64,000 bases of DNA, from contig NZ_SJPK01000003.1 of assembly GCF_007859855.1 (NCBI RefSeq), forward strand, positions 654,795 to 718,794, given 5' to 3'. The translations under genes and the position numbers were made by a program. Below are positions 1 through 64,000 of the stretch, in pieces (the stretch's first letter is position 1; each line of letters opens with the position of its first letter). The notes under the pieces were generated by a model. The model saw nothing but the letters and a program-made list of their open reading frames with translations, did not search any database and was not told the DNA's origin. The stretch comes from Allorhodopirellula solitaria (GTDB lineage Bacteria > Planctomycetota > Planctomycetia > Pirellulales > Pirellulaceae).

Positions 1-1
1 G

Positions 2-133
2 CAGCTTCTCGCTGGCAAGAAGCGTCGAGGCCCTCAATCGATCGGCGACTTGCTGATCGGCTTACTAATTCGTCTTGGAGTGAACCAGGAAAACACTGTA
101 GAATCGAAACCGTCCGAAGCTCTGAAGCCTTAG
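2..133 (+). CDS. 3' end of an unrecognised gene (partial)
   Basis: An open frame enters from the left edge and ends at TAG (131-133), giving 43 residues. The stretch IGDLLIGLLIRLG resembles the first helix of DciA/DUF721 proteins, but there it would be N-terminal, whereas here the frame stops soon after. It may be a truncated DciA-like gene, the tail of another protein, or chance coding. No start is visible. Confidence 0.3.
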   Translation, partial: QLLAGKKRRGPQSIGDLLIGLLIRLGVNQENTVESKPSEALKP

Positions 134-448
134 GCTGAATTGTCGTGCTGCCAAGCACACTAACAACGTCGTCGCATGCCGAGGGTATCGGTGGAGCGTA
201 GCTCTGCTGAGCAAGCCCGTGCTTGAGTGAGATGCTCTGTTAGCGGTTCAAACGCCGGATGAGACAGTGTGGGGCTCTCAGAGCTTCGGATATCTACCAG
301 GGTGGCGAGACTGAACCACCAAAGCTAACCGAGCCGTGCTGGCTGGCCGACAAACAGTGGACTTTGAGTGTCGAAAAAGCTACCCTATTGGTGGTGCCGC
401 TGAGCGTACGCGCGCACTGCAAATTTTCGTTCTGGATATGACAGTACT
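134..448. other. intergenic stretch with no supported gene
   Basis: About 300 bases between the partial frame and the first repeat fragment. The overlapping open frames here have no recognisable domain and run on into repeat sequence, so I do not call them genes. I see no clear terminator or RNA. Confidence 0.4.
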
Positions 449-495
449 CAAAAAACCTTCCGCTGTGCTCTGCGCACGCTTCCGTCGGATGAACC
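449..495 (+). repeat. family A MITE-like element, right-end fragment
   Basis: These 47 bases match the right terminus of the 318-bp family A element (full copies near 27.7, 37.0, 43.6 and 48.6 kb), ending in the same terminal ...TTCCGTCGGATGAACC. The rest of the element is missing on the left. A family B fragment follows directly. Confidence 0.8.
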
Positions 496-527
496 GATTT
501 AAGCGACGTTGGCCCCGCAATGGTGAG

Positions 528-589
528 CCGAGGGCCGGTAAGGCGCCGGGTGACGCCGCTGAGGCGTCTCGGCTCAATAAAACGACAGC
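528..589 (-). repeat. family B palindromic element, short form (empty site for D)
   Basis: Bounded by inverted TGAGCCGAG / CTCGGCTCA, this roughly 60-bp element matches, in reverse, the two ends of the copy at 8974-9203 but lacks the inner family D element. It therefore looks like an unoccupied B copy. The flank (507-528) also matches the flank of the 8974 copy (near 9204-9225). Confidence 0.6.
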
Positions 590-659
590 CCGTTGTGCCT
601 CGGGGCTACCACCGGAAACAGCCCCGCCGGAGTCTCGCTGGCCTTGTCTTGCTGGGCTT

Positions 660-1574
660 TCACTTCGGAACGAATCGTTGCTGCAGTTCGGTGACGAGTT
701 CGCACTGCTGAACGCCGGCGAAGTCCGCGATCACAAAGGCTCGCGAGTCATGGACTCGGTTAGCGAACCACAGTCCCGTATCGGTGCCCATTAGCAACAT
801 CGCATCGGCACGAGCAATCCGATCCGTCGTCAGCCGGCGTTCTGTGACATCGATCGCTAGATCTTTGGCGAGGGTGCGGACATGGAGTTGAGTGATTCCC
901 GGAAGGACTTGCGCCGCAGGGGCAAACGCAATCTCACGGCCGCTCACCAGAGCGATACTGGCGACGCTCGATTCCGTCCAGCTGCCGTCGCAATCCGCCA
1001 GGACGCCTGTTGCATCGGGAACCAATGATCGGGCGTGGGCGTCGGCGAGATAGTAGTGCAGCCGACATCGCACCTTGGCGTGCCGCGGCCAGGTCTGCGT
1101 TGGTGGCTGAACCACGTCGCAAAGTACCACGGGCTGGCCGGTGGATTGCCGCTCCTCCACCGCAGCGTGGTCGATGCGGTTGAGATGAACTGCAAAGGTC
1201 GCAGCTGCACCAGGCTGAATTCCGGGAGTGGCCCACATCGTGATGCCCACCTCTTTCTCCGCTGCAACGAGCGTGGCATTGCGGGCGAGGGCTTCCTGAA
1301 TCACCTGGCCGAGCGTCTCGGGAGGCGGCACATCGCCGATGCGGACGACCTGCAGCGTACCTGCCCAGCGGCGGAGATGGTCGTTGAGCCGAAAGGGCAC
1401 ACCGTGATACGTTCGCATCCGCTCGACAGCCGTCACGCCCTGTCGAAAGCCGAGGTCGTCAACGGGGAGACAAACCTGGTCGAAGGGCAGCCAGCCATCG
1501 CGTTGGATCGACGGACAGACGAAATACGCCTGATGGCTAGCAAATTGCTGCTGCGAACTCATCAAGTTTGTCAT
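660..1574 (-). CDS. class IV PLP-dependent aminotransferase (PabC/IlvE/Dat type)
   Basis: A 304-residue protein of the fold-type IV aminotransferase family, which includes branched-chain aminotransferase, D-amino-acid aminotransferase and aminodeoxychorismate lyase. Visible are the N-terminal GFRQGVTAVERMRTYHG segment with FRLNDHLRRW, the probable PLP lysine in HAKVRCRLHYYLAD (near residue 170), and the WTESSVASIALV strand that usually contacts the phosphate. The start is the ATG at 1574 because it overlaps the stop of the upstream desaturase as ATGA, implying coupled translation; an in-frame start 39 bases earlier would lie inside the desaturase gene. Substrate cannot be told from sequence. 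PabC (p-aminobenzoate for folate) or a branched-chain/D-amino-acid enzyme are the main options. Confidence 0.85.
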   Translation of the reverse strand: MTNLMSSQQQFASHQAYFVCPSIQRDGWLPFDQVCLPVDDLGFRQGVTAVERMRTYHGVPFRLNDHLRRWAGTLQVVRIGDVPPPETLGQVIQEALARNATLVAAEKEVGITMWATPGIQPGAAATFAVHLNRIDHAAVEERQSTGQPVVLCDVVQPPTQTWPRHAKVRCRLHYYLADAHARSLVPDATGVLADCDGSWTESSVASIALVSGREIAFAPAAQVLPGITQLHVRTLAKDLAIDVTERRLTTDRIARADAMLLMGTDTGLWFANRVHDSRAFVIADFAGVQQCELVTELQQRFVPK

Positions 1575-2842
1575 GCATGACTTTCCATCTGCGGGTTTCG
1601 AGCCCGCTGCCACAGCTTTCTGATTGCCGCCGTCAGTGACGGTTCGGAGGTTTGGTGGTAGATCGAATCGGTCGGTAACCCCTCGGTTAACCTGCGGTGA
1701 GCTTCACCGAGATTGTGATAGGGCAGTCGTGGAAACAGATGGTGCAAGGCGTGGTACCGGGTTCCGATCGGCCCCCATAGCTCGGTAATCCAAGGCCGTG
1801 AAGGGAAGTTAACACTGTCGAGCAACTGCTCATCAAATGTCATTTCACCGCCACGGTTGCTCCAGCGATGGGCGCCGAGGGTACGGACTTCGTTGAGCAC
1901 CAAGATGCCCACTCCGACGCTGTAGGCGACCAACCAGAACGGGTCGATCCAGGTGTCTCGCATGATCCCGCCGCGAACGAGGAACCAGACACACCAAGCG
2001 AAGCATAGTACCTCTTGCAGAATCACGATTCGCATCAACTTAGGCGATGCATCGGGACGCTCGTAGGTTGGGTCCACGAGCATCGTCGACATATGCCGGT
2101 GCACGAACGGTCGCAGCCGAGGAAATACCCAGCACAGCGGGCTGATGACGGCGAAGCGAAGCAGCGCGAGCAGGGGAATCACCAGGGCTTGAACGACGAA
2201 TCCGATGATCATCCAGGGACCATGGTGACTTAGCGCGAGATACTCGCCGTCATGCTCGGTGCCGTAATGCTTGCGGCGATGATGATCGACGTGCGGGTAA
2301 TACAGAAACGATGGCACCAGGAAAAAAATTCCGCAGAGCGCATTCCAAGCAACGCGAAAGGCGGTGAATCCCTTCTCGGGCAGGTGAACGAGTTCGTGGA
2401 TAAACATCAGTGCACGCATGTAAAGCAGCACGGTGGCGACGTAGCACACCGCAACAGCGGCGGTCACTGCGGGCGTGAAACCATACCAAACCGGCAGCCA
2501 AAAAATGGCGTGGAGTGTGAGGTGACCCAAGATGATCGAGCACAGGAAATCGGCCCAGTAGATTGCTTGTCGGGGGCGCTGGAGGTCGCCAATCAACGAC
2601 CGGGCTTGGGAAAACCGAAACGCATGACAGGTAGCTGTCGGTTTGACAGATGGCGAGGCCGCGGGCGCGTCCCCGGTGGTTTCCGGGACCCCGACGGTTT
2701 CTGGGGTCCCGGCGGTTTCCGGAGCTGCAGGGGCGGATGACGCAGCTGGGGCGACGTTGGGTTCAGGGGCGGGATAACCGGTCGAGACACGAAAATCCGA
2801 CGCGGACGGCATGGCCGACGAAGCGTTTGTGGAAGGGGACAT
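1571..2842 (-). CDS. fatty acid desaturase, membrane di-iron type
   Basis: A 423-residue integral membrane desaturase that would insert a double bond into acyl chains with an oxygen-activating di-iron centre. All three histidine clusters are visible: HELVH, then HVDHHRRKHYGTEHD, and near the C-terminus HALHHLFPRLPYH. Several hydrophobic segments lie between them. The N-terminal ~70 residues are a Pro/Ala/Glu/Thr-rich linker containing short PET(A/V/T)G repeats, unlike the family core. I prefer ATG 2842; a TTG at 2911 would add 23 residues. A perfect 16-bp tandem duplication lies just upstream. Its stop codon overlaps the start of the class IV aminotransferase gene. Confidence 0.93.
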   Translation of the reverse strand: MSPSTNASSAMPSASDFRVSTGYPAPEPNVAPAASSAPAAPETAGTPETVGVPETTGDAPAASPSVKPTATCHAFRFSQARSLIGDLQRPRQAIYWADFLCSIILGHLTLHAIFWLPVWYGFTPAVTAAVAVCYVATVLLYMRALMFIHELVHLPEKGFTAFRVAWNALCGIFFLVPSFLYYPHVDHHRRKHYGTEHDGEYLALSHHGPWMIIGFVVQALVIPLLALLRFAVISPLCWVFPRLRPFVHRHMSTMLVDPTYERPDASPKLMRIVILQEVLCFAWCVWFLVRGGIMRDTWIDPFWLVAYSVGVGILVLNEVRTLGAHRWSNRGGEMTFDEQLLDSVNFPSRPWITELWGPIGTRYHALHHLFPRLPYHNLGEAHRRLTEGLPTDSIYHQTSEPSLTAAIRKLWQRARNPQMESHA

Positions 2843-2844
2843 GG

Positions 2845-2880
2845 TGGCAAGGGTCGTAGCTGGCAAGGGTCGTAGCTGGC
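2845..2880. repeat. 16-bp tandem duplication upstream of the desaturase gene
   Basis: The unit TGGCAAGGGTCGTAGC occurs twice in a row, immediately 5' of the preferred start of the minus-strand desaturase gene. It may be a recent slippage event in the leader; a regulatory role is not shown. Confidence 0.7.
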
Positions 2881-3109
2881 GAGGTCTGGGGGAGAAACCG
2901 ACGGCGCTCAAAGGGGCGATCGCCCGCCGATATCCCGAGTAAGGATAAAAAACGAACGGAAACGATTCCCTCGATCGGAAACTTCAGGTCTCCCGTCCAA
3001 TCAACTCTACGACATTCCAATTGCTTGCGTGTCGGGGCCTCACAAATATTCAAAAAATTGTGGTTTCTGCGGGCGGTTCCCGGCGGCCCCAGAGTGGGGC
3101 AAGAAGAAA

Positions 3110-3183
3110 TAGCGATGAGCGGACTCGAACCGCTGACCTAAGCCTTATGAAGACTCCGCTCTAACCAACTGAGCTACATCGCC
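3110..3183 (-). tRNA. tRNA with CAT anticodon (probably elongator Met)
   Basis: The minus strand folds as a full cloverleaf of 74 nt: acceptor GGCGATG/CATCGCT (one G-U pair) with discriminator A, D arm GCTC...GAGC, anticodon stem GAGTC/GGCTT with loop TTCATAA (anticodon CAT), and T arm AGCGG-TTCGAGT-CCGCT. CCA is not encoded. The acceptor is paired at its first position, which rules out initiator Met. Elongator tRNA-Met fits best; tRNA-Ile with lysidine-modified CAT cannot be fully excluded. Confidence 0.94.
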
Positions 3184-3461
3184 GTGTTTTCCGCGGTATG
3201 AACTACCGCGACGAACCCAGACCGAGCTTCACAGCCCGTGCCGGGTTTCTCTCAAAAATCGGTGTCGTTTCTGAGAAGGCGGAAACTTACGACAAATCCG
3301 CTCGCTTGAAAAGACGTCCTTTCATCATTCCTTGCCGAACATCCGGGCCAACAATTTCGGATGTCGCGTTGGAGGGGCGTTTCGGTATATTGTTCAGCCG
3401 GTCTTCACCCGCCATGCTCAGCAGAGCAAACGCCCGCCCCAGAAAAATGGAGGAAAGTTGG

Positions 3462-4667
3462 TTGCATACCGAACCGGCTCACGAATCGCCTAAATCGTCC
3501 ATCACGTCACCGCAGCATCAAACCTCCGGAGGCAAGTCCGCTGGCCCTCCCTTGGGCGAGAACACCGCATCGGCAGGTGAAGCGGCGCTCGCGCGAGGGC
3601 AAGTGACCGCCAACGGGCGGATGGGGCGCGTCAGTGGAGTTCGTATTGCGGGCACGGGTTCCTTTGTGCCTGAGAACATCGTCACGAACGAGGATCTGGC
3701 GGCCCTCGGCTGCGATAGCGAGTGGATTGTGCGACGCACGGGCATCCGCCAACGCCGGCACGCCGCCTCGGACGAAGCCACCAGTGACATGTGCTACGCC
3801 GCCTCGATGCGGTGCCTGGAGAACGCAGAGGTGGCAGCCAGCGAGGTGGATCTCGTGCTGGTGGCAACGATCACGCCCGATCACCAAACCCCATCCACGG
3901 CGAGCCAACTGCAGGGCCGGCTAGGGATTTCGGCACCTGCGATGGATCTCGGTGTTGCCTGTTCGGGATTTACCTACGCCCTCGTCACCGCAGCTCAGTT
4001 CATCGCAGCGGGCAATGCTAAGAACGTGCTCGTCGTCGGTGCTGACCTGATGACTCGTACGATCGACCCAGACGATAAAAAAACCTATCCGCTCTTCGGC
4101 GATGCTGCTGGTGCGGTCTTGGTAACGCCGACCGCAGTGGATCGCGGCGGAAACGCGGATCGAGCGGACGACGCGCCGCCCGCAGAGGAAGAAAACGCTG
4201 CGGCCGACGGTTTGCTTTCCTATCAACTCGGCAGCGAAGGTATTTGTGGCGAGATGCTGTGCGTGCCTGCCGGTGGAAGCCGCCAATCACTCACGCCGGA
4301 TGCCTACGCGGCGGGTGATCACTACATGAAAATGGACGGTCGCAACGTGTTCAAATGGGCGGTGCGAGTCGTCGATGAAAGCGCCAAAGACGTCCTCACG
4401 CATGCTGGCGTTGCCCCTGATGAACTAGCCCTGCTCATCCTGCACCAAGCCAATCAACGGATCATCGATTCCGCAGTAGCTGGTTTGAAGGTGGATCCGG
4501 CCAAGGTTTTCGTGAACCTCGACAAGTATGGAAACACATCCGCGGCGAGCATCCCGTTGGCCCTCGATGAAGCCGTTCGTGGCGGCCGCGTCCAACGCGA
4601 CGATCTGATCCTCATGAGTGGATTCGGCGCAGGTCTCGCCTGGGGCACTCTCTTGCTGCGTTGGTAA
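3462..4667 (+). CDS. fabH: 3-oxoacyl-ACP synthase III (KAS III)
   Basis: Condenses acetyl-CoA with malonyl-ACP to start fatty acid synthesis. The core begins at GVRIAGTGSFVPENIVTNEDL and carries the full Cys-His-Asn triad: GVACSGF, LLILHQANQRI and DKYGNTSAAS. The family is usually about 320 residues. This protein has an extra acidic loop (near DRGGNADRADDAPPAEEE) and an extended, low-complexity N-terminus. Start is uncertain: TTG 3462 has GGAGG eight bases upstream; ATG 3447 is also in frame; ATG 3621 would give 348 residues and only the conserved part. Specificity for acetyl versus other starter acyl-CoAs cannot be read. No co-transcribed fatty acid genes are adjacent. Confidence 0.92.
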   Translation: MHTEPAHESPKSSITSPQHQTSGGKSAGPPLGENTASAGEAALARGQVTANGRMGRVSGVRIAGTGSFVPENIVTNEDLAALGCDSEWIVRRTGIRQRRHAASDEATSDMCYAASMRCLENAEVAASEVDLVLVATITPDHQTPSTASQLQGRLGISAPAMDLGVACSGFTYALVTAAQFIAAGNAKNVLVVGADLMTRTIDPDDKKTYPLFGDAAGAVLVTPTAVDRGGNADRADDAPPAEEENAAADGLLSYQLGSEGICGEMLCVPAGGSRQSLTPDAYAAGDHYMKMDGRNVFKWAVRVVDESAKDVLTHAGVAPDELALLILHQANQRIIDSAVAGLKVDPAKVFVNLDKYGNTSAASIPLALDEAVRGGRVQRDDLILMSGFGAGLAWGTLLLRW

Positions 4668-4753
4668 GCAGCTGGGACTTTTTTAATGTCTCGCGATGGT
4701 GACGTCGCGGTGATTGCCTTTTTCATTTGCTCGCCGGCCCGCTGTCGCCGTCT

Positions 4754-5045
4754 AGAATGGGGTGGACTTAACCGGTTTTAGATTTTGAGCCGACCGCGCT
4801 AGCCGAATACCGCTTACTTTAGTTTGCGAAGCGGTCTTGGTAACCCGACGCGTGAGCGAGGATGATCTACTGACCACGCAAAGAACGGCATTTTCCTCGC
4901 TAACGCATCGGGTTACCTACCTCGTTATGTCCTCTCCAGGGGCTAAAGTAAGTGCCATTCCGCGCTAGCCGCGGGTCTTGCAAGGAAATAGCGGTATGAA
5001 GAACCCGCGGCTAGCGCCGTCGGCTCACTGAGTCCACGCCATTCG
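4754..5045. repeat. family C inverted-repeat element containing a family B/D nest
   Basis: The ends AGAATGGGGTGGACT and AGTCCACGCCATTCG are imperfect inverted repeats (13 of 15 match) and correspond to the 20-bp ends of the nested element at 27855-28161. The interior differs: it holds a family B-like element (near 4782-5030, ends TTGAGCCGA/TCGGCTCA) that in turn holds family D. A GTCGCCG heptamer lies on both sides (4744-4750 and 5045-5051), possibly a decayed target duplication. No coding sequence is seen in 4668-5337. Confidence 0.6.
4806..4959 (+). repeat. family D palindromic element, copy 2
   Basis: A 154-bp element with ends AATACCGCTTACTTTAG and CTAAAGTAAGTGCCATT. Its interior (TTGCGAAGCGGTCTTGGTA, then CGACGCGTGAGCGA and CATTTTCCTCGCT) closely matches the 153-bp copy at 9030-9182. 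Non-coding. Confidence 0.7.
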
Positions 5046-5337
5046 TCGCCGGCCGCGTTTCGTCCCCATTCTGACCGCTGCTCAGCTGCCTGAAAGCGGT
5101 TCAAGTCTGACCGGCGACGGGACAGTTCGCCGCGGTTCTGCTGTGTTGCTCGCTCGACGCGAGAATCCTATCGCAGACGGCCAGCCCAGAGGGCGGACAT
5201 GACTCCCATGACGATCGCAATCAACCGACCGATGGTAACTCGTGAGGATGCAACGCGTGCCGCCAACAGAGATGAATGACGGCTACGCGATTAAGCATCT
5301 CGGGAAAAGGTGATACTCGAGCGGAGAACGCTGGGGC

Positions 5338-6561
5338 CTAGAAATCGCCTTCGAGAACTTCGTGGCTAGCCCGTGTGCCGAGTGCCCCCCACAATCCGAA
5401 GGGACTTGCGCTCCCGGCTGGCAGGCAGGGAGGTGACATCGAGTTATTCACGACTGGCGATTGCTGATTACCTGATTCAATCGAATCGGTGATGAAGCGA
5501 ACCGCACCGTCGGACATGAGACAATGCACGCCGCCTTGATGATGGCTGCTGGGCGACATCGTGCCACTGGATGAATCACCACCGGCCGTGCACAACTCCG
5601 AGTTCGGCGGGCGAATTGTGGTTATCCCTGTGTACAGTAGCCCACCATCGGCCCAGCGATACCCACGCATTTGGTTTCCACCAGCCAAATCAGGCGTCGT
5701 GCAGCCAGTACCGCCACCACCGCACCAGAACTGGGGTCGTGTCGGGTCGAGAAAATTGGCTTGCTCACACGCGGAAGGGTTGGTGTGCAATGAGCTCCAG
5801 CCTCCGGGCGGATTCCTCGCCAAATTCGTCGTCTTAGCGCGATCACCCAGGCTTGTCTGCATTTCACCCGCCATGATTGTGTTGGAAGTTCCATCGAGAA
5901 TGTCGCGGAATGCTGTGAACTGACGTGCGACGAAAACGCCACGACATGAGCTCACGCGAGAGCCAGCCGAGTTCCAGGAGCCATTGCCAAACGTGAAAGC
6001 ACCATTGGTGGTCCAATCAGTCGAATCGCCCAAACATCCACCATAGTTCGTTCGCCCCAGTGCAGGTGCCCCGAAACCAGGGTCGCTCGGGCAGCGGAAG
6101 GCTTTGATATCCGTCATCCACGGGCCGTACTGGGTCGTCCAGGGAGCTGGTCCCATCGCGTTCCAAGACTCGTTTCCGCCGAGCAGAGCGCCAGCGGCGT
6201 TGTAGCGATTCGGGTTACTGATCTGTTGCCATAGGGCCTGTTGTTCCAAAAAAGGCAAAATTCCCACTAGCCAGCTAAGGCGACGACGATTGTTTGAGCC
6301 CACCGGAGCCGTGCCCCCCGAGTTCGCGCCTGCTTCGAATGTCCCTCCCATTGTCATGGGCAGCTTTCCATAGGCGGAGTGATAGTTGTGTACCGCCAAC
6401 CCAATTTGCTTGACATTGTTGCTGCAGCTCATCCGCCGTGCGGCTTCGCGAGCAGCTTGAACGGCTGGCAATAGCAACCCCACAAGGACACCAATGATGG
6501 CGATGACAACTAAAAGTTCGACCAGGGTGAAACCGTGGGCGCGCCGAACAGAATTCTTCAT
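5338..6561 (-). CDS. DUF1559 protein with prepilin-type N-terminal segment
   Basis: A 407-residue member of the large planctomycete DUF1559 family. The N-terminus [21 protein letters not shown] is a class III prepilin signal: cleavage would follow the Gly, the next residue is Phe and Glu is at +5. It is followed by the invariant [20 protein letters not shown] segment. The C-terminus has the family's H-x-G-G-V-H-x-L-M-x-DGAVRFI motif. Proteins of this kind are pseudopilin-like, but their role is unknown. A 59-residue lipoprotein gene lies 103 bases upstream on the same strand and may be co-transcribed. A second such pair lies at 25.8-27.2 kb. Confidence 0.92.
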
Positions 6562-6664
6562 GAAGTTAATATTTTGGTTAAGGTTTGAGAAAAGTCGAAA
6601 TGCAGCTTTGGCGATCGTTCAATGGCTTGAATTATCGCGGCTGCAGGAAAGTCAAGCTTTCAGA

Positions 6665-6844
6665 TCAATCGTAGTTCTGATTCATGTCGGCTTGCTGCTG
6701 GTCATAATCGTCGTACTGAGCCTGTTGTTCTTCCGGGCTGAGCGTCGTGTCACTTTCAACTTGCCGATTACCGTCATCACCGCAGCCAACGGTGAAAGTT
6801 GCGGCAAACGCGATAGTCAGAAGAAGGAACCAGTGTTTTTTCAT
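6665..6844 (-). CDS. small lipoprotein next to a DUF1559 gene
   Basis: A 59-residue frame from ATG 6844 to TGA 6665. It has a basic start (MKKHW), a hydrophobic stretch and a lipobox (TVGC), so the mature form would be a lipid-anchored acidic peptide of about 39 residues rich in Gln, Asp and Tyr. I recognise no family, but a comparable short lipoprotein accompanies the other DUF1559 gene of the window, which supports it as a real gene. It probably shares a transcript with the DUF1559 gene downstream. Confidence 0.75.
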   Translation of the reverse strand: MKKHWFLLLTIAFAATFTVGCGDDGNRQVESDTTLSPEEQQAQYDDYDQQQADMNQNYD

Positions 6845-7264
6845 GAGATGAACTCGAGGTGGTTGTTAGGCAGGAAGGCCTGTAGGGCGAACGCTGTACG
6901 GTACACGGTCGCTATTGGAAGTTGGGGAACCCTAGTGACGCAGGTAGGCAGCGTCAAGTGCTCCGTCTCGTGGAGTGGCTCAGTCCAGTTGTCATCTGAC
7001 TCGACTGAACCTTGAAACGTAAGCTTGAGATTGCTCTCGATCGCTGCATGGACGCTGTGCGACTGACTTCGCCCGGTCCTCTACCCTTGTTTTCTCGCAC
7101 GAATCGATCTCGATTCGGTTCAAATGGGGGGCGGAAGTTTCGAAAGATGGGGGCGATCCACTTCCAAATGTAGAATTTTTTTTTGAGAACCGAGAGAACA
7201 CGAGACACTTTGTGTTCAGCCTTGAGGAAAGCGGCGCGAGCGGTAGGGAATGACCGCTCGGCGG
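6845..7264. other. 420-bp intergenic stretch with a hairpin
   Basis: Lies between the DHPS-like gene and the small lipoprotein gene, both minus. At 7239-7260 a perfect GAGCGGT/ACCGCTC stem with an eight-base loop sits just past the stop of the DHPS-like gene, but no T-run follows on that strand, so it may be a processing or weak termination hairpin. A run of ten T at 7170-7181 is unexplained. The promoter of the small lipoprotein gene should lie here; I could not pick a box with confidence. Confidence 0.4.
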
Positions 7265-8728
7265 CTAGCGATCCTCGTCTGCTTCTGCGCGAGAACGCTT
7301 GCCCGATTTTCTTGCTCGGCGGGCAAGCCGGTGGCTTTGCTCCTCCACGGTGAGGTGACCCCAACGCAGTGCTTCGTCTTGCTCGTACTGTTTCCCCAAT
7401 TGGATCGCGAGTTTAGCTTTGGCTAATTCGAAGCCGAGATAGAACGCGTGTGAGGCGTCGACATTCTCGGCCTGAGGTCGCTGCAGCAAATCACCCATGA
7501 TCGCGAACGGCTCGTCTCCCTGCAGATGGAGTCCGCCGCTGATTAGATGGATGACGCCGTCCTGAGCCAGGATTCGGTAGTTGTTGTCGCGGATCCCCTC
7601 TGCAAGAGCATCGATTGCCTGCTCGGAATAGGGACGCAATTTGGCATCGCGGAGCATCACGAGTTGGTCGGATAGCCGCTTGGGCGGCGTGCCAGTGGCA
7701 ATGCTGTGATGGACCAACCGACGAGCGATGTCGCATTCCCGAATCGAACTCCGCGCCCAATTGATGACTTGGGTGGTCAAGACACTGCCGACCTGCCACT
7801 CCTCGCAGAGACCGAGCAAGAGCATATTGACGCCTGCCGAGTCCACGTCGGTGAGCTCGGTCAAGTTGCCGATCCCCATCATCATCGCGTGATCGGGGTA
7901 GCGATCACGTGTTTGAGCATACCGCAGGACCGAGTCACCGAATCCTGAGCCGATCGGTTCAAGGATCGGATCGAGGCGTAGCGGAACAGCATGCCGATCC
8001 AGGAATTCGATCGTCGTGTCCAACGATGCTAGATCCTCGGGCGTGTCGGGAATAGCAACCACTTCACAGCCCCAGTCCGCTGCGGCTCGGCGATTGGAGG
8101 AGTTCACCGACAGCACAAGGGAAGCACCCGAACGGATTGCATCGCGGGTCTCCTGTTCATCGAAAGTATCAATGCTGACGCGGTGTCCTGCATCGACGAG
8201 AGCAGCGACGTAGTCGCCGATCACCCGACATGGTCGCCCAGCATCACACCCAACATCAATCCGGTCGGCGCCATCTCGACGCAGTGCCCCGGCCAAAGCG
8301 ACGATCTCGTCAAGGCTTAGACGTGGAGCGTGGTTGATCTCGGCAATGATCTCGATCGAGTACCTCGACAGGTCAACCTCTCGAGTCTTCCCGCCGAGCC
8401 ATGCGTCGATGTCGCGACAATCCTTGGGTCCGCAAACAATATTCGCCGGATCGAGATGAGCGATTTCAGCGAGTCGTTGGCGCCAACTGATCTGCGGCGC
8501 CTCGGCCGAGATGGGATCGTCGAGGACACTCTCGCAGTACCCCGGCAAGACAACTTGGGTGGTCGTGGACGGGACATTGAGATGTCGGCTCAGCCACTTC
8601 GGTGTGATTAGCGCGGCGACTGTGATCGGTGTCACCTGAACACTGTGGGCGAACCCATACCGCTCCGCCGCCTCGGCCGCCGCACCACGCAGGGCGACCT
8701 CGGCAAGTCGCCCGGTGACGAAATGCAA
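7265..8728 (-). CDS. dihydropteroate synthase-like protein (DUF6513 type)
   Basis: A 487-residue protein with a pterin-binding TIM-barrel region in its middle (EIIAEINHAPRLSLDEIV, DRIDVGCDAG, VSIDTFDEQETRDAIRSGASLVLSVNSSN). It is longer than folate DHPS (about 280 residues) and has an N-terminal domain starting LHFVTGRLAE. This matches the DHPS-related family found in archaea, methylotrophs and planctomycetes alongside tetrahydromethanopterin C1 genes; a role in that cofactor's synthesis or use is inferred, not shown. The start is TTG 8728: the frame is open further upstream to a TGA near 8805 but offers no ATG or GTG. The C-terminus is basic. No other C1 gene is adjacent. Confidence 0.82.
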   Translation of the reverse strand: MHFVTGRLAEVALRGAAAEAAERYGFAHSVQVTPITVAALITPKWLSRHLNVPSTTTQVVLPGYCESVLDDPISAEAPQISWRQRLAEIAHLDPANIVCGPKDCRDIDAWLGGKTREVDLSRYSIEIIAEINHAPRLSLDEIVALAGALRRDGADRIDVGCDAGRPCRVIGDYVAALVDAGHRVSIDTFDEQETRDAIRSGASLVLSVNSSNRRAAADWGCEVVAIPDTPEDLASLDTTIEFLDRHAVPLRLDPILEPIGSGFGDSVLRYAQTRDRYPDHAMMMGIGNLTELTDVDSAGVNMLLLGLCEEWQVGSVLTTQVINWARSSIRECDIARRLVHHSIATGTPPKRLSDQLVMLRDAKLRPYSEQAIDALAEGIRDNNYRILAQDGVIHLISGGLHLQGDEPFAIMGDLLQRPQAENVDASHAFYLGFELAKAKLAIQLGKQYEQDEALRWGHLTVEEQSHRLARRARKSGKRSRAEADEDR

Positions 8729-8973
8729 ATGGGAGTTCGGCTGGAGAGCGAAGGGCGGGGGCAGGGTCGATGATTCGGGGTTCGGGGATGGATCGGAAAT
8801 CGTGCCGAGTCAGGAAATCTCGTGGCAATGCCGTTGTGGGGCGATCGGAGCGTGCATCGAAAGACGACGCCCGAAAGGTGAAAAATACCATGTGGCGGCT
8901 CGGTTGATTGAAATTTCCTGCATTCCGCCGTACTTTTTCCTCAATCCGGAGGTCTTCAAGGGCTGTCGAGCTA

Positions 8974-9203
8974 TTGAGCCGAGACGCGTCAGCGGCGGGG
9001 TGGGCGGCGCTACCCGGGGCCTGACGGCGAATGGCACTTCCCTTCGTTTGCGAAGCGGTCTTGGTATCCCGACGCGTGAGCGAAGATCATCGATTGACCA
9101 CGCAAAGCACTGCATTTTCCTCGCTGACGCATCGGCTTGCCAACCTAGCCATGCCCCAAACGGGGCCAAATTAAGTGCCATTGGCGTTACCGCCCTCGGC
9201 TCA
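8974..9203 (+). repeat. family B element with nested family D element
   Basis: Outer ends TTGAGCCGA and TCGGCTCA are inverted. Comparing with the short copy at 528-589 shows that the middle (9030-9182) is an insertion. The rest of 8729-9457 shows no supported gene; open frames here run through repeat sequence. Confidence 0.65.
9030..9182 (+). repeat. family D palindromic element, copy 1
   Basis: A 153-bp element with inverted ends AATGGCACTT...and ...TTAAGTGCCATT. GGCG flanks it on both sides. Related to the copies at 4806-4959, 14981-15123 and near 43949. Non-coding. Confidence 0.7.
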
Positions 9204-9457
9204 CCATTGCGGGGCCAGCTTCGATTAAACCGACAAACCGTTGAGCGACCACCAACCGAAGAACATGTCATCTCCGCGGCGCAGTCCACTGGCAGCGGCA
9301 AAGTCAGTACGTCGCAGCCCAGTCAGTACGCCGGTCGCGGCTTTGATCCTGTTCCCAATAGCAGGGGGGCGGACGGGATCGGGTTTGCCGCCTAAGATAA
9401 TCGCTATTCGTTGATGTGATTGGCCTCTTTCCTTCCCTTCTCACTCCGTACTGCCTC

Positions 9458-10360
9458 ATGCTTGCCTCGGTCGGAAAATACCTATGCGGCGATTCCCAGC
9501 CGTTGCTTCTCATTGCCGGTCCGTGTGTCCTGCAGACGCGTGAGCTGGCGATGGAGATTGGCGAGACTCTCGCCCGGCTCAACGAACGCACGGATCTGAA
9601 CGTGGTTTTCAAGGCGTCGTTTGACAAAGCGAACCGGACCAGTCTGTCGGCCAAACGGGGGCCGGGGATTGATGAGGGGTTGCGTCTGCTCGAAGCCGTG
9701 GGGGCCGACAGCGGCTTGCCGGTGACGACCGATATTCACCTGCCTGAACAAGCTGCCGTGGCGGCTGAGGTTTGCGACGTATTGCAGATCCCCGCGTTCC
9801 TGGCGCGGCAAACCGATCTCTTGGTCGCGGCAGCCCAAACAGGACGCTGTGTGAACGTTAAAAAGGGGCAGTTTATGGCTCCTTCGGACATGCGTTACGT
9901 CGTCGACAAACTGCGCGGCAGTGCCCCTTCGTCAGCCAGTAACGATTCGGCAGCGGATCGTCCTGCCGAAACGGCGGTAGAGGGGCATGCTGACGACGCC
10001 CGCGACTCCGCGGGAAAAATTCTCGTCTGCGAGCGGGGCACGTTCTTCGGCTACGGGCGGCTCGTCAATGACATGCAGTCGATTCCCATCATGCGTCAGC
10101 TCGGTGTTCCTGTTGTATTCGATGCCACCCATAGTGTGCAGCAGCCCGGCGGACTGGGTGGAGCGACAGGTGGAAATCGCGAAATGGTTGAACCTTTGGC
10201 CCGTGCCGCCGTAGCGATCGGATGCGATGCCTTGTTTTTTGAGACGCATCCCCAACCGGAAACCTCCCCGAGCGACGGTCCCAACATGATCCCGCTGGAT
10301 CAATTCACAGGCTTGGTCGATCGTCTCTTACGACTGCGTGAGACCGTCGAAGAGCTTTAG
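9458..10360 (+). CDS. kdsA: 3-deoxy-8-phosphooctulonate synthase (Kdo8P synthase)
   Basis: Joins phosphoenolpyruvate and arabinose 5-phosphate to make Kdo 8-phosphate, the precursor of the inner-core sugar of lipopolysaccharide. Motifs seen: [59 protein letters not shown] and ETHPQPE. The Cys in IAGPC, together with close overall likeness to the Aquifex enzyme, points to the metal-dependent class rather than the metal-free E. coli class. An extra loop of about 35 residues (Ala/Ser/Asp-rich, near residues 155-190) interrupts the barrel between KLRG and [11 protein letters not shown] 9458 is chosen; GTG 9416 would add 14 residues. Its presence implies an outer membrane with Kdo. Confidence 0.95.
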
Positions 10361-10440
10361 GCCGGCTTTGATCGATTCGGATTCAAATGGGACTGCTATT
10401 CTGCACCCAACCACTCCCCTTGACCTAGTTTAACTTGCTG

Positions 10441-12303
10441 ATGCGATCGACCGTTTTCTCCTTGAGCGTGATGTTTGTGGCGGGATGCGTCGCGAGTTGC
10501 CTGGTCGGCTGCCAGGATGATTCGGAGAAATTGCAGCGGATCCTGGCAAAGCGTCAGGTCGCGGTGCAGGAACATTCCCAGCAAGATCATTTGGGAGAAA
10601 CGGTTGCTCTGCTTGACCAGTACGTCGAGCTCAACGAGCAGCGGGCCCGCCAACAGATTGCCTACCACATCAATCAGTGGATGCGGGAGCATGCGGGTTC
10701 CTCCTCCTCGCCCGCAGATCCCGCTAGCGAGATGCCGGCGATCGCCCAATCGCTGGCTGGGTTTCTAAGTCCCGAACAACTCGCCGATGCGGTCCAGCGT
10801 CCTGAATTTACTGCTGACGACGTGCCCTTGTTGCGAGACGCGAATCTCTACCGCCACGTGGTCGCCTGGATCGACACTCCGCTACGCGACGATCCGATTT
10901 TTGCCGATTGGCTGCAAGGACTGCGTGCGAAGGCGAGCGAATCCGATGGTGCGACCACACAAGACGAGTCCGCCGACACTGATTCGCTTGCCCTGACGGT
11001 GAAGGATATCGATCAATTGCAAACCGCAATGCGATTGTTTGATTGGACGGTGCGCAACATCGCACTTGAGCCGGATCAATTGGCGGTCCCTGCGCAGCTG
11101 CCGGTCCCTGCGATGCCGCCCAGGATGCCTTTCGAAGGACCTGGATTTCGCCAAACCGATTACCAAACGCTCTGGCGAGGGCGTGGCGATTGGTTGCAGC
11201 GATGCGGCGTGTTCACTCAGCTGTGCCTCCAAGCCGGGATCCCGACGGCGGTCTTGGCCACCCAGTCCGATGAGACGGGGGAGCGAACACCTTGGTCCGT
11301 CGGTGCGTTGATTGGTGAGCACATTTTCTTGTTCGAACCCCGGTTGGGGCTGCCGATTCCTGGCCCCGATCAAACCGGTGTCGCGACGTTGGCCGAAGCG
11401 CGCAAAGATCCCACATTGATGCGTCGTCTCAACGTGGCTGGCTACTTCGACTACCCACTCTCGCGAACCGATATCTCTCAAAACGTCGCCTTGCTCAATT
11501 TGCGTCCCGAGACATTGTCGTCCCGGATGAGAACGCTCGAATCAGGGATGACGGGGGAACATCGCATGAGGTTTTGGGTCGACGCCGAGGATTGGGCGAA
11601 GCGATTCGATGCGATTCCCGGGATCGCAGGTGTACGGATTTGGGAAGTGCCGACGCTCGCGGAACTGTACGCTCACGGGCTCGAGGCAGTGGCCGATCGG
11701 GACCCTGGCTTTGCGTTCTGGTACCGGTCACGCTTCGCGGTTTTGGAGCCGTCCGGCACTCAAGACAGCGATCTGGTGAGAGGACGATGGCGGCATCTCA
11801 CCGGCCAATTTGTCGATGATGAAAGCGATGGCACCGAAGGGGCGCGGACCCACTATCTCAACCAGCGGGCTCCCGAATACGAGATCGATGATCTACGCAT
11901 CAACGTCCAGCTACAAACCCAGTACGGACTGCGACGCGAGTTGGGAATGGACCCTGCCGAGTACGACGCGAGGTTGCAGCAGATGCAAACTTTCATCCGG
12001 CTGGGGAAACGCACCGCGACGTACTGGTTAGCGCTTCTTCAGTACGACGATGGCCGCTACGATACCGCTCACAACTGGTTCACCAAACGTGTGCTCGACG
12101 ATGAACAGCAGTCCTATTGGGCCGATGCAGCCGTCTACAATGCCGCCCGGGCGAGTGAACAGGAGGGCAACATTGCTGAGGCGATCACGGCGTTGAAAAC
12201 GGATCAGAACGTGTCCGATTTTGGCAATCGCTTGCGCGCCCGATTGTTGGATAGACTCGAGCCCGGTGAAACCGACTCGACTGACGACTCACCCAGTGAA
12301 TAA
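10441..12303 (+). CDS. planctomycete lipoprotein with transglutaminase-like segment
   Basis: A 620-residue protein starting with a hydrophobic signal and lipobox (CLVGC), so probably a lipid-anchored periplasmic protein. Around residues 235-310 the stretch WLQRCGVFTQLCLQAGIPTAVLA followed by GEHIFLFEPRLGLPIPG resembles the Cys and His regions of transglutaminase-fold proteins, though the usual catalytic triad is not clearly complete. The C-terminal part is helical with a TPR-like look (YWLALLQYDDGRYDTAHNWFTKRVL). Function unknown. It follows kdsA by 80 bases and precedes tatD by 12 bases on the same strand. ATG 10441 preferred over TTG 10435. Confidence 0.75.
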   Translation: MRSTVFSLSVMFVAGCVASCLVGCQDDSEKLQRILAKRQVAVQEHSQQDHLGETVALLDQYVELNEQRARQQIAYHINQWMREHAGSSSSPADPASEMPAIAQSLAGFLSPEQLADAVQRPEFTADDVPLLRDANLYRHVVAWIDTPLRDDPIFADWLQGLRAKASESDGATTQDESADTDSLALTVKDIDQLQTAMRLFDWTVRNIALEPDQLAVPAQLPVPAMPPRMPFEGPGFRQTDYQTLWRGRGDWLQRCGVFTQLCLQAGIPTAVLATQSDETGERTPWSVGALIGEHIFLFEPRLGLPIPGPDQTGVATLAEARKDPTLMRRLNVAGYFDYPLSRTDISQNVALLNLRPETLSSRMRTLESGMTGEHRMRFWVDAEDWAKRFDAIPGIAGVRIWEVPTLAELYAHGLEAVADRDPGFAFWYRSRFAVLEPSGTQDSDLVRGRWRHLTGQFVDDESDGTEGARTHYLNQRAPEYEIDDLRINVQLQTQYGLRRELGMDPAEYDARLQQMQTFIRLGKRTATYWLALLQYDDGRYDTAHNWFTKRVLDDEQQSYWADAAVYNAARASEQEGNIAEAITALKTDQNVSDFGNRLRARLLDRLEPGETDSTDDSPSE

Positions 12304-12315
12304 CGCGACTCACCG

Positions 12316-13095
12316 ATGACACTTCGCCTCTTCGATACCCACGCCCACTTGAACTCCGACGTGTTCACTGACTCGGTGGACGACGTTGTCTTGCGTGCCC
12401 GCGAGGCTGGGGTGACGGGCATAGGTGTGATTGGTATCGATGCAGCAACGAGTCGCCGCGCCTGCGATCTCGCAGCTGCCCACCCCGGATACTTGCACGC
12501 CGTGGTAGGGATTCAGCCCAATTCAGCCGCAGAGGCCGACTCAGGTGACTTTGCCATCATCGAAGAGCTCGTCGGTGCGCCCGGTGTCGTTGGCATCGGT
12601 GAAACGGGACTGGATTGCTATTGGGATGATACCCCCATCGCTCAGCAGCACGAATATTTTCAACGTCATCTCGATCTCGCCGTCCGCGTGGACCTGCCGG
12701 TCGTGATCCACATGCGCGAGAGTGCCGAGTTGATTATCGGCCAGCTTCGCGAGCAGAGCCGCCTGCCGCCTGCAGTGATGCATTCATTCACAGGGAATCT
12801 CGCTGAGGCGCGGCAGTGCCTGGACCTCGGGTTGATGATCAGTTTCGCAGGCATGGTGACGTTTAAGAAGAACGATGAGCTGCGAGAAGTCGCGGCATAC
12901 GTTCCCGAAGATCGATTGCTCGTCGAAACCGACTCGCCTTATCTATCGCCTGAACCGCTGCGAGGTCGCCGCCCCAACGAGCCCGCGCGAGTCGAACACA
13001 CCCTTCGCTGTGTGGCGAAGACACGGGGTGTCTCCGCCGAGCAACTCGCAGACGCCACGGCTGAAAACGCCGCGAGATTCTTTCAGCTCTCGTGA
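12316..13095 (+). CDS. tatD: TatD family metal-dependent hydrolase
   Basis: A 259-residue TIM-barrel amidohydrolase-superfamily protein, of a family shown to act as 3'-5' DNA exonuclease or D-aminoacyl hydrolase in different members. Metal-binding motifs are complete: DTHAHL at the N-terminus, GETGLD, VIHMRE, HSFTG and ETDSPYLSP. Length is normal. Its stop overlaps the GTG start of recQ (GTGA), so the two are likely translated together, which would suit a DNA-repair role. The start ATG is 12 bases after the preceding lipoprotein stop. Confidence 0.93.
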   Translation: MTLRLFDTHAHLNSDVFTDSVDDVVLRAREAGVTGIGVIGIDAATSRRACDLAAAHPGYLHAVVGIQPNSAAEADSGDFAIIEELVGAPGVVGIGETGLDCYWDDTPIAQQHEYFQRHLDLAVRVDLPVVIHMRESAELIIGQLREQSRLPPAVMHSFTGNLAEARQCLDLGLMISFAGMVTFKKNDELREVAAYVPEDRLLVETDSPYLSPEPLRGRRPNEPARVEHTLRCVAKTRGVSAEQLADATAENAARFFQLS

Positions 13096-14597
13096 GTTTT
13101 CACCCGCTTGGTCATTCACAGAAACCGAGAACCAGCCCCTCAGGTAATTCGATGCAGCAGGCTCAAGTGCTCCTCGGTGAGCATTTTGGATACGAGTCGT
13201 TTCGTGGCCGCCAGGCTGAGATCATTGCCCATGTGACCGATCAGAGGCATGCGATGGTCGTGATGCCGACCGGTGGTGGGAAGTCACTGTGCTATCAAAT
13301 CCCTGCGCTGCTGGCCACGCCTGGCGACGGTGAGATCACGCTCGTGCTATCACCATTGGTAGCGTTGATGCAGGACCAGGTCGATTCGTTGCGAGCCCGC
13401 GGGATCGACGCGACGTTCATCAATTCGTCCTTGGATCGTGACGCACGCTTCGAACGCCAGCGGGAACTCACCGCGGGTAAGTACCGTTTGCTTTACGTGA
13501 CGCCGGAGCGGTTTCGCAAACCAGCGTTCTTGGAAACGATCGCCTCGCGAAACGTTCGTTTGCTGGCGATTGACGAAGCGCATTGCGTCAGCCAATGGGG
13601 ACATGACTTCCGTCCCGATTACAGTCGCATCGCACAGATTCGCGAACTGCTCGGTAACCCCACAACGATTGCATTGACGGCGACGGCGACAGCCGATTGT
13701 CGCCGTGATATCTACACGCAAATGGGAATCGATGCGGCCGACATTGAACTGTTTCATGAAGGGATCGACCGCCCAAATCTTTCAATGGAAGTCGAGTCGG
13801 TGATCGACGACGATGAGAAATTGGAACAACTGATTGCGGCGTTGCGAGATCTATCTCTATGGGGGCCAGATAACAATCGGGCAGGCGGCACGATCGTCTA
13901 TTTCTCATTGATCAAAACGCTCCAGCGGTTTAGCGATCGATTGCGCGGGATGGGAATCGACCACGTGAACTATCACGGTGATCTTTCACGTCACCAACGT
14001 CGTTCGATGCAAGATGCGTTCATGAGTGGCGAGGTCGATACGGTGCTCGCGACACCCGCGTTCGGGATGGGAGTCGACAAGAACGACATCCGTCTGATCG
14101 TCCATGCAGAGACACCGGGGTCGATTGAATCGTACTATCAAGAGATCGGACGAGCCGGGCGCGATGGGCGGCCTAGTCGTTGTTTGTGGCTTTACGATCA
14201 AGCCGATCTGATGACGCAAATGCAGTTCATCGCCTGGGCGAACCCAGACGCAGGGTTCTATGACCGCGTCCTTCATGCTCTCGTGGAGGATGGGGAACGC
14301 TGCCAAGCATACGGGCTGGAATGGCTTAACCAGAAGCTGCAGCGAGTCAGTCCCCACGACCATCGATTGGAAACCGCAATCGCGATGCTCGATCGTCACG
14401 GCGTCGTCGCCGGACCGCGGCCACCCCAGTGCTTTGAGCTGATCGGCAGGTTGTCACCTGAGCTCTTCGGCGAAGAAGTTCTGGATTCAAAGACACGCCG
14501 AGACCAACAGCGTCTCTACGCGTTGGTCGAGTTCGCCAAAACACCCAAACAGGATCGACAAGCGTTCTTGAACGAGTATTTCATGGGCAGCAACTAG
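13092..14597 (+). CDS. recQ: RecQ-type ATP-dependent DNA helicase, short form
   Basis: A superfamily 2 helicase of 501 residues (481 from ATG 13152). Seen: FGYESFRGRQ (motif 0), MPTGGGKSLCYQIP (Walker A), LSPLVALMQDQ, IDEAHCVSQWGHDFRPDY (DEAH box plus the RecQ aromatic loop), TATAT, ATPAFGMGVDKNDIR and QEIGRAGRDG. The C-terminal part is short. The four zinc-binding Cys of the usual RecQ-C-terminal zinc domain are not found, and there is no HRDC domain, so it is a core helicase with about 130 unassigned residues. GTG 13092 overlaps the tatD stop. Confidence 0.93.
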   Translation: MSFHPLGHSQKPRTSPSGNSMQQAQVLLGEHFGYESFRGRQAEIIAHVTDQRHAMVVMPTGGGKSLCYQIPALLATPGDGEITLVLSPLVALMQDQVDSLRARGIDATFINSSLDRDARFERQRELTAGKYRLLYVTPERFRKPAFLETIASRNVRLLAIDEAHCVSQWGHDFRPDYSRIAQIRELLGNPTTIALTATATADCRRDIYTQMGIDAADIELFHEGIDRPNLSMEVESVIDDDEKLEQLIAALRDLSLWGPDNNRAGGTIVYFSLIKTLQRFSDRLRGMGIDHVNYHGDLSRHQRRSMQDAFMSGEVDTVLATPAFGMGVDKNDIRLIVHAETPGSIESYYQEIGRAGRDGRPSRCLWLYDQADLMTQMQFIAWANPDAGFYDRVLHALVEDGERCQAYGLEWLNQKLQRVSPHDHRLETAIAMLDRHGVVAGPRPPQCFELIGRLSPELFGEEVLDSKTRRDQQRLYALVEFAKTPKQDRQAFLNEYFMGSN

Positions 14598-14659
14598 CCG
14601 CGTGGTTCGCTGAAAGTCTACCCCGTGAGGCGTCGGCCGAATGGCACTCAGTTTAGTTT

Positions 14660-14893
14660 GGTTAGACTGGCCCTGCCGGGAGAAACGGAGCCGAAGCTCT
14701 GCAGAGGTGCTGGCTTGGCAAGGGATATCTCGGTCGCCAGCGTTTCCCTGCAAAAGCGGTACGCCAATGGTGTTGTCGGTCCCTGGCGAGCGTTTGTTCG
14801 TCAGGGACGCATTTTTGAACGATCATTGGATACGAGAGCCATGCCTCAAAAAAACTTCCGCTGTGCTCTGCGCACGCTTCCGTCGGATGAACC
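14660..14893 (+). repeat. family A MITE-like element, left-truncated copy
   Basis: Matches the right ~235 bp of the 318-bp family A element and ends in the intact terminus GTCGGATGAACC. It sits inside family D sequence: GAATGGCACTCAGTTTAG lies to its left and CATTTTCCTCGCTGAC, an interior D sequence, to its right. The open frames through it are repeat-derived. Confidence 0.8.
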
Positions 14894-14980
14894 CATTTTC
14901 CTCGCTGACCGGCGTGTTGATTGAGTGAGCGGCAAGGCGCTAGCCGCTGGTTTGTACGCACTTACCGGCGGCGAGCGCCC

Positions 14981-15123
14981 AATGCCATCTATTTTCGACC
15001 GCGAAGCGGTCTCGGTAACATTTCTGTCGTAGTGGACGAGGCGACGAGTCCAAAGCCGCAGGACTCGTGCCTCGTCCACTATTAAAACCGACTCTTATTC
15101 ATCGTGTGTTGCTAAGTGGCATT
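14981..15123 (+). repeat. family D element interrupted by a 52-bp hairpin
   Basis: Ends AATGCCATC and AAGTGGCATT are imperfectly inverted. The CGCGAAGCGGTCTCGGTAAC segment matches other D copies. The element is split by the hairpin at 15030-15081. Confidence 0.6.
15030..15081. repeat. 52-bp near-perfect palindrome inserted in family D
   Basis: TAGTGGACGAGGCGACGAG...CTCGTGCCTCGTCCACTA: arms of about 21 bases pair with one bulge around a nine-base loop. The same arm with the same flank (GTCGGTTTTA and CGATGAATAAG) occurs once near 44020-44061 in the other orientation, where only one arm remains. It looks like a small mobile or structural palindrome. Confidence 0.65.
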
Positions 15124-15184
15124 CGGCGTTGGCCGTGAGGTCGCGGGGACGGCGAGGGTGCGAGCGAATTGATGCAAACGCTTG

Positions 15185-18100
15185 TTAACTGTTCAGCCGC
15201 GTGCGATCGAGGTGCGTTTGCAGGAAGGTGCGGAGTTGTCGTCCACGGGTCTCGTCGAGTCGTGTCAGTCGTAGGGTTAACGTGACATCGTCGGAGTCAT
15301 GCAGGCTGACCGTGCCGTCAGCGTCGCGCGAGTGTAGGAGGTCGAGCGACAGAAGTTGATCGAGATCGATGGCGGATCTGGGGCCGCGGAGACGGAGTTT
15401 GACCCCATCGAGTTGTTTTGTTTCTAATTCCGCCCACCAGGGCAACTCACCGTTGAGATCGTCTGATTCGAGATTCACACCCACCCGATCCGGGGCGGGG
15501 TATTTGATCGCGTGTTCGCCCGCGATGGCGGTGAGGAGATCCAAGACGCGGTCGACGAGTTCGAGTGGCCAGGCAGGCGCCTGGTTCTCGGGGAATCCCT
15601 TGGGCAGGGTGTGCCAACGGCGCCCGAGCACCTTCCACGGGGCCGAGAATCGCTCCGCAGGCCCGTTCGTTTCCCCGATTTCCTCTGCTTGCTCCGGCCC
15701 GCTCACTTGGTCGGGCCCGTCTGCGTCATCGGCTGCTCCCGAAATCACGTGACGGCGCGATCCTGCCGGTGTCGCTGCCCCGTTGGGAATAAATTGCTCG
15801 ACTTGGTCCGGCGATTCACCCGCTGGGGCGGCGCTCAATGCATCAGCGCCTGCCGCGTACTCGACATCGGTTCGAGGCGGTGTGGGCTGGGCTGTTCGTG
15901 TGCCGCTGAGGGCGTCGGCGAGGAAGGGAGCCGTGACTGAAACCTCGCCGTCGCTATCCTTGGCTGTTGCCGCGAGAGCTTCGGGGGTGCCTTCAAACAC
16001 GATGCTGCCGCCGTGGACGCCAGCGCCGGGGCCCATGTCGATGATCCAGTCAGCACACTTGATCACGTCCAGATTGTGTTCGATCACGATCACGGTATTG
16101 CCGATATCGACGAGTCGTTGCATCACCTGCAGCAACTTTTCAATATCGCCAAAATGAAGTCCCGTCGTGGGCTCGTCGAGTAGGTAGAGTGTGTGCCCGG
16201 TGGCGGGCCGGGCCAGCTCCGCGGCGAGTTTCACCCGTTGCGCTTCACCACCGGACAGGGTGGGAGCCGACTGACCGAGCGTGACGTAATCGAGTCCTAC
16301 GTCGCAGAGCGTTTGCATGACGTGTTGGATCTTGGGTTGCTCGGCGAACAGTTCGACGGCTTCGGAGCAGGGCATTTCCAGCACATCAGCAATGCTGCGG
16401 CCATTCAATTTGACCTGCAGGACGTCTTCGTTGTATCGCCGCGAATGACATTCTTCGCAGGCGATCCAGACGTCGGGCAAGAAGTGCATTTCGATCTTGC
16501 GCTGCCCGGTCCCCTCGCAGGTTTCACAGCGTCCGCCAGCGACATTGAAACTGAACGTTCGCGGCGTGAACCGTCGCTCACGGGCGGCCGGCAGACTCGC
16601 GAATTCACCACGGATCAGGTCGAACACGCCCGTATAGGTAGCCGGGTTGCTCGACGGAGAATTGCCTAGTGGCGATTGGTCGACTCGGATGACTTTGTTG
16701 ATGTATCGCAGTCCGGTGATCTCATCGTGCCGGCCTGATTTGACTTTGGCTCGATGGAGGCGGCGAGCGAGTACGGGATAGAGGATCCCGTTGATGAGCG
16801 AACTCTTGCCACTGCCACTGGGACCGGTCACTGCGGTCATCGTCCCCAGCGGGATATCGACATCGACATCGTCAAGGTTGTTCTCGCGAGCACCACGAAT
16901 GCTGATGAAGTCGACCATCGGTTTGCCCGCCGGTGACAGGACCGGGCGCCGCACCGCGGGTAGTTCGATCTGCTGCTCGCCGGACAGGTAGGGAGCCGTT
17001 ACGGAGGTGGCAGCCGGTTCGATCTGCTCCGGGGGACCTTGGGCGACGATATTGCCGCCGTGTCGACCGGCGAGCGGACCGAAATCACAGAGGTAGTCAC
17101 TCCCGGCGATCACATCGTGGTCATGCTCGACGACGAGCAACGTGTTGCCTTGATCACGCAACCGGTGCAGCGCCGAAAGCAGGCGTAGGTTGTCGCGAGG
17201 GTGCAGTCCAATCGTCGGCTCGTCGAGAACGTAAAGCACGCCACAAAGACCGCTGCCGAGCTGCGCGGCCAGCCGTATCCGCTGGGCCTCGCCCCCGGAC
17301 AGGGTCGCGGCGCCCCGGTGCAGCGTCAGGTAGTCAAGCCCCACGTCACGCAAGAAATTCACTCGCGATTGGACTTCGCGAATCAGCTCCCCGGCAATCT
17401 TCTGTTCTCGCTGGTCGAGCTGCCAGCTGGCGACCTCAGCGTCAAGCCGATCCAGTGGCATGTGGACCAGATCGCCGATGGTGTGGTCGCGGAAACGCAC
17501 TGCGGCGGCATCGTCCCGCAAGCGAGCACCGTTGCACACACTGCAGTCAATCTCGGCGACGAATGTCTCGAGCTTCGCCCGCAACCCTGGCGTCAGCCGC
17601 GAGGCCTCCTCCAGGGCAGGGTAGAATCCCTTGAATTGATAGCGAAACAGAATGTCGTCGGGATGCCCCTTGCCGCCACCTCCCGCTGCGGCGGCCAAGT
17701 CGGACGAAGCGCCCACGGCATCGCTGCGGCGGACCTCGACCCAACGGTCGGCCAGCCCGTGAAACAGCATGCGTTTCTGCGACAGCGTTAGCAGCTCGAT
17801 TGGGCTGTCGATCGGGATTGCGGTCGAGCGAGACAACGCCTGCAGCATCCACTGACTGACGGCTTGATCCGTTTTCGGCCACAGCAGCGCACCGCCATCG
17901 GCGAGTGTTTGCTGCGGCGTGCCCATCAAGGCGGCGGGGTTGGTTCCCGTCTGCGTTCCCAATCCCTGGCAACCCGGGCACCATCCGATTGTCGAATTAA
18001 ACGAGAAGTGGTGTGGGGTGAGGGCTTGGAAGGAGCGTCCGCAACCACCACAAACGAGGTGTTGGCTGTGACGGATCGTCTCCCATTCGGGTTCGGGCCG

Positions 18101-21100
18101 ATCCGCATCCGCGATCGCGATCTCGATCACCCCCACGCCGAGCGAGAGTGCTTGCTCGACACTGTCACTGATCCGCGAGCGTTCTTCGCTGCGAACGGTG
18201 ATGCGGTCGACGACCACCGCGACACTTTGCACACGGCGCGAATCGAGCGGCTTGGCGGCATCGAGCTCAACGGTCTCGCCATCAATGCGGACCCGCCCAT
18301 AACCGCTGGCGCGGAGTGTCTGCCAAGTCTCGATGGAGGCCTCACCCGGGGCGACGTCGATCGGCGCCAGCAACAGGGCACGTGTGCCTTCGTCCAGGCT
18401 CAGTACCTTCTCGATAATTTGATCGGACGTCTGGGTGCCGATCGGCAGCTCGCAATCAGGGCAATGCATCGTCCCGAGCTTGGCAAAGAGAATCCTCAGG
18501 TAGTCGTAGACCTCCGTGACCGTGCCCACGGTACTTCGAGGCGAATGGCCGAGGTTCTTTTGCTCAAGCGCGACGGCGGGCGACAACCCCTCGATCCGTT
18601 CCGCTTTGGGCTTTTGCACCTGGCCGATGAACTGACGCGCGTAGCTCGACAAGGACTCCACATAGCGACGCTGCCCTTCGGCGTAGATCGTATCCATCGC
18701 GAGGGAACTCTTGCCGCTACCGCTCGGGCCGCAGAACACCGTCATGGCATCGCGGGGGACGGCCACATTGACGTGCCTCAAGTTATGTTCGCAGGCACCT
18801 TCGACAACCACGTGGGTGCGGGCCAAGGCGTCGGGTGTCGCGACCTCTCGAATGACCTCCGCGACCGCTTTGCGGTTGGGACGCTTGATGCCGAGCACAT
18901 TGGCGATCGCTGCGCCGGTGTAGCTATCGGTTACTTTCGCAACTTCGCTCGGATGCCCTTCGGCGATCACCTCGCCGCCGCCTCGGCCACCCTCGACGCC
19001 GATGTCGATGACCCAGTCCGCTGTTTTGATTACGTCGAGATTATGCTCGACGATCACGATCGAATTCCCCCGGTCGGCGAGTTGGTTGATCACTCCGAGC
19101 AGGAGTTCGATGTCGGCGAAGTGCAGCCCAGTGGTGGGCTCATCGAGCACGTAGAGCGTATTGCCAGTGTCCCGGCGACTGAGTTCTTTGGACAGCTTGA
19201 TCCGTTGGGCCTCGCCGCCCGAAAGCGTCGGGGAGGGTTGCCCGAGCTTGAGATACTCCAGCCCAACGTCAACGAGCGTCTGCAGCTTCTCAGCGATCCG
19301 AGGAACATTCTCGAACAGCTCCAGTGCCTGCGAAATATCCATTTCGAGCACATCGGCAATGGATTTCCCTTTGAACGTCACCGCGAGTGTTTCGCGGTTG
19401 TAGCGTTGACCATTGCAGACCGGGCAGGTGACCCAGATATCGGCGAGAAAATCCATCTCAAGCTTGTTCGCGCCGTTGCCGTCGCAGGCGCTGCAGCGGC
19501 CACCGTCGACATTGAAGCTAAACCGGCCCGCGGTGTACCCTCGTGTCTTTGCGTCGGTGAGTTTCGCAAAGAGGCTACGGATCTCGTCGAACACCTTCAC
19601 ATAGGTCGCAGGATTACTGCGGGGAGTGCGTCCGATCGGGGATTGGTCGATCGCGATGATCTTGTCGAGATGCTCGATCCCCTCGATGGCGTCATGATCG
19701 CCCGGTTCGGATTCAGCGCGATTGAGGTCGCGGCGCAGGGCGGGTTCAAGAATGCCGCTAATCAACGAGCTCTTTCCGCTTCCTGAGACGCCTGTAACAC
19801 AGACAACCACGCCGAGCGGAATGTCGACATCGACGTTCTTCAAGTTATGAAAACGGGCACCGCGGACGGTCAGTTTCCGGTCTGGATCGATGGCTCGCGG
19901 CGTGGCGGGCGGCAGGATCTCACGGCGACCGGACAGGAACGCACCCGTGACGCTTTCGGCGCATTCGCAGACTTCCTCGATCGTGCCCGTCGCGACGACA
20001 TGACCACCTTTGACGCCGGGCCCCGGCCCGAAGTCGACGATTAAGTCCGACGCCCGCATCGTGTCTTCATCGTGCTCGACAACAATCAGCGTGTTGCCCC
20101 CATCACGCAGCCGCTCGAGGGTCGCGATCAGTCGGTCGTTGTCGCGTGGGTGCAAGCCGATCGAGGGTTCGTCGAGGATGTACAGCACGCCGGCGAGTCC
20201 CGAGCCGATTTGTCCGGCGAGACGAATCCGTTGGGATTCGCCCCCCGAGAGCGTCGGTGCGGTTCGGCCAAGTGTGAGATAATCCAATCCCACACCGAGC
20301 AGGAACCCAATTCGGCCACGAATCTCTTTGAGGGCCTCGGTCGCGATCGTCGCATCGGTCGCCGATAACTCGATGTTTTGAAAGAACTCGTTGAGCTGTT
20401 CGATCGAGAGACCACACAGCTGAGGCAGCGTTTTCGAAGGCGCGTCGACAAACGATTGTTCCGACGTGGTGATCCGGACGGCCGAGGCCTGTGGGTTCAG
20501 TCGTCGCCCCCGGCAATCGGGACAATCGATGGTGTTCATGTGCTTCTCGAACTGCCGCAATTGCATTTTATTGCGGCTCGTTCGATAGCGATCGAGCAGT
20601 TCGGGGATCATTCCATCGAAATCGTGGATGTACTTCTTAGCCTTCTTGCCACTAATGCTGGCAGGATCCACGGTTTCATCGGCGCCCCATAACCACACAT
20701 GACGCGCTTGCTCGGGAAGCTCGTCCCAGCTCGTGTCGAGCATGGTCCCCGGTTCTAATTCAAAGGCTTCATCGATCGCGTCTGCAAAGCCCATGTAAAT
20801 ATGGCGGCGATAACGGCCCACGTCACCCCATTTACCGAGCAGAGAGATCGCACCTTTGCGGATCGATTTCGATCCATCGGGTATCAATAGCTCCGGCACG
20901 AATGTGTACATCCGGCCGATCCCGTCACAGGATTCGCACATCCCCTGAGGGCTGTTGAAACTGAACAGCTGTGGTGTCGGAGCTCGGAAACTCGTGCCGC
21001 ACTGCGGGCAGGAGTTGCGTGAGGAAAACAGATGATCGTTTTTCGTCGGAGCGATCGATTCTGCGTCCACCCGACTGACCGATGCGATCAGCGTGCTGTC

Positions 21101-21883
21101 GCCGAGTTTCAAGGCCAACGCCACCGCTTCGCTCAAGCGAGCTCGATCGAACGACGCGTCGATGTCACGCGGCAGCACCATCCGGTCGACGACGACCTCG
21201 ACATCGTGACGTACGGTTCGGTCAAGTGGCGGCGGCTCTGCGAGCCGGATGGTTTCGCCATCGACGCGGGCGCGGTTGAACCCCTGCTTCCGCAGGTCTT
21301 CAAAAAGGTCTTTGAATTCGCCTTTCTGGCCCCGTGCCAAGGGCGCGAGAATCCATAACGCTGCGGATGATTCCTCGTCGTCCCCCGGGCCTGATGGATC
21401 ATCATCTTCGCGGTCAAGCACGGCATCGGCGACGCAGCCAAGGGTTCGGCTGACGATGGCGTCGCCGGTTTGAGCTTGGATGGGGATTTCACAATGTGGG
21501 CAATAGCCCGTACCCACGCGAGCGAAAAGCACACGGAGAAAATCCTGAATTTCGGTGATCGTGCCGACGGTACTTCGCGGGTTATTGCCCGTCGATTTTT
21601 GGCTGATCGAGATCGATGGACTCAGGCCCGAGACCAGATCCACGTCTGGCTTGGGCATTTGCCCCATCACTTGGCGAGCCGAATTACTCAGACTCTCCAC
21701 GTACCGGCGTTGGCCCTCAGCATAAAGCGTATCGAAGGCGAGCGAGCTCTTGCCACTGCCCGACACACCCGAGAAACAGATCAACTTGCCGCGTGGGAGC
21801 GACAGATCGATGTCTCGCAGGTTGTGTTCCCGGGCGCCCTTGACCAAGATCTCGCGAGCCGACGTCTGGCGAGGTTCGGTCAT
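15185..21883 (-). CDS. uvrA: tandem double-length UvrA (excinuclease ABC subunit A)
   Basis: A 2232-residue protein made of two full UvrA units joined head to tail (roughly residues 1-985 and 1015-1985), each with two ABC ATPase domains. Four Walker A motifs (G-x-SGSGKSSL near residues 38, 696, 1050 and 1684) and four LSGGE signatures are intact, as are paired CxxC zinc modules in both halves (YCPHC, CSAC...CPVC; HCPDC, CETC...CEEC). UvrA normally acts as a dimer of ~950-residue subunits, so this chain could fold as a built-in dimer for lesion recognition. After a low-complexity linker, the last ~160 residues form an extra domain (from about FSAPWKVLGRRWHTLPKG) that I do not recognise. Its ATG shares one base with the mcsB stop (TGATG). 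Confidence 0.93.
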   Translation of the reverse strand: MTEPRQTSAREILVKGAREHNLRDIDLSLPRGKLICFSGVSGSGKSSLAFDTLYAEGQRRYVESLSNSARQVMGQMPKPDVDLVSGLSPSISISQKSTGNNPRSTVGTITEIQDFLRVLFARVGTGYCPHCEIPIQAQTGDAIVSRTLGCVADAVLDREDDDPSGPGDDEESSAALWILAPLARGQKGEFKDLFEDLRKQGFNRARVDGETIRLAEPPPLDRTVRHDVEVVVDRMVLPRDIDASFDRARLSEAVALALKLGDSTLIASVSRVDAESIAPTKNDHLFSSRNSCPQCGTSFRAPTPQLFSFNSPQGMCESCDGIGRMYTFVPELLIPDGSKSIRKGAISLLGKWGDVGRYRRHIYMGFADAIDEAFELEPGTMLDTSWDELPEQARHVWLWGADETVDPASISGKKAKKYIHDFDGMIPELLDRYRTSRNKMQLRQFEKHMNTIDCPDCRGRRLNPQASAVRITTSEQSFVDAPSKTLPQLCGLSIEQLNEFFQNIELSATDATIATEALKEIRGRIGFLLGVGLDYLTLGRTAPTLSGGESQRIRLAGQIGSGLAGVLYILDEPSIGLHPRDNDRLIATLERLRDGGNTLIVVEHDEDTMRASDLIVDFGPGPGVKGGHVVATGTIEEVCECAESVTGAFLSGRREILPPATPRAIDPDRKLTVRGARFHNLKNVDVDIPLGVVVCVTGVSGSGKSSLISGILEPALRRDLNRAESEPGDHDAIEGIEHLDKIIAIDQSPIGRTPRSNPATYVKVFDEIRSLFAKLTDAKTRGYTAGRFSFNVDGGRCSACDGNGANKLEMDFLADIWVTCPVCNGQRYNRETLAVTFKGKSIADVLEMDISQALELFENVPRIAEKLQTLVDVGLEYLKLGQPSPTLSGGEAQRIKLSKELSRRDTGNTLYVLDEPTTGLHFADIELLLGVINQLADRGNSIVIVEHNLDVIKTADWVIDIGVEGGRGGGEVIAEGHPSEVAKVTDSYTGAAIANVLGIKRPNRKAVAEVIREVATPDALARTHVVVEGACEHNLRHVNVAVPRDAMTVFCGPSGSGKSSLAMDTIYAEGQRRYVESLSSYARQFIGQVQKPKAERIEGLSPAVALEQKNLGHSPRSTVGTVTEVYDYLRILFAKLGTMHCPDCELPIGTQTSDQIIEKVLSLDEGTRALLLAPIDVAPGEASIETWQTLRASGYGRVRIDGETVELDAAKPLDSRRVQSVAVVVDRITVRSEERSRISDSVEQALSLGVGVIEIAIADADRPEPEWETIRHSQHLVCGGCGRSFQALTPHHFSFNSTIGWCPGCQGLGTQTGTNPAALMGTPQQTLADGGALLWPKTDQAVSQWMLQALSRSTAIPIDSPIELLTLSQKRMLFHGLADRWVEVRRSDAVGASSDLAAAAGGGGKGHPDDILFRYQFKGFYPALEEASRLTPGLRAKLETFVAEIDCSVCNGARLRDDAAAVRFRDHTIGDLVHMPLDRLDAEVASWQLDQREQKIAGELIREVQSRVNFLRDVGLDYLTLHRGAATLSGGEAQRIRLAAQLGSGLCGVLYVLDEPTIGLHPRDNLRLLSALHRLRDQGNTLLVVEHDHDVIAGSDYLCDFGPLAGRHGGNIVAQGPPEQIEPAATSVTAPYLSGEQQIELPAVRRPVLSPAGKPMVDFISIRGARENNLDDVDVDIPLGTMTAVTGPSGSGKSSLINGILYPVLARRLHRAKVKSGRHDEITGLRYINKVIRVDQSPLGNSPSSNPATYTGVFDLIRGEFASLPAARERRFTPRTFSFNVAGGRCETCEGTGQRKIEMHFLPDVWIACEECHSRRYNEDVLQVKLNGRSIADVLEMPCSEAVELFAEQPKIQHVMQTLCDVGLDYVTLGQSAPTLSGGEAQRVKLAAELARPATGHTLYLLDEPTTGLHFGDIEKLLQVMQRLVDIGNTVIVIEHNLDVIKCADWIIDMGPGAGVHGGSIVFEGTPEALAATAKDSDGEVSVTAPFLADALSGTRTAQPTPPRTDVEYAAGADALSAAPAGESPDQVEQFIPNGAATPAGSRRHVISGAADDADGPDQVSGPEQAEEIGETNGPAERFSAPWKVLGRRWHTLPKGFPENQAPAWPLELVDRVLDLLTAIAGEHAIKYPAPDRVGVNLESDDLNGELPWWAELETKQLDGVKLRLRGPRSAIDLDQLLSLDLLHSRDADGTVSLHDSDDVTLTLRLTRLDETRGRQLRTFLQTHLDRTRLNS

Positions 21884-22968
21884 CAGTTCACGTCCGCCGG
21901 GCCGCCGTTTCGTAGGTGCTGGTGCAGGTAGTTGGCCCGTTCGACGTGTCGGTCGCTGGTCGTCAGCATCCGTCCTCGCAGTTTTTGCAGGTGCGCCGGT
22001 TGGGTATGGATGAACAGCTTGTTGATCGTGGCCACTTCCACGTCGTCGATTAGGCCGAGGTTGACGCCCAAGCGAACCTTGGAGAGATAGTGCATCGTCT
22101 CCTCGCTGCTGATTTTACGAGCCGTGCTGAGGATCCCCAACGCGCGGCTGACGTCGTCGAGCAAATCTTGCTCGCCTTTTTCCATCAGAAAATCACGCGC
22201 CTTCCGTTCGTAATCGATGATCCGAGGCACGACCTCATCACCGACCATCGTCAAAAGCTCTCGTTCGGTGTGGCCCAGGGTGACCTGATTGCTGACCTGG
22301 TAGAAGTCACCGGTGTACTGTGACCCTTCCCCGTATAGACCGCGGACCGTCACATTGATCCGCTGCATGCTGCGGAAGACCTTGTCGATCTGTTGAGTGA
22401 TGACGAGTCCGGGCAGATGCAACATCACGCTGACACGCAGCCCGGTGCCCACGTTGGTGGGGCAGGCGGTGAGATATCCAAACTTAGGATGAAACGCGTA
22501 CAGCAATTCACCTTCGACAGTATCGTCGATGCGGTCGATTTGGTCCCAGGCACTGTCGAGGTCCAGGCCGCTGTGCATGACCTGGATCCGCAGGTGGTCT
22601 TCTTCGTTGACCATCACCGAGTACTGTTCGCCGGGATCGATCGCGACGGCGCGGCTGCCCTCGGCTTCGGCGATCTCGCGGCTGATCAGTTGGCGTTCGA
22701 CGAGGAATTGCCGGTCGACTTCCGAAAGCGTATCGACGTGAACATATTGGATATCTTTCCAGGCCGACATCGCTTCGAGGCGCGTCCGAACCTGGCGTTC
22801 GATTTTTCGTCGATCGTCCTCGCTGCACTTCTTGATGAAGGGAAACCCAGCGAGGTTTCGCGCGAGTCGAATCCGGCTGCTGATTACGATATCCGATTCA
22901 GGGCCAGTGCCTTTGAGCCATTCGCCGCTGTTTTTGACGAGAATCGAGAGGTCCGAAGGTTCTTTCAC
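21883..22968 (-). CDS. mcsB: protein arginine kinase McsB
   Basis: A 361-residue member of the ATP:guanido phosphotransferase family; McsB phosphorylates arginines on proteins and, in Firmicutes, marks them for ClpCP and controls heat-shock genes. Motifs seen: VISSRIRLARNLAGFPF, the CPTNVGTGLRVSVMLHLPGL loop with the conserved Cys, GEGSQYTGDFYQVSNQVTLG and RKARDFLM. Length is typical. The start is GTG 22968, which overlaps the mcsA stop as GTGA. The gene sits between mcsA and uvrA with codon overlaps on both sides, so the three form one translational unit. Confidence 0.95.
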   Translation of the reverse strand: MKEPSDLSILVKNSGEWLKGTGPESDIVISSRIRLARNLAGFPFIKKCSEDDRRKIERQVRTRLEAMSAWKDIQYVHVDTLSEVDRQFLVERQLISREIAEAEGSRAVAIDPGEQYSVMVNEEDHLRIQVMHSGLDLDSAWDQIDRIDDTVEGELLYAFHPKFGYLTACPTNVGTGLRVSVMLHLPGLVITQQIDKVFRSMQRINVTVRGLYGEGSQYTGDFYQVSNQVTLGHTERELLTMVGDEVVPRIIDYERKARDFLMEKGEQDLLDDVSRALGILSTARKISSEETMHYLSKVRLGVNLGLIDDVEVATINKLFIHTQPAHLQKLRGRMLTTSDRHVERANYLHQHLRNGGPADVN

Positions 22969-23564
22969 AGTCCGCCTCCGCCTTCGCCAGGTGCGTCTTG
23001 GGCGTCACCGGACAGATCGGCGTCGCCCTCATCATCGGTCGCTGGCGCGACGAAGCCTGGGTGTTTGGGATCGCCTTGGATCTCATTGATGCGATCGCGA
23101 ATTTTCGATGCCTTCTCGTACTGTTCGCTCTGCACGGCGGCCTCCATTTCTTTGCGCAGACTGATCAACTCGGCTTGTGCGTCCACATTCGCTGCGGCGC
23201 GGGACGGTCGTTTGCCGGTATGTTGAAGTGAATCGTGAATATTCAGGAGTAGCGGGGTCAAATCGGACTCGAAGTGGGTATAGTCCATTGGGCACCCCAG
23301 TCGTCCGGTGTTGCGAAACTCAAAAAAGGTGATCCCGCACGACGGACAGGCTTTCTTGTCGAGTTTGCGAAGCTCTTCCTTGGTTTGGCCCAGTTGCAGT
23401 TGTTTCGCGAGAGCCCCTGTGACCGTTTTGATCGGACTGGGTTCTTCTTTTTGCAGAACCGTTCTCGCGTGGTGTTCGCAGAGATGGAGGATCTGAGGGC
23501 CGTCCGGTTCGGTTAACTCGGTGATGTGAAACGTAGCGGGTTTATCGCAATACTGACATTTCAT
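22965..23564 (-). CDS. mcsA: McsA-like zinc-finger protein with UVR motif
   Basis: A 199-residue partner protein of McsB. It opens with a CxxC finger (MKCQYC, then LCEHH), has a second zinc module (CPSCGITFFEFRNTGRLGCPMDY), and a UvrB/UvrC-type coiled motif (LRKEMEAAVQSEQYEKASKIRDRINEI). The acidic Gly-rich tail after residue ~170 is not part of the family core. In Firmicutes McsA activates McsB. It is the first gene of the mcsA-mcsB-uvrA unit; 249 bases separate it from the divergent trpE start, so both promoters should lie there. Confidence 0.92.
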   Translation of the reverse strand: MKCQYCDKPATFHITELTEPDGPQILHLCEHHARTVLQKEEPSPIKTVTGALAKQLQLGQTKEELRKLDKKACPSCGITFFEFRNTGRLGCPMDYTHFESDLTPLLLNIHDSLQHTGKRPSRAAANVDAQAELISLRKEMEAAVQSEQYEKASKIRDRINEIQGDPKHPGFVAPATDDEGDADLSGDAQDAPGEGGGGL

Positions 23565-23813
23565 GTGAATCTCGCGGGCGGGGGGTGTCGGTATTACGGG
23601 CCAAAAGAGGGCGAGGGTTCAAAATCGGAGTCCCACAGGATTCTATCGCTGGGGGTTGGAGTGTCAACGTCGTGCGGTTGGTTGTCGATAGCCCAAAGTC
23701 TCGTTTTCCCCGAACACGTGAACCCAAAAATCGCATCGATTGTCCCGGTTGTCGATTGTCCGTCGAGTGTCCAAACTGGCGATATCCGCCGCAGACCTAC
23801 CCAGAAAGCCAAA

Positions 23814-25541
23814 ATGCATCACCCGTCCGCTGACGAATTCGCTCGACTCGCCCGCGAGTATGACTTCGTTCCCGTATACCGTCGTCTACTGTCCGATGCC
23901 TTGACGCCTGTGACCGCGTTCACGCTGCTCGACGATGGTGGACCTGCATTTTTGATCGAGAGCGTCATCGGTGGAGAGAAGGTCGGCCGATACAGTTTCT
24001 TGGGTTCGAAGCCTCTGGCACGCTTCGCCGCCAAAGGCAAGACCGTCACCCAGACGGACATGGCCAGCGGCACTGAGGTCAAAACTGATTGTGACAACCC
24101 GCTCGATGAATTCCGAACGCGTTTTCGTGATCGGACCGCTACCCTGGAGTCCTTGCCCCCGTTCATCGGCGGCGCGATTGGGTATGCCGGATACGACGTC
24201 GTTCGCTACGTCGAGGACTTGCCAGACTCCTGCGAAGACGACCGGAACCTGCCCGATTTAGATTTCGCCTTCTACCACACCCTTTGCGTTTTCGACCACG
24301 TCGACAAAACCATCACCGTCGTGTCGCTCGCCGATTGCCGCGGCATCACCTCCGACCCATCGTCGACCGACGGCTCCGCCCGTCGCGAGCAAACAGGCGA
24401 CCCATTGTCGACCGACGGCTCCGCCCGTCGTGAGCAAACAGGCAACAAATCGTCGACCGACGGCTCCGCCCGTCGCGAGCAAACAAGCGACCCATTGTCG
24501 ACCGACGGCTCCGCCCGTCGCGAGCAAGAGAACGCCACTAGCTCAGCCCCATCCAACCCCCAGGCAAACCTCTCCAGCGATCCCGCGGTCGTTTTCGCTG
24601 CCGCGGCGGCGGAAGTCGATCAGACCATCGAACGGCTCAACCAGCCATTGCCGCATCAATGCGAAGAGATCCGCGAAACCGATCAAAGTCACCGATTGCC
24701 TGTGGAGTCCAACTTCACCCGCGAAACGTTCTGCGACGCGGTGCGGAGTTGCGTCGAGTACATCCGTGCAGGCGACGTCTTCCAGGTTGTTCCAAGTCAG
24801 CGGCTGACGGTTCATTCGGACGTCGATCCGTTCGCAGTCTATCGCTCGTTGCGAGTGGTCAATCCGTCTCCATTCATGTTCTTTGTGCGCAGCCCTGAGT
24901 GCGTGCTCGTCGGCTGCAGCCCCGAGATCATGTGCCGCGTCAAAGAGGGAATCGTCACGGTCCGGCCGCTCGCTGGCACCCGGCCTCGCGGCGCCAACGA
25001 AGCTGAGGACATCGCACTCGAGAAGGAGCTACTGGATGATCCCAAGGAACGGGCCGAACACGTCATGCTCGTCGATCTCGGGCGAAATGACATCGGGCGA
25101 GTTGCTCAGTTCGGCACTGTGGAACTGACCGAGATCATGGTGATCGAGCGATATTCGCACGTCATGCACATCAGCAGCGAGGTCCGTGGCAAACTGCGTG
25201 AAGGACTCGACGCCTTTGATGCGCTCAAGGCCTGCTTGCCCGCCGGCACCGTCTCCGGGGCGCCGAAGGTCCGCGCCATGGAGGTGATCGACGAAATCGA
25301 ACCCCATCGCCGAGGCCCCTACGCAGGCGCGGTCGGATATATCGACTACCGCGGCAACATGGACACATGCTTGGCGCTGCGCACAATCGTCTTCCAGAAC
25401 AACACCTATCACGTGCAGGCCGGTTGCGGCGTCGTCGCGGACAGCGATCCTGATAAAGAATACGAAGAGACGCTCAACAAAGCCCGGGCGCTGATTGCGG
25501 CGATTGAATGGACGATCGCACGCCAGCGGAATCAGGAATAA
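23814..25541 (+). CDS. trpE: anthranilate synthase component I
   Basis: A 575-residue chorismate-using enzyme that makes anthranilate for tryptophan. The N-terminal regulatory half begins RLAREYDFVPVYRRLLSD. The catalytic half carries GDVFQVVPSQR, GCSPEIM, PLAGTRPRG, DLGRNDIGRVA, ACLPAGTVSGAPKVRAMEII-like ACLPAGTVSGAPKV and GYIDYRGNMDTCLALRT. Between the halves, residues ~184-239 hold four 15-residue repeats (STDGSARREQTGDPL type) encoded by a 45-bp tandem repeat; this is an insert absent from the family. ATG 23814 is chosen because homology begins there. No trpG or other trp gene is adjacent. Confidence 0.95.
   Translation: MHHPSADEFARLAREYDFVPVYRRLLSDALTPVTAFTLLDDGGPAFLIESVIGGEKVGRYSFLGSKPLARFAAKGKTVTQTDMASGTEVKTDCDNPLDEFRTRFRDRTATLESLPPFIGGAIGYAGYDVVRYVEDLPDSCEDDRNLPDLDFAFYHTLCVFDHVDKTITVVSLADCRGITSDPSSTDGSARREQTGDPLSTDGSARREQTGNKSSTDGSARREQTSDPLSTDGSARREQENATSSAPSNPQANLSSDPAVVFAAAAAEVDQTIERLNQPLPHQCEEIRETDQSHRLPVESNFTRETFCDAVRSCVEYIRAGDVFQVVPSQRLTVHSDVDPFAVYRSLRVVNPSPFMFFVRSPECVLVGCSPEIMCRVKEGIVTVRPLAGTRPRGANEAEDIALEKELLDDPKERAEHVMLVDLGRNDIGRVAQFGTVELTEIMVIERYSHVMHISSEVRGKLREGLDAFDALKACLPAGTVSGAPKVRAMEVIDEIEPHRRGPYAGAVGYIDYRGNMDTCLALRTIVFQNNTYHVQAGCGVVADSDPDKEYEETLNKARALIAAIEWTIARQRNQE
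24363..24528 (+). repeat. 45-bp tandem repeat (four copies) within trpE
   Basis: Units start at 24363, 24408, 24453 and 24498. Each contains the small palindrome GACGGCTCCGCCCGTC. The period is a multiple of three and the frame is kept. Unit-to-unit changes are few, so the array is young or homogenised. Confidence 0.9.
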
Positions 25542-25551
25542 GTTTAGAAGT

Positions 25552-25602
25552 GGCGTAAGCTTCCAGCTTGCGAGTTATTGCCGATCGCAAGCTGGAAGCG
25601 TT
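25552..25602. terminator. strong palindrome after trpE
   Basis: GCTTCCAGCTTGCGA and TCGCAAGCTGGAAGC are perfect 15-base inverted arms around about ten bases, starting a few bases after the trpE stop. There is no long T-run, so it may be a rho-assisted or processing structure, or a dispersed palindromic repeat: related words recur near 33700 and 33950. The following bases (25630-25740) hold a second repeat, CCGTAGGTCAGCG(T/C)AGCGCCA, found inverted near 28445. Confidence 0.6.
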
Positions 25603-25757
25603 AGGAACGCGGGAGTATTAAGTGCCGTATTAAATGAAGCAGCGAGCTGTTGGATACCCAAAACTATCCCGTCAGGGATTATCGACAATATCCGTAGGTC
25701 AGCGTAGCGCCACCTTCGGTGGTTATGCTGACAAGGGTCGGCAGATCGAATCGCTGA

Positions 25758-25925
25758 TCAAAACTTTTCATTGTCGACTGGCGTGGGAGGCGGTGCGGGA
25801 TTATCAGAGACCCACTTTTCTACCTCGCTTTGTTCGGCGGATTCAGTAGGTTCGGTCGATCCACCACACCCGACGAGCATGCAGGTAAACAACAAGAGAA
25901 GCGATCCAAGAGCGGGGAAATTCAT
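25758..25925 (-). CDS. small lipoprotein next to a DUF1559 gene
   Basis: A 55-residue frame beginning MNFPALGSLLLLFTC with lipobox MLVGC, then a short Ser/Glu/Pro-rich mature part. I chose ATG 25925; an upstream in-frame start would put residues before the signal. It lies 76 bases after the DUF1559 gene on the same strand, with a hairpin in between. The pairing mirrors the one at 5338-6844. Confidence 0.75.
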   Translation of the reverse strand: MNFPALGSLLLLFTCMLVGCGGSTEPTESAEQSEVEKWVSDNPAPPPTPVDNEKF

Positions 25926-25970
25926 ACAATAGCCTGATTTAGTAGAAGAAAACTTAGATTGGGGTCTGGC

Positions 25971-25990
25971 GTGCCGGCTCAAGCCGGCAC
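25971..25990. other. intercistronic hairpin between DUF1559 and lipoprotein genes
   Basis: GTGCCGGCT and AGCCGGCAC are perfect nine-base inverted arms with almost no loop. There is no T-run on either strand, so it is more likely an RNA-processing, stability or attenuation element than a terminator. Confidence 0.5.
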
Positions 25991-26001
25991 AACCCTAGCG
26001 A

Positions 26002-27222
26002 CTATATCGCCGCATCGCTTTCTGAAGAAGCTTTTGTTCCCAATGCACCCCACAGGCCAAAGGGGCTTTGCATTCCTGCACTCAGCATTCCTGCAGCGTT
26101 TCCGACTTGAGCGCTGTTCTGATTTCCCGACTCGATTGAGTCGGTCACGAACTTCACGGCACCGTCGCCCATCAATACATGACAACCTCCCTGGTGACGG
26201 CTCCCCATTGGCAGGATTCCACTATTGAAATTGTTTGTCTCCATGCACAATTTGCTATTCGGTGGGGAGATGGTGTGAACACTACCCCAGATTCCCCGCA
26301 TGTGGGCCCATTGAAATCCACGCCGTTGCTCTGGCTCGGAAGCCGATCCTTGAATCAAGGCATATGTTGCCGTGGGCGCCCAGAATTGTGGACGTTCTGG
26401 ATCCACGAAGGTGTCGCATGATTGGACACCATTCGCGATTTTGACATTGTTGCCGACTGATTGACCAGCATGCGTGCGCACGTCATTGTCGCCAATATCG
26501 GTCGGCATTTCGCCGGCACAGATCGTATTGGATAGACCGTCTAGGACGTCCTTGAAGGAGGATTCGTACCGCGGCACAAAGAAACCGCGGCAGGAGGCTG
26601 CTCTTGCAATCGCGGCAGCAGTTGATTCCACGCCACTGTCGTTACGGCCACCCGCCGTCATTTGTGCTGAATCTCCAATGCATGCCATGTAGTTGGTGCG
26701 TCCTTGAGCTGGCAGCCCCTTGCCCGGATCGCTGGGGCAGCGAAAGGTGGGCACGTCAGCCATCCAGGGCGAATACCCGGCAGCCGCTTGGCTACCAAGC
26801 GACCGGCGCGGGTCTGGTCCCATGGAAGGGAATCTCGCACCTGATACTGGATCAGTATGAGGGTTGCTTATCTGCTGCCACATTGCCTGCTGCTCGACGA
26901 ACGGCAAGAGCGGCACGAGGAAAGAGAGAGACATGCGATTGTTCGCCAGCGGAGCAGCCCCGACAGATCCACCGTCTGGGTTGCCGCCCGCTCGGTTCGG
27001 TGTCCCCGTCCCATGTTTGGGAATCATGTTGAAGGAAGCGTGGTAGTTATGGATACCCAAGCCAATCTGCTTGAAATTATTGCTGCAGCTCATTCGGCGA
27101 GCTGCCTCGCGAGCAGCCTGAACTGCAGGAAGCAGCAGTCCTACCAAGACGCCGATGATGGCGATGACGACAAGCAGCTCGACCAGTGTGAAAGCGTGCC
27201 TAGAACTTCGATGGATCAACAC
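26002..27222 (-). CDS. DUF1559 protein with prepilin-type N-terminal segment
   Basis: A 406-residue paralogue of the protein at 5338-6561. The class III prepilin signal is [20 protein letters not shown], with Ala instead of Gly just before the Phe. The [18 protein letters not shown] segment follows, and near the C-terminus come [22 protein letters not shown] and [10 protein letters not shown], as in the first copy. GTG 27222 is preferred because it places the signal as in the paralogue and has an AGG eight bases upstream; a TTG 78 bases earlier only adds unrelated sequence. Role unknown. Confidence 0.9.
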
Positions 27223-27731
27223 AAAATACCTTAGTGAAAGAGTGTAGGCGCAGCAGTTAGCAGCCACCTCAGAGAATTGGTTTTCGGCTTGGCAAGACAA
27301 TGAATTACTGGATCTGAGCAGATCCGGCAGGACGAACCGAGTCGATTCGCTGTGGTTTGCGTGGGGAAGTAAGGTCTTGCGACGCCTTAGGGGGTTATGA
27401 AACTCCGCAGCGTCGGCCAGGTTTCGGGAATTCTCTCGGATTTATTCAGGCTTTGACAGGGGGGCTTCTCGCCTTTTATTGGCGGTCATCCAGGATGCGG
27501 TATTTTCGAGGCTTGGACTCCTGCGTCCCGTGAGAAAAAGGGCAAGCTCACTGCGTTTGGGCCGCACCACTATCGCCCAGGTTGTGCAGGAAATGACAGG
27601 CGAACGGATTGTTCCTTTCCAAGCCAGCGTCCTCACAGAGCTTCGCTCCGTTATTCCCGGCACCTGAACTACATGCGATTTCAGAATGAATCGCAAATTA
27701 CTCGGCGCAGGAGTACAGTACTGAAAAAATC
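27223..27731. other. intergenic stretch with a decayed family A piece
   Basis: No supported gene. Bases 27617-27670 resemble the interior of the family A element in reverse (CCAAGCCAGCGTCCTC, then AGAGCTTCGCTCCG and CCCGGCA), clearly diverged. The remaining sequence shows no recognised feature; the promoter of the DUF1559 gene should lie near 27230-27300. Confidence 0.4.
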
Positions 27732-28365
27732 GGCTCATCCGACGGAAGCGTGCGCCCGAGGTTTTCAAGGCATGGCTCCCGTATCGAAGGATTTATTTGT
27801 GGGATGTGATTATCAATGTTAGACTGGCACTGGCGGGTGAAACGGAGCCGAGCTCGAATGGCGTGGACTTAAGCAGCTTTACTCGAGTTTCACGGGCATC
27901 TGTTTTCGCTTCCGTCCGGCTTGTCCGGGCGGAGCGGCAACTGCAAGCTACCTGCAAAACGCCCTCGCCAGATCGATCTCCGCTCCGGGCTTGTCCCGGC
28001 GGAATCAGCGAAGCAAGTCGTGTGACCGCCGGGACAAGCCCGAGACGGAGCACCGTTTCTACTTCGCATTTTTTCGGTAGCTGCCAGTTGATTCCTCCGC
28101 CGAGACAAGCTCGACGGAAGGATGTCTCACAGGCGGCAATCGCTTAAGTCCACGCCATTCGAGCCGAGCTCTGCAGAGGTGCTGGCTTGGCAAGGGATAT
28201 CTCGGTCGCCAGCGTTTCCCTGCAAAAGCGGTACGCCAATGGTGTTGTCGGTCCCTGGCGAGCGCTTGTTCGTCAGGGACGCATTTTTGAACGATCATTG
28301 GATACTCGAGCCATGCCTCAAAAAACCTTCCGCTGTGCTCTGCGCACGCTTCCGTCGGATGAACC
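27732..28365 (+). repeat. family A MITE-like element carrying a nested insertion
   Basis: Ends GGCTCATCCGACGG... and ...GTCGGATGAACC are inverted, and the element is flanked on both sides by the perfect 8-bp direct repeat AAAAAATC (27724-27731 and 28366-28373). Removing the nested element at 27855-28161 and one 9-bp duplication leaves 318 bp, the same length as the other full copies. Non-coding; the frames through it differ between copies only by repeat divergence. Confidence 0.88.
27855..28161. mobile_element. nested 307-bp family C element with 9-bp target duplication
   Basis: Left end CGAATGGCGTGGACTTAAGC and right end GCTTAAGTCCACGCCATTCG are perfect 20-bp inverted repeats. AGCCGAGCT is duplicated exactly on both sides (27846-27854 and 28162-28170), while intact family A copies have it once. 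The interior holds more palindromes, such as CGGGCTTGTCCCGGCGG with its exact inverse, and no transposase frame. It is best read as a miniature inverted-repeat element moved by a transposase elsewhere. Confidence 0.88.
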
Positions 28366-28810
28366 AAAAAATCCACCACACTGGATCATTCAGGACGGGG
28401 TCTGCGACCCACTTCGGGGTCGACGCTACTCCTTCAACCCTGCACCGTAGCTGGCGCTGCGCTGACCTACGGCTATTGTCTGAAATCCCGATCGGGATAC
28501 TTGTAGATAGTCAGCAGGTTTGCTCCCCCGTGTGCTTGTCACACGCCGAAGCGACGTTTTGAAATTAGAAAACGGCGTCATCGACACGCGTTCCCCTGTC
28601 GGCTTGTCTGGCAGGAAACCAAGCCGACAAACTTTGCGCTGATGCGGGGCACGCCCACATGGGAGCAGCTTGAACCCTCCATCTTCTAATCACAAAACGG
28701 CGATTCCTGTCAGGCAAGTTGACAGTGGATCCTTGATGGGTAACCGACTGCTCGTCGCCTCGCCACTTATCGATCATGCGATGCTACCGTGTGACCAGGT
28801 TGCTTCGAGT
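28366..28810. other. intergenic stretch with small palindromes
   Basis: No supported gene. Bases 28444-28480 carry, inverted, the repeat also seen near 25680 (words GTAGGTCAGCG and AGCGCCA). A TGTCGGCTT/AAGCCGACA hairpin spans 28597-28629. MsrB ends at 28811 on the minus strand. Confidence 0.45.
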
Positions 28811-29215
28811 TTACTTCTTTTCGGCGTGGATGGTTGCGGGGATTTCTTGGCCAGCTGGAATGAAGCGCATTGAAATGCTGTTGACGCAGTGGCGTGTGTT
28901 TTTGTCGGTCAATCGTTCCCCCTGAAACACGTGGCCGAGGTGACCGCCACAATTGGCGCACATGATTTCGGTTCGCCTGCCGTCGGCATCGACGTCATGG
29001 AGAATAGCACCTTCGATTTCGTCATCGAAACTTGGCCAGCCGCAATGGCTATCGAACTTGTCGTCGCTACGGTACAGCTCCGCATTGCACTGGCGGCAAA
29101 CATACGTACCGGCATCTTTCGTGTTCGTGTATCCGCCCGGGCCAGGAGCCTCGGTGCCTTTCTGCAAGATCACGCGAGCTTCTTCAGCGTTGAGCGAGTT
29201 GTAAGCTTGGTTCAT
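28811..29215 (-). CDS. msrB: peptide-methionine (R)-S-oxide reductase
   Basis: A 134-residue single-domain enzyme that reduces the R form of methionine sulfoxide in proteins. Two zinc CxxC pairs are present (CRQC, CANC), as are the HCGWPSF motif and the catalytic Cys in [11 protein letters not shown]. There is no signal peptide, so it is cytoplasmic. Its ATG overlaps the ybhN stop as ATGA, implying coupled expression with that membrane protein. Confidence 0.95.
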
Positions 29216-30237
29216 GATTGTTCTTCAGAGGAGGGTCGTGCGGGTGTGTCGGCGGGCCGCGGCGGGGTAGGGTCCGAGGGATGGTCGGCAGCAAACTTCG
29301 CGTCCGTCCGTGCTTCGACTGCGCCACTGTATATCTCGTGCGCGACCAGAACAATCATGCCAATGAACAGCGGTACGAAGTAGTAGAGGATGCGGAAGAT
29401 CAAGACCGACGCGAGCACGGGTTGTCCGACGGTGTCCTTGAGCAGCGTCCAGAGAATGAGCTCGAGGACGCCGAGTCCGCCGGGGACTTGAGAGATCAAC
29501 GAGATCACGATGGCGACCAGATAAGCGGCCAATACCATTGGGAAGGGGACGACGGCGTTACCGGGCATCACGAGATAAAGAGCTGTCGCGGAGATCAGCA
29601 GATCTACCGCCGCCACCGACGCCTGAACCGTGGCGAGTCCTACCGAGGGAGGCCGCAGGTGCAGCCGGCCGATCGGCCAAGGTTTGTGCCAAAACAAGCA
29701 AACCATCCCGTACAGGAAGCTGATGCTCAGCAAGATGATGCCGAGCGTTCGCGTGCCAAAGGGCAGGGCGTACTTCGCGGGCAGCTCAATCGGTGCCAGC
29801 GTGAGGGCAATGCCGCCGAGCAAGCAGACACCTGACCAGAACGTCAGCCCCAAGACCGAAACCAGCGCCACGATCTGAGTGTGGCTCAGGCCCCAGCGAT
29901 GGTAGAAGCGATATCGAATCGGGGCCGCTGCGATCAGCGTGCCGAGGTTATTGCCCAGTGAATAGCCGATGAAGGAGACCAGGGCGACCCGCCGCAGTGG
30001 CAAGACCCGGCGCACGTACCGCAGGGCGAGCAAGTCGTAGCAGGCTAGCAACCCGTAATTCAACGCAATCAACATCGCTGCGATGACGAGGTAGGCGGGC
30101 TGAACGCTGGTTAGCCCATGAACAAAATCTTCACGAGAAACTTTGCTCGCTTCGGTAATGAGCAACCGAATGGCAAACGCGAAGAGCACCAATGCCATCG
30201 CGGGTCCGACGAGTTTGCGAGGATCTACCTTGAGCAC
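29212..30237 (-). CDS. YbhN/UPF0104 family membrane protein (LPG synthase TM-like)
   Basis: A 341-residue integral membrane protein with about eight hydrophobic segments and the family's characteristic stretches [25 protein letters not shown] and [19 protein letters not shown]. It is related to the flippase-like part of lysylphosphatidylglycerol synthases but has no aminoacyl-transferase domain. A role in moving or making lipid-linked compounds is inferred from the family. The start is GTG 30237. It is immediately upstream of msrB and overlaps it by four bases. Confidence 0.85.
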
Positions 30238-30323
30238 GGTATGTTAACGCTCGCTGGCGCGGGGGAGGGAAGGAGAGGCGGGGGACTGTATCTTAACAGG
30301 CATTGTGCGATTTGCCTGCTCCT

Positions 30324-30809
30324 CTACTGCCAATCGCCTGCGTTGCCTGCCGCGGGGCGATGGTTGATATCCTCTAGCTCAAATTCGCGGAACCGTTTTT
30401 CTCGCTCCCGCTGCTCCGCTTCGCTGTCCTGGGCGGGAGGGGCTTCCCCGTCGGTATCCATGATGTCTCGGTCTTGGGGTGCGCCGGACGCCTCAGCGTT
30501 TGGGGCGGCGTCACTGGAATCGCCATCGTCCCCACCGGCGTAGTCCATGCTGGGACCATCGGATTGAGCGCGGGCGGACAGGTCCGACGCTCGGCTGCCA
30601 CCGGGGTCAAAGATGCTGCCGACACGCCCCGAGTCCCGCAGGGTTCGCTGCCACGCACCGCCGTAGGATGCGTAGGCCTCGTCGTCGCAATCGGCGCATA
30701 AGCGGCAGCCACCGAGAACCATCAGGCCGCCTAGCAGGCACCCCAACCAGACAAAACTGACAACGGCTGATGCGGAGAAACGGAATCGGGCGGATTGGGA
30801 AGCAGTCAT
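30324..30809 (-). CDS. planctomycete lipoprotein, unknown function
   Basis: A 161-residue protein with an N-terminal hydrophobic segment and lipobox (VLGGC), followed by CRLCADCDDEAYASYGGAWQR and SGRVGSIFDPGG, a combination I associate with conserved planctomycete lipoproteins. The rest is acidic and of low complexity (Asp/Ser/Ala/Glu). It would be anchored in a membrane facing the periplasm. No partner is obvious; it lies 86 bases after the start of ybhN on the same strand and could be its upstream operon member. Confidence 0.75.
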   Translation of the reverse strand: MTASQSARFRFSASAVVSFVWLGCLLGGLMVLGGCRLCADCDDEAYASYGGAWQRTLRDSGRVGSIFDPGGSRASDLSARAQSDGPSMDYAGGDDGDSSDAAPNAEASGAPQDRDIMDTDGEAPPAQDSEAEQREREKRFREFELEDINHRPAAGNAGDWQ

Positions 30810-31100
30810 AGCAAATGCCGAGTGGGATCGCTTTCAGTAAAAATCCTCGACGGGCGAGGCGTTCTAAGATTGTTTTCGGCGTCCAGCCCAACGTCAGCTG
30901 AGTCAAAATGGGAAGAATTTGCGGGTTAATCGGATGGTAGTGGTTATTTTTGATGAAAATTTCCAAAATTTAGTTAAGTTCGGCCTTCCCCAAGACGGGG
31001 GAAATACGAGAGAACCGAATTGTCAGGTTGGCAAGGACGCTAATCAGACGCTCGAGCGGGACGTTCGAGCCTTTTCGGCGACTCACAAGGATGTAAAGTA

Positions 31101-31394
31101 ATGGCCCAATTCGTATTGTTGACCTCGGCGTTGAGTGTTCTCGGGTTGCCTTTGATCGCCCTCGCGGCGTTATTGCTAGCAAAGCTGTCCACGGGCGCGG
31201 CGGCGCGGCGGGCCGAACGCCGGTTCTTGGCGGTCTTGGTCGTCATGTCGCTGGTCACCATGCACACCGTCATGACGCAGAACGCCGCCTGGTTGATCCA
31301 CACCGCGACTCTCGGGCTGATGGTGGTCGGTTCTCTTTGGATTCCGAACCAACAAGCCTACAATGATTCGAAAGATCCGTTCTTCGCGGGCTGA
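31101..31394 (+). CDS. small membrane protein, unknown function
   Basis: 97 residues with three hydrophobic segments (near 5-27, 42-57 and 67-83) separated by a basic loop AARRAERR, and a short soluble tail. I do not recognise it. It sits 90 bases upstream of aroA in the same direction and could share its transcript. Confidence 0.65.
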   Translation: MAQFVLLTSALSVLGLPLIALAALLLAKLSTGAAARRAERRFLAVLVVMSLVTMHTVMTQNAAWLIHTATLGLMVVGSLWIPNQQAYNDSKDPFFAG

Positions 31395-31484
31395 TCAATT
31401 ACTAAAAAGTCGTGGCGACTTTCGCGATTTTCTCCTGTCGAGTTCGCCACGCCGTTTCCTTTCCAACATCCCCCTCTCTCGCTC

Positions 31485-32921
31485 ATGACCGATCCCATCG
31501 CAGCAGCTCCGTCGACTCGGGTGTGCGTTGTCCCGGGGGGCCCCGTCGAGGGAAGCGTTCGGCCACCAGGCAGCAAGAGCTTGACGAACCGCGCCTTGGT
31601 CTGCGCCGCCTTCGCCAGCGGCACGAGCCGGCTGAGCGGTACCCTGGTCAGCGAAGACACCGAGGTGATGATCGAGTCGCTCGCCAAGATCGGCGTTGCG
31701 ATCAAGAAGGTCGATGGAGGCCAGGCACTCGTAATCGAGGGAATCGGTGGGGTGATCAGCGAAGACGCCAGACGCATCAGTGCTCAGTCGCCCGTCGAGA
31801 TGTTCATCGCCAACAGCGGCACGACAATCCGATTCCTAACCGCCGCCCTGTCCGCGTTCGGGGGACGCTACCGCTTGTCGGGGATCCCACGGATGAGTGA
31901 ACGACCGATCGGTGATTTGGTCGATGCGATCAAGCCGATCTTGGATGGCGAAATTGTCGCGGAGTCCCCCGGCGGTTGCCCGCCGGTGAGTATCGATTCA
32001 CGCGGCTGGAAAGGATCAGGGCTCGCAGTAAGCGGTGGCGTGAGTAGCCAGTACCTCAGTGGTTTGATGATGGCTGCCCCCATCGCGAGCCAAGCGGTCC
32101 GGATGGAAATTGTCGGCGAGATGGTGTCGATGCCCTATGTTCGCATGACGGCCGGATTGATGCAGACGTTCGGTGGCCAGACGCAGTGGGAACAGGACGA
32201 CGATGGAAAACTGTCTGCTGTTACCGTTGGTGGCGAGTACGTCGGGTGTGAATGGGCGATTGAGCCAGACGCGTCGGCAGCGAGCTATTTCTGGGCGGCA
32301 GCAGCAATCAGCGGCGGGCGTGTGCTCGTCCAGGGACTCGGCGAAGACGCCTCCCAAGGTGATGTCGGGTTCGCCCGGGTGCTAGCGCAGATGGGCTGCG
32401 ACTACACAGCGACCGACGCCGGAATCGAGATCGCGGCGGAGACAGCTGGTTCGGAACCTGCCGCCTTGAGTCCGCCATCGCTGCGTGGGATCGACGTGCA
32501 GATGGGCGAGATCAGCGACACAGTGCAGACCCTGTCAGTCGTCGCGCTCTTTGCCGACGGACCGACTCGCATTCGCGGCGTGGGACACAATCGGTTCAAA
32601 GAGACCGATCGGATCGGCAACCTCGCTATCGAACTGAGAAAGCTGGGCGGGCGAGTCGACGAGCACGACGATGGACTGACGGTGTATCCATTGACGGCCG
32701 AGCGAATCGCCAGCGACGAAACCGTTGTCTTGGAGACTTACAACGACCACCGCATGGCGATGAGCTTTGCATTGTTAGGATTGCGGATCGCGGGTATCGA
32801 AATTCTCAATCCAGCATGCACGCGGAAAACCTACCCGGAGTTCTGGGCTGATTTGGAGTCTTTGACCGGTCGGGCACATCACTGGCATTCGTCTGATCGC
32901 CCATCGGAGTCGATCGCGTGA
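31485..32921 (+). CDS. aroA: 3-phosphoshikimate 1-carboxyvinyltransferase (EPSP synthase)
   Basis: Joins phosphoenolpyruvate to shikimate 3-phosphate, the sixth step of the shikimate pathway. The 478-residue protein has RPPGSKSLTNRALV, NSGTTIRFLTAAL, PRMSERPIGDLVDAI, DASAASYFWAAA, HNRFKETDRI, YNDHRMAMSFALLGL and CTRKTYPEFW, i.e. all main substrate-binding motifs. It is a little longer than usual (about 430), partly from an insert around ETAGSEPAALSPPSLR. The stop overlaps the GTG of the next gene as GTGA. Confidence 0.96.
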   Translation: MTDPIAAAPSTRVCVVPGGPVEGSVRPPGSKSLTNRALVCAAFASGTSRLSGTLVSEDTEVMIESLAKIGVAIKKVDGGQALVIEGIGGVISEDARRISAQSPVEMFIANSGTTIRFLTAALSAFGGRYRLSGIPRMSERPIGDLVDAIKPILDGEIVAESPGGCPPVSIDSRGWKGSGLAVSGGVSSQYLSGLMMAAPIASQAVRMEIVGEMVSMPYVRMTAGLMQTFGGQTQWEQDDDGKLSAVTVGGEYVGCEWAIEPDASAASYFWAAAAISGGRVLVQGLGEDASQGDVGFARVLAQMGCDYTATDAGIEIAAETAGSEPAALSPPSLRGIDVQMGEISDTVQTLSVVALFADGPTRIRGVGHNRFKETDRIGNLAIELRKLGGRVDEHDDGLTVYPLTAERIASDETVVLETYNDHRMAMSFALLGLRIAGIEILNPACTRKTYPEFWADLESLTGRAHHWHSSDRPSESIA

Positions 32922-33670
32922 GCCTGTTGATTACCTGCGATACCGGAGGCTGGAAAACGCCTTCTCGGTTGCGGTCCCATTTAGAGGGGACGGAGCTCTC
33001 CTCAGCGGGAGTGATCGCGGGTCGAATCGGCGGGGATCAACTGCTTCGTCCCGCGGTTGATCGGGAAGCCAACTTCGCGGCACGGCGTTTGGCGCATCGC
33101 TGCGGAGGCGTCGTTGTCTGTAACGAGTACCGCGGCGATCTGATCAACGTGGGCCACTCGCTGCACCATCGTCAGCTCTTCCCCGCCGGGGCTCGAGCTT
33201 TACCCACGCTGACACGCGAAGTGATCGTCCAAGAGATCTACACGCCGTACCGTAATCGCGTCCAGCGGCAGTTGCTCGACTTATTGCGGAGTTGGTCCTA
33301 TGTCGTGCATTTGTCGATCCGGACATTTGCGGCCAAGACGCGCGAGGGGCACTGGCGACGCGGCGACGTCGGGCTCCTTTACGATCCCGCTCGGCAAGAC
33401 GAGACGGATTGGTGTTTGGATTTAATCGACGAACTCTATCTGTCGACTCCCGACCTCAAAGTGCGACGCAATCATCCTGGCCGCGGAACCAACGATTCGT
33501 TGACGAAGTCTCTGCGGATGCAGTTCTCTCCCGACGTGTACCTTGGGATTGAAATCGTGCTCAACCGGGCTTGGATGGGCCGTTCGGTTTTGCGCCGCGA
33601 CCAAACGCTCGATTTGGTCGGTGATGCCGTCGGCGAATTATCAGGCGAGCCGATCGAGCGAGCGGCCTAG
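32918..33670 (+). CDS. N-formylglutamate amidohydrolase family protein
   Basis: A 250-residue member of the FGase family, zinc-dependent hydrolases that release formate from N-formylglutamate in one histidine-degradation route. Seen are CNEYRGDLINVGHSLHHRQLF, VHLSIRTFAAKTREGHWRRGDVGLLYDP and NHPGRGTNDSLTKSLR. Substrate is uncertain: there are no hut genes nearby, and planctomycete members may have another role. The GTG start overlaps the aroA stop, so translation is likely coupled to aroA. Confidence 0.85.
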   Translation: MSLLITCDTGGWKTPSRLRSHLEGTELSSAGVIAGRIGGDQLLRPAVDREANFAARRLAHRCGGVVVCNEYRGDLINVGHSLHHRQLFPAGARALPTLTREVIVQEIYTPYRNRVQRQLLDLLRSWSYVVHLSIRTFAAKTREGHWRRGDVGLLYDPARQDETDWCLDLIDELYLSTPDLKVRRNHPGRGTNDSLTKSLRMQFSPDVYLGIEIVLNRAWMGRSVLRRDQTLDLVGDAVGELSGEPIERAA

Positions 33671-33961
33671 CATCGGGAGAACATTGAGTGGCGTGAGCTT
33701 CGGGCTTACGGTCGGCAAGAATCGCAAGCTGCAGGTTTCGCCGCTTTTCGACTTGTTACTCATTGGGCCCGTGTTCCCTCGTTGGCTTCGCTCCCGACTA
33801 TCGCGAATACTCGGGTTTTTCGGCATCACTGAGAATCTCGGGATTTTGGCAGGCGGAAGCGCCGAAAAGGAGAGATAGAAGCACACGCATGAAGCGATCG
33901 ATGTGCGTTTCAAGGACGAAGCTGGTCTTCTTTTCACCATCCAGCTTGCGAGTCCCCGGCT
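33671..33961. other. intergenic stretch with GCTTGCGA-type repeat words
   Basis: No supported gene. AGTGGCGTGAGCTTCGGGCTT near 33696 and CCAGCTTGCGAG near 33943 resemble the palindrome at 25552-25602, so this may be a decayed and expanded copy of the same repeat type. Confidence 0.4.
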
Positions 33962-34795
33962 ATGCGAAGTCTCACTATTGGCGCCCTGATTGTTTGCGGC
34001 GGAACCATCGCAGCCCTGCCGTTTCGACGCGATCATGTCGAGACGGTTCCCGAGGAAAACAGCTCCAGCTTGATCACGATGCCGGCTTCGGAGTTGGCGA
34101 TCTCGAGCGATATGGTGCCCGACGCCCCTTGGTTTTCAGAATCGGAGAGTAGCGAGCGATTGGGTACCCTGCGTCAACGCGCTCAATCAGCTATGTCTCT
34201 GGCGTCGCAGGCGCGGCGCCCCGATGCCATGCGTGGTATCCCATCGCAGGCCTCGGCACGCCCGCGGCGTGATGTCCGTCTGCCACTGACCTATGACGAC
34301 CTCGCTGTGCCGCTGACGGCGACCCACTTCCACGATGGTCGATTCAATGCTCTGGCGAGCCAGCAAGCCGCACCGTGGCAGCAGCCGGCTCAACCGAGTC
34401 AGGCCCAGCAGATGTCGCCGCAACAATTAACCGCTTCGAACCAAGGTTCGGCGAACAGCAGTTTCGAGACGATGCAGGTCCGAGCGAATTCCCCGCAGCA
34501 GTCTGCTGCTCGGCGTCCGCCGTGGGAGATGGCAGGCGATCTGCCGCAGTCGATCTTGCTGGATTCGACTTCGCCTGCGACCGCACCTTCGACGACGCCC
34601 TCGACGTCGCCCTTGACCTCGCCCGTAGCGCAGGCAACGACTGCCCCAGCTGCGTCGCAGCCATCCGGGCCAGCGTCCTCGCAGCCGACGGCCGTGGTAG
34701 GTCGCTTAGCGAGCGATTCACAAATGCGCCCTCGAGACGTCGCTGAGACGCCGGCGCAGCCCCGCCAGCGGCACTGGATTCGTCAGCCCAACTGA
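33962..34795 (+). CDS. secreted or membrane-anchored low-complexity protein
   Basis: 277 residues with a short N-terminal hydrophobic segment (RSLTIGALIVCGGTIAAL) that is either a signal peptide or an anchor. The remainder is rich in Gln, Ser, Thr, Ala and Pro, with TTPSTSPLTSPVA-type stretches, and has no recognised domain. The segment TYDDLAVPLTATHFHDGRFN is the only well-ordered-looking part. It lies upstream of parA on the same strand, separated by 320 bases that include palindromes. Confidence 0.6.
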   Translation: MRSLTIGALIVCGGTIAALPFRRDHVETVPEENSSSLITMPASELAISSDMVPDAPWFSESESSERLGTLRQRAQSAMSLASQARRPDAMRGIPSQASARPRRDVRLPLTYDDLAVPLTATHFHDGRFNALASQQAAPWQQPAQPSQAQQMSPQQLTASNQGSANSSFETMQVRANSPQQSAARRPPWEMAGDLPQSILLDSTSPATAPSTTPSTSPLTSPVAQATTAPAASQPSGPASSQPTAVVGRLASDSQMRPRDVAETPAQPRQRHWIRQPN

Positions 34796-34867
34796 GCAAA
34801 ACGCCTGTTGGCGAGAAGGTGTTTTCTAGGAGAGCGAGATCGCAGAGCCGCTCAATCCCAGGGCCCA

Positions 34868-34883
34868 CGTTCCATGTGAAACG
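34868..34883. promoter_or_regulatory. parS-like ParB site, copy 1
   Basis: CGTTCCATGTGAAACG matches 12 of 16 positions of the widely conserved parS palindrome TGTTTCACGTGAAACA. It lies 234 bases upstream of parA. Confidence 0.5.
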
Positions 34884-34908
34884 CCTAGGTGATCTCCGGT
34901 GGCGCTGT

Positions 34909-34938
34909 CAAGGTCGGTTTCTTGTGAAACCGACCTTG
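34909..34938. promoter_or_regulatory. 30-bp perfect palindrome with parS-like centre
   Basis: Thirteen-base perfect arms (CAAGGTCGGTTTC / GAAACCGACCTTG) around TTGT. The centre GGTTTCTTGTGAAACC (34916-34931) matches 12 of 16 parS positions. It could be a ParB site, a hairpin ending the upstream transcript (though without a T-run), or both. A half-site, GTTTCACC, follows near 34952. Confidence 0.5.
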
Positions 34939-35116
34939 TCTCACTTAACGAGTTTCACCTAAAAACGGAGTGGAAATAAAGTCGCCGCGGATGTCGCCAC
35001 GACTACTGGGGACAACACCCCAACGGCTCACTTCGCCGCCCCTTCGAACCTCCGATAGGTTCGCCGCAGAGGGTTGCGGCGAGGGTGACCAGGGCAATCA
35101 ATAGGAACTCCACACC

Positions 35117-35863
35117 GTGGCTCGGATCTTCAGTGTCGTCAATCAGAAAGGGGGCGTTGGCAAGACAACGACGTCCGTGAATCTTTCTGCGGCATTGGCC
35201 ATGGCAGGCAACCGGACCCTGTTGATTGACATCGACCCGCAATGCAACGCCACCGGAGCCGTCGGCAGCGATCCGGCTGCCCGGCATGCTCTGCTCGGTG
35301 AGTCGCCGCTGGGTGAAAGTGTGATCGTGACCGACGTGCCGAATCTCGGCCTGCTGCCCGGTAGTCGGCGGTTTCAAGATGCCGACGTGATGGCGAACTC
35401 CGATACGCAGGCCACCACCAAGCTGCGGGCTCATCTCGATAGTGTGATGGATGACTACGAATACATTCTCATCGATTGCCCGCCGAGCGCCGGCGCGATG
35501 ACGGAGACCGCGTTGACCGCGAGTACCGAGGTGATGATCCCGATTCAGTGCGAGTACTTTGCCATGGTAGGTGTGGCTCAGCTGATTGGTACGATCAAGA
35601 AAGTGATGGGAGCCACCGATGGTCGACTGACCTTCGGCGGGATCCTACTAACGATGTACGACGAGTCGCTGGAGCTGACTCGTGAGATCGACGAAGACGT
35701 GCGAGACTTCTTCGGCGATATTGTTTTTGAAAATGTCGTGCCTCGAGACGTCGCCTTGTGCGAAGCCCCGAGTCACGGCCAGACCGTTTTTCAATACGCA
35801 CCACGAAGTCGTGGAGCGTTCGCTTATACTCAACTGTGCATGGAGGTGCTGCAGCGTGACTAG
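35117..35863 (+). CDS. parA: chromosome-partitioning ATPase ParA (Soj)
   Basis: A 248-residue Walker-type ATPase that, with ParB and parS, moves replication origins apart. It begins at GTG 35117 with ARIFSVVNQKGGVGKTTTSVNLSAALA (deviant Walker A, KGGVGKTT), then LLIDIDPQCNATG and YILIDCPPSAGAMTETAL (Walker B region), and ends with the usual SRGAFAYTQLCMEVL. There is no N-terminal HTH extension, as in chromosomal Soj. parB follows with an eight-base overlap. Confidence 0.95.
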   Translation: MARIFSVVNQKGGVGKTTTSVNLSAALAMAGNRTLLIDIDPQCNATGAVGSDPAARHALLGESPLGESVIVTDVPNLGLLPGSRRFQDADVMANSDTQATTKLRAHLDSVMDDYEYILIDCPPSAGAMTETALTASTEVMIPIQCEYFAMVGVAQLIGTIKKVMGATDGRLTFGGILLTMYDESLELTREIDEDVRDFFGDIVFENVVPRDVALCEAPSHGQTVFQYAPRSRGAFAYTQLCMEVLQRD

Positions 35864-36941
35864 TGCAACTACCCAAGGGTCCTCGTCTGGGAATTCATCG
35901 ACCTCGGGGCAACGCAGTGGCGGTTCCCCGCGTTCAGGCAGTGGGAAAGACCGGCGACTCGGCAAAGGGCTCGCCGCCCTGCTCGGTTCGCCCGTCGACG
36001 AGGATGGCAATCCGATTGAGGAGGAGAGTTCCTTCTCCCCCGAGACCAAGAGTTCAGCGGCCAAGCCCGCCGTGGCCAAGGAATCCGAAAGCGGACCCTC
36101 CGTCCAGACGCTCGAACTGCCTATCGACGAGATTGGGGCGAACCCGTTCCAGCCCCGCCGCGAATTCAATCCAGACGAAATCGCTTCACTCGCCGAGAGC
36201 CTGAAGAACCACCAGCAACTTCAGCCGGTGCTCGTTCGAATGGTCGACGGCAAGTACCAACTGATCAGTGGCGAACGCCGCTTGCGGGCTACTGTGCACG
36301 CAGGTTTGAAAACGATTCGTGCTGAGGTCCGCGATGCGGATGATCGGTTGGTTGCCGAGCTGGCGATCATCGAGAATCTCCAACGCAAAGATCTCAACCC
36401 GATCGAAAAGGCGATGTCGTTCAAACGCTACATCGACGAGCATCAGTGCAAACAAGACGATCTCGCAAGGCGATTGAGTATCGACCGAAGCACGATCGCG
36501 AACTTGATGCGGCTGCTCGAATTGCCCCCCGCGATCCTCGAAATGATCACCACGAGTGAGCTCACCGTCGGGCACGCGCGGGCGCTTCTGCCGATCGGCG
36601 AGGAAGACGTTCAGCTGCAGATGGCGAACAAGATCCTCGCGGAAAATTGGAACGTCCGCGCGACCGAGACCGCTGTCGGTGAGATGTTGCGCAATGAAGA
36701 GGATTCCGAGACCGGCGTGAAGGTGACCAACAAGTCGCGCCAGAAACGCAAGCCGATTCCGCCGCACATCGAAGCGATGCAGCAGGAGATGCGGATGGTC
36801 TTCGGGACCAAGGTCGAGATCAAAGCGTCGGCGCGAAGCCGCGGCAAGATCACGATCCACTTCAGTGACGCTGACGAGTTCGAACGCCTGCGTGAACTGC
36901 TCGGCTCCGCCGCCCGCCCCCAACTCAAAGTGGCTGGTTAA
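35856..36941 (+). CDS. parB: chromosome-partitioning protein ParB (Spo0J)
   Basis: A 361-residue CTPase/DNA-binding clamp protein for parS. After a Ser/Gly-rich leader and RRLGKGLAALLG comes the ParB/Srx core (ANPFQPRREFNPDEIASLAESLKNHQ, GERRLRA, ENLQRKDLNPIEKA), the HTH (KQDDLARRLSIDRSTIANLMRLLELP) and a C-terminal dimer domain. The start is GTG 35856, inside the end of parA, with GGAGG (35842-35846) nine bases ahead; earlier in-frame starts would lie well within parA. Confidence 0.95.
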   Translation: MTSATTQGSSSGNSSTSGQRSGGSPRSGSGKDRRLGKGLAALLGSPVDEDGNPIEEESSFSPETKSSAAKPAVAKESESGPSVQTLELPIDEIGANPFQPRREFNPDEIASLAESLKNHQQLQPVLVRMVDGKYQLISGERRLRATVHAGLKTIRAEVRDADDRLVAELAIIENLQRKDLNPIEKAMSFKRYIDEHQCKQDDLARRLSIDRSTIANLMRLLELPPAILEMITTSELTVGHARALLPIGEEDVQLQMANKILAENWNVRATETAVGEMLRNEEDSETGVKVTNKSRQKRKPIPPHIEAMQQEMRMVFGTKVEIKASARSRGKITIHFSDADEFERLRELLGSAARPQLKVAG

Positions 36942-37010
36942 GCCTGGGGTGTTGAAGAGTTGGTGTTGAAGAGTTGGTGTTGACTCGATTATTGCATGCA
37001 CAGGTTTTCT

Positions 37011-37328
37011 GGTTCATCCGACGGAAGCGTGCGCAGAGCACAGGGGAAGGTTTTTCTAGGCATGGCTCTCGTATCCAATAACCTTACAAAAATGCGTCCC
37101 TGAGGAACGAATGTTCGCCAGGGACCGACAATACCATTGGCGTACCGCTTTTGCAGGGAAACGCTGGCGACCGAGATATCCCTTGCCAAGCCAGCACCTC
37201 TGCAGAGCTCGGCTCCGTTTCTCCCGGCAGTGCCAGTCTAACATTGATAATCACATCCCACAAATAAATCCTTGGATACGGGAGCCATGCCTTGAAAACC
37301 TCGGGCGCACCCTTCCGTTGGATGAGCC
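37011..37328 (-). repeat. family A MITE-like element, full copy with 8-bp target duplication
   Basis: Exactly 318 bp from GGTTCATCCGACGGAAGCG to GGATGAGCC, flanked by the perfect direct repeat GGTTTTCT at 37003-37010 and 37329-37336. Inverted ends extend inward imperfectly for about 65 bases. A short tandem repeat (GAAGAGTTGGTGTT, about two units) lies just upstream near 36950-36982. No gene is supported in 36942-37668. Confidence 0.92.
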
Positions 37329-37575
37329 GGTTTTCTTCCGCTCTATTCATGCCCGAAGCGAGCCTCCTTCCATTACCTAGTCTCCCCTCTCCACCGCGCT
37401 TCGTGGGGGCGAGGGGAGACGCCGTGGTTTCGCGATGGATGAGCAAAACAATGCTATCCGAAAAGCACCGGCTACTTTCTAAACCGCCTTCGGCCTGGGG
37501 GTTACATGTGGGGGAAGGGCAGCTCGTTAGGACGTCCACCCACCGCGCGGGTTCGTCTTGGCCTGGGTTTCACGC

Positions 37576-37591
37576 TGTTTCACGTGATGGC
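37576..37591. promoter_or_regulatory. parS-like ParB site, copy 3
   Basis: TGTTTCACGTGATGGC has the first 12 bases of the parS consensus, including the central TTTCACGTGA, but a mismatched last quarter. A half-site, GGTTTCACG, directly precedes it. It lies about 630 bases downstream of parB. Confidence 0.5.
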
Positions 37592-37668
37592 ATAATCACG
37601 CCAGCGACTCACCGATTGACCGGCGGTCGTGGCGTGATATTCATTGTTCTCCCCGACCGAGTGCTGCT

Positions 37669-38232
37669 TTGGCCGATTCAGAATCTCAGATCGTGATCAC
37701 ACCTGTCGATCCTCAGCAAGACGCAGCGGAGATTGCGAGGATCTACCGGTACTACGTGCTCAATACCTTTGCGACATTCGAGGAGATCCCGCCGACCTGT
37801 TCGGAGATGCGAACCCGGATCGAGTCTAGTCTCGACGGGGACTATCCGTTCTTGGTCGCAAAGATCGGCCGAAAGTGCGTGGGCTATGCCAGTACGAAGC
37901 TGTTCTACGGCCGCACGGCATTTCACCCGAGCGCGGAGGACAGCATTTTCCTCGACCCCGAGTACTGTGGCCGCGGGATCGGCAGACAACTCCTGAGGCA
38001 ATTGATCGAGGAATGCACACAGAGGGGTTACCTCAACCTGATCGCGTTGATTGGCGGCGGCTCGCAAAACCAAGGGTCGATCAAACTACACGAGAGTTGT
38101 GGGTTTGAGCTCGTTGGCAACCTCCGCAATGTCGGTCGCAAGATCGGACGCCTTCATGACATGTCGACCATGCAACTCGTCCTACCACGTGGCCATCGCA
38201 CTGTCGAGCATGTGACGACGCCCTCAGATTGA
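37669..38232 (+). CDS. GNAT N-acetyltransferase (phosphinothricin acetyltransferase-like)
   Basis: A 187-residue acetyl-CoA-dependent acetyltransferase. ARIYRYYVLNTFATFEEIPPT is the N-terminal signature of the PAT/Bar-like group, YFRGR-like YASTKLFYGRTAF follows, and the acetyl-CoA loop is PEYCGRGIGRQLLRQLIEE. Members acetylate various small amines; the substrate is unknown. TTG 37669 gives the length shown, GTG 37693 is an equally possible start. No operon partner. Confidence 0.85.
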   Translation: MADSESQIVITPVDPQQDAAEIARIYRYYVLNTFATFEEIPPTCSEMRTRIESSLDGDYPFLVAKIGRKCVGYASTKLFYGRTAFHPSAEDSIFLDPEYCGRGIGRQLLRQLIEECTQRGYLNLIALIGGGSQNQGSIKLHESCGFELVGNLRNVGRKIGRLHDMSTMQLVLPRGHRTVEHVTTPSD

Positions 38233-38692
38233 TTCGTTCGAAGTCTCTTTCCATGCACTGCCGCCCGTCCCGTGTTGTGACGGAGAAGTATCTGTTCCGT
38301 TGTGGTGATTGATGGTCAGCCACCGACTTGTTAGGAGCGTATCGCGTGCGGTCCAGTTGCAGCGATTCTATTGATTTCGCGTGCCGTCCGGTCTGTCGCG
38401 ATGTTGTGGATTCGGATGCTCTTAACCTCTGCATCGCCGCGCCGATGGAACCTGATTTTCCACCGTCCTGATCGACGATAGCTGGTGTGACGACGAGCGA
38501 AAGATTGAGGGGCAAGTCGTCAATCGGGTTTAGGCAATCTACGGCACTCCCTCCGTAGTGAATCGTCTGGCCCGATGAAAGTGTGTAGGTGATCTCTGCT
38601 GGCAATGAATGCTGGCGGGACACATGAAACACCACTGCCCCTGACACCTCCCCCCCGCACTGCAATGGATGCCTCGACCGGGCATTGGAACA
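38233..38692. other. intergenic stretch, possible decayed gene
   Basis: An open frame on the minus strand covers 38081-38665 but runs 150 bases into the acetyltransferase gene. Its first third (to about residue 75) looks protein-like, the rest is Arg/Ser/Cys-rich as in a non-coding frame. I recognise nothing in it. It may be a gene remnant or chance. Confidence 0.3.
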
Positions 38693-41600
38693 ATGGACAA
38701 GGACGCTAAACGAGCACTGCTTCTGTGGCCCATCGTCGCTTCAACCGCCTTGGTTGCCGCGACCACGCTACCGTTGTTGTGGAATGCGCAACCTCATTCG
38801 ATACCAGCTCGCCCCTCCGCTTTGGGGACGTCGACGCTGGCACGTGTCGTGTCAACGGTCCATCGTCTATTGGGCTCTGAAGTGAGCGTCCCCGAGGCAT
38901 CCATTGCCACCGCGATGATTCGCAGCGACGAACTGATCAACAGTTCCGTGATGCGGTCGCTCCATGCCGCCGATCCGGTGCACCGGCCGGACCGTGGCCT
39001 GCGAGGACTGGCCGCTCCGCTGCGACTGGCGAGTGCGGGTACCCAGGGCGACAAGATCGCCGGGTATCGCGGTGGGGAGGGTGGACGCTTGTTCGGCGAA
39101 GCGGACCTGGAATCGAGCAACCAGGTGATCGCTCAGACGTTGTTGGCACCGGTATTGGACCCGGTGGCGGAGCTCGCGGGATACTCGGGAAGGGAGACTA
39201 CGCCCCCTGCCTCCCCTGCCCTTCCCTCTATTCCAGGCCCTGGAATGGTCGATCCCATTGCCGCCACCGGGAACACCCGCGTCCACTTCGTATCGATGCG
39301 AAATCACGTCGATGGTTGGATGAAACAGCTCAATCCGATCGCGAGTTGGGCAGCTAGTCTGGCCACGACGACGGAAGCTCGCGCCGCTGTGACGCATCAA
39401 GCGGAATCCATACAGCCGCAGGCTGTCGAGCCAATCGTAGAACCTCCCGCTGCACCGGTTTCCGCTGGAAAGAAGTCGGGTGCAGTGCATCGGAAGCTAG
39501 TGTCGCTTCCTGAGAATTCACAATCGACGGATGCGTCAAGCAACCCCGCCGCATCAAGCAACCCCGCCGCGTCAGGTAACCCCACCGCGTGGCCGCAGCC
39601 CGAGCAGTTGCGTTTGGATTTGGCGAGCATCTCGACCGCTGCCGATCAGTTGCAGGTCCGCATCGGTCGCGGTGGCGAGACCACCCTGACCTCGCTCGCG
39701 GGGTTGACCCACCGCGAGGAAACCACGCGGGGCGATGACGATGGTGCAGATGTGCTGCTAAAACTGATCGAGAGTGTTGATCAAGAGCACGGTGAGCGTT
39801 CGACTTCACTCGAACGCGACGTGACGACGCTCGCGATGGGACGATGGGCTGAGCAAGTCGAGCGGACTCTCGATCGCCTGCATGGATTGCCGCGAATCGG
39901 CGATGAGGGCAGTGAGCAACCCATCGATGAGTTAGTAGCATTGTCTGAGACTGGTCTGCAGTTAGCCGAACGAGTGCCGGCACGCGACCAGCAAATCCGA
40001 TGGCTCCGAGCGTCGCACGCGCTCTCCCGTCGGGCTGCCGTTTGGGGACCGATTTGGCAATTGGCGCGAGCTTCGAATGAGTCGAGCGATTCGGCTGAGC
40101 GTCAAGCTGCAACATCGGTCCCCGATCCTGAGCATGGATCGCATCGACCCACCTACACGCTGGCTAGTTTCCCCCAGAACGACTCTCAGCAGGACAATAC
40201 GCTTGCACAGGATCGGTTTGCCCGGCTCGCCGATGCGGTACGTCAGGACTTGCGAGACACCGGCGACGAGGCGGGGTGGGCATCGTTCTTGCTACTCGAT
40301 CAGATCGATGCGGCGGCCGCGGCGGACGATGCCGAAGAACGGGCGCTCTTGGCACAGCGTTTCCTGTCGCGACTGGATCATTTCTCCTTGGCCGATGAGC
40401 ATCGCCAGTGGCTCAAGCGAGACTCGGTCGATGCCCTCGCCTCAGCGCTGCAGGCCTGGACGGATCAACCGATCGACTACGCGCGGCTGTTGAGTGATCT
40501 CGAGCGTGGAGAAACGGACTCGATCGATTTGGCTGCGATCAAGGTCAGTGAAGCGTTTCAGACGTTGCGGTTCTCTGATGATCTCGCGGCGGCGCGGGTC
40601 GCCAAGGCCATCGATGTGACCTATCGAAACGCCAATGTTCGCACCGCTGTTTCCGCGGATCTGCTCAATCGGTTCCTGCCCGCCGTTCCCGAGCGGACCG
40701 AGCCTGTTCAGGCGACCGTGATGGGGAACAACGTCCGAGGTGTCAGCACAGTGCAATCGGATTTAAACCTGAAACTCCAACCTTCGCCGGATGCCTGGCA
40801 GCTTGCCCTTGGCACCAGGGGGGATGTCCAGACGCGAAGCCAGGGCGGGCAATCCGGGGTCACGGTTCTGAGTGACGGGCACAGTCGCTTTGATGCCTAC
40901 ACGCCTCTCATCATTCGGCCGGGGAGCTACCAGATTGGGAAAACCGACGTTAGCGTCCGAGGCGATCAGCGTCTGCGTGGCATCCGCAGTCCATACGACG
41001 GTTGGCCGCTGATCGGTTCGCTCGTCCATGGGGTCGCCGAAAGCCGGTTTCAGGAAGCACTGCCGGTTGCCGAGCGGATCAGTAGTGATCGAATTCGCAG
41101 CCAAGTCACCACGGAACTGCAAACGCAGCTTGCCGAAAAGACGCACAGCGCCGGAGTCCGATTGGATGAACTGGTCTTGGGGCCGCTCGGCCGGTTGGAC
41201 CTCGATCCAAAAGTCATTGATTTGGAGACGACGCCCCGCCGACTGATCGCCCGCTATCGCTTGGCCGGTGACTGGCAGCTGGCCTCCCACACGCCCCGCC
41301 CTCGTGCGTGGAGCGATAGTCTGATGAGTTTGCAGATCCATCAATCGGCGCTCAACAATACCTTGGAGCGATTACTGCCGACGGGGCAAGCCAAATCGAT
41401 CCAGCAGTTTTATGACGACACGCTTCAGCTATTCGGAGGCGATCCCAAGGCATTGCCCGAGGACGTGCCCGGCGACGCGATGATCGAGTTTGCTTCGACG
41501 CGGCCGATCACTGTTGAGATCGATGAGACGAAGGTTTGGATTACCCTGCGGGTCGTGCGGTTGGCCGAACCCGACGGGGCGGCGTTGACGCGTTTTATTG

Positions 41601-41905
41601 TTCGGGCGGGCTACCAACCTACGGTTAACGGGCTGCAAGCCCAACTTGTTCGAGATGGACATCTCAGCATCCGCGGTCCTGGGATGACGATGGGCCAGCG
41701 GATCGCGATCCGTGCTCTGTTCAACAAAATTCTCTCCGAACAACGCCCTATCCCCATCACGGGACCACGAATCATCGGACACCCGGCGATGCAAGGACTC
41801 GCCATCAGTCAGCTCGAACTACGCGACGGCTGGCTGGCTCTGGCGATCAGCCCAGAGAACTCACCGCGCGTCGCCAAGATCGCCGGATCGAAGGTGAGCC
41901 GATGA
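38693..41905 (+). CDS. large planctomycete protein with N-terminal membrane anchor, unknown function
   Basis: 1070 residues. The start MDKDAKRALLLWPIVASTALVAATTLPL gives one transmembrane anchor; ATG 38693 is preferred over 38669. The middle (to about residue 600) is helical and rich in Arg and Asp, with an Asn/Pro/Ala/Ser repeat (SSNPAASSNPAASGNP) near residue 285. The last ~400 residues look like an ordered beta-rich domain (TVMGNNVRGVSTVQSDLNLKL, then GHSRFDAYTPLIIRPG, PIPITGPRIIGHPAMQGLAIS). That outline suggests an envelope protein, but no family could be named. It stands alone on its strand. Confidence 0.7.
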   Translation: MDKDAKRALLLWPIVASTALVAATTLPLLWNAQPHSIPARPSALGTSTLARVVSTVHRLLGSEVSVPEASIATAMIRSDELINSSVMRSLHAADPVHRPDRGLRGLAAPLRLASAGTQGDKIAGYRGGEGGRLFGEADLESSNQVIAQTLLAPVLDPVAELAGYSGRETTPPASPALPSIPGPGMVDPIAATGNTRVHFVSMRNHVDGWMKQLNPIASWAASLATTTEARAAVTHQAESIQPQAVEPIVEPPAAPVSAGKKSGAVHRKLVSLPENSQSTDASSNPAASSNPAASGNPTAWPQPEQLRLDLASISTAADQLQVRIGRGGETTLTSLAGLTHREETTRGDDDGADVLLKLIESVDQEHGERSTSLERDVTTLAMGRWAEQVERTLDRLHGLPRIGDEGSEQPIDELVALSETGLQLAERVPARDQQIRWLRASHALSRRAAVWGPIWQLARASNESSDSAERQAATSVPDPEHGSHRPTYTLASFPQNDSQQDNTLAQDRFARLADAVRQDLRDTGDEAGWASFLLLDQIDAAAAADDAEERALLAQRFLSRLDHFSLADEHRQWLKRDSVDALASALQAWTDQPIDYARLLSDLERGETDSIDLAAIKVSEAFQTLRFSDDLAAARVAKAIDVTYRNANVRTAVSADLLNRFLPAVPERTEPVQATVMGNNVRGVSTVQSDLNLKLQPSPDAWQLALGTRGDVQTRSQGGQSGVTVLSDGHSRFDAYTPLIIRPGSYQIGKTDVSVRGDQRLRGIRSPYDGWPLIGSLVHGVAESRFQEALPVAERISSDRIRSQVTTELQTQLAEKTHSAGVRLDELVLGPLGRLDLDPKVIDLETTPRRLIARYRLAGDWQLASHTPRPRAWSDSLMSLQIHQSALNNTLERLLPTGQAKSIQQFYDDTLQLFGGDPKALPEDVPGDAMIEFASTRPITVEIDETKVWITLRVVRLAEPDGAALTRFIVRAGYQPTVNGLQAQLVRDGHLSIRGPGMTMGQRIAIRALFNKILSEQRPIPITGPRIIGHPAMQGLAISQLELRDGWLALAISPENSPRVAKIAGSKVSR

Positions 41906-42182
41906 TCGCGTTCCTGGTCGTGATGAGTGTGCGGTTCCTGATGATGCAGTTATCCCACACCTCTGAACTGCCTGGCCAGCAATAAAACTTTCCCCAAGTT
42001 TCATGGCGAAGACGCCTGCGACAACACGGGCGGTCGATTGCGTGAAGCGAATACCACCGGGCAGGTTGCAGCTTCCAGTATGCCTGCGTTTCAAGCACCT
42101 AGACCTGGAGGATCTTAACGTCGAGCTGCCAGCATGTCTGGCAGGAAGCAATCACGGGAAACTGATGTCGGCTCGTCTCGAT
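41906..42182. terminator. hairpin region between convergent genes
   Basis: Between the plus-strand 1070-residue gene and the minus-strand oxidoreductase gene. A CTGCCAG-CATGT-CTGGCAG hairpin spans 42126-42144, inside a longer imperfect palindrome framed by GCTTCC (near 42071) and GGAAGC (near 42144). No T-run. It may end both transcripts. Confidence 0.4.
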
Positions 42183-43373
42183 CTACCAATCCGCGAGCGG
42201 GTGTTCGCGGTGCTGGAGAGGAAAGGTGACTTCCCTGCCGCCTTGGCGGTGAGATTGGAACACTCCACAAATCATTTCCACCGTCAACGCAGCTTCGACG
42301 GAGTTGCACAATGGCTCGCGGTTGTTTTTTACCGCATCGATCAGATCTTGAGCCTCCGCATCGTGGTGCTGCACCCGCCGGATCTCAGCGAGGTCGGGCT
42401 CGGGGACGTCGACGCCGCCACTGGTAATCGGCAACCAGCGTGCGGGTGGATCGTTCTGCGCAAACGGATTGCCCGGTTGCAGATACGCCAGCGGGTTGCG
42501 ATCGGCGTAGATTGCGATCCTGCCTTCACTGCCGATCAGTTGCAGCCCGAATCCCTGATTCTGTGTTCCGTCGTTGGCGACTGAATCGAAATACGCGACA
42601 ACTCCGCTATCGAGAACGAACCGGGCGTGCAGTTGATTTCCGGCCATCGGGCCTAAACCTTCGGCGCCCTTGCCGACATCGCTGCTGGTCGCGGGGCGTC
42701 CGTCTTGCAGCAGCACCGCCGAACAGGAGCGGGGCGGACCGGCGAGGCTGGTGATTAAATTCAAGACATGGGAACCGAGCACCCACAGATCTTCGCAGCC
42801 GCCTCGCCGGTCACCTTTGCCTCGTCCGCGGATCTCGAGCAGTCGGCCAATGCGACCTTCACGCAGTAGGCCCGCAATCACGTTGATCGCCGGGTGGTAA
42901 CGGTTGCGGTGGGCGACGGCGACGCGTGCACCATGTGTTTGACAAGCGGCGATCACCTCATCGGCTTCAGCGGGCGTACGCACAAACGGTTTCTCAACAT
43001 AGATACCTTTTGCGCCCGCCTCGATGGCGGCCAGGATCATGTCGCGGTGTTGATCGACGTGTCTTGGACAAACCGCAACGATGTCGGGCCGAGTCTGTTG
43101 CAACATTTGACCATAGTCGGCGTATCCGGCGGTCGCAGGCAGTTTCAGTTTCGCCAGTTCTTGGTTTCTACCGTCCGGATCATGGTCGGCCACCGCAACG
43201 ATCGAAGCATCAGGTAATCGCTGCCAAACCGTGTCCAAGCCATGTCCATAATCACCGCGACCGGTGCTGCCGATAACACCCACTTTCAACGGCGGTTGAT
43301 CCGTCGGTGGTTGGGCGGCTAGCGCAGTGGCCGTGAATCCCGAGGCATACATGGCAAATCGGCGTCGGTCCAT
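42183..43373 (-). CDS. Gfo/Idh/MocA family oxidoreductase, Tat-type leader
   Basis: A 396-residue NAD(P)-dependent oxidoreductase-family protein. MDRRRFAMYASGFTATALAAQ is a twin-arginine-like leader, common in planctomycete members, so it is probably exported. The Rossmann region reads KVGVIGSTGRGDYGHG, the EKP motif YVEKPF is present, and HRNRYHPAINVIAGLL with GRIGRLLEIRGRGKGDRRGGCEDLWVLGSHVLNL follows the usual order. Sugar or inositol-type substrates are typical; the actual one is unknown. ATG 43373 is chosen over an upstream frame extension. Confidence 0.88.
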   Translation of the reverse strand: MDRRRFAMYASGFTATALAAQPPTDQPPLKVGVIGSTGRGDYGHGLDTVWQRLPDASIVAVADHDPDGRNQELAKLKLPATAGYADYGQMLQQTRPDIVAVCPRHVDQHRDMILAAIEAGAKGIYVEKPFVRTPAEADEVIAACQTHGARVAVAHRNRYHPAINVIAGLLREGRIGRLLEIRGRGKGDRRGGCEDLWVLGSHVLNLITSLAGPPRSCSAVLLQDGRPATSSDVGKGAEGLGPMAGNQLHARFVLDSGVVAYFDSVANDGTQNQGFGLQLIGSEGRIAIYADRNPLAYLQPGNPFAQNDPPARWLPITSGGVDVPEPDLAEIRRVQHHDAEAQDLIDAVKNNREPLCNSVEAALTVEMICGVFQSHRQGGREVTFPLQHREHPLADW

Positions 43374-43570
43374 TCCCGCTCTTTCGATATGGAGTGTTGA
43401 TGGCAAATAGCCGCCCTGGATGAGTTCCCCACGGCGGCCCGCGATATTGTAACCCACGAAGTCGACGATCACCTTGCTCGGACGAACAGCCTGCCGCAGT
43501 CCCAGAAAAGTTTTAGGCCCGAGGCCGACAGAACCTCAGCCGGTGGTGTCACGGGCTGTCGATGTATTGA

Positions 43571-43888
43571 GGTTCATCCGACGTACGCGTGCGTAGAGCA
43601 CAGCGGAAGGTTTCTTGAGGCCTGGCTCTCGTATCCAATGATGGTTCAAAAATGCGTCCCTGACGAACAAACGCTCGCCAGGGATCGACAACACCATTGG
43701 CGTACCGCTTTTGCAGGGAAACGCTGGCGACCGAGATATCCCTTGCCAAGCCAGCGCCTCTGCAGAGCTCGGCTCCGTTTCTCCCGCCAGTGCCAGTCTA
43801 ACATTGATAATCACATCCCACAAATAAATCCTTGGATACGGGAGCCATGCCTTGAAAACCTCGGGCGCACGCTTCCGTCGGATGAGCC
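43571..43888 (-). repeat. family A MITE-like element, full copy
   Basis: 318 bp from GGTTCATCCGACGTACGCG to GGATGAGCC. Flanks TGTATTGA and TTAATTGA agree at six of eight positions, a possible decayed duplication. A family B copy starts right after it. Confidence 0.88.
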
Positions 43889-43892
43889 TTAA

Positions 43893-44145
43893 TTGAGCCA
43901 AGACGCGTGAGCGGCCGGGTGGGCGGCGCTGCCGGGGACCTGACGGCGAATAGCACTTACTCAGGCCCCATTTGCGGCATGACTAGCCGGGTAACCCGAT
44001 GCGTCAGCAACACACGATGAATAAGTGTCGGTTTTAGTAGTGGACGAGGCGACGAGTCCTTGCGTTGCTAAGCGAGGAAAGTGCAGTGCCTTGCGGGGAC
44101 AACGTCGACTCAATCGACAAACCGGTCAGCCACCGCAAGGAAGTG
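43893..44145 (+). repeat. family B/D element copy, rearranged
   Basis: TTGAGCCAAGACGCGTGAGCGG...GGGGACCTGACGGCG matches the left of the copy at 8974-9203; a family D left end follows at 43949 (AATAGCACTTACT) in the opposite internal order. Inside it, near 44020-44061, lies one arm of the TAGTGGACGAGGC hairpin seen whole at 15030-15081. The right end is degenerate. Confidence 0.5.
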
Positions 44146-44157
44146 TACCGACCGATG

Positions 44158-46242
<2,085 letters not shown>

Positions 46243-46291
46243 GCAGCGATCAGCTAGTAGCTTCTAGCTGTTAGCTCGATCCATTATCATG

Positions 46292-46325
46292 AAGGCGTGA
46301 TGCACCGTCATCACGCCTTTTTTTT
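46292..46325 (+). terminator. intrinsic terminator of gap
   Basis: AAGGCGTGATG-CACCGT-CATCACGCCTT forms an 11-bp perfect stem with a six-base loop, followed by eight T. It is the clearest intrinsic terminator in the window. Imperfect inverted sequences (AGCTAGTAGCTTCTAGCTG / AGCTCGAAGCTAGTAAGCT) flank it on both sides. Confidence 0.93.
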
Positions 46326-46397
46326 CCGCTCCACCGCTCACAGTCGCCAGCTAAAACGCTAGCAGCTCGAAGCTCGAAGCTAGTAAGCTTTCTCAGA

Positions 46398-47654
46398 ATG
46401 TTCATTGATCGCGTCGAAGTTGAGTTCACCGCAGGCAAAGGCGGCGATGGTTGCACGAGCTTTCGCCGCGAAAAATTCGTCCCGCGTGGCGGCCCCGATG
46501 GGGGCGATGGCGGCAAGGGTGGCAGCATCATCTTTGAAGCTCGGGTGGGGGTGAACTCGCTCGCTGCGTTCGCCAACCGTCGCTTTTTCCGCGCCGACAA
46601 GGGCCGGCACGGCGAAGGCTCGCTGCGACACGGACGCAAAGGTCGTGACATGCGGCTGTTCGTGCCCTGTGGCACGAGTGTGATCGATATCGCCGACGGG
46701 TTTGTGATCAAGGATCTCACAACGCCGGGTGAGCAATTCGTGATTTGCCGTGGCGGCCGTGGTGGTCATGGCAACGCGCGCTTCAAATCATCGACCAACC
46801 AGGTCCCCCGGACGCACACCGTCGGTGCGCCCGGTGAGGAACGGCACGTCGTGCTCGAGTTGAAGTCGATTGCCGATGTGGGATTGATCGGGAAACCCAA
46901 CGCGGGCAAGAGCACGCTGTTGTCGCGAATTTCCAGCGCCCGGCCGGAGATTGCGGAGTATCCCTTCACGACGAAGTTTCCCAACCTCGGAATCGTCGAT
47001 GTCGATCAAGAGCGTTCGTTTGTTACCGCGGATATCCCCGGTTTGATCGAAGGCGCCAGTGACGGGGTGGGGCTCGGCCACGAATTCCTGCGACATGTCG
47101 AGCGAGCCGGCTTGCTCGTTCACCTCGTTGAACCGACACCCGTCGATGGCAGCGACCCGATCGAGAACTATGCTGCGATCCGGGAAGAGCTGCGTCAGTA
47201 CGATGAAAACATGGCCGATCGGGACGAGTTGGTCGTGCTGACTAAGAGCGAACTCGATCCCGATGCCGAGGTGCTCCAAGAGATGCAGCAGCATTTCAAG
47301 GATCATCCCGTCGAACACCAGCGAGACCTGTTTGCGATCAGCGCCGCGGCTGAGATCGGATTGCGAGAACTCGTTGAAGAGATCATGGATCGGGTCACCG
47401 AGCGTCGCCAGGAGATGATGGAGGCGGGTGAGGACGTCAACCCAATTCGCGAAGTCGATGTGCCCACCGAGAGCAAAAAGAAACGGCGGGTACCACCGCA
47501 CAAAGTGGGACCCACCGCCGCCCTCTCCAACGACCATCAAGCTCGAGATGTGCCCGAGATGTGGGGCAAGCAATCGCCGATGGGCCGGACGCTCGCCGAG
47601 CCCGAGGAACAACAGGACGCCACAACACATTCCGATTCGGACCCCCAGCCGTGA
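46398..47654 (+). CDS. obg: GTPase Obg (CgtA)
   Basis: A 418-residue ribosome-associated GTPase. The Gly-rich Obg fold is at the N-terminus ([30 protein letters not shown]), then the G domain: [11 protein letters not shown] (G1), [12 protein letters not shown] (G2), [16 protein letters not shown] (G3). The G4 base-recognition motif reads TKSE instead of NKxD, in VVLTKSELD. After residue ~340 the tail is charged ([13 protein letters not shown]) and no complete OCT domain is evident. Its stop overlaps the coaX start as GTGA. Confidence 0.95.
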
Positions 47655-48463
47655 TCATTGGGATCGACGTTGGCAACACGGCGATCAAAATCGCCGTGCA
47701 GGGAGAATCAGACGTTGTTGTCCGGCGCGTATCCGATCACGCCACGATGGACACGATTTTAAAAACGTTGTGGAACTATTCACAAGCAGAAACCGCCGAA
47801 GTGCGCATCGCCAGCGTCAACCGGGCGACGGCAAACGAATTGATTACCCAGACGCGAGCGGTAGCAGGCGACGCTGTACGTTTCCGGCAGATCACCTGGG
47901 ATGACCTCCCCATCGCCATCGCGACCGAACACCCTGAACGGGTCGGTATCGATCGACTTGTAGGCGCGCTGGGGGCCTCGTACGACTACCAGCGACCGCT
48001 CGTGGTCGTCGATGCGGGGACGACGGTGACCGTCGACCTCGTCGATACCGGTGCTGTTTATCGTGGGGGCGCCATCGTTCCCGGGCTGGAGATGCAAACA
48101 GCGGCGCTCGCCGCCGGTACCGATGCCCTCCCGCAAATTAACTGGCAGGGTGCCTGCCAATCCCAGGACCTCCTGTCGCCGCAGAACATTCCCGCTTTGG
48201 ACACCGTCGCCGCCATTCGCTTGGGGATCCTATCAAGTGTCGTTGGCGGGATCCAACGTCTCGTCGAACTCTATGGCAATCCACAGTGTGTCGTCGTCAC
48301 CGGGGGCGATGGAGATTGCGTCGCGGCAGGGCTGCGGAGTTCTGCGAACCCAGACTTCGACGTCGAGCTGCATCCGCACCTCGTCTGCCGCACATTGGCA
48401 AACCTCGATTCGGCAGCGCTCTCGAAGACCCAAGCATCGAGTACCGGATTGCGGCAACGGTAG
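47651..48463 (+). CDS. coaX: type III pantothenate kinase
   Basis: Phosphorylates pantothenate, the first step to coenzyme A. The 270-residue ASKHA-fold protein has [14 protein letters not shown] (phosphate 1), [28 protein letters not shown] (phosphate 2 region), [15 protein letters not shown] and [11 protein letters not shown] 47651 overlaps the obg stop and puts the phosphate-binding motif at residue 3, as in the family. An earlier in-frame ATG lies deep in obg and is rejected. Confidence 0.93.
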
Positions 48464-48563
48464 TGTTCGTGGCGGCGAACTGCCGGTTACCCAGCCGACA
48501 GGGGATCCGAAATGAGACACTCAGCATTCCGCCTGTCCCAGTGGTCTGTCACGACTTATTTCT

Positions 48564-48882
48564 GGCTCATCCGACGGAAGCGTGCGCCCGAGGTTTTCAA
48601 GGCATGGCTCCCGTATCCAAGGATTTATTTGAGGGATGTGATTATCAATGTTAGGCTGGCAATGCCGGGAGAAACGGAGCCGAGCTCTGCAGAGGTGCGG
48701 GCGTGGCAAGGGATATCTCGGTCGCCAGCGTTTCCCTGCAAAAGCGGTACGCCAATGGTGTTGTCGGTCCCTGGCGAGCGTTTGTTCGTCAGGGACGCAT
48801 TTTTGAACGATCATTGGATACGAGAGCCATGCCTCAAAAAAACTTCCGCTGTGCTCTGCGCACGCTTCCGTCAGATGAACCC
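48564..48882 (+). repeat. family A MITE-like element, full copy
   Basis: About 318 bp from GGCTCATCCGACGGAAGCG to GTCAGATGAACC. Flanks CTTATTTCT (left) and CTTATTCT (right) differ by one base, a likely target duplication. Same orientation as the copy at 27732. No gene is supported in 48464-48934. Confidence 0.9.
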
Positions 48883-48934
48883 TTATTCTTAGGGTAGTGG
48901 ACGATCAACCCTAACTTTTAACTGTGACAGACCA

Positions 48935-49600
48935 CTACGCTGAAATCAAAGCCGCTTCGCCCCACAGCGAAGGATCCTCGGCTACCGGAAACTGTTCACT
49001 CAGGGTCAACGATTGATAGCCGAGTTCGCGGTCGGCGACTGCATAGTAGAACCCGATCCGAGGTTGGTCGACGGGATCGAAGCCGGTCATCGCGGCACTT
49101 GGAATCAAGCCGGACATCTCGTACCCATCGTGTTTGGGGGCGGCATGAATCTTCAGCGCGCCGTTGCCAATCGACTTGGGATTTCCTCTGGCACGGTTGA
49201 TCGGTACGAGTTGAGCAACAGGTCGATCGCGTTGGGGACCACCGCCGGCGGGCAGCCACAGGAAACGGTGACAGTGCTGCGTCGCCCGGTGAATATTCGG
49301 GCTATTTCGTGTATCGATCCAAAGGTGCAGCCCGTCGCTCTCGTCGAGACGTGTGTCGCGGCACCATGGCATGGCCCGCTTGCCAGACACCTTGACTGAG
49401 AACCCCATGCCCTCGGTCGACCAAGCGAGGCGCAGGTCGGCGTAGATCGGGCCTCCCGAAAGGGCGGCGAAAGAGGGCAGCCGGCAAGCTTCGGGCAAAG
49501 ACAATCCTCGCGATGTCCACTCCAGATCCTGTTTCAGCAATCGCACCTCGAAGCGAAACAAGATGGTCGGGTCAACGAGTTGTTTTGAATCGAGCGGCAT
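48935..49600 (-). CDS. CBM9-like sugar-binding-fold protein
   Basis: 221 residues without a signal peptide. DADLRLAWSTEGMGFSVKVSG-type strands, DGLHLWIDTRNSPNIHRATQHCHRFLW and the closing GYEMSGLIPSAAMTGFDPVDQPRIGFYYAVADRELG resemble the family 9 carbohydrate-binding (DOMON-like) fold found in planctomycete proteins of unknown role. It stands alone, next to a repeat element, with no enzyme domain. Confidence 0.6.
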   Translation of the reverse strand: MPLDSKQLVDPTILFRFEVRLLKQDLEWTSRGLSLPEACRLPSFAALSGGPIYADLRLAWSTEGMGFSVKVSGKRAMPWCRDTRLDESDGLHLWIDTRNSPNIHRATQHCHRFLWLPAGGGPQRDRPVAQLVPINRARGNPKSIGNGALKIHAAPKHDGYEMSGLIPSAAMTGFDPVDQPRIGFYYAVADRELGYQSLTLSEQFPVAEDPSLWGEAALISA

Positions 49601-50039
49601 GGCGAGTCAATGACCTACTGGGGTGAAGCGCGGCGTTGTGACAGTGTGGTGCGTAACCCAGGGACAATCAAGACGGCCAATAGGCCGACGGCTCCCGTGC
49701 AATCCGTACAAACGGCGAGTTTTAGCAAAAATGCACATTTTCTCTCATCGAATCATATCCCCTCACCTTGAGGGTCGTCGATAACCTGCAATGCCGCGAA
49801 CGATGCCGACCGGACATACAGGTGACTGAACCGGTTTCTCGTCTTCTATCCGGGACATTTTTTCCTCCGCCGCCTCGTGCATCGATCGAATCCCACCTCA
49901 ACATTCCCACCTCCAGCGGGCGCTATTTATTGCTCGCAGGCCTTCGGAGCCCATCGCACTTCATTCTTGTCAATCGTCTTTACCCGAGACGCATACACCA
50001 GCGAAGGACCGCAGGTTTAATTCATATAGGATCTTTCAC
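49601..50039. other. 440-bp intergenic stretch
   Basis: Lies between divergent genes, so promoters for both should be here. A short open frame at 49768-50043 has no recognisable content. AT-richer stretches occur at 49725-49760 and 50010-50040, but I see no box I would defend. Confidence 0.35.
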
Positions 50040-51761
50040 ATGACATCGCAATCATTCCGAAATCTCAAGAAGTTCGCAGTTCGTCTCGCCGCCGCTCGGC
50101 GGGCACGTCTTCGGCGACTACTGTTGGCTTCTTTCGTTGCCGGCAGTTCGCTAGTGGCGAGCGTTTCATCCGCCATGGCGGCCGAGGAGTCACGGGTTCC
50201 TCTAGGCGGTATTTCCATCTTGGTCCACGAGTTTACTCCGGATACCGAGGTGAACCCGTCGCCGACGAATTCGGCTGTCGAGATGGCAGTGGCGACGCCA
50301 CTGAGTCGCACGTCGAGCCAGTTCAATCAGTCCATCGCTGCCGCAGTCGGTTCCTCCGCGGAGAGGATCGGTATTCCGGTCGAGCAGTTTCTCGAGCCCT
50401 ACGCCGTGGTGGGGCGTTCGGCTCTGTCCGCCCCCGAAACCAGTGCCTTCTCGCCGGTCTCAGATCAGTCGGCAGAGCTGGTGACGACATCGGCAGCCGA
50501 TGCTCAGACAGCCGCGACTCAGACAGCGGATGCCGACATCGAAATGGCAGTAGCAAAAGCGGCCCAACAGCTCGCTGACGAGGTCGTTGAACTGAACTGT
50601 TGGTGGGTGGAGTACATCTCTGCCGAAGCCGCGAGTGAATCCGCAGAAGCCACACCTAGCGACGAATTGGTAGTCGCCGTTGAAGCGGACGAGACCGGCT
50701 CCGCCCAGACCGATGAAGTGGTTGGCAATGAACTCGCATCCTGCGTCGGTTCGGCACCGGTGATCGCAACGATCCCCGACGCGTACTTCCCCTATGACAT
50801 CGCTCAGCGAGATCTGGAGATCGAGTATCTGCCCTTGTCGTCGGTGCAGCCGATCCACCCGAAGAACTATGTTTCATTGTCCGAGCCAAGTTCTGAGGAG
50901 GCAAGTTCCGTTGCTCCGCCGGCGTTGGCCACCGCGGCACCCGCTATCGAGATCTCGCCAGATTGCCTGCTCGACGAGCTCATTCACGACGCCTCCGAAC
51001 TCCTGGATCAAAGTCGGGTTCGCGAACTGAGCTTTGCATCTCTCGGCGAATCCGTCGGCAACTGGGTGGCTTCGTCGACCCAACGGTCCGCAGTCGAGGA
51101 ACTTCCGTCATCCATCCAAACGCCTCGGTTGGATCAAGAGCCGATCAGCGAACAGCTCGCTGTCGACACCGATCGCCGTGAACCTGCTCCCGCTGCGGAA
51201 CCGGTTGTTGTCGAGGAAGTGGTTGTCGTCGAGGAAGTGGTCGCCGTTGCGGAGATCGTCACCATGGAGATTGACGGCGAGGTAATCCCCGCACCCGTGG
51301 CCGATGAACGTCCCGATGCACCGGCATTGCAGCAGATTGCTGTCGCCGATTCTGCCGACCAGGATGAACACGCGCCGGCAAACGATCTGTTTGTCCTTCA
51401 AGAAATTGTCTTGATGGAAGTCGCTGATGAGTTGATCCTGTCACCTGTCGAAATCGGGGCTGCCCAGGACGCAGCTGCCACGCAGGTTGCTGAAATCCCA
51501 GCCGACGAAGCCAATGCCGACACGAATGAGCAGGTCGTGGTCAATGAGGTGGAGCATCCAGAGCCGGCAATGACCGCCACCGAGGAACTCAGCTTGTCCG
51601 CTCCCCTGGAGGAACTCTCGCTCATCCAGGTGATCGACTCGATCAGCCAATGGAATGATGGAGCACCGGCGAAGATTTGGTCAGCGACCAATATCGGCCA
51701 ATCGCCAGCGGCATCGATTGCCGAGAGCGTGGATTCGGCCGAAGACAACGTGATCCGTTGA
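50040..51761 (+). CDS. acidic secreted protein, unknown function
   Basis: 573 residues. A long basic N-terminus (RRARLRRLL) leads into a hydrophobic stretch ending SVSSAMAAEE, a likely signal peptidase I site near residue 42. The mature part is strongly acidic and rich in Ala, Glu, Val and Ser, with a VVVEEVVVVEEVVAVAEI run near residue 390 that repeats in part later (VLQEIVLMEVADEL). No domain recognised. It could be a surface or matrix protein. Confidence 0.65.
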   Translation: MTSQSFRNLKKFAVRLAAARRARLRRLLLASFVAGSSLVASVSSAMAAEESRVPLGGISILVHEFTPDTEVNPSPTNSAVEMAVATPLSRTSSQFNQSIAAAVGSSAERIGIPVEQFLEPYAVVGRSALSAPETSAFSPVSDQSAELVTTSAADAQTAATQTADADIEMAVAKAAQQLADEVVELNCWWVEYISAEAASESAEATPSDELVVAVEADETGSAQTDEVVGNELASCVGSAPVIATIPDAYFPYDIAQRDLEIEYLPLSSVQPIHPKNYVSLSEPSSEEASSVAPPALATAAPAIEISPDCLLDELIHDASELLDQSRVRELSFASLGESVGNWVASSTQRSAVEELPSSIQTPRLDQEPISEQLAVDTDRREPAPAAEPVVVEEVVVVEEVVAVAEIVTMEIDGEVIPAPVADERPDAPALQQIAVADSADQDEHAPANDLFVLQEIVLMEVADELILSPVEIGAAQDAAATQVAEIPADEANADTNEQVVVNEVEHPEPAMTATEELSLSAPLEELSLIQVIDSISQWNDGAPAKIWSATNIGQSPAASIAESVDSAEDNVIR

Positions 51762-51837
51762 ATGAGTTAGTTGGGTTTGGCACGCAGCCCGGATACAATC
51801 GGAGGAACTGAAATACCTTCGACCGGGAGACGATGCG

Positions 51838-53109
51838 ATGCGATCGACGCGACTTGCCAAAGGCCCACGATTTTCTTACCCCCCGATGCTTTGCGTCGGG
51901 GGTGTTGTGTGGGCAACTGCCCTGCTCGCGACCACCGGGCTCGCGGTCGAATTCACCGCCCAGGTCATCGATCCCCAGCCGGGCAAAGTGGTCTACGCGG
52001 TGGCCGTTGAAGACATCGACGGCGACGGTGCGGATGACATCATCGCCGTGACGGAGAACCGCGTTTTGTGGTACCAAGCTCCGGATTGGAAACCCCATGT
52101 GATCCTCGATGGCGTGACTCAGTCCGACAACGTTTGCGTGGCGCCGCTGGACATTGACCGTGACGGTCAGATCGATCTGGCGCTCGGGGCCGGGTGGCCG
52201 CAGAGCGGTGGCACCGTCCAGTGGCTTTCGCGGGGCGAGAACGTCAACGCACCATGGCAACTGCACGCCATTACGGCCGAACCATGGACGCACCGGATGC
52301 GCTGGTCCGATGTGCTCGGCAAAGGCGAGCCTCAACTCGTCGTCTCACCGCTCAACGCGACTGTTCGTCCCGACGGAGTCCGCCTGCTGGCATTGGAGAT
52401 ACCCAGCGATCCTCGGACGGATCGCTGGCAACCCACGCTCCTCAATGGCGAACTGAATCGAATGCACAACCACTGGTGTGTCGACCCCGACGCGATTGGC
52501 ATGTCGACGGAAACGGCCCAGGACCGACCGGTGACACTGACCGCTAGCGAAGAGGGAATCTCGGTGGTTGCTCCCGCTGCCGGCTCGGCGAATCGCTACC
52601 GCCGGATCCCATTGCTGGCCGGTGCCCAGGGCGATGAGGCGTCTCAGCGCGGGGCGGGCGAAGTTAAAACGGGACAGCTCGCCGGCGGGACGCGTTTCCT
52701 GGCGACGATCGAACCGATGCATGGCACACACGCGGTCGTCTACCCATTGCCCGATAATCTTTTTGCTGATTTGCCCGACGACTTGTCTGAGCTTGTGCCC
52801 GACGAGAAGCCCGATCGGATCGTGCTGACTGACGACCTGCGCGGTGGGCATGCATTGTGGTGTGCCGATCTCGATCAGGACGGCAGTGACGAGATTGTCG
52901 TCGGCTATCGCGACCCCAATCCTGCGGTTGGCATCCTGGTGTTTGATCATCAGCAGGATGGAACGTGGGCGGAGCAGCGAGTGGGCGATGAGGTCGCATG
53001 CGAGGATCTCATCGTCGCCGATGTTAATGGCGACGGTTGGCTCGATATCATCGCGGGTGGCCGGGCGACTCATAACGTCGTCGTGTACCTCAACCAAGGC
53101 GACGAATAA
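51838..53109 (+). CDS. FG-GAP/VCBS repeat protein, secreted
   Basis: 423 residues with a signal segment (VVWATALLATTGLAVEF) and calcium-binding-type repeats: VEDIDGDGADDIIAV, LDIDRDGQIDLALG, ADLDQDGSDEIVVGY and ADVNGDGWLDIIAGG, i.e. a beta-propeller of FG-GAP blades. Such proteins are exported and often bind ligands or carbohydrates in planctomycetes; the actual role is unknown. ATG 51838 is used; a second ATG in another frame overlaps it. Confidence 0.85.
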   Translation: MRSTRLAKGPRFSYPPMLCVGGVVWATALLATTGLAVEFTAQVIDPQPGKVVYAVAVEDIDGDGADDIIAVTENRVLWYQAPDWKPHVILDGVTQSDNVCVAPLDIDRDGQIDLALGAGWPQSGGTVQWLSRGENVNAPWQLHAITAEPWTHRMRWSDVLGKGEPQLVVSPLNATVRPDGVRLLALEIPSDPRTDRWQPTLLNGELNRMHNHWCVDPDAIGMSTETAQDRPVTLTASEEGISVVAPAAGSANRYRRIPLLAGAQGDEASQRGAGEVKTGQLAGGTRFLATIEPMHGTHAVVYPLPDNLFADLPDDLSELVPDEKPDRIVLTDDLRGGHALWCADLDQDGSDEIVVGYRDPNPAVGILVFDHQQDGTWAEQRVGDEVACEDLIVADVNGDGWLDIIAGGRATHNVVVYLNQGDE

Positions 53110-53155
53110 CGTTCACCCTCTGTCGCAGACATCACCGGTCCCCGCGTCCGATCGT

Positions 53156-55564
53156 CTACTGCTCGCTCACGGTAAGCGACTCCGCCTTCTCGACCAGCTC
53201 GACGAACTCTGCCCGCAGCCCGTGCGGGTCCGGGCCGATCGAGTTTTCAGCGAGCTGACGGACGTCGTCGAATGTCCATGTGCCCACGAAAGAGCTCTCA
53301 CGCAGTAGCATCCCGAAGGCCGCGACGGAGCTCGCGAACCGAAGGTCCCCATCGGCTTGCTCAAACGGAATGGGCGAACCGTCGAGGACGCGCGTCATTA
53401 ACTGGCTTTCAGTTCCCTGCGGCTGCTTGTAACGCAGTTTCAAGGTCAACGTCTCTGTGGACAACGACGCCTCTGCATCGCTGTTTGGCGGAGTTTCCGT
53501 TCCGGGATCGAGGGCCGATTCGGTGGCACCGGCGGCTTGATACTTCAGCGGATCAACGGGCGGAGCAATCGACTCGACCTCCACTCCAACGGGGACCACT
53601 TCGTACAGCGCCGTTACCTGGTGACCGGCACCGATCTCACCTGCGTCTTTCGTGTCGTCATTGAAGTCTTCCTTGGCGAGCAGTCGGTTTTCGTAGCCGA
53701 TCAATCGGAAGGCTGATACAGCGGCGGGATTGAATTCAATCTGAATCTTGACGTCCTTCGCTACCGTCACTAGGGTGCCCGTCAACTGGTCGGCGAGTAC
53801 CTTATGTGCCTCGGCAATCGTATCGACAAAGGCATAATTGCCCTCGGCATCGTTGGATATCTTCTCCATCATGGCATCGTTATGGTTGCCCATGCCGAAG
53901 CCGAGCACGGTCAGGTCAACTCCGGACTTGGCCTGCGTGCGAGCTTCCCGGACGAGTGCATCGGTGCCGGTCATGCCGACGTTGAAGTCCCCATCGCTGC
54001 ATAGAATCACGCGGTTGACGCCGTCCTGGATGAAATTTTCTCGAGCGGTTTCGTAGGCGAGTTGCAAGCCAGCACCGCCATTGGTACTGCCTCCCGATTT
54101 CAACTGCGTCAGGGAACGTAAGATCTTCTGCCGCTCCTCGACTGGGGTCGAATCGAGCACCAAGCCTGATGAGCCTGCGTAGACCACAATCGCAACACGA
54201 TCGTCCACTCGCAGTTGATCGAGCAGTACCTTCATCCCCTCGATCACCAACGGAAGCTTGTTCGGTTGGCTCATCGAGCCACTCGTATCGATCAAGAACA
54301 CCAAGTTGCACTGAGGGCGTTCCTCATCCGTCAGCCGTTGGGCCTGCAAACCCACGCGAACGAGCTGGTGCTGCGGCTTCCAGGGACAGGTCGTCGCGGT
54401 CATCGCAGCAGCAAACGGGGCACCGGCGTCCTCTTGGCCTGCTGACGGGGAGGGATAGTCGTAGGGAAAATAGTTGATCATTTCCTCGATTCGAACCGCG
54501 TCCGGCCGTGGCAACTGGTTGCTCTGCAAGTAGCTGCGGACCTTGGCGTAGCTGGCCGTATCGACATCGATCGAAAGTGTGCTCAGAGGATGCTCGGCGA
54601 CGCGGCGGAATTCGTTGTCCGCCAGCGGTGCGAACTTGTCTCCGGGGGAACCGGGGCCGGTCCCTTGATCGTTCATTTCAACGCTCTTGCCCAGCGACAA
54701 CGTGCGTGGAATGGAACGTGCCATCTGCTGCTTTGCGGGCTCTGGGGCGAGCTCCATGCTGTTGCCTTCAACGATCTCCAAAAGGTCTCCCACTCGTTCC
54801 CCGGCCGCTGGGGACTCCTCGAAGCCCTCCACGCCCGCATCCGAACCCGGCATGGCATAGGACTCCATGTCCGAGTCCACGTTCTTCTTCAGCCTGCGCC
54901 CGCGAGCACGGGAGGATGCCACAGCCGGCGCGGGAGCCGCAGTCGGCGCGGGAGCCGCAGTGCGGGCAGAAGCAGCCGCGGGTGCAAAGTCAGCAGCTGA
55001 GTCTGCAGCGGGCGCAGCCGGTGGCGTCGACATCGGAGCCGAAGCGTCCAGGCGACGTTGTGAGCTCTTCAATCTCGGACGCTGATCCGGAGCCGAGGAT
55101 TGGCCCCTCTGCGACACCGCTTGCTCATGAAGCTCAGCCGTTGGTTCATCGAACGCGGTCGCCGACTCAGCGAGTTCGTCCGCAGCATTGAATGAGCTCG
55201 CGGTACGAATTCTCGGCGACATCCACAGCGGCAGTGCAATCGCGATCATCAAGATGGAGGCTGCGATCGCCCAGACCGCGAGCCGCTTCGACGAGTAGTC
55301 TGAGCTGGATCGTGGGGATGCTTTCGCGGCGACAGCAGCATCCGAGATCACCTCGCGGCGCGCGGCGTCGAGCGTGGCTGTCGGTGCTTCCTGATAGAAT
55401 CCCGCCAACCTTTTGGCAACGGCTTGAGCCTCGGCGACAGCTCTCGCCAATTCAGGCTGCGCCTTCAGCTCAACTTCAAATTGTGCCGCTTCGGTCGGCG
55501 ACAATTCATTCATCACGTACGCCGTGATACGCGGATCGTCCCATGTGTCTTCGGTGGTGGACAT
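53156..55564 (-). CDS. membrane vWA-domain protein with anti-sigma-like N-terminus
   Basis: 802 residues. The first ~60 (DDPRITAYVMNELSPTEAAQFEVELKAQPEL) resemble the cytoplasmic part of planctomycete anti-sigma factors. One transmembrane segment follows near residues 95-115 (WAIAASILMIAIALPLWM), then an Ala/Pro/Ser linker, a von Willebrand N-terminal segment (PLSTLSIDVDTASYAKVRSYL), a vWA domain with an intact metal site (DTSGSMS near residue 425, plus TNGG and SDGD), and a C-terminal region of the DUF3520 kind. It lies 70 bases after an ECF sigma gene on the same strand, so it may hold that sigma factor at the membrane and sense an outside signal; this is inference. Confidence 0.88.
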   Translation of the reverse strand: MSTTEDTWDDPRITAYVMNELSPTEAAQFEVELKAQPELARAVAEAQAVAKRLAGFYQEAPTATLDAARREVISDAAVAAKASPRSSSDYSSKRLAVWAIAASILMIAIALPLWMSPRIRTASSFNAADELAESATAFDEPTAELHEQAVSQRGQSSAPDQRPRLKSSQRRLDASAPMSTPPAAPAADSAADFAPAAASARTAAPAPTAAPAPAVASSRARGRRLKKNVDSDMESYAMPGSDAGVEGFEESPAAGERVGDLLEIVEGNSMELAPEPAKQQMARSIPRTLSLGKSVEMNDQGTGPGSPGDKFAPLADNEFRRVAEHPLSTLSIDVDTASYAKVRSYLQSNQLPRPDAVRIEEMINYFPYDYPSPSAGQEDAGAPFAAAMTATTCPWKPQHQLVRVGLQAQRLTDEERPQCNLVFLIDTSGSMSQPNKLPLVIEGMKVLLDQLRVDDRVAIVVYAGSSGLVLDSTPVEERQKILRSLTQLKSGGSTNGGAGLQLAYETARENFIQDGVNRVILCSDGDFNVGMTGTDALVREARTQAKSGVDLTVLGFGMGNHNDAMMEKISNDAEGNYAFVDTIAEAHKVLADQLTGTLVTVAKDVKIQIEFNPAAVSAFRLIGYENRLLAKEDFNDDTKDAGEIGAGHQVTALYEVVPVGVEVESIAPPVDPLKYQAAGATESALDPGTETPPNSDAEASLSTETLTLKLRYKQPQGTESQLMTRVLDGSPIPFEQADGDLRFASSVAAFGMLLRESSFVGTWTFDDVRQLAENSIGPDPHGLRAEFVELVEKAESLTVSEQ

Positions 55565-55634
55565 TCTAATTACCTCGATGTGTGATTTGTTTTAATGCGG
55601 TAGAGCAGTCATCCGAAGCAAGTTCGGAGACGGC

Positions 55635-56246
55635 TCAGGCCGTGACGAGTTGCTTGCGAAGTGACGCGACGGCTTGGTGCAAATGGAAGCCGACATTCGA
55701 CGTTGTCAGTCCCGTCACGTCCGCGATCTCGCGGTAGCTCAGTCCGGCCTGCATTCGCAGTTGCAGGACCTCGCGTTGTTTTGGCGTCAATCCGCTGATC
55801 GAGTCCGCGACGAGTCGGTGTTCCTCCGTCGCTTGAGCGGCGTCGGCGGGCGTCGGCCCAGGATCACTCACGATGGCTTCGGGCCCCAACTCAGCGGGCT
55901 CGGTCGGGCCTTGCCGCGAGCTAAAACTTTGGGGCGTTTTCTTGCGTTGCATGTCAATCACTCGCGTTCGGCAGACCGTGAACAACCAGGGTGCCAAGCG
56001 GGCCGCGAACTCGCCGAGCGTGGGCGGATCGTCACTGCTAGCGACCTGACGCGCCTTGCGACACAACTGCAGAAACGTCTCCTGCACCGCATCTTGGGCC
56101 GCGATCGGGTCACGCAGCAGTCCGGCGGCATACGCCAACAAACTCCGCTGGTGTTCGTCGACAGCTCGCGCGATCACATCGCTCGGGTCATCGTCGCTCG
56201 CACCAGCGACAGCGCCGGAGTCACCGGAAAGAGATTGGGCCGGCAT
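55635..56246 (-). CDS. ECF-type RNA polymerase sigma factor
   Basis: 203 residues. Region 2 is visible as HQRSLLAYAAGLLRDPIAAQDAVQETFLQLCRKA and PWLFTVCRTRVIDMQRKK; region 4 as LTPKQREVLQLRMQAGLSYREIADVTGLTTSNVGFHLHQAVASLRKQL. Regions 1 and 3 are absent, as in group 4 sigma factors. The vWA protein gene follows and looks like its membrane partner. Confidence 0.92.
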   Translation of the reverse strand: MPAQSLSGDSGAVAGASDDDPSDVIARAVDEHQRSLLAYAAGLLRDPIAAQDAVQETFLQLCRKARQVASSDDPPTLGEFAARLAPWLFTVCRTRVIDMQRKKTPQSFSSRQGPTEPAELGPEAIVSDPGPTPADAAQATEEHRLVADSISGLTPKQREVLQLRMQAGLSYREIADVTGLTTSNVGFHLHQAVASLRKQLVTA

Positions 56247-56519
56247 GGTAGTTCAACTGAAAGATGAGGAAGGATGGGAGCTGATCCGAATACCTCGAGG
56301 CAGTCCGCCGCACCAGTGGCCGGGGTTCCTCGGGCGCTCGGCCCCGGGGTGTCGGTTCAAATCCCAAAACGAGGCAAAACCGCTTCGCCTAAAAGTGACA
56401 ACGTGCTCGCGATCGGATTATTAGTCAAAATTCAAAAAATCGCCGATCGGGCTGCGACCGGCGGCGGTTGCATGCCGGAGTTCATGAGTTGGCAGGGGCT
56501 TCGCGACGATTCCGGGCTG
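56247..56519. other. intergenic stretch upstream of the sigma gene
   Basis: Holds the promoter region of the minus-strand sigma gene and the 3' flank of rex. A GC-rich fold near 56320-56345 (CCGGGG...CCCCGG) precedes a T-loop-like GGTTCAAATCC. I see no cloverleaf and no gene. Confidence 0.4.
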
Positions 56520-57197
56520 CTAACCGTTCTGGATGCGGAAAGCGAGCTGCTGCAGCTCGCTAGCGAGATCCACATTGATGACAGCGACGGCCGATGAAAC
56601 CCGCAGCGTGGTGGGGGCAAAGTTCAGAATCCCTTGGATCCCGAGTCCGACGATTTTGTCAGCGACTTCCTTGGCCTGCTCACTCGGTACGGTGAGGATA
56701 GCCAGTTCGGGTTTCACCTCCCGCAATACCGTTTCGAGCTGATCCATCGGTAGGATCTTTGTACTTCCAACCACCTGATGGATCTTAGCCGGGTCGGTAT
56801 CAAAGGCGGCCGCGAGTGAGAAGCCGAGCCGCTCGAAGCCCCGGTAGCGGAGCAGGGCGTTGCCGAGATAGCCGACCCCAATCATCACCGCTTTCCAGTG
56901 CACACCGCTGCCGAGCACGGCACCGATGTGATTGGCGAGTGATTCGACGTCGTAACCGACACCCCGCCGGCCCACCGATCCGATCGAGCTGAGGTCTCGT
57001 CGAACGACGGCCGCAGACACGTTCACCATCGCGGCCAGGTCGCGGCTGTTCGTCGATGTCTGGCCGGAATCGAGCAAACGGTGTAGCTCTCGGTAGTACA
57101 GGCTCAGCCGCCCCACGGCAGGCGTAGATAAATCCGTACGAGCAATTTCACCGGAGCCATCTTCGTCGGGCATTCCGAGTGGAGTGGGAGGGATCAT
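56520..57197 (-). CDS. rex: redox-sensing transcriptional repressor Rex
   Basis: 225 residues. The N-terminal winged helix includes VGRLSLYYRELHRLLDSG, then SRDLAAMVNVSAAVVRRDLSSIGSVGRRGVGYDVE; the NAD(H)-binding Rossmann domain has MIGVGYLGNALL and AAFDTDPAKI, and the C-terminal swap helix is VINVDLASELQQLAFRI. Rex represses fermentative and respiratory genes until NADH rises. I found no convincing TTGTGAAN6TTCACAA operator within the window, so its targets probably lie elsewhere. Confidence 0.94.
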   Translation of the reverse strand: MIPPTPLGMPDEDGSGEIARTDLSTPAVGRLSLYYRELHRLLDSGQTSTNSRDLAAMVNVSAAVVRRDLSSIGSVGRRGVGYDVESLANHIGAVLGSGVHWKAVMIGVGYLGNALLRYRGFERLGFSLAAAFDTDPAKIHQVVGSTKILPMDQLETVLREVKPELAILTVPSEQAKEVADKIVGLGIQGILNFAPTTLRVSSAVAVINVDLASELQQLAFRIQNG

Positions 57198-57643
57198 GAA
57201 GCGTTGCTTTCGCGATGTGGATTGCGCAATCGGTATAGTTCATAGAATCGGAACGGACGGTAAGTTTGCACTGCCCAGTCACCATATTTTACCTGGTCGG
57301 CCACGTTTCTTTGTTCCATGATTCATCCGCAGACGATGTAGTTTGTGCATCGGAATCATTTTCGCTATCCCGCACGCCTTATGCATGTGTTAGCGGCGAG
57401 TGATTGCAACTCGACCCTCCCGCTCTTGTAAGCGGCCGACCGGCTTTAGTGTGGCCGACGGTCATGACGCGGACAAGAGAGTCATCGGGGACGCAACACG
57501 GTAACGACCGTATTCGCTCCGCATGGACTGGGGTGGTGAGAATGACTTGCGATATTGATGGGCGATGCCGGGGGGTTCCGGCTGCCAGTGGAAAGCTAAG
57601 TCTTGCGACGCTCCCAAGCGTTGTTACTTGAGAGGAATGAGTT
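57198..57643. other. 446-bp leader between rex and the YTV gene
   Basis: Divergent promoters for rex and the YTV-repeat gene should lie here. The final bases have a good ribosome-binding site (AGAGGA, about nine bases before ATG 57644), fitting high expression of the wall protein. A short frame at 57404-57631 has no recognisable content. Confidence 0.4.
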
Positions 57644-59455
57644 ATGAAAAGGTTGTGGTTACTGCCCGCACTTGCGATCATCGCAGTCGTGTCGGGTGCC
57701 AATGCTGCTCATGCTGCGTATTGTAGCACGATCAGTTACCAAGGTTGCAGCAGCTGTGGCGGCGGCTCGGTCGTAGCCGACGGCGGTGTTGTCTCCGACG
57801 GATCGGTGGTTGCCGACGGCTCCGTAGCCGTGGCGGCTCCTGGTGCCGTCGTCAGCGAAGGCGCCGGCAATGGCGGTTCGTACACCGTGATGCGAACCGT
57901 GCGTGAAACAGTGATGGAGCAAGTCGAAGAGACTCGCTATCGCACACGCAACGAAACTTACTACGTTGACAAAGTCGTCAACCGCACCCGGATGGTTCCT
58001 GAAACGGTCCAGAAGGAAGTGCAGTACACGGTCATGGTGCCGACGTACGAAACACGTGAAAAGACGATCAACTACACGGTCAACAAGCCTGTGTACGAGA
58101 AACGCAGCCGCGTGATCAACTACACCGTCAAAAAGCCTGTGTACGAAACTCGTCAAAAGACGATCAACTACACGGTGATGAAGCCGGTGCGGGAAGAGCA
58201 CGAACGGGTGATCAACTACACCGTCAAGAAGCCTGTGTACGAGAAACGTCAAAAGACGATCAACTACACCGTCAACAAGCCGGTTTACGAAACTCGTCAA
58301 AAGACGATCAACTACACGGTGATGAAGCCCGTTTACGAAACTCGTACTCGGAACATCAACTACACGGTCTACAAGACTGTCCGTGAGAACAAGGTTCGCA
58401 CTGAGAACTACACGGTTTGCGTCCCACAACAGTACACCAAGACCATCCAGGTCAAGGGTGGCCACTGGGACACTGTCACCGAAACGGTTCCTGGACCGAT
58501 GATTCGCCGCACCGTGCGTGAGCCCGGAACGTGCGTATACGATCCTGCGACCTGCCGCACGGTATACTGCCCCGGCAAGTGCCGCGTGGAATGTGTCCAA
58601 GGTTGCCCCAAGACGATCTGCAAGAAAGTCTGGGTTCCTACCTGTGAAGAACGTGAAATCACTTGCACTCGCTACGTAAAAGAATGCCGCACCCGCGAAA
58701 TTCCTTACACCGTGTGCCGCCGCGTTCCTGAATGCCGCACCAAGGTTTGCGAATACAAAGTTTGCAAGATGGTTCCTGAGTGCCGGACGAAGACCTGCAA
58801 CTACACCGTTTGCAAGATGGTCCCTGAAGTCCGCACCAAGACCTGCGAATACACTGTTTGCAAGATGGTTTGCGAAAACCGCCAAAAGGTTTGCAAGTAC
58901 ACGACTTGCAAGATGGTTCCCGAGTGCCGGACGAAGACCTGCAACTACACCGTCTGCAAGATGGTTTGCGAAAATCGTCAGAAGACCTGCCACTACACCG
59001 TCTGCAAGATGGTTCCTGAGTGCCGCACCAAGACCTGCACCTACAAGGTTTGCAAAATGGTTCCTGAGTGCCGCACCAAGACCGTCTGCCACACGGTATG
59101 CCGCAAAGAATGCTACCAAGAAACGATCCGCGTTGCTAAGTGCCGCAAAGTTTGCGAGCCTTACACCGTGACCAAGTGCGTTCCTCGCGTAGTTTGCCGT
59201 CAAGTCCCCGTTACCGTTTGCTGCCCAACTCCTTGCTGCGAAGCAGCGAGCTCGTGCGACAACGGCTGCGACACTTGCGGATCGGCTTCCGGTTGTGGTT
59301 GTGCCAACGATTGCTGCGAGCCAGCCCCTTGCTGTGCTCCTCGCCAATCGTGCCTGAAGGGACTGTTGAACAAGCTGTTCCGCGGTCACAACAGCAACTG
59401 CGGTTGCCACGCTGCTGAGCCTTGCTGCGACGTTGCACCATCTTGCGGATGCTAG
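57644..59455 (+). CDS. Cys-rich YTV-repeat protein, probable cell-wall component
   Basis: 603 residues. A signal peptide (LWLLPALAIIAVVSGANAAHA) is followed by a Gly/Ser/Val/Asp-rich stretch and then about nine repeats of the form INYTVxKPVYExRxKT (residues ~115-255). A second array of Cys repeats runs through residues ~325-500 (TCNYTVCKMVPECRTK type), and the tail is a Cys-rich cluster ending CGC. The YTV domain is known from proteinaceous wall proteins of Rhodopirellula. The evenly spaced Cys could cross-link subunits by disulfides, making a wall-like network outside the outer membrane; this is inferred. A terminator lies 190 bases downstream. Confidence 0.88.
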   Translation: MKRLWLLPALAIIAVVSGANAAHAAYCSTISYQGCSSCGGGSVVADGGVVSDGSVVADGSVAVAAPGAVVSEGAGNGGSYTVMRTVRETVMEQVEETRYRTRNETYYVDKVVNRTRMVPETVQKEVQYTVMVPTYETREKTINYTVNKPVYEKRSRVINYTVKKPVYETRQKTINYTVMKPVREEHERVINYTVKKPVYEKRQKTINYTVNKPVYETRQKTINYTVMKPVYETRTRNINYTVYKTVRENKVRTENYTVCVPQQYTKTIQVKGGHWDTVTETVPGPMIRRTVREPGTCVYDPATCRTVYCPGKCRVECVQGCPKTICKKVWVPTCEEREITCTRYVKECRTREIPYTVCRRVPECRTKVCEYKVCKMVPECRTKTCNYTVCKMVPEVRTKTCEYTVCKMVCENRQKVCKYTTCKMVPECRTKTCNYTVCKMVCENRQKTCHYTVCKMVPECRTKTCTYKVCKMVPECRTKTVCHTVCRKECYQETIRVAKCRKVCEPYTVTKCVPRVVCRQVPVTVCCPTPCCEAASSCDNGCDTCGSASGCGCANDCCEPAPCCAPRQSCLKGLLNKLFRGHNSNCGCHAAEPCCDVAPSCGC

Positions 59456-59644
59456 TCATCCTTCCTGATGGAATGAATCGTAAGCGAAGTCAAAACGGAC
59501 GCTTTCCACGCTGAGTATCGCTTCCCCATAACGAATCCCGCACACCGTGCCTGTTCGGACATCATTTCGAATAACGAACAGCCGGTGGCGGATTCGGGCG
59601 GGGGGAATCGAACCCAGAGTGAGTGAGATACCGTGACGCCAAAT

Positions 59645-59686
59645 CGGGGTTGAGTTTCTTCTTAAGAGAAACTCACCCCGTTTTTT
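59645..59686 (+). terminator. intrinsic terminator downstream of the YTV gene
   Basis: CGGGGTTGAGTTTCT and AGAAACTCACCCCG pair almost perfectly (one bulge) around a short AT-rich loop, followed by TTTTTT (59681-59686). Fits termination of the plus-strand YTV transcript with a ~190-base 3' leader. No gene is supported between 59456 and 59644. Confidence 0.85.
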
Positions 59687-59711
59687 CATGCGCCCTCGTT
59701 GAGGCGCATCG

Positions 59712-59837
59712 GGCCCAACTCTTGTGGCCCAATACGTGAGGCCCGACTCTGTTGGCGAAACTCTCGTGGCCCGACTCTTGCGACTCGACTCTTGCGACTC
59801 GACTCTTGCGACTCGACTCTTGCGACTCGACGCTTTC
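59712..59837. repeat. 14-bp minisatellite upstream of the aquaporin gene
   Basis: Nine consecutive 14-bp units. The first five are degenerate (GGCCCAACTCTTGT type), the next three are identical (GACTCGACTCTTGC) and the last is degenerate. The period is not a multiple of three and lies outside coding sequence. It sits between the terminator and the aquaporin start. Confidence 0.85.
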
Positions 59838-59967
59838 ATCGACGTCTGGTTCGCCTTCTTTCTTCCGCACTCTCGCGGCCAACCTGATTTTGTCCCGTCG
59901 CTTCTGCCGGGGGGCTCTCGTTGTGGTATCTTGCTTGCCAATCTACTACCACACCCAGAGGAATCAC

Positions 59968-60714
59968 ATGCATCCTATGCTTTCGGAGTTTATCGGTACC
60001 GCTCTGTTGGTCCTGTTCGGCAACGGTGTCGTTGCCAATGTCTGCTTGAAAAAAACGAAGGGCAACGATAGCGGGTGGATCGTGGTCGCTGCGGGCTGGG
60101 GGATCGCCGTCTATATCGGCGCGTTCTGTTCGGATGCATTCAGTGGCGCCCATCTCAATCCGGCGGTCAGCATCGCCATGCTCGTCGGCGGGAAGCTTAG
60201 CCTGGTCGATACCGCCGTGTATATCGTTGGCCAGATGGGAGGTGCTATGTTCGGGGCGGTCTTGGTCTATCTGTTCTATCGCGAACATTTTCGGGCTACC
60301 GACGACGTCGACGCCAAACTGGCTTGCTTCTGTACCGCGCCCGCGATCCGAGATAACAAGCAAGCCTTTTTCTGCGAAGCTCTCGGCACGTTCGCACTCA
60401 TCCTACCCATCTTCCTGATGGTCACGCCAAGCTTCATTTCGGGCGATGCCCCTGTCGACCCCGCTCCTGTCTTGGGGCTGGGATCAATCGGATTGTTACC
60501 CGTGGGTCTGCTAGTTTTCGGTATCGGTTTATCGCTCGGCGGTACGACCGGGTACGCCATTAACCCCGCCCGAGACTTGGGGCCACGAATCATTCATGCC
60601 CTGATCCCGATGAGCGGCAAACGTGACAGTGATTGGGGTTACTCCTGGGTGCCGGTGATTGGTCCCATCGTCGGGGCTGTGGTCGCTGCTTTCCTCTACC
60701 GCTTGATCGCGTGA
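59968..60714 (+). CDS. glpF: aquaporin/glycerol facilitator family channel
   Basis: A 248-residue MIP-family channel with six membrane segments and two half-helix NPA motifs, AHLNPAVSIA and GYAINPARDLGPR. An Asp directly after the second NPAR is typical of glycerol-passing members, so a glycerol facilitator is more likely than a strict water channel. ATG 59968 has AGAGG about six bases upstream and fits the family start; longer frames would run into the minisatellite. No glycerol kinase gene is nearby. Confidence 0.9.
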   Translation: MHPMLSEFIGTALLVLFGNGVVANVCLKKTKGNDSGWIVVAAGWGIAVYIGAFCSDAFSGAHLNPAVSIAMLVGGKLSLVDTAVYIVGQMGGAMFGAVLVYLFYREHFRATDDVDAKLACFCTAPAIRDNKQAFFCEALGTFALILPIFLMVTPSFISGDAPVDPAPVLGLGSIGLLPVGLLVFGIGLSLGGTTGYAINPARDLGPRIIHALIPMSGKRDSDWGYSWVPVIGPIVGAVVAAFLYRLIA

Positions 60715-60804
60715 GCAGCAATTGGTGTCGGCCCCAGCAGAGCAGCGAGAGTGTCGCGGCGGACTGAACCGCCTCGGCATCGGGCGGACGTACCGATCGA
60801 AAGT

Positions 60805-62247
60805 CTATTTGGGATCCTGTTCGCGTTTCCAATTGACATAGGGTTGAAGCTGTTTCGACAGTTCAGCAACAACACGCTCGTGCGCGGGATCGTCGGCGAG
60901 GTTCGTGACCTCCTGCGGGTCGATGTCGTGGTCATAGAGCTCTCGACCCGCCTTCCCGGCCAGCCATTCGGTATACCGGTAACGCTCGTTGCGAATGGAA
61001 TAGCCCCACGCCTTGGGGTTATGCCAGACCTGGGTGACGGCGGGTTTGGTCCATTCGGCGTGAACAGGATCAATCAATAGTGGCCGCATCGATTGTCCTT
61101 CCAGGACGCTTGGCGGTTTTAGGTCGCAGAGGTCGGCGAGGGTCGGATAGAGATCGATTAACTCCACCGTTTTTTGCGTTGCCTGGTCTTTCGCCAGTCC
61201 TGGAGCAGCGATGACCAACGGCATGCGGGCGGATCGTTCAAAGGCTTTGCGTTTGTACCAGAGGCCTTTCTCACCGAGAAAGTATCCGTGATCGGACCAG
61301 AAAACGATCACGGTTCGATCCATCAGGTCATGCTCTTCGAGCGCGTCGAGTAGCCTGCCGACTTGGGCGTCGACAAATGAGCTGCACGCGTAGTAGGCTC
61401 GTTTGCACCTGCGAGCCTCCTCGATAGAGATCCCATCGAAGTAAAAGGGCCAGTTCCTCGCGTCGCGCTGGATCGCCATCGGCGGAACGTCATCAAGGTC
61501 CGCTTTCGCCTCCTCCAGATTGGGCATGGTGATTTCGTCGAGCGGATACATGTCAAAGTACTTTTTGGGGGCGACATAGGGACAATGCGGATTGAAGAAC
61601 CCAGCGGCCAAAAAGAACGGTTCCTCGCGGTGCTCTTCGATCAACTCGACGATCTTCGTTGCTACCATCCCGTCGGTATGCTCTTCGTCACGGCTCTCAG
61701 GATCCCACCATGCCATCGAGATTCCCAAGCCTTTGCCTCGGTGGTAGCGAACGATCTTATCTTCCTGCGTCTTGTCGATGCCCGCAGGGTTGTAGCGTTC
61801 ATCCCAGGTTGCCGGATCGTCGTTTGCGTCGGTACCGATTTGCGACGGATTGCCGTAGTGATAGATCTTTCCAGCTCGCGCCGAGAAGTATCCTTGCTGG
61901 CGAAACATTTGGCCAAGGGTCACCACGTCTGGGTTCTTTTTCCGCAGCTCGTGAGCGAGAGTGTGCATGTTGAGCGTGTCGGGTCGCAGCCCCGTCATCA
62001 GACTCGCCCGGCTCGGACCGCACAGGGGCTGTTGGCAATAGGCGTTATCAAAGCGGACGCCCATCGCCGCTAAACGCTCGAGATTGGGCGTTTTGACTTG
62101 CGAGTTCCCGTATAGACTGAGATCACAATTCATATCGTCGGCGGCTATGAACAGCACGTTCATCTTGGGAGGATCCGCCGCGACGACGACAGTGGGCGCG
62201 AGCGTCAAAGCAATCGTGGCGATGGCGATTCGAATTCGGGAGTTCAT
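60805..62247 (-). CDS. exported sulfatase (iduronate-2-sulfatase-like)
   Basis: 480 residues. Signal peptide MNSRIRIAIATIALTLAPTVVVA, then MNVLFIAADDMNCDLSLYG (metal ligands) and CGPSRASLMTGLRPDT, in which the Cys of C-x-P-S-R is converted to formylglycine. Other ligands appear in VIVFWSDHGYFLGEKGLWYKRKAFERSARMPL. It would cleave sulfate esters from a sugar polymer outside the cytoplasm; marine planctomycetes carry many such enzymes. Exact substrate unknown. The start at 62247 puts the signal at the N-terminus; ATG at 62304 adds 19 residues. Confidence 0.93.
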   Translation of the reverse strand: MNSRIRIAIATIALTLAPTVVVAADPPKMNVLFIAADDMNCDLSLYGNSQVKTPNLERLAAMGVRFDNAYCQQPLCGPSRASLMTGLRPDTLNMHTLAHELRKKNPDVVTLGQMFRQQGYFSARAGKIYHYGNPSQIGTDANDDPATWDERYNPAGIDKTQEDKIVRYHRGKGLGISMAWWDPESRDEEHTDGMVATKIVELIEEHREEPFFLAAGFFNPHCPYVAPKKYFDMYPLDEITMPNLEEAKADLDDVPPMAIQRDARNWPFYFDGISIEEARRCKRAYYACSSFVDAQVGRLLDALEEHDLMDRTVIVFWSDHGYFLGEKGLWYKRKAFERSARMPLVIAAPGLAKDQATQKTVELIDLYPTLADLCDLKPPSVLEGQSMRPLLIDPVHAEWTKPAVTQVWHNPKAWGYSIRNERYRYTEWLAGKAGRELYDHDIDPQEVTNLADDPAHERVVAELSKQLQPYVNWKREQDPK

Positions 62248-62379
62248 GGGCAAGCGGTGGGGAGATCGAAAGAGGTGTTGATTTCGTTTGGGAATCGGGA
62301 ACATACATGTTGAGAACTTTGCTCTTCCGCGGGGAAGGTAAATCCAATGGTTCCCGCATTCCCTACCGGTGTCAGAGTC

Positions 62380-63837
62380 CTACGCAAGAATCCCTTGGGC
62401 GACGTGACCATGCACGTCGGTCAGCCGGAATTGGCGGCCTTGGTAGCGATAGGTTAACCGCTCGTGGTCGACGCCGCAGAGATGCAATAATGTGGCCTGC
62501 ATATCATGGACGTGGATGGGGTCGGCCGTGATGTTCCAACCAAATTCGTCGGTGGCTCCGTGGACATGGCCCGCCTTCACACCGCCGCCAGCCATCCACC
62601 AACTGAACGCTTTGCCGAAGTGATCGCGACCGTTGGGGCTGTCCGGGTTCCCTTGGCCGAAAGGTGTCCGGCCAAACTCGCCGCCCCAGACGACGAGGGT
62701 ATCGTCGAGCAGCCCTCGTTCTTTGAGATCCATTACGAGTGCCGCAGAGGGACCAATCGTATCCTCGCACTGAATCTCCAGTTGTGTGAAGAGATTGTTA
62801 TGTTGGTCCCAACCGGAATGCATCAACTGCACGAACCGGACGTCGCGTTCGAGCAGTCGACGGGCAATCAAGCAATTGTTGGCGAAGGTACCTTTCTTGA
62901 GCGCATTGGGACCGTAGCGATCGAGCGTGGATTGGCTCTCGTCTGAAAAATCGACGAGTTCGGGCACGCTTGTTTGCATGCGGAACGCCATTTCGTACTG
63001 CGAGATACGAGTGTCGATCTCTGGATCGCCGTATTCCTCCAGGTGGGCCTGGTTCATTGCCGCGATGTCATCGAGCAGGTCACGACGCCCCTCGCGACTG
63101 ACGCCTGGCGGGTTGGTGAGGTAGGGCACGAGATCGCCAGTATTCCGGAATTTCACGCCTTGGAATCGACTCGGAAGAAAACCGCTGCCCCAGTAGTAGT
63201 CGAAGAACAGCTGCCCGCATGTTTTGCCAGCATCACTCGATGTCATGACAACAAAAGTCGGGAGGTTGTCTGACTCACTCCCCAAACCATAGGACAACCA
63301 CGCCCCGAGGCTGGGCCGGCCGGGGACTTGTGAACCTGTCATGAAAAACGTCACGCCGGGGGCATGGTTGACCGACTCGGTGTGCAGGCTTCGCACCAGG
63401 CAGATATCGTCAGCGATCTGACCGAGCGGCGAGACCATCTCACTGAGCCGCATCTCGGATTGGCCGAAAGTTCGATACGGCTTAATCGCGGGGACACAGG
63501 GCCACTTTCCATAGCCTGATGACATCGTCGACAGCCGCGTATCGCCACGCACCGAGTCGGGGATGTTTTGCCCGGCGAGCTTCTGCAGCATGGGTTTCTC
63601 ATCGAACAGATCGATGTGCGACGGGCCGCCGCCCTGCCAGAGCATCACAATGCGTTTGGCGGAAGGCTTGTGGTGGGGCAGACCGGGAATCCCTTGAGCG
63701 TTCGACGCACCCGCTGCTCCGGCTAGCGAGTCTCGGCCTAGCAGCGATGCGAGCGCGGCCGTCCCCACGCCACTGGCGGTTCGTCCAAAGAGTTGGCGGC
63801 GACTGACACGGGCAGCATTCAATTCGATAGGGTGCAT
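62380..63837 (-). CDS. DUF1501 protein with Tat leader
   Basis: 485 residues, of a family abundant in planctomycetes. The leader has a twin-arginine motif (SRRQLFG) and a hydrophobic stretch (GVGTAALASLLG). Core motifs are RIVMLWQGGGPSHIDLFDEKPML, GRPSLGAWLSYGLGSE, VVWGGEFGRTPFGQG and GRDHFGKAFSWWMAGGGVKAGHVHGATDEFG; the fold is alkaline-phosphatase/sulfatase-like. It nearly always follows a DUF1553 cytochrome-type gene, as here, where it starts four bases after that stop. Role in the pair is unknown. Confidence 0.92.
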   Translation of the reverse strand: MHPIELNAARVSRRQLFGRTASGVGTAALASLLGRDSLAGAAGASNAQGIPGLPHHKPSAKRIVMLWQGGGPSHIDLFDEKPMLQKLAGQNIPDSVRGDTRLSTMSSGYGKWPCVPAIKPYRTFGQSEMRLSEMVSPLGQIADDICLVRSLHTESVNHAPGVTFFMTGSQVPGRPSLGAWLSYGLGSESDNLPTFVVMTSSDAGKTCGQLFFDYYWGSGFLPSRFQGVKFRNTGDLVPYLTNPPGVSREGRRDLLDDIAAMNQAHLEEYGDPEIDTRISQYEMAFRMQTSVPELVDFSDESQSTLDRYGPNALKKGTFANNCLIARRLLERDVRFVQLMHSGWDQHNNLFTQLEIQCEDTIGPSAALVMDLKERGLLDDTLVVWGGEFGRTPFGQGNPDSPNGRDHFGKAFSWWMAGGGVKAGHVHGATDEFGWNITADPIHVHDMQATLLHLCGVDHERLTYRYQGRQFRLTDVHGHVAQGILA

Positions 63838-63840
63838 GCG

Positions 63841-63999
63841 TTATTCTCGTGTGAGGGATTCGTCCAGATTAAAAATCGCCAGGCAAACCGCCGTCATCGC
63901 AGCGTGCTGCACCGGCGCGAGCGTCGTGTCGCGTGACGTTTTTCCGACGTCTAAAAATTCGATAGCTGCGGCGGGATCTGCTCGAAAGCCCTCGAATTG
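63841..63999 (-). CDS. C-terminal end of a DUF1553-type protein (partial)
   Basis: The last 52 codons of a gene that enters from the right edge, ending at TAA 63841. The tail AVCLAIFNLDESLTRE is the typical C-terminus of DUF1549/DUF1553 (PSD1 cytochrome-containing) proteins, which pair with DUF1501 genes. The rest lies outside the window. Confidence 0.8.
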   Translation of the reverse strand, partial: QFEGFRADPAAAIEFLDVGKTSRDTTLAPVQHAAMTAVCLAIFNLDESLTRE

Positions 64000-64000
64000 C

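Follow-up and report, generated by a model that had tools for sequence, protein, structure and literature searches.

MITEs linked to ISL3-family transposases have been described in Microcystis, where the element is 187 nt long (PMC11448079). As described there, this MITE resembles the repeat family analyzed here (hereafter family A, or A) in being non-coding, flanked by 8-nt repeats and mainly intergenic, and the ends of both match those of an ISL3-family insertion sequence (IS): GGCTCTTCG in the Microcystis MITE, GGCTCATCC in A. It differs from A by its phylum, by its 9-nt ends and length of 187 nt, by having its partner IS in the same genome, and because its counted copies are identical. Other relevant systems are IS110/IS1111-type elements that take another repeat as their specific target. 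According to PMC11187229 and PMC11208160, IS4321/IS5075 (IS1111 group) target Tn21-family transposons at their ends, whereas REP repeats are the target of ISPa11/IS621. The IS110-family element that we find within A resembles them in this, but the repeat it occupies is an ISL3-type MITE of a planctomycete. For R. baltica, PMC3733652 reports REP repeats that come with tyrosine transposases; like A, these are high-copy palindromic repeats of the same bacterial group, but they measure 20-40 bp, whereas A is about 300 bp long and has 8-bp duplications and ISL3-type ends.

ISL3-linked MITEs flanked by 8-nt repeats are already known, as are IS1111-type elements that sit at the ends of other transposons. 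Among the titles and abstract openings of open-licence papers, we found no prior report of an ISL3-linked MITE family in Planctomycetes, and we document a large one here. The parts most worth pursuing are its interior, shared across genera, and its putative role as the exclusive address of an IS110-family element. The putative cognate IS, the MITE, its cross-genus copies and the MITE-specific IS110-family element are all available in public genomes, which makes this a tractable system to study how a MITE outlasts the IS it came from and how insertion elements with RNA guides gain repeat targets.

Family A copies in the window

We analyzed a window of 64,000 bp (C3:654795-718794) in the 6.80-Mb draft genome of Allorhodopirellula solitaria (62 contigs, 99.9% complete; coded G000). 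The original prediction had placed six copies of A in these 64 kb, four full and two partial, and all of them are present:

1..446, + strand: tail of an IS110-family element, with the last part of its transposase gene and a long non-coding region, inserted in A
447..495, - strand: 49-bp stub (outer end) of a family A copy into which the IS110-family element is inserted, with the remainder left of the window
8929..9049, + strand: paralogue, without insertion, of the site that copy 43571 occupies, with a single 8-bp unit GCTATTGA
14660..14893, - strand: family A copy without about 85 bp at one end
27732..28365, + strand: family A copy interrupted by element B; both TIRs exact; 634 bp = 318 + 316
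27724..27731 (left) and 28366..28373 (right), + strand: target duplication (TSD) of copy 27732, perfect 8 bp, AAAAAATC
27856..28160, no strand assigned: element B, 305 bp, inverted ends GAATGGCGTGGACTTAAGC, with an 11-bp repeat GAGCCGAGCTC at 27845-27855 and 28161-28171
37011..37328, + strand: intact copy of family A, 3' of a parB gene at a distance of about 70 bp
37003..37010 (left) and 37329..37336 (right), + strand: perfect TSD of copy 37011, GGTTTTCT
43571..43888, + strand: intact family A copy, flanks TGTATTGA / TTAATTGA, 6/8 match
48564..48882, - strand: family A copy within another inverted-repeat element (ends TAGTGGTCTGTCAC), flanks TTATTTCT / TTATTCTT

The perfect 8-bp repeats announced for two copies are those of 27732 and 37011, and the expected near-matches flank copy 43571 and copy 48564 (6/8 with the end at 48882, 5/8 with the script-called end at 48881). 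Two features had been read too simply. The partial copy at 449-495 is real, but it is not a mere truncation: it is the stub of a copy that spans C3:653852-655289 and has been broken in two by the IS110-family element. The insertion within copy 27732, likewise real, corresponds to a recurrent element, B, which with its 11-bp repeat occupies this position in further copies of A. A search of the window with the pattern GGYTCATCCGACGG gave 11 matches at ≤2 mismatches, against 2.03 expected, a number reached in 0 of 100 shuffles; ten of them correspond to family A copies, the exception being the match at 43294.

Copy number, structure and divergence

The original prediction of hundreds per genome agrees with a search of the whole genome, where the 19-bp end GGYTCATCCGACGGAAGCG had 353 matches at ≤3 mismatches, against 8 for the reversed control. 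There are roughly 180 family A copies in this genome. Loci were sampled from 100 listed ends (of the 353) and 40 scored BLAST copies (of 227 candidates), resulting in 70 distinct paired copies; 29 more entries were unpaired, some of them being ends of copies paired elsewhere. This sample is not random, with best-matching copies and the first contigs over-represented.

Family A elements are non-coding, 300 or 318 bp long, and have near-perfect TIRs of about 19-24 bp within longer imperfect arms; the 19-bp ends are present on both sides and the arms pair in the predicted fold. Among the 70 sampled copies, 39 measure exactly 318 bp, 10 have another length between 317 and 321 bp, and seven are 299-300 bp long. 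The outliers are four copies of 93-243 bp and ten of 615-2,306 bp. Nine of the ten long copies hold other elements: the IS110-family insert in four (L039, L040, L042:1083, L180), element B in three further ones (window 27732, L013, L042:6143) and the TAGTGGTCTGTCAC element in two (L041, L178). The tenth is L028, of 1,000 bp. Palindromic mini-copies, consisting of little more than two TIRs, were also observed, with lengths of 30 bp (L044:1984-2013, flanked by a perfect 8-bp duplication AATGTTTT) and 34 bp (L169:917-950). Two frames of A, one per strand, are each open in 31 of 39 copies. A protein-coding A was nevertheless rejected: in the one frame on which the test ran, the synonymous fraction was 0.207 against 0.266 expected (251 changes), and third codon positions vary least.

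Among the 39 aligned 318-bp copies, divergence from the consensus averages 2.0% (range 0.3-6.6%) and pairwise divergence 3.8%. The recent activity suggested beforehand is supported only in part: there was an amplification burst, but not a brand new one, because no two of these 39 copies are identical. We saw no evidence of present-day movement. Variability is lower in the centre of the 318-bp form (0.4-1.2% in consensus columns 140-199) than towards its outer parts (up to 4%).

Target duplications and empty sites

The 8 bp on either side of A are identical in 29 of the 70 paired copies and have at most one mismatch in 40 of them. When flanks were taken from different copies, the frequencies dropped to 0.12% and 0.43%, respectively. 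Perfect flank repeats of 5-7 or 9-12 bp were not found in any of the 70 copies. The 40 best TSD 8-mers contain 76% A+T, against 45% in their flanks. In 25 of the 70 copies the flanks match at fewer than 6 of 8 positions. Later rearrangement fits these poorly matched flanks better than age does, because in the 318-bp set the copies below 7/8 (n=15) show no higher divergence than the others (n=24, p = 0.94). Exact exchanges of flanks between poorly matched copies were found twice, against 0.23 expected.

To look for empty sites, we joined the flanks of copies and matched them to uninterrupted copies of other repeats, which were 85-94% identical. Five paralogous empty sites were found, each with the 8-bp unit present once: TATTTTCT (L011 vs L044), GAATAAGT (L200 vs L039), ATACTTGT (L044 vs L165), GCCGAAGT (L168 vs L195), and the site of copy 43571, whose uninterrupted paralogue is at 8929-9049 of the window, with a unit GCTATTGA that has two mismatches to the copy's left flank (TGTATTGA). 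Copy 48564, for which a hand alignment covered one side only, was not counted. Copy 37011 could be compared with four close relatives, Aporhodopirellula aestuarii, Rhodopirellula sallentina, R. rubra and Neorhodopirellula pilleata, whose ParB is 78-81% identical: A is absent 3' of parB in all four, where the intergenic DNA is unalignable. Joined insertion sites fall inside an ORF of at least 150 codons in 24 of 67 cases (three of the 70 copies were dropped for short flanks), compared with 446 of 500 random window positions; as ORFs are overcalled in G+C-rich DNA, only the contrast is meaningful. The length-specific duplications and the paralogous empty sites show that A is mobile; with the absence beside parB, they bear out the proposal of a mobile, transposase-less inverted-repeat element that makes 8-bp duplications.

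An ISL3-family insertion sequence with matching ends

A Pfam search detected ISL3 transposases in 11 of the 13 genomes of the genus, including A. solitaria. Ends like those of A were found in one ISL3 lineage, an IS of 1,336 bp in G006 and G002 (1,335 bp in G001). Its transposase has the PF01610 and HTH_Tnp_ISL3 domains, and Zn_ribbon_ISL3 is above the cut-off in two of three proteins. The full-length IS with A's ends and an 8-bp duplication that had been anticipated was thus found in sister species, but not in the assembly of A. solitaria itself.

The ends of this IS are matched by all 70 sampled copies of A, over at most 33 bp; the best copies match over 24 bp at 100% or 29 bp at 97% (E about 1e-8 to 1e-9). 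The matches lie mostly at its 5' end (274, vs 49 at the 3' end), and none of the 70 copies has an interior that matches the IS. Among eight IS copies read, three have perfect 8-bp repeats (CGAGAATA, TTATTTAC, AAAAGCCC), one has a 7/8 repeat, and four have no clear TSD. The three perfect duplications have A or T at 16 of 24 bases, too few for a preference to be called. This PF01610 element and A are alike in their terminal 24-33 bp and 8-bp duplications, and differ in that A has no transposase, is 300 or 318 bp long instead of 1,336 bp, and has an unmatched interior. Considering this unmatched interior, a similarity of ≤33 bp and its bias towards one IS end, we rejected the idea that A is an internal-deletion derivative of the IS. 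We also rejected the initial reading of two loci: G012:C1:4427195-4427337, taken for an A element with IS coding sequence, consists of an IS fragment directly beside an A end, and G000:C8 (L122), taken for a parental IS with an A end, is another ISL3 lineage fused to a partial A copy.

Relatives of the IS transposase at E≤1e-120 occur in 5 of 241 genomes of the family, with 0 matches in A. solitaria, where the best protein by E-value is 30% identical and none exceeds 37%. As its assembly has no close relative of this transposase, the present driver of A in this genome is absent, lost or still to be identified. G006 has intact copies of the 1,336-bp IS alongside A-type elements. It also has a 253-bp near-perfect palindrome (L256:425-677) made of two head-to-head 3' ends of the IS, including C-terminal codons of the transposase.

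Distribution across the Pirellulaceae

We searched 199 genomes of the family for the end pattern of A at ≤2 mismatches and found it in 63, mostly with 1-2 matches, like the reversed control. Six genomes have a clear excess: G000 (324), G122 (143), G006 (46, a number that includes the IS's own ends), G012 (29), G198 (12) and G149 (10). A close relative of the IS transposase was not found in G122; G012 has only a 36-codon fragment, 89% identical, and G198 has one, with a match beginning at residue 46. Flanks of paired copies match at no fewer than 7 of 8 positions in 13 of 19 copies in G122, 3 of 11 in G012 and 1 of 2 in G198. Further A-type copies have flank matches of 8/8 and 7/8 in G198, 3/8 and 6/8 in G006, and 4/8 in G007.

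In 18 chosen, aligned elements, the interior of A is homologous across three genera. The interiors of G000 and G122 are 72-73% identical (300- vs 297-bp forms), those of G006 reach 70-75%, one form from G198 63%, and the G007/G198 lineage 54-55%. Elements of G007 and G012, which belong to the genus of A. solitaria, have interiors 90-91% identical to those of G198, from another genus, for which intergenus transfer is the likely reason, judging from these alignments. We regard A as an old lineage, and not as the product of a recent local deletion.

Proposed mechanism and alternatives

The best explanation, to which we give a probability of about 0.83, is that A is a MITE that an ISL3-family DDE transposase, acting in trans, inserts into A+T-rich 8-bp targets, producing the 8-bp duplications. 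The transposase is predicted to recognise the ends of A and would move it into such targets, which would be duplicated upon insertion. The burst in A. solitaria would have been driven by an IS of the 1,336-bp type, or by a lost or unsequenced relative. A itself is an established lineage, amplified in some genomes, since elements from three genera of the Pirellulaceae have homologous interiors. The mover is very probably an ISL3-family insertion sequence: ISL3-type movement is supported, at the level of sequence comparison, by the shared ends and by a TSD length equal to that of the IS.

A nearer source of transposase would be the ISL3 elements resident in A. solitaria, of the 1,312-bp L105/L114 type (ends GGTTCTTCTCGG...). 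They have intact frames of 414 and 425 codons, L105 has a perfect 8-bp TSD (CTCCCTCA), and their ends, like those of A, begin with GGTTC. We still find it improbable that they move A: past GGTTC-TC their ends differ from those of A, the ends that do match belong to a different ISL3 lineage, whose protein is about 30% identical to the resident one, and the flanks of L114, the other intact copy, match at only 4/8. Members of the resident lineage do have 8-bp duplications (L103 and L105). Even less probable is a mover unrelated to ISL3 and so far unrecognised, the similarity of the ends being due to chance or convergence. While the unmatched interior and the lack of a partner IS in the assembly would fit such a mover, the terminal matches of the best copies, at E about 1e-8 to 1e-9, and the TSD length common to A and the 1,336-bp IS argue against it.

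The homology of the interior across genera, together with a strong predicted fold (z = -8.4), might also point to a functional non-coding RNA, or a regulatory repeat, that is dispersed and maintained by host selection. We consider this very unlikely. Long inverted arms are expected to give a strong fold, covariation contributes only -0.28 kcal/mol, with any double change in 8 of 48 predicted pairs, and the sole Rfam match at gathering score in the window is a tRNA; moreover, TSDs and empty sites show movement.

Elements nested in family A

A in turn appears to be the target of another mobile element. The IS110-family element is 1,975 bp long and its transposase has the PF01548 and PF02371 domains. 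We found 26 of its left termini in the genome, all with 0 mismatches in a search that allowed three. All 26 (L274-L299) lie within A. In 25 cases they share one position in the arm of GGTTC type; the remaining one, L285, is at the mirror position in the opposite arm. The interrupted target is CCATGC-CT-CAAAAAA. Several draft contigs stop shortly inside this element.

Relatives of the element that are 62-71% identical (in G009, G149, G010 and G164) occupy sites without similarity to A, where both junctions likewise have a CT. The locus of a 39% relative in G011 contains an A-like end of 23-24 bp. A long non-coding region lies 3' of the transposase gene, and such a region has been reported for the IS1111 type (PMC11187229 and PMC11208160). 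Our search of it for a guide gave matches of only 6-7 bases, and RNA guidance is presumed from the family to which the element belongs. The chances seem evenly balanced that an ISL3-type MITE lineage common to several genera of the Pirellulaceae now serves as the exclusive address of an RNA-guided IS110/IS1111-type element, with a guide that would have been retuned to the MITE arm. If this two-level chain is true, the roughly 180 MITE copies are landing pads already in place for the IS, most of them intergenic, and the amplification of the MITE determines how many safe sites the IS has.

Element B lies at one identical site of A in the window (27732), in L042:6143-6757 and in L043:856-1470, and its orientation relative to A is opposite in L043:856-1470 and in the window copy. 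This suggests that B is a second, site-specific miniature element.

The TAGTGGTCTGTCAC inverted-repeat element is found at about 48539-48563 and 48883-48937 of the window, with A inside, and itself sits inside A in L041:979-1690, so the two families nest mutually.
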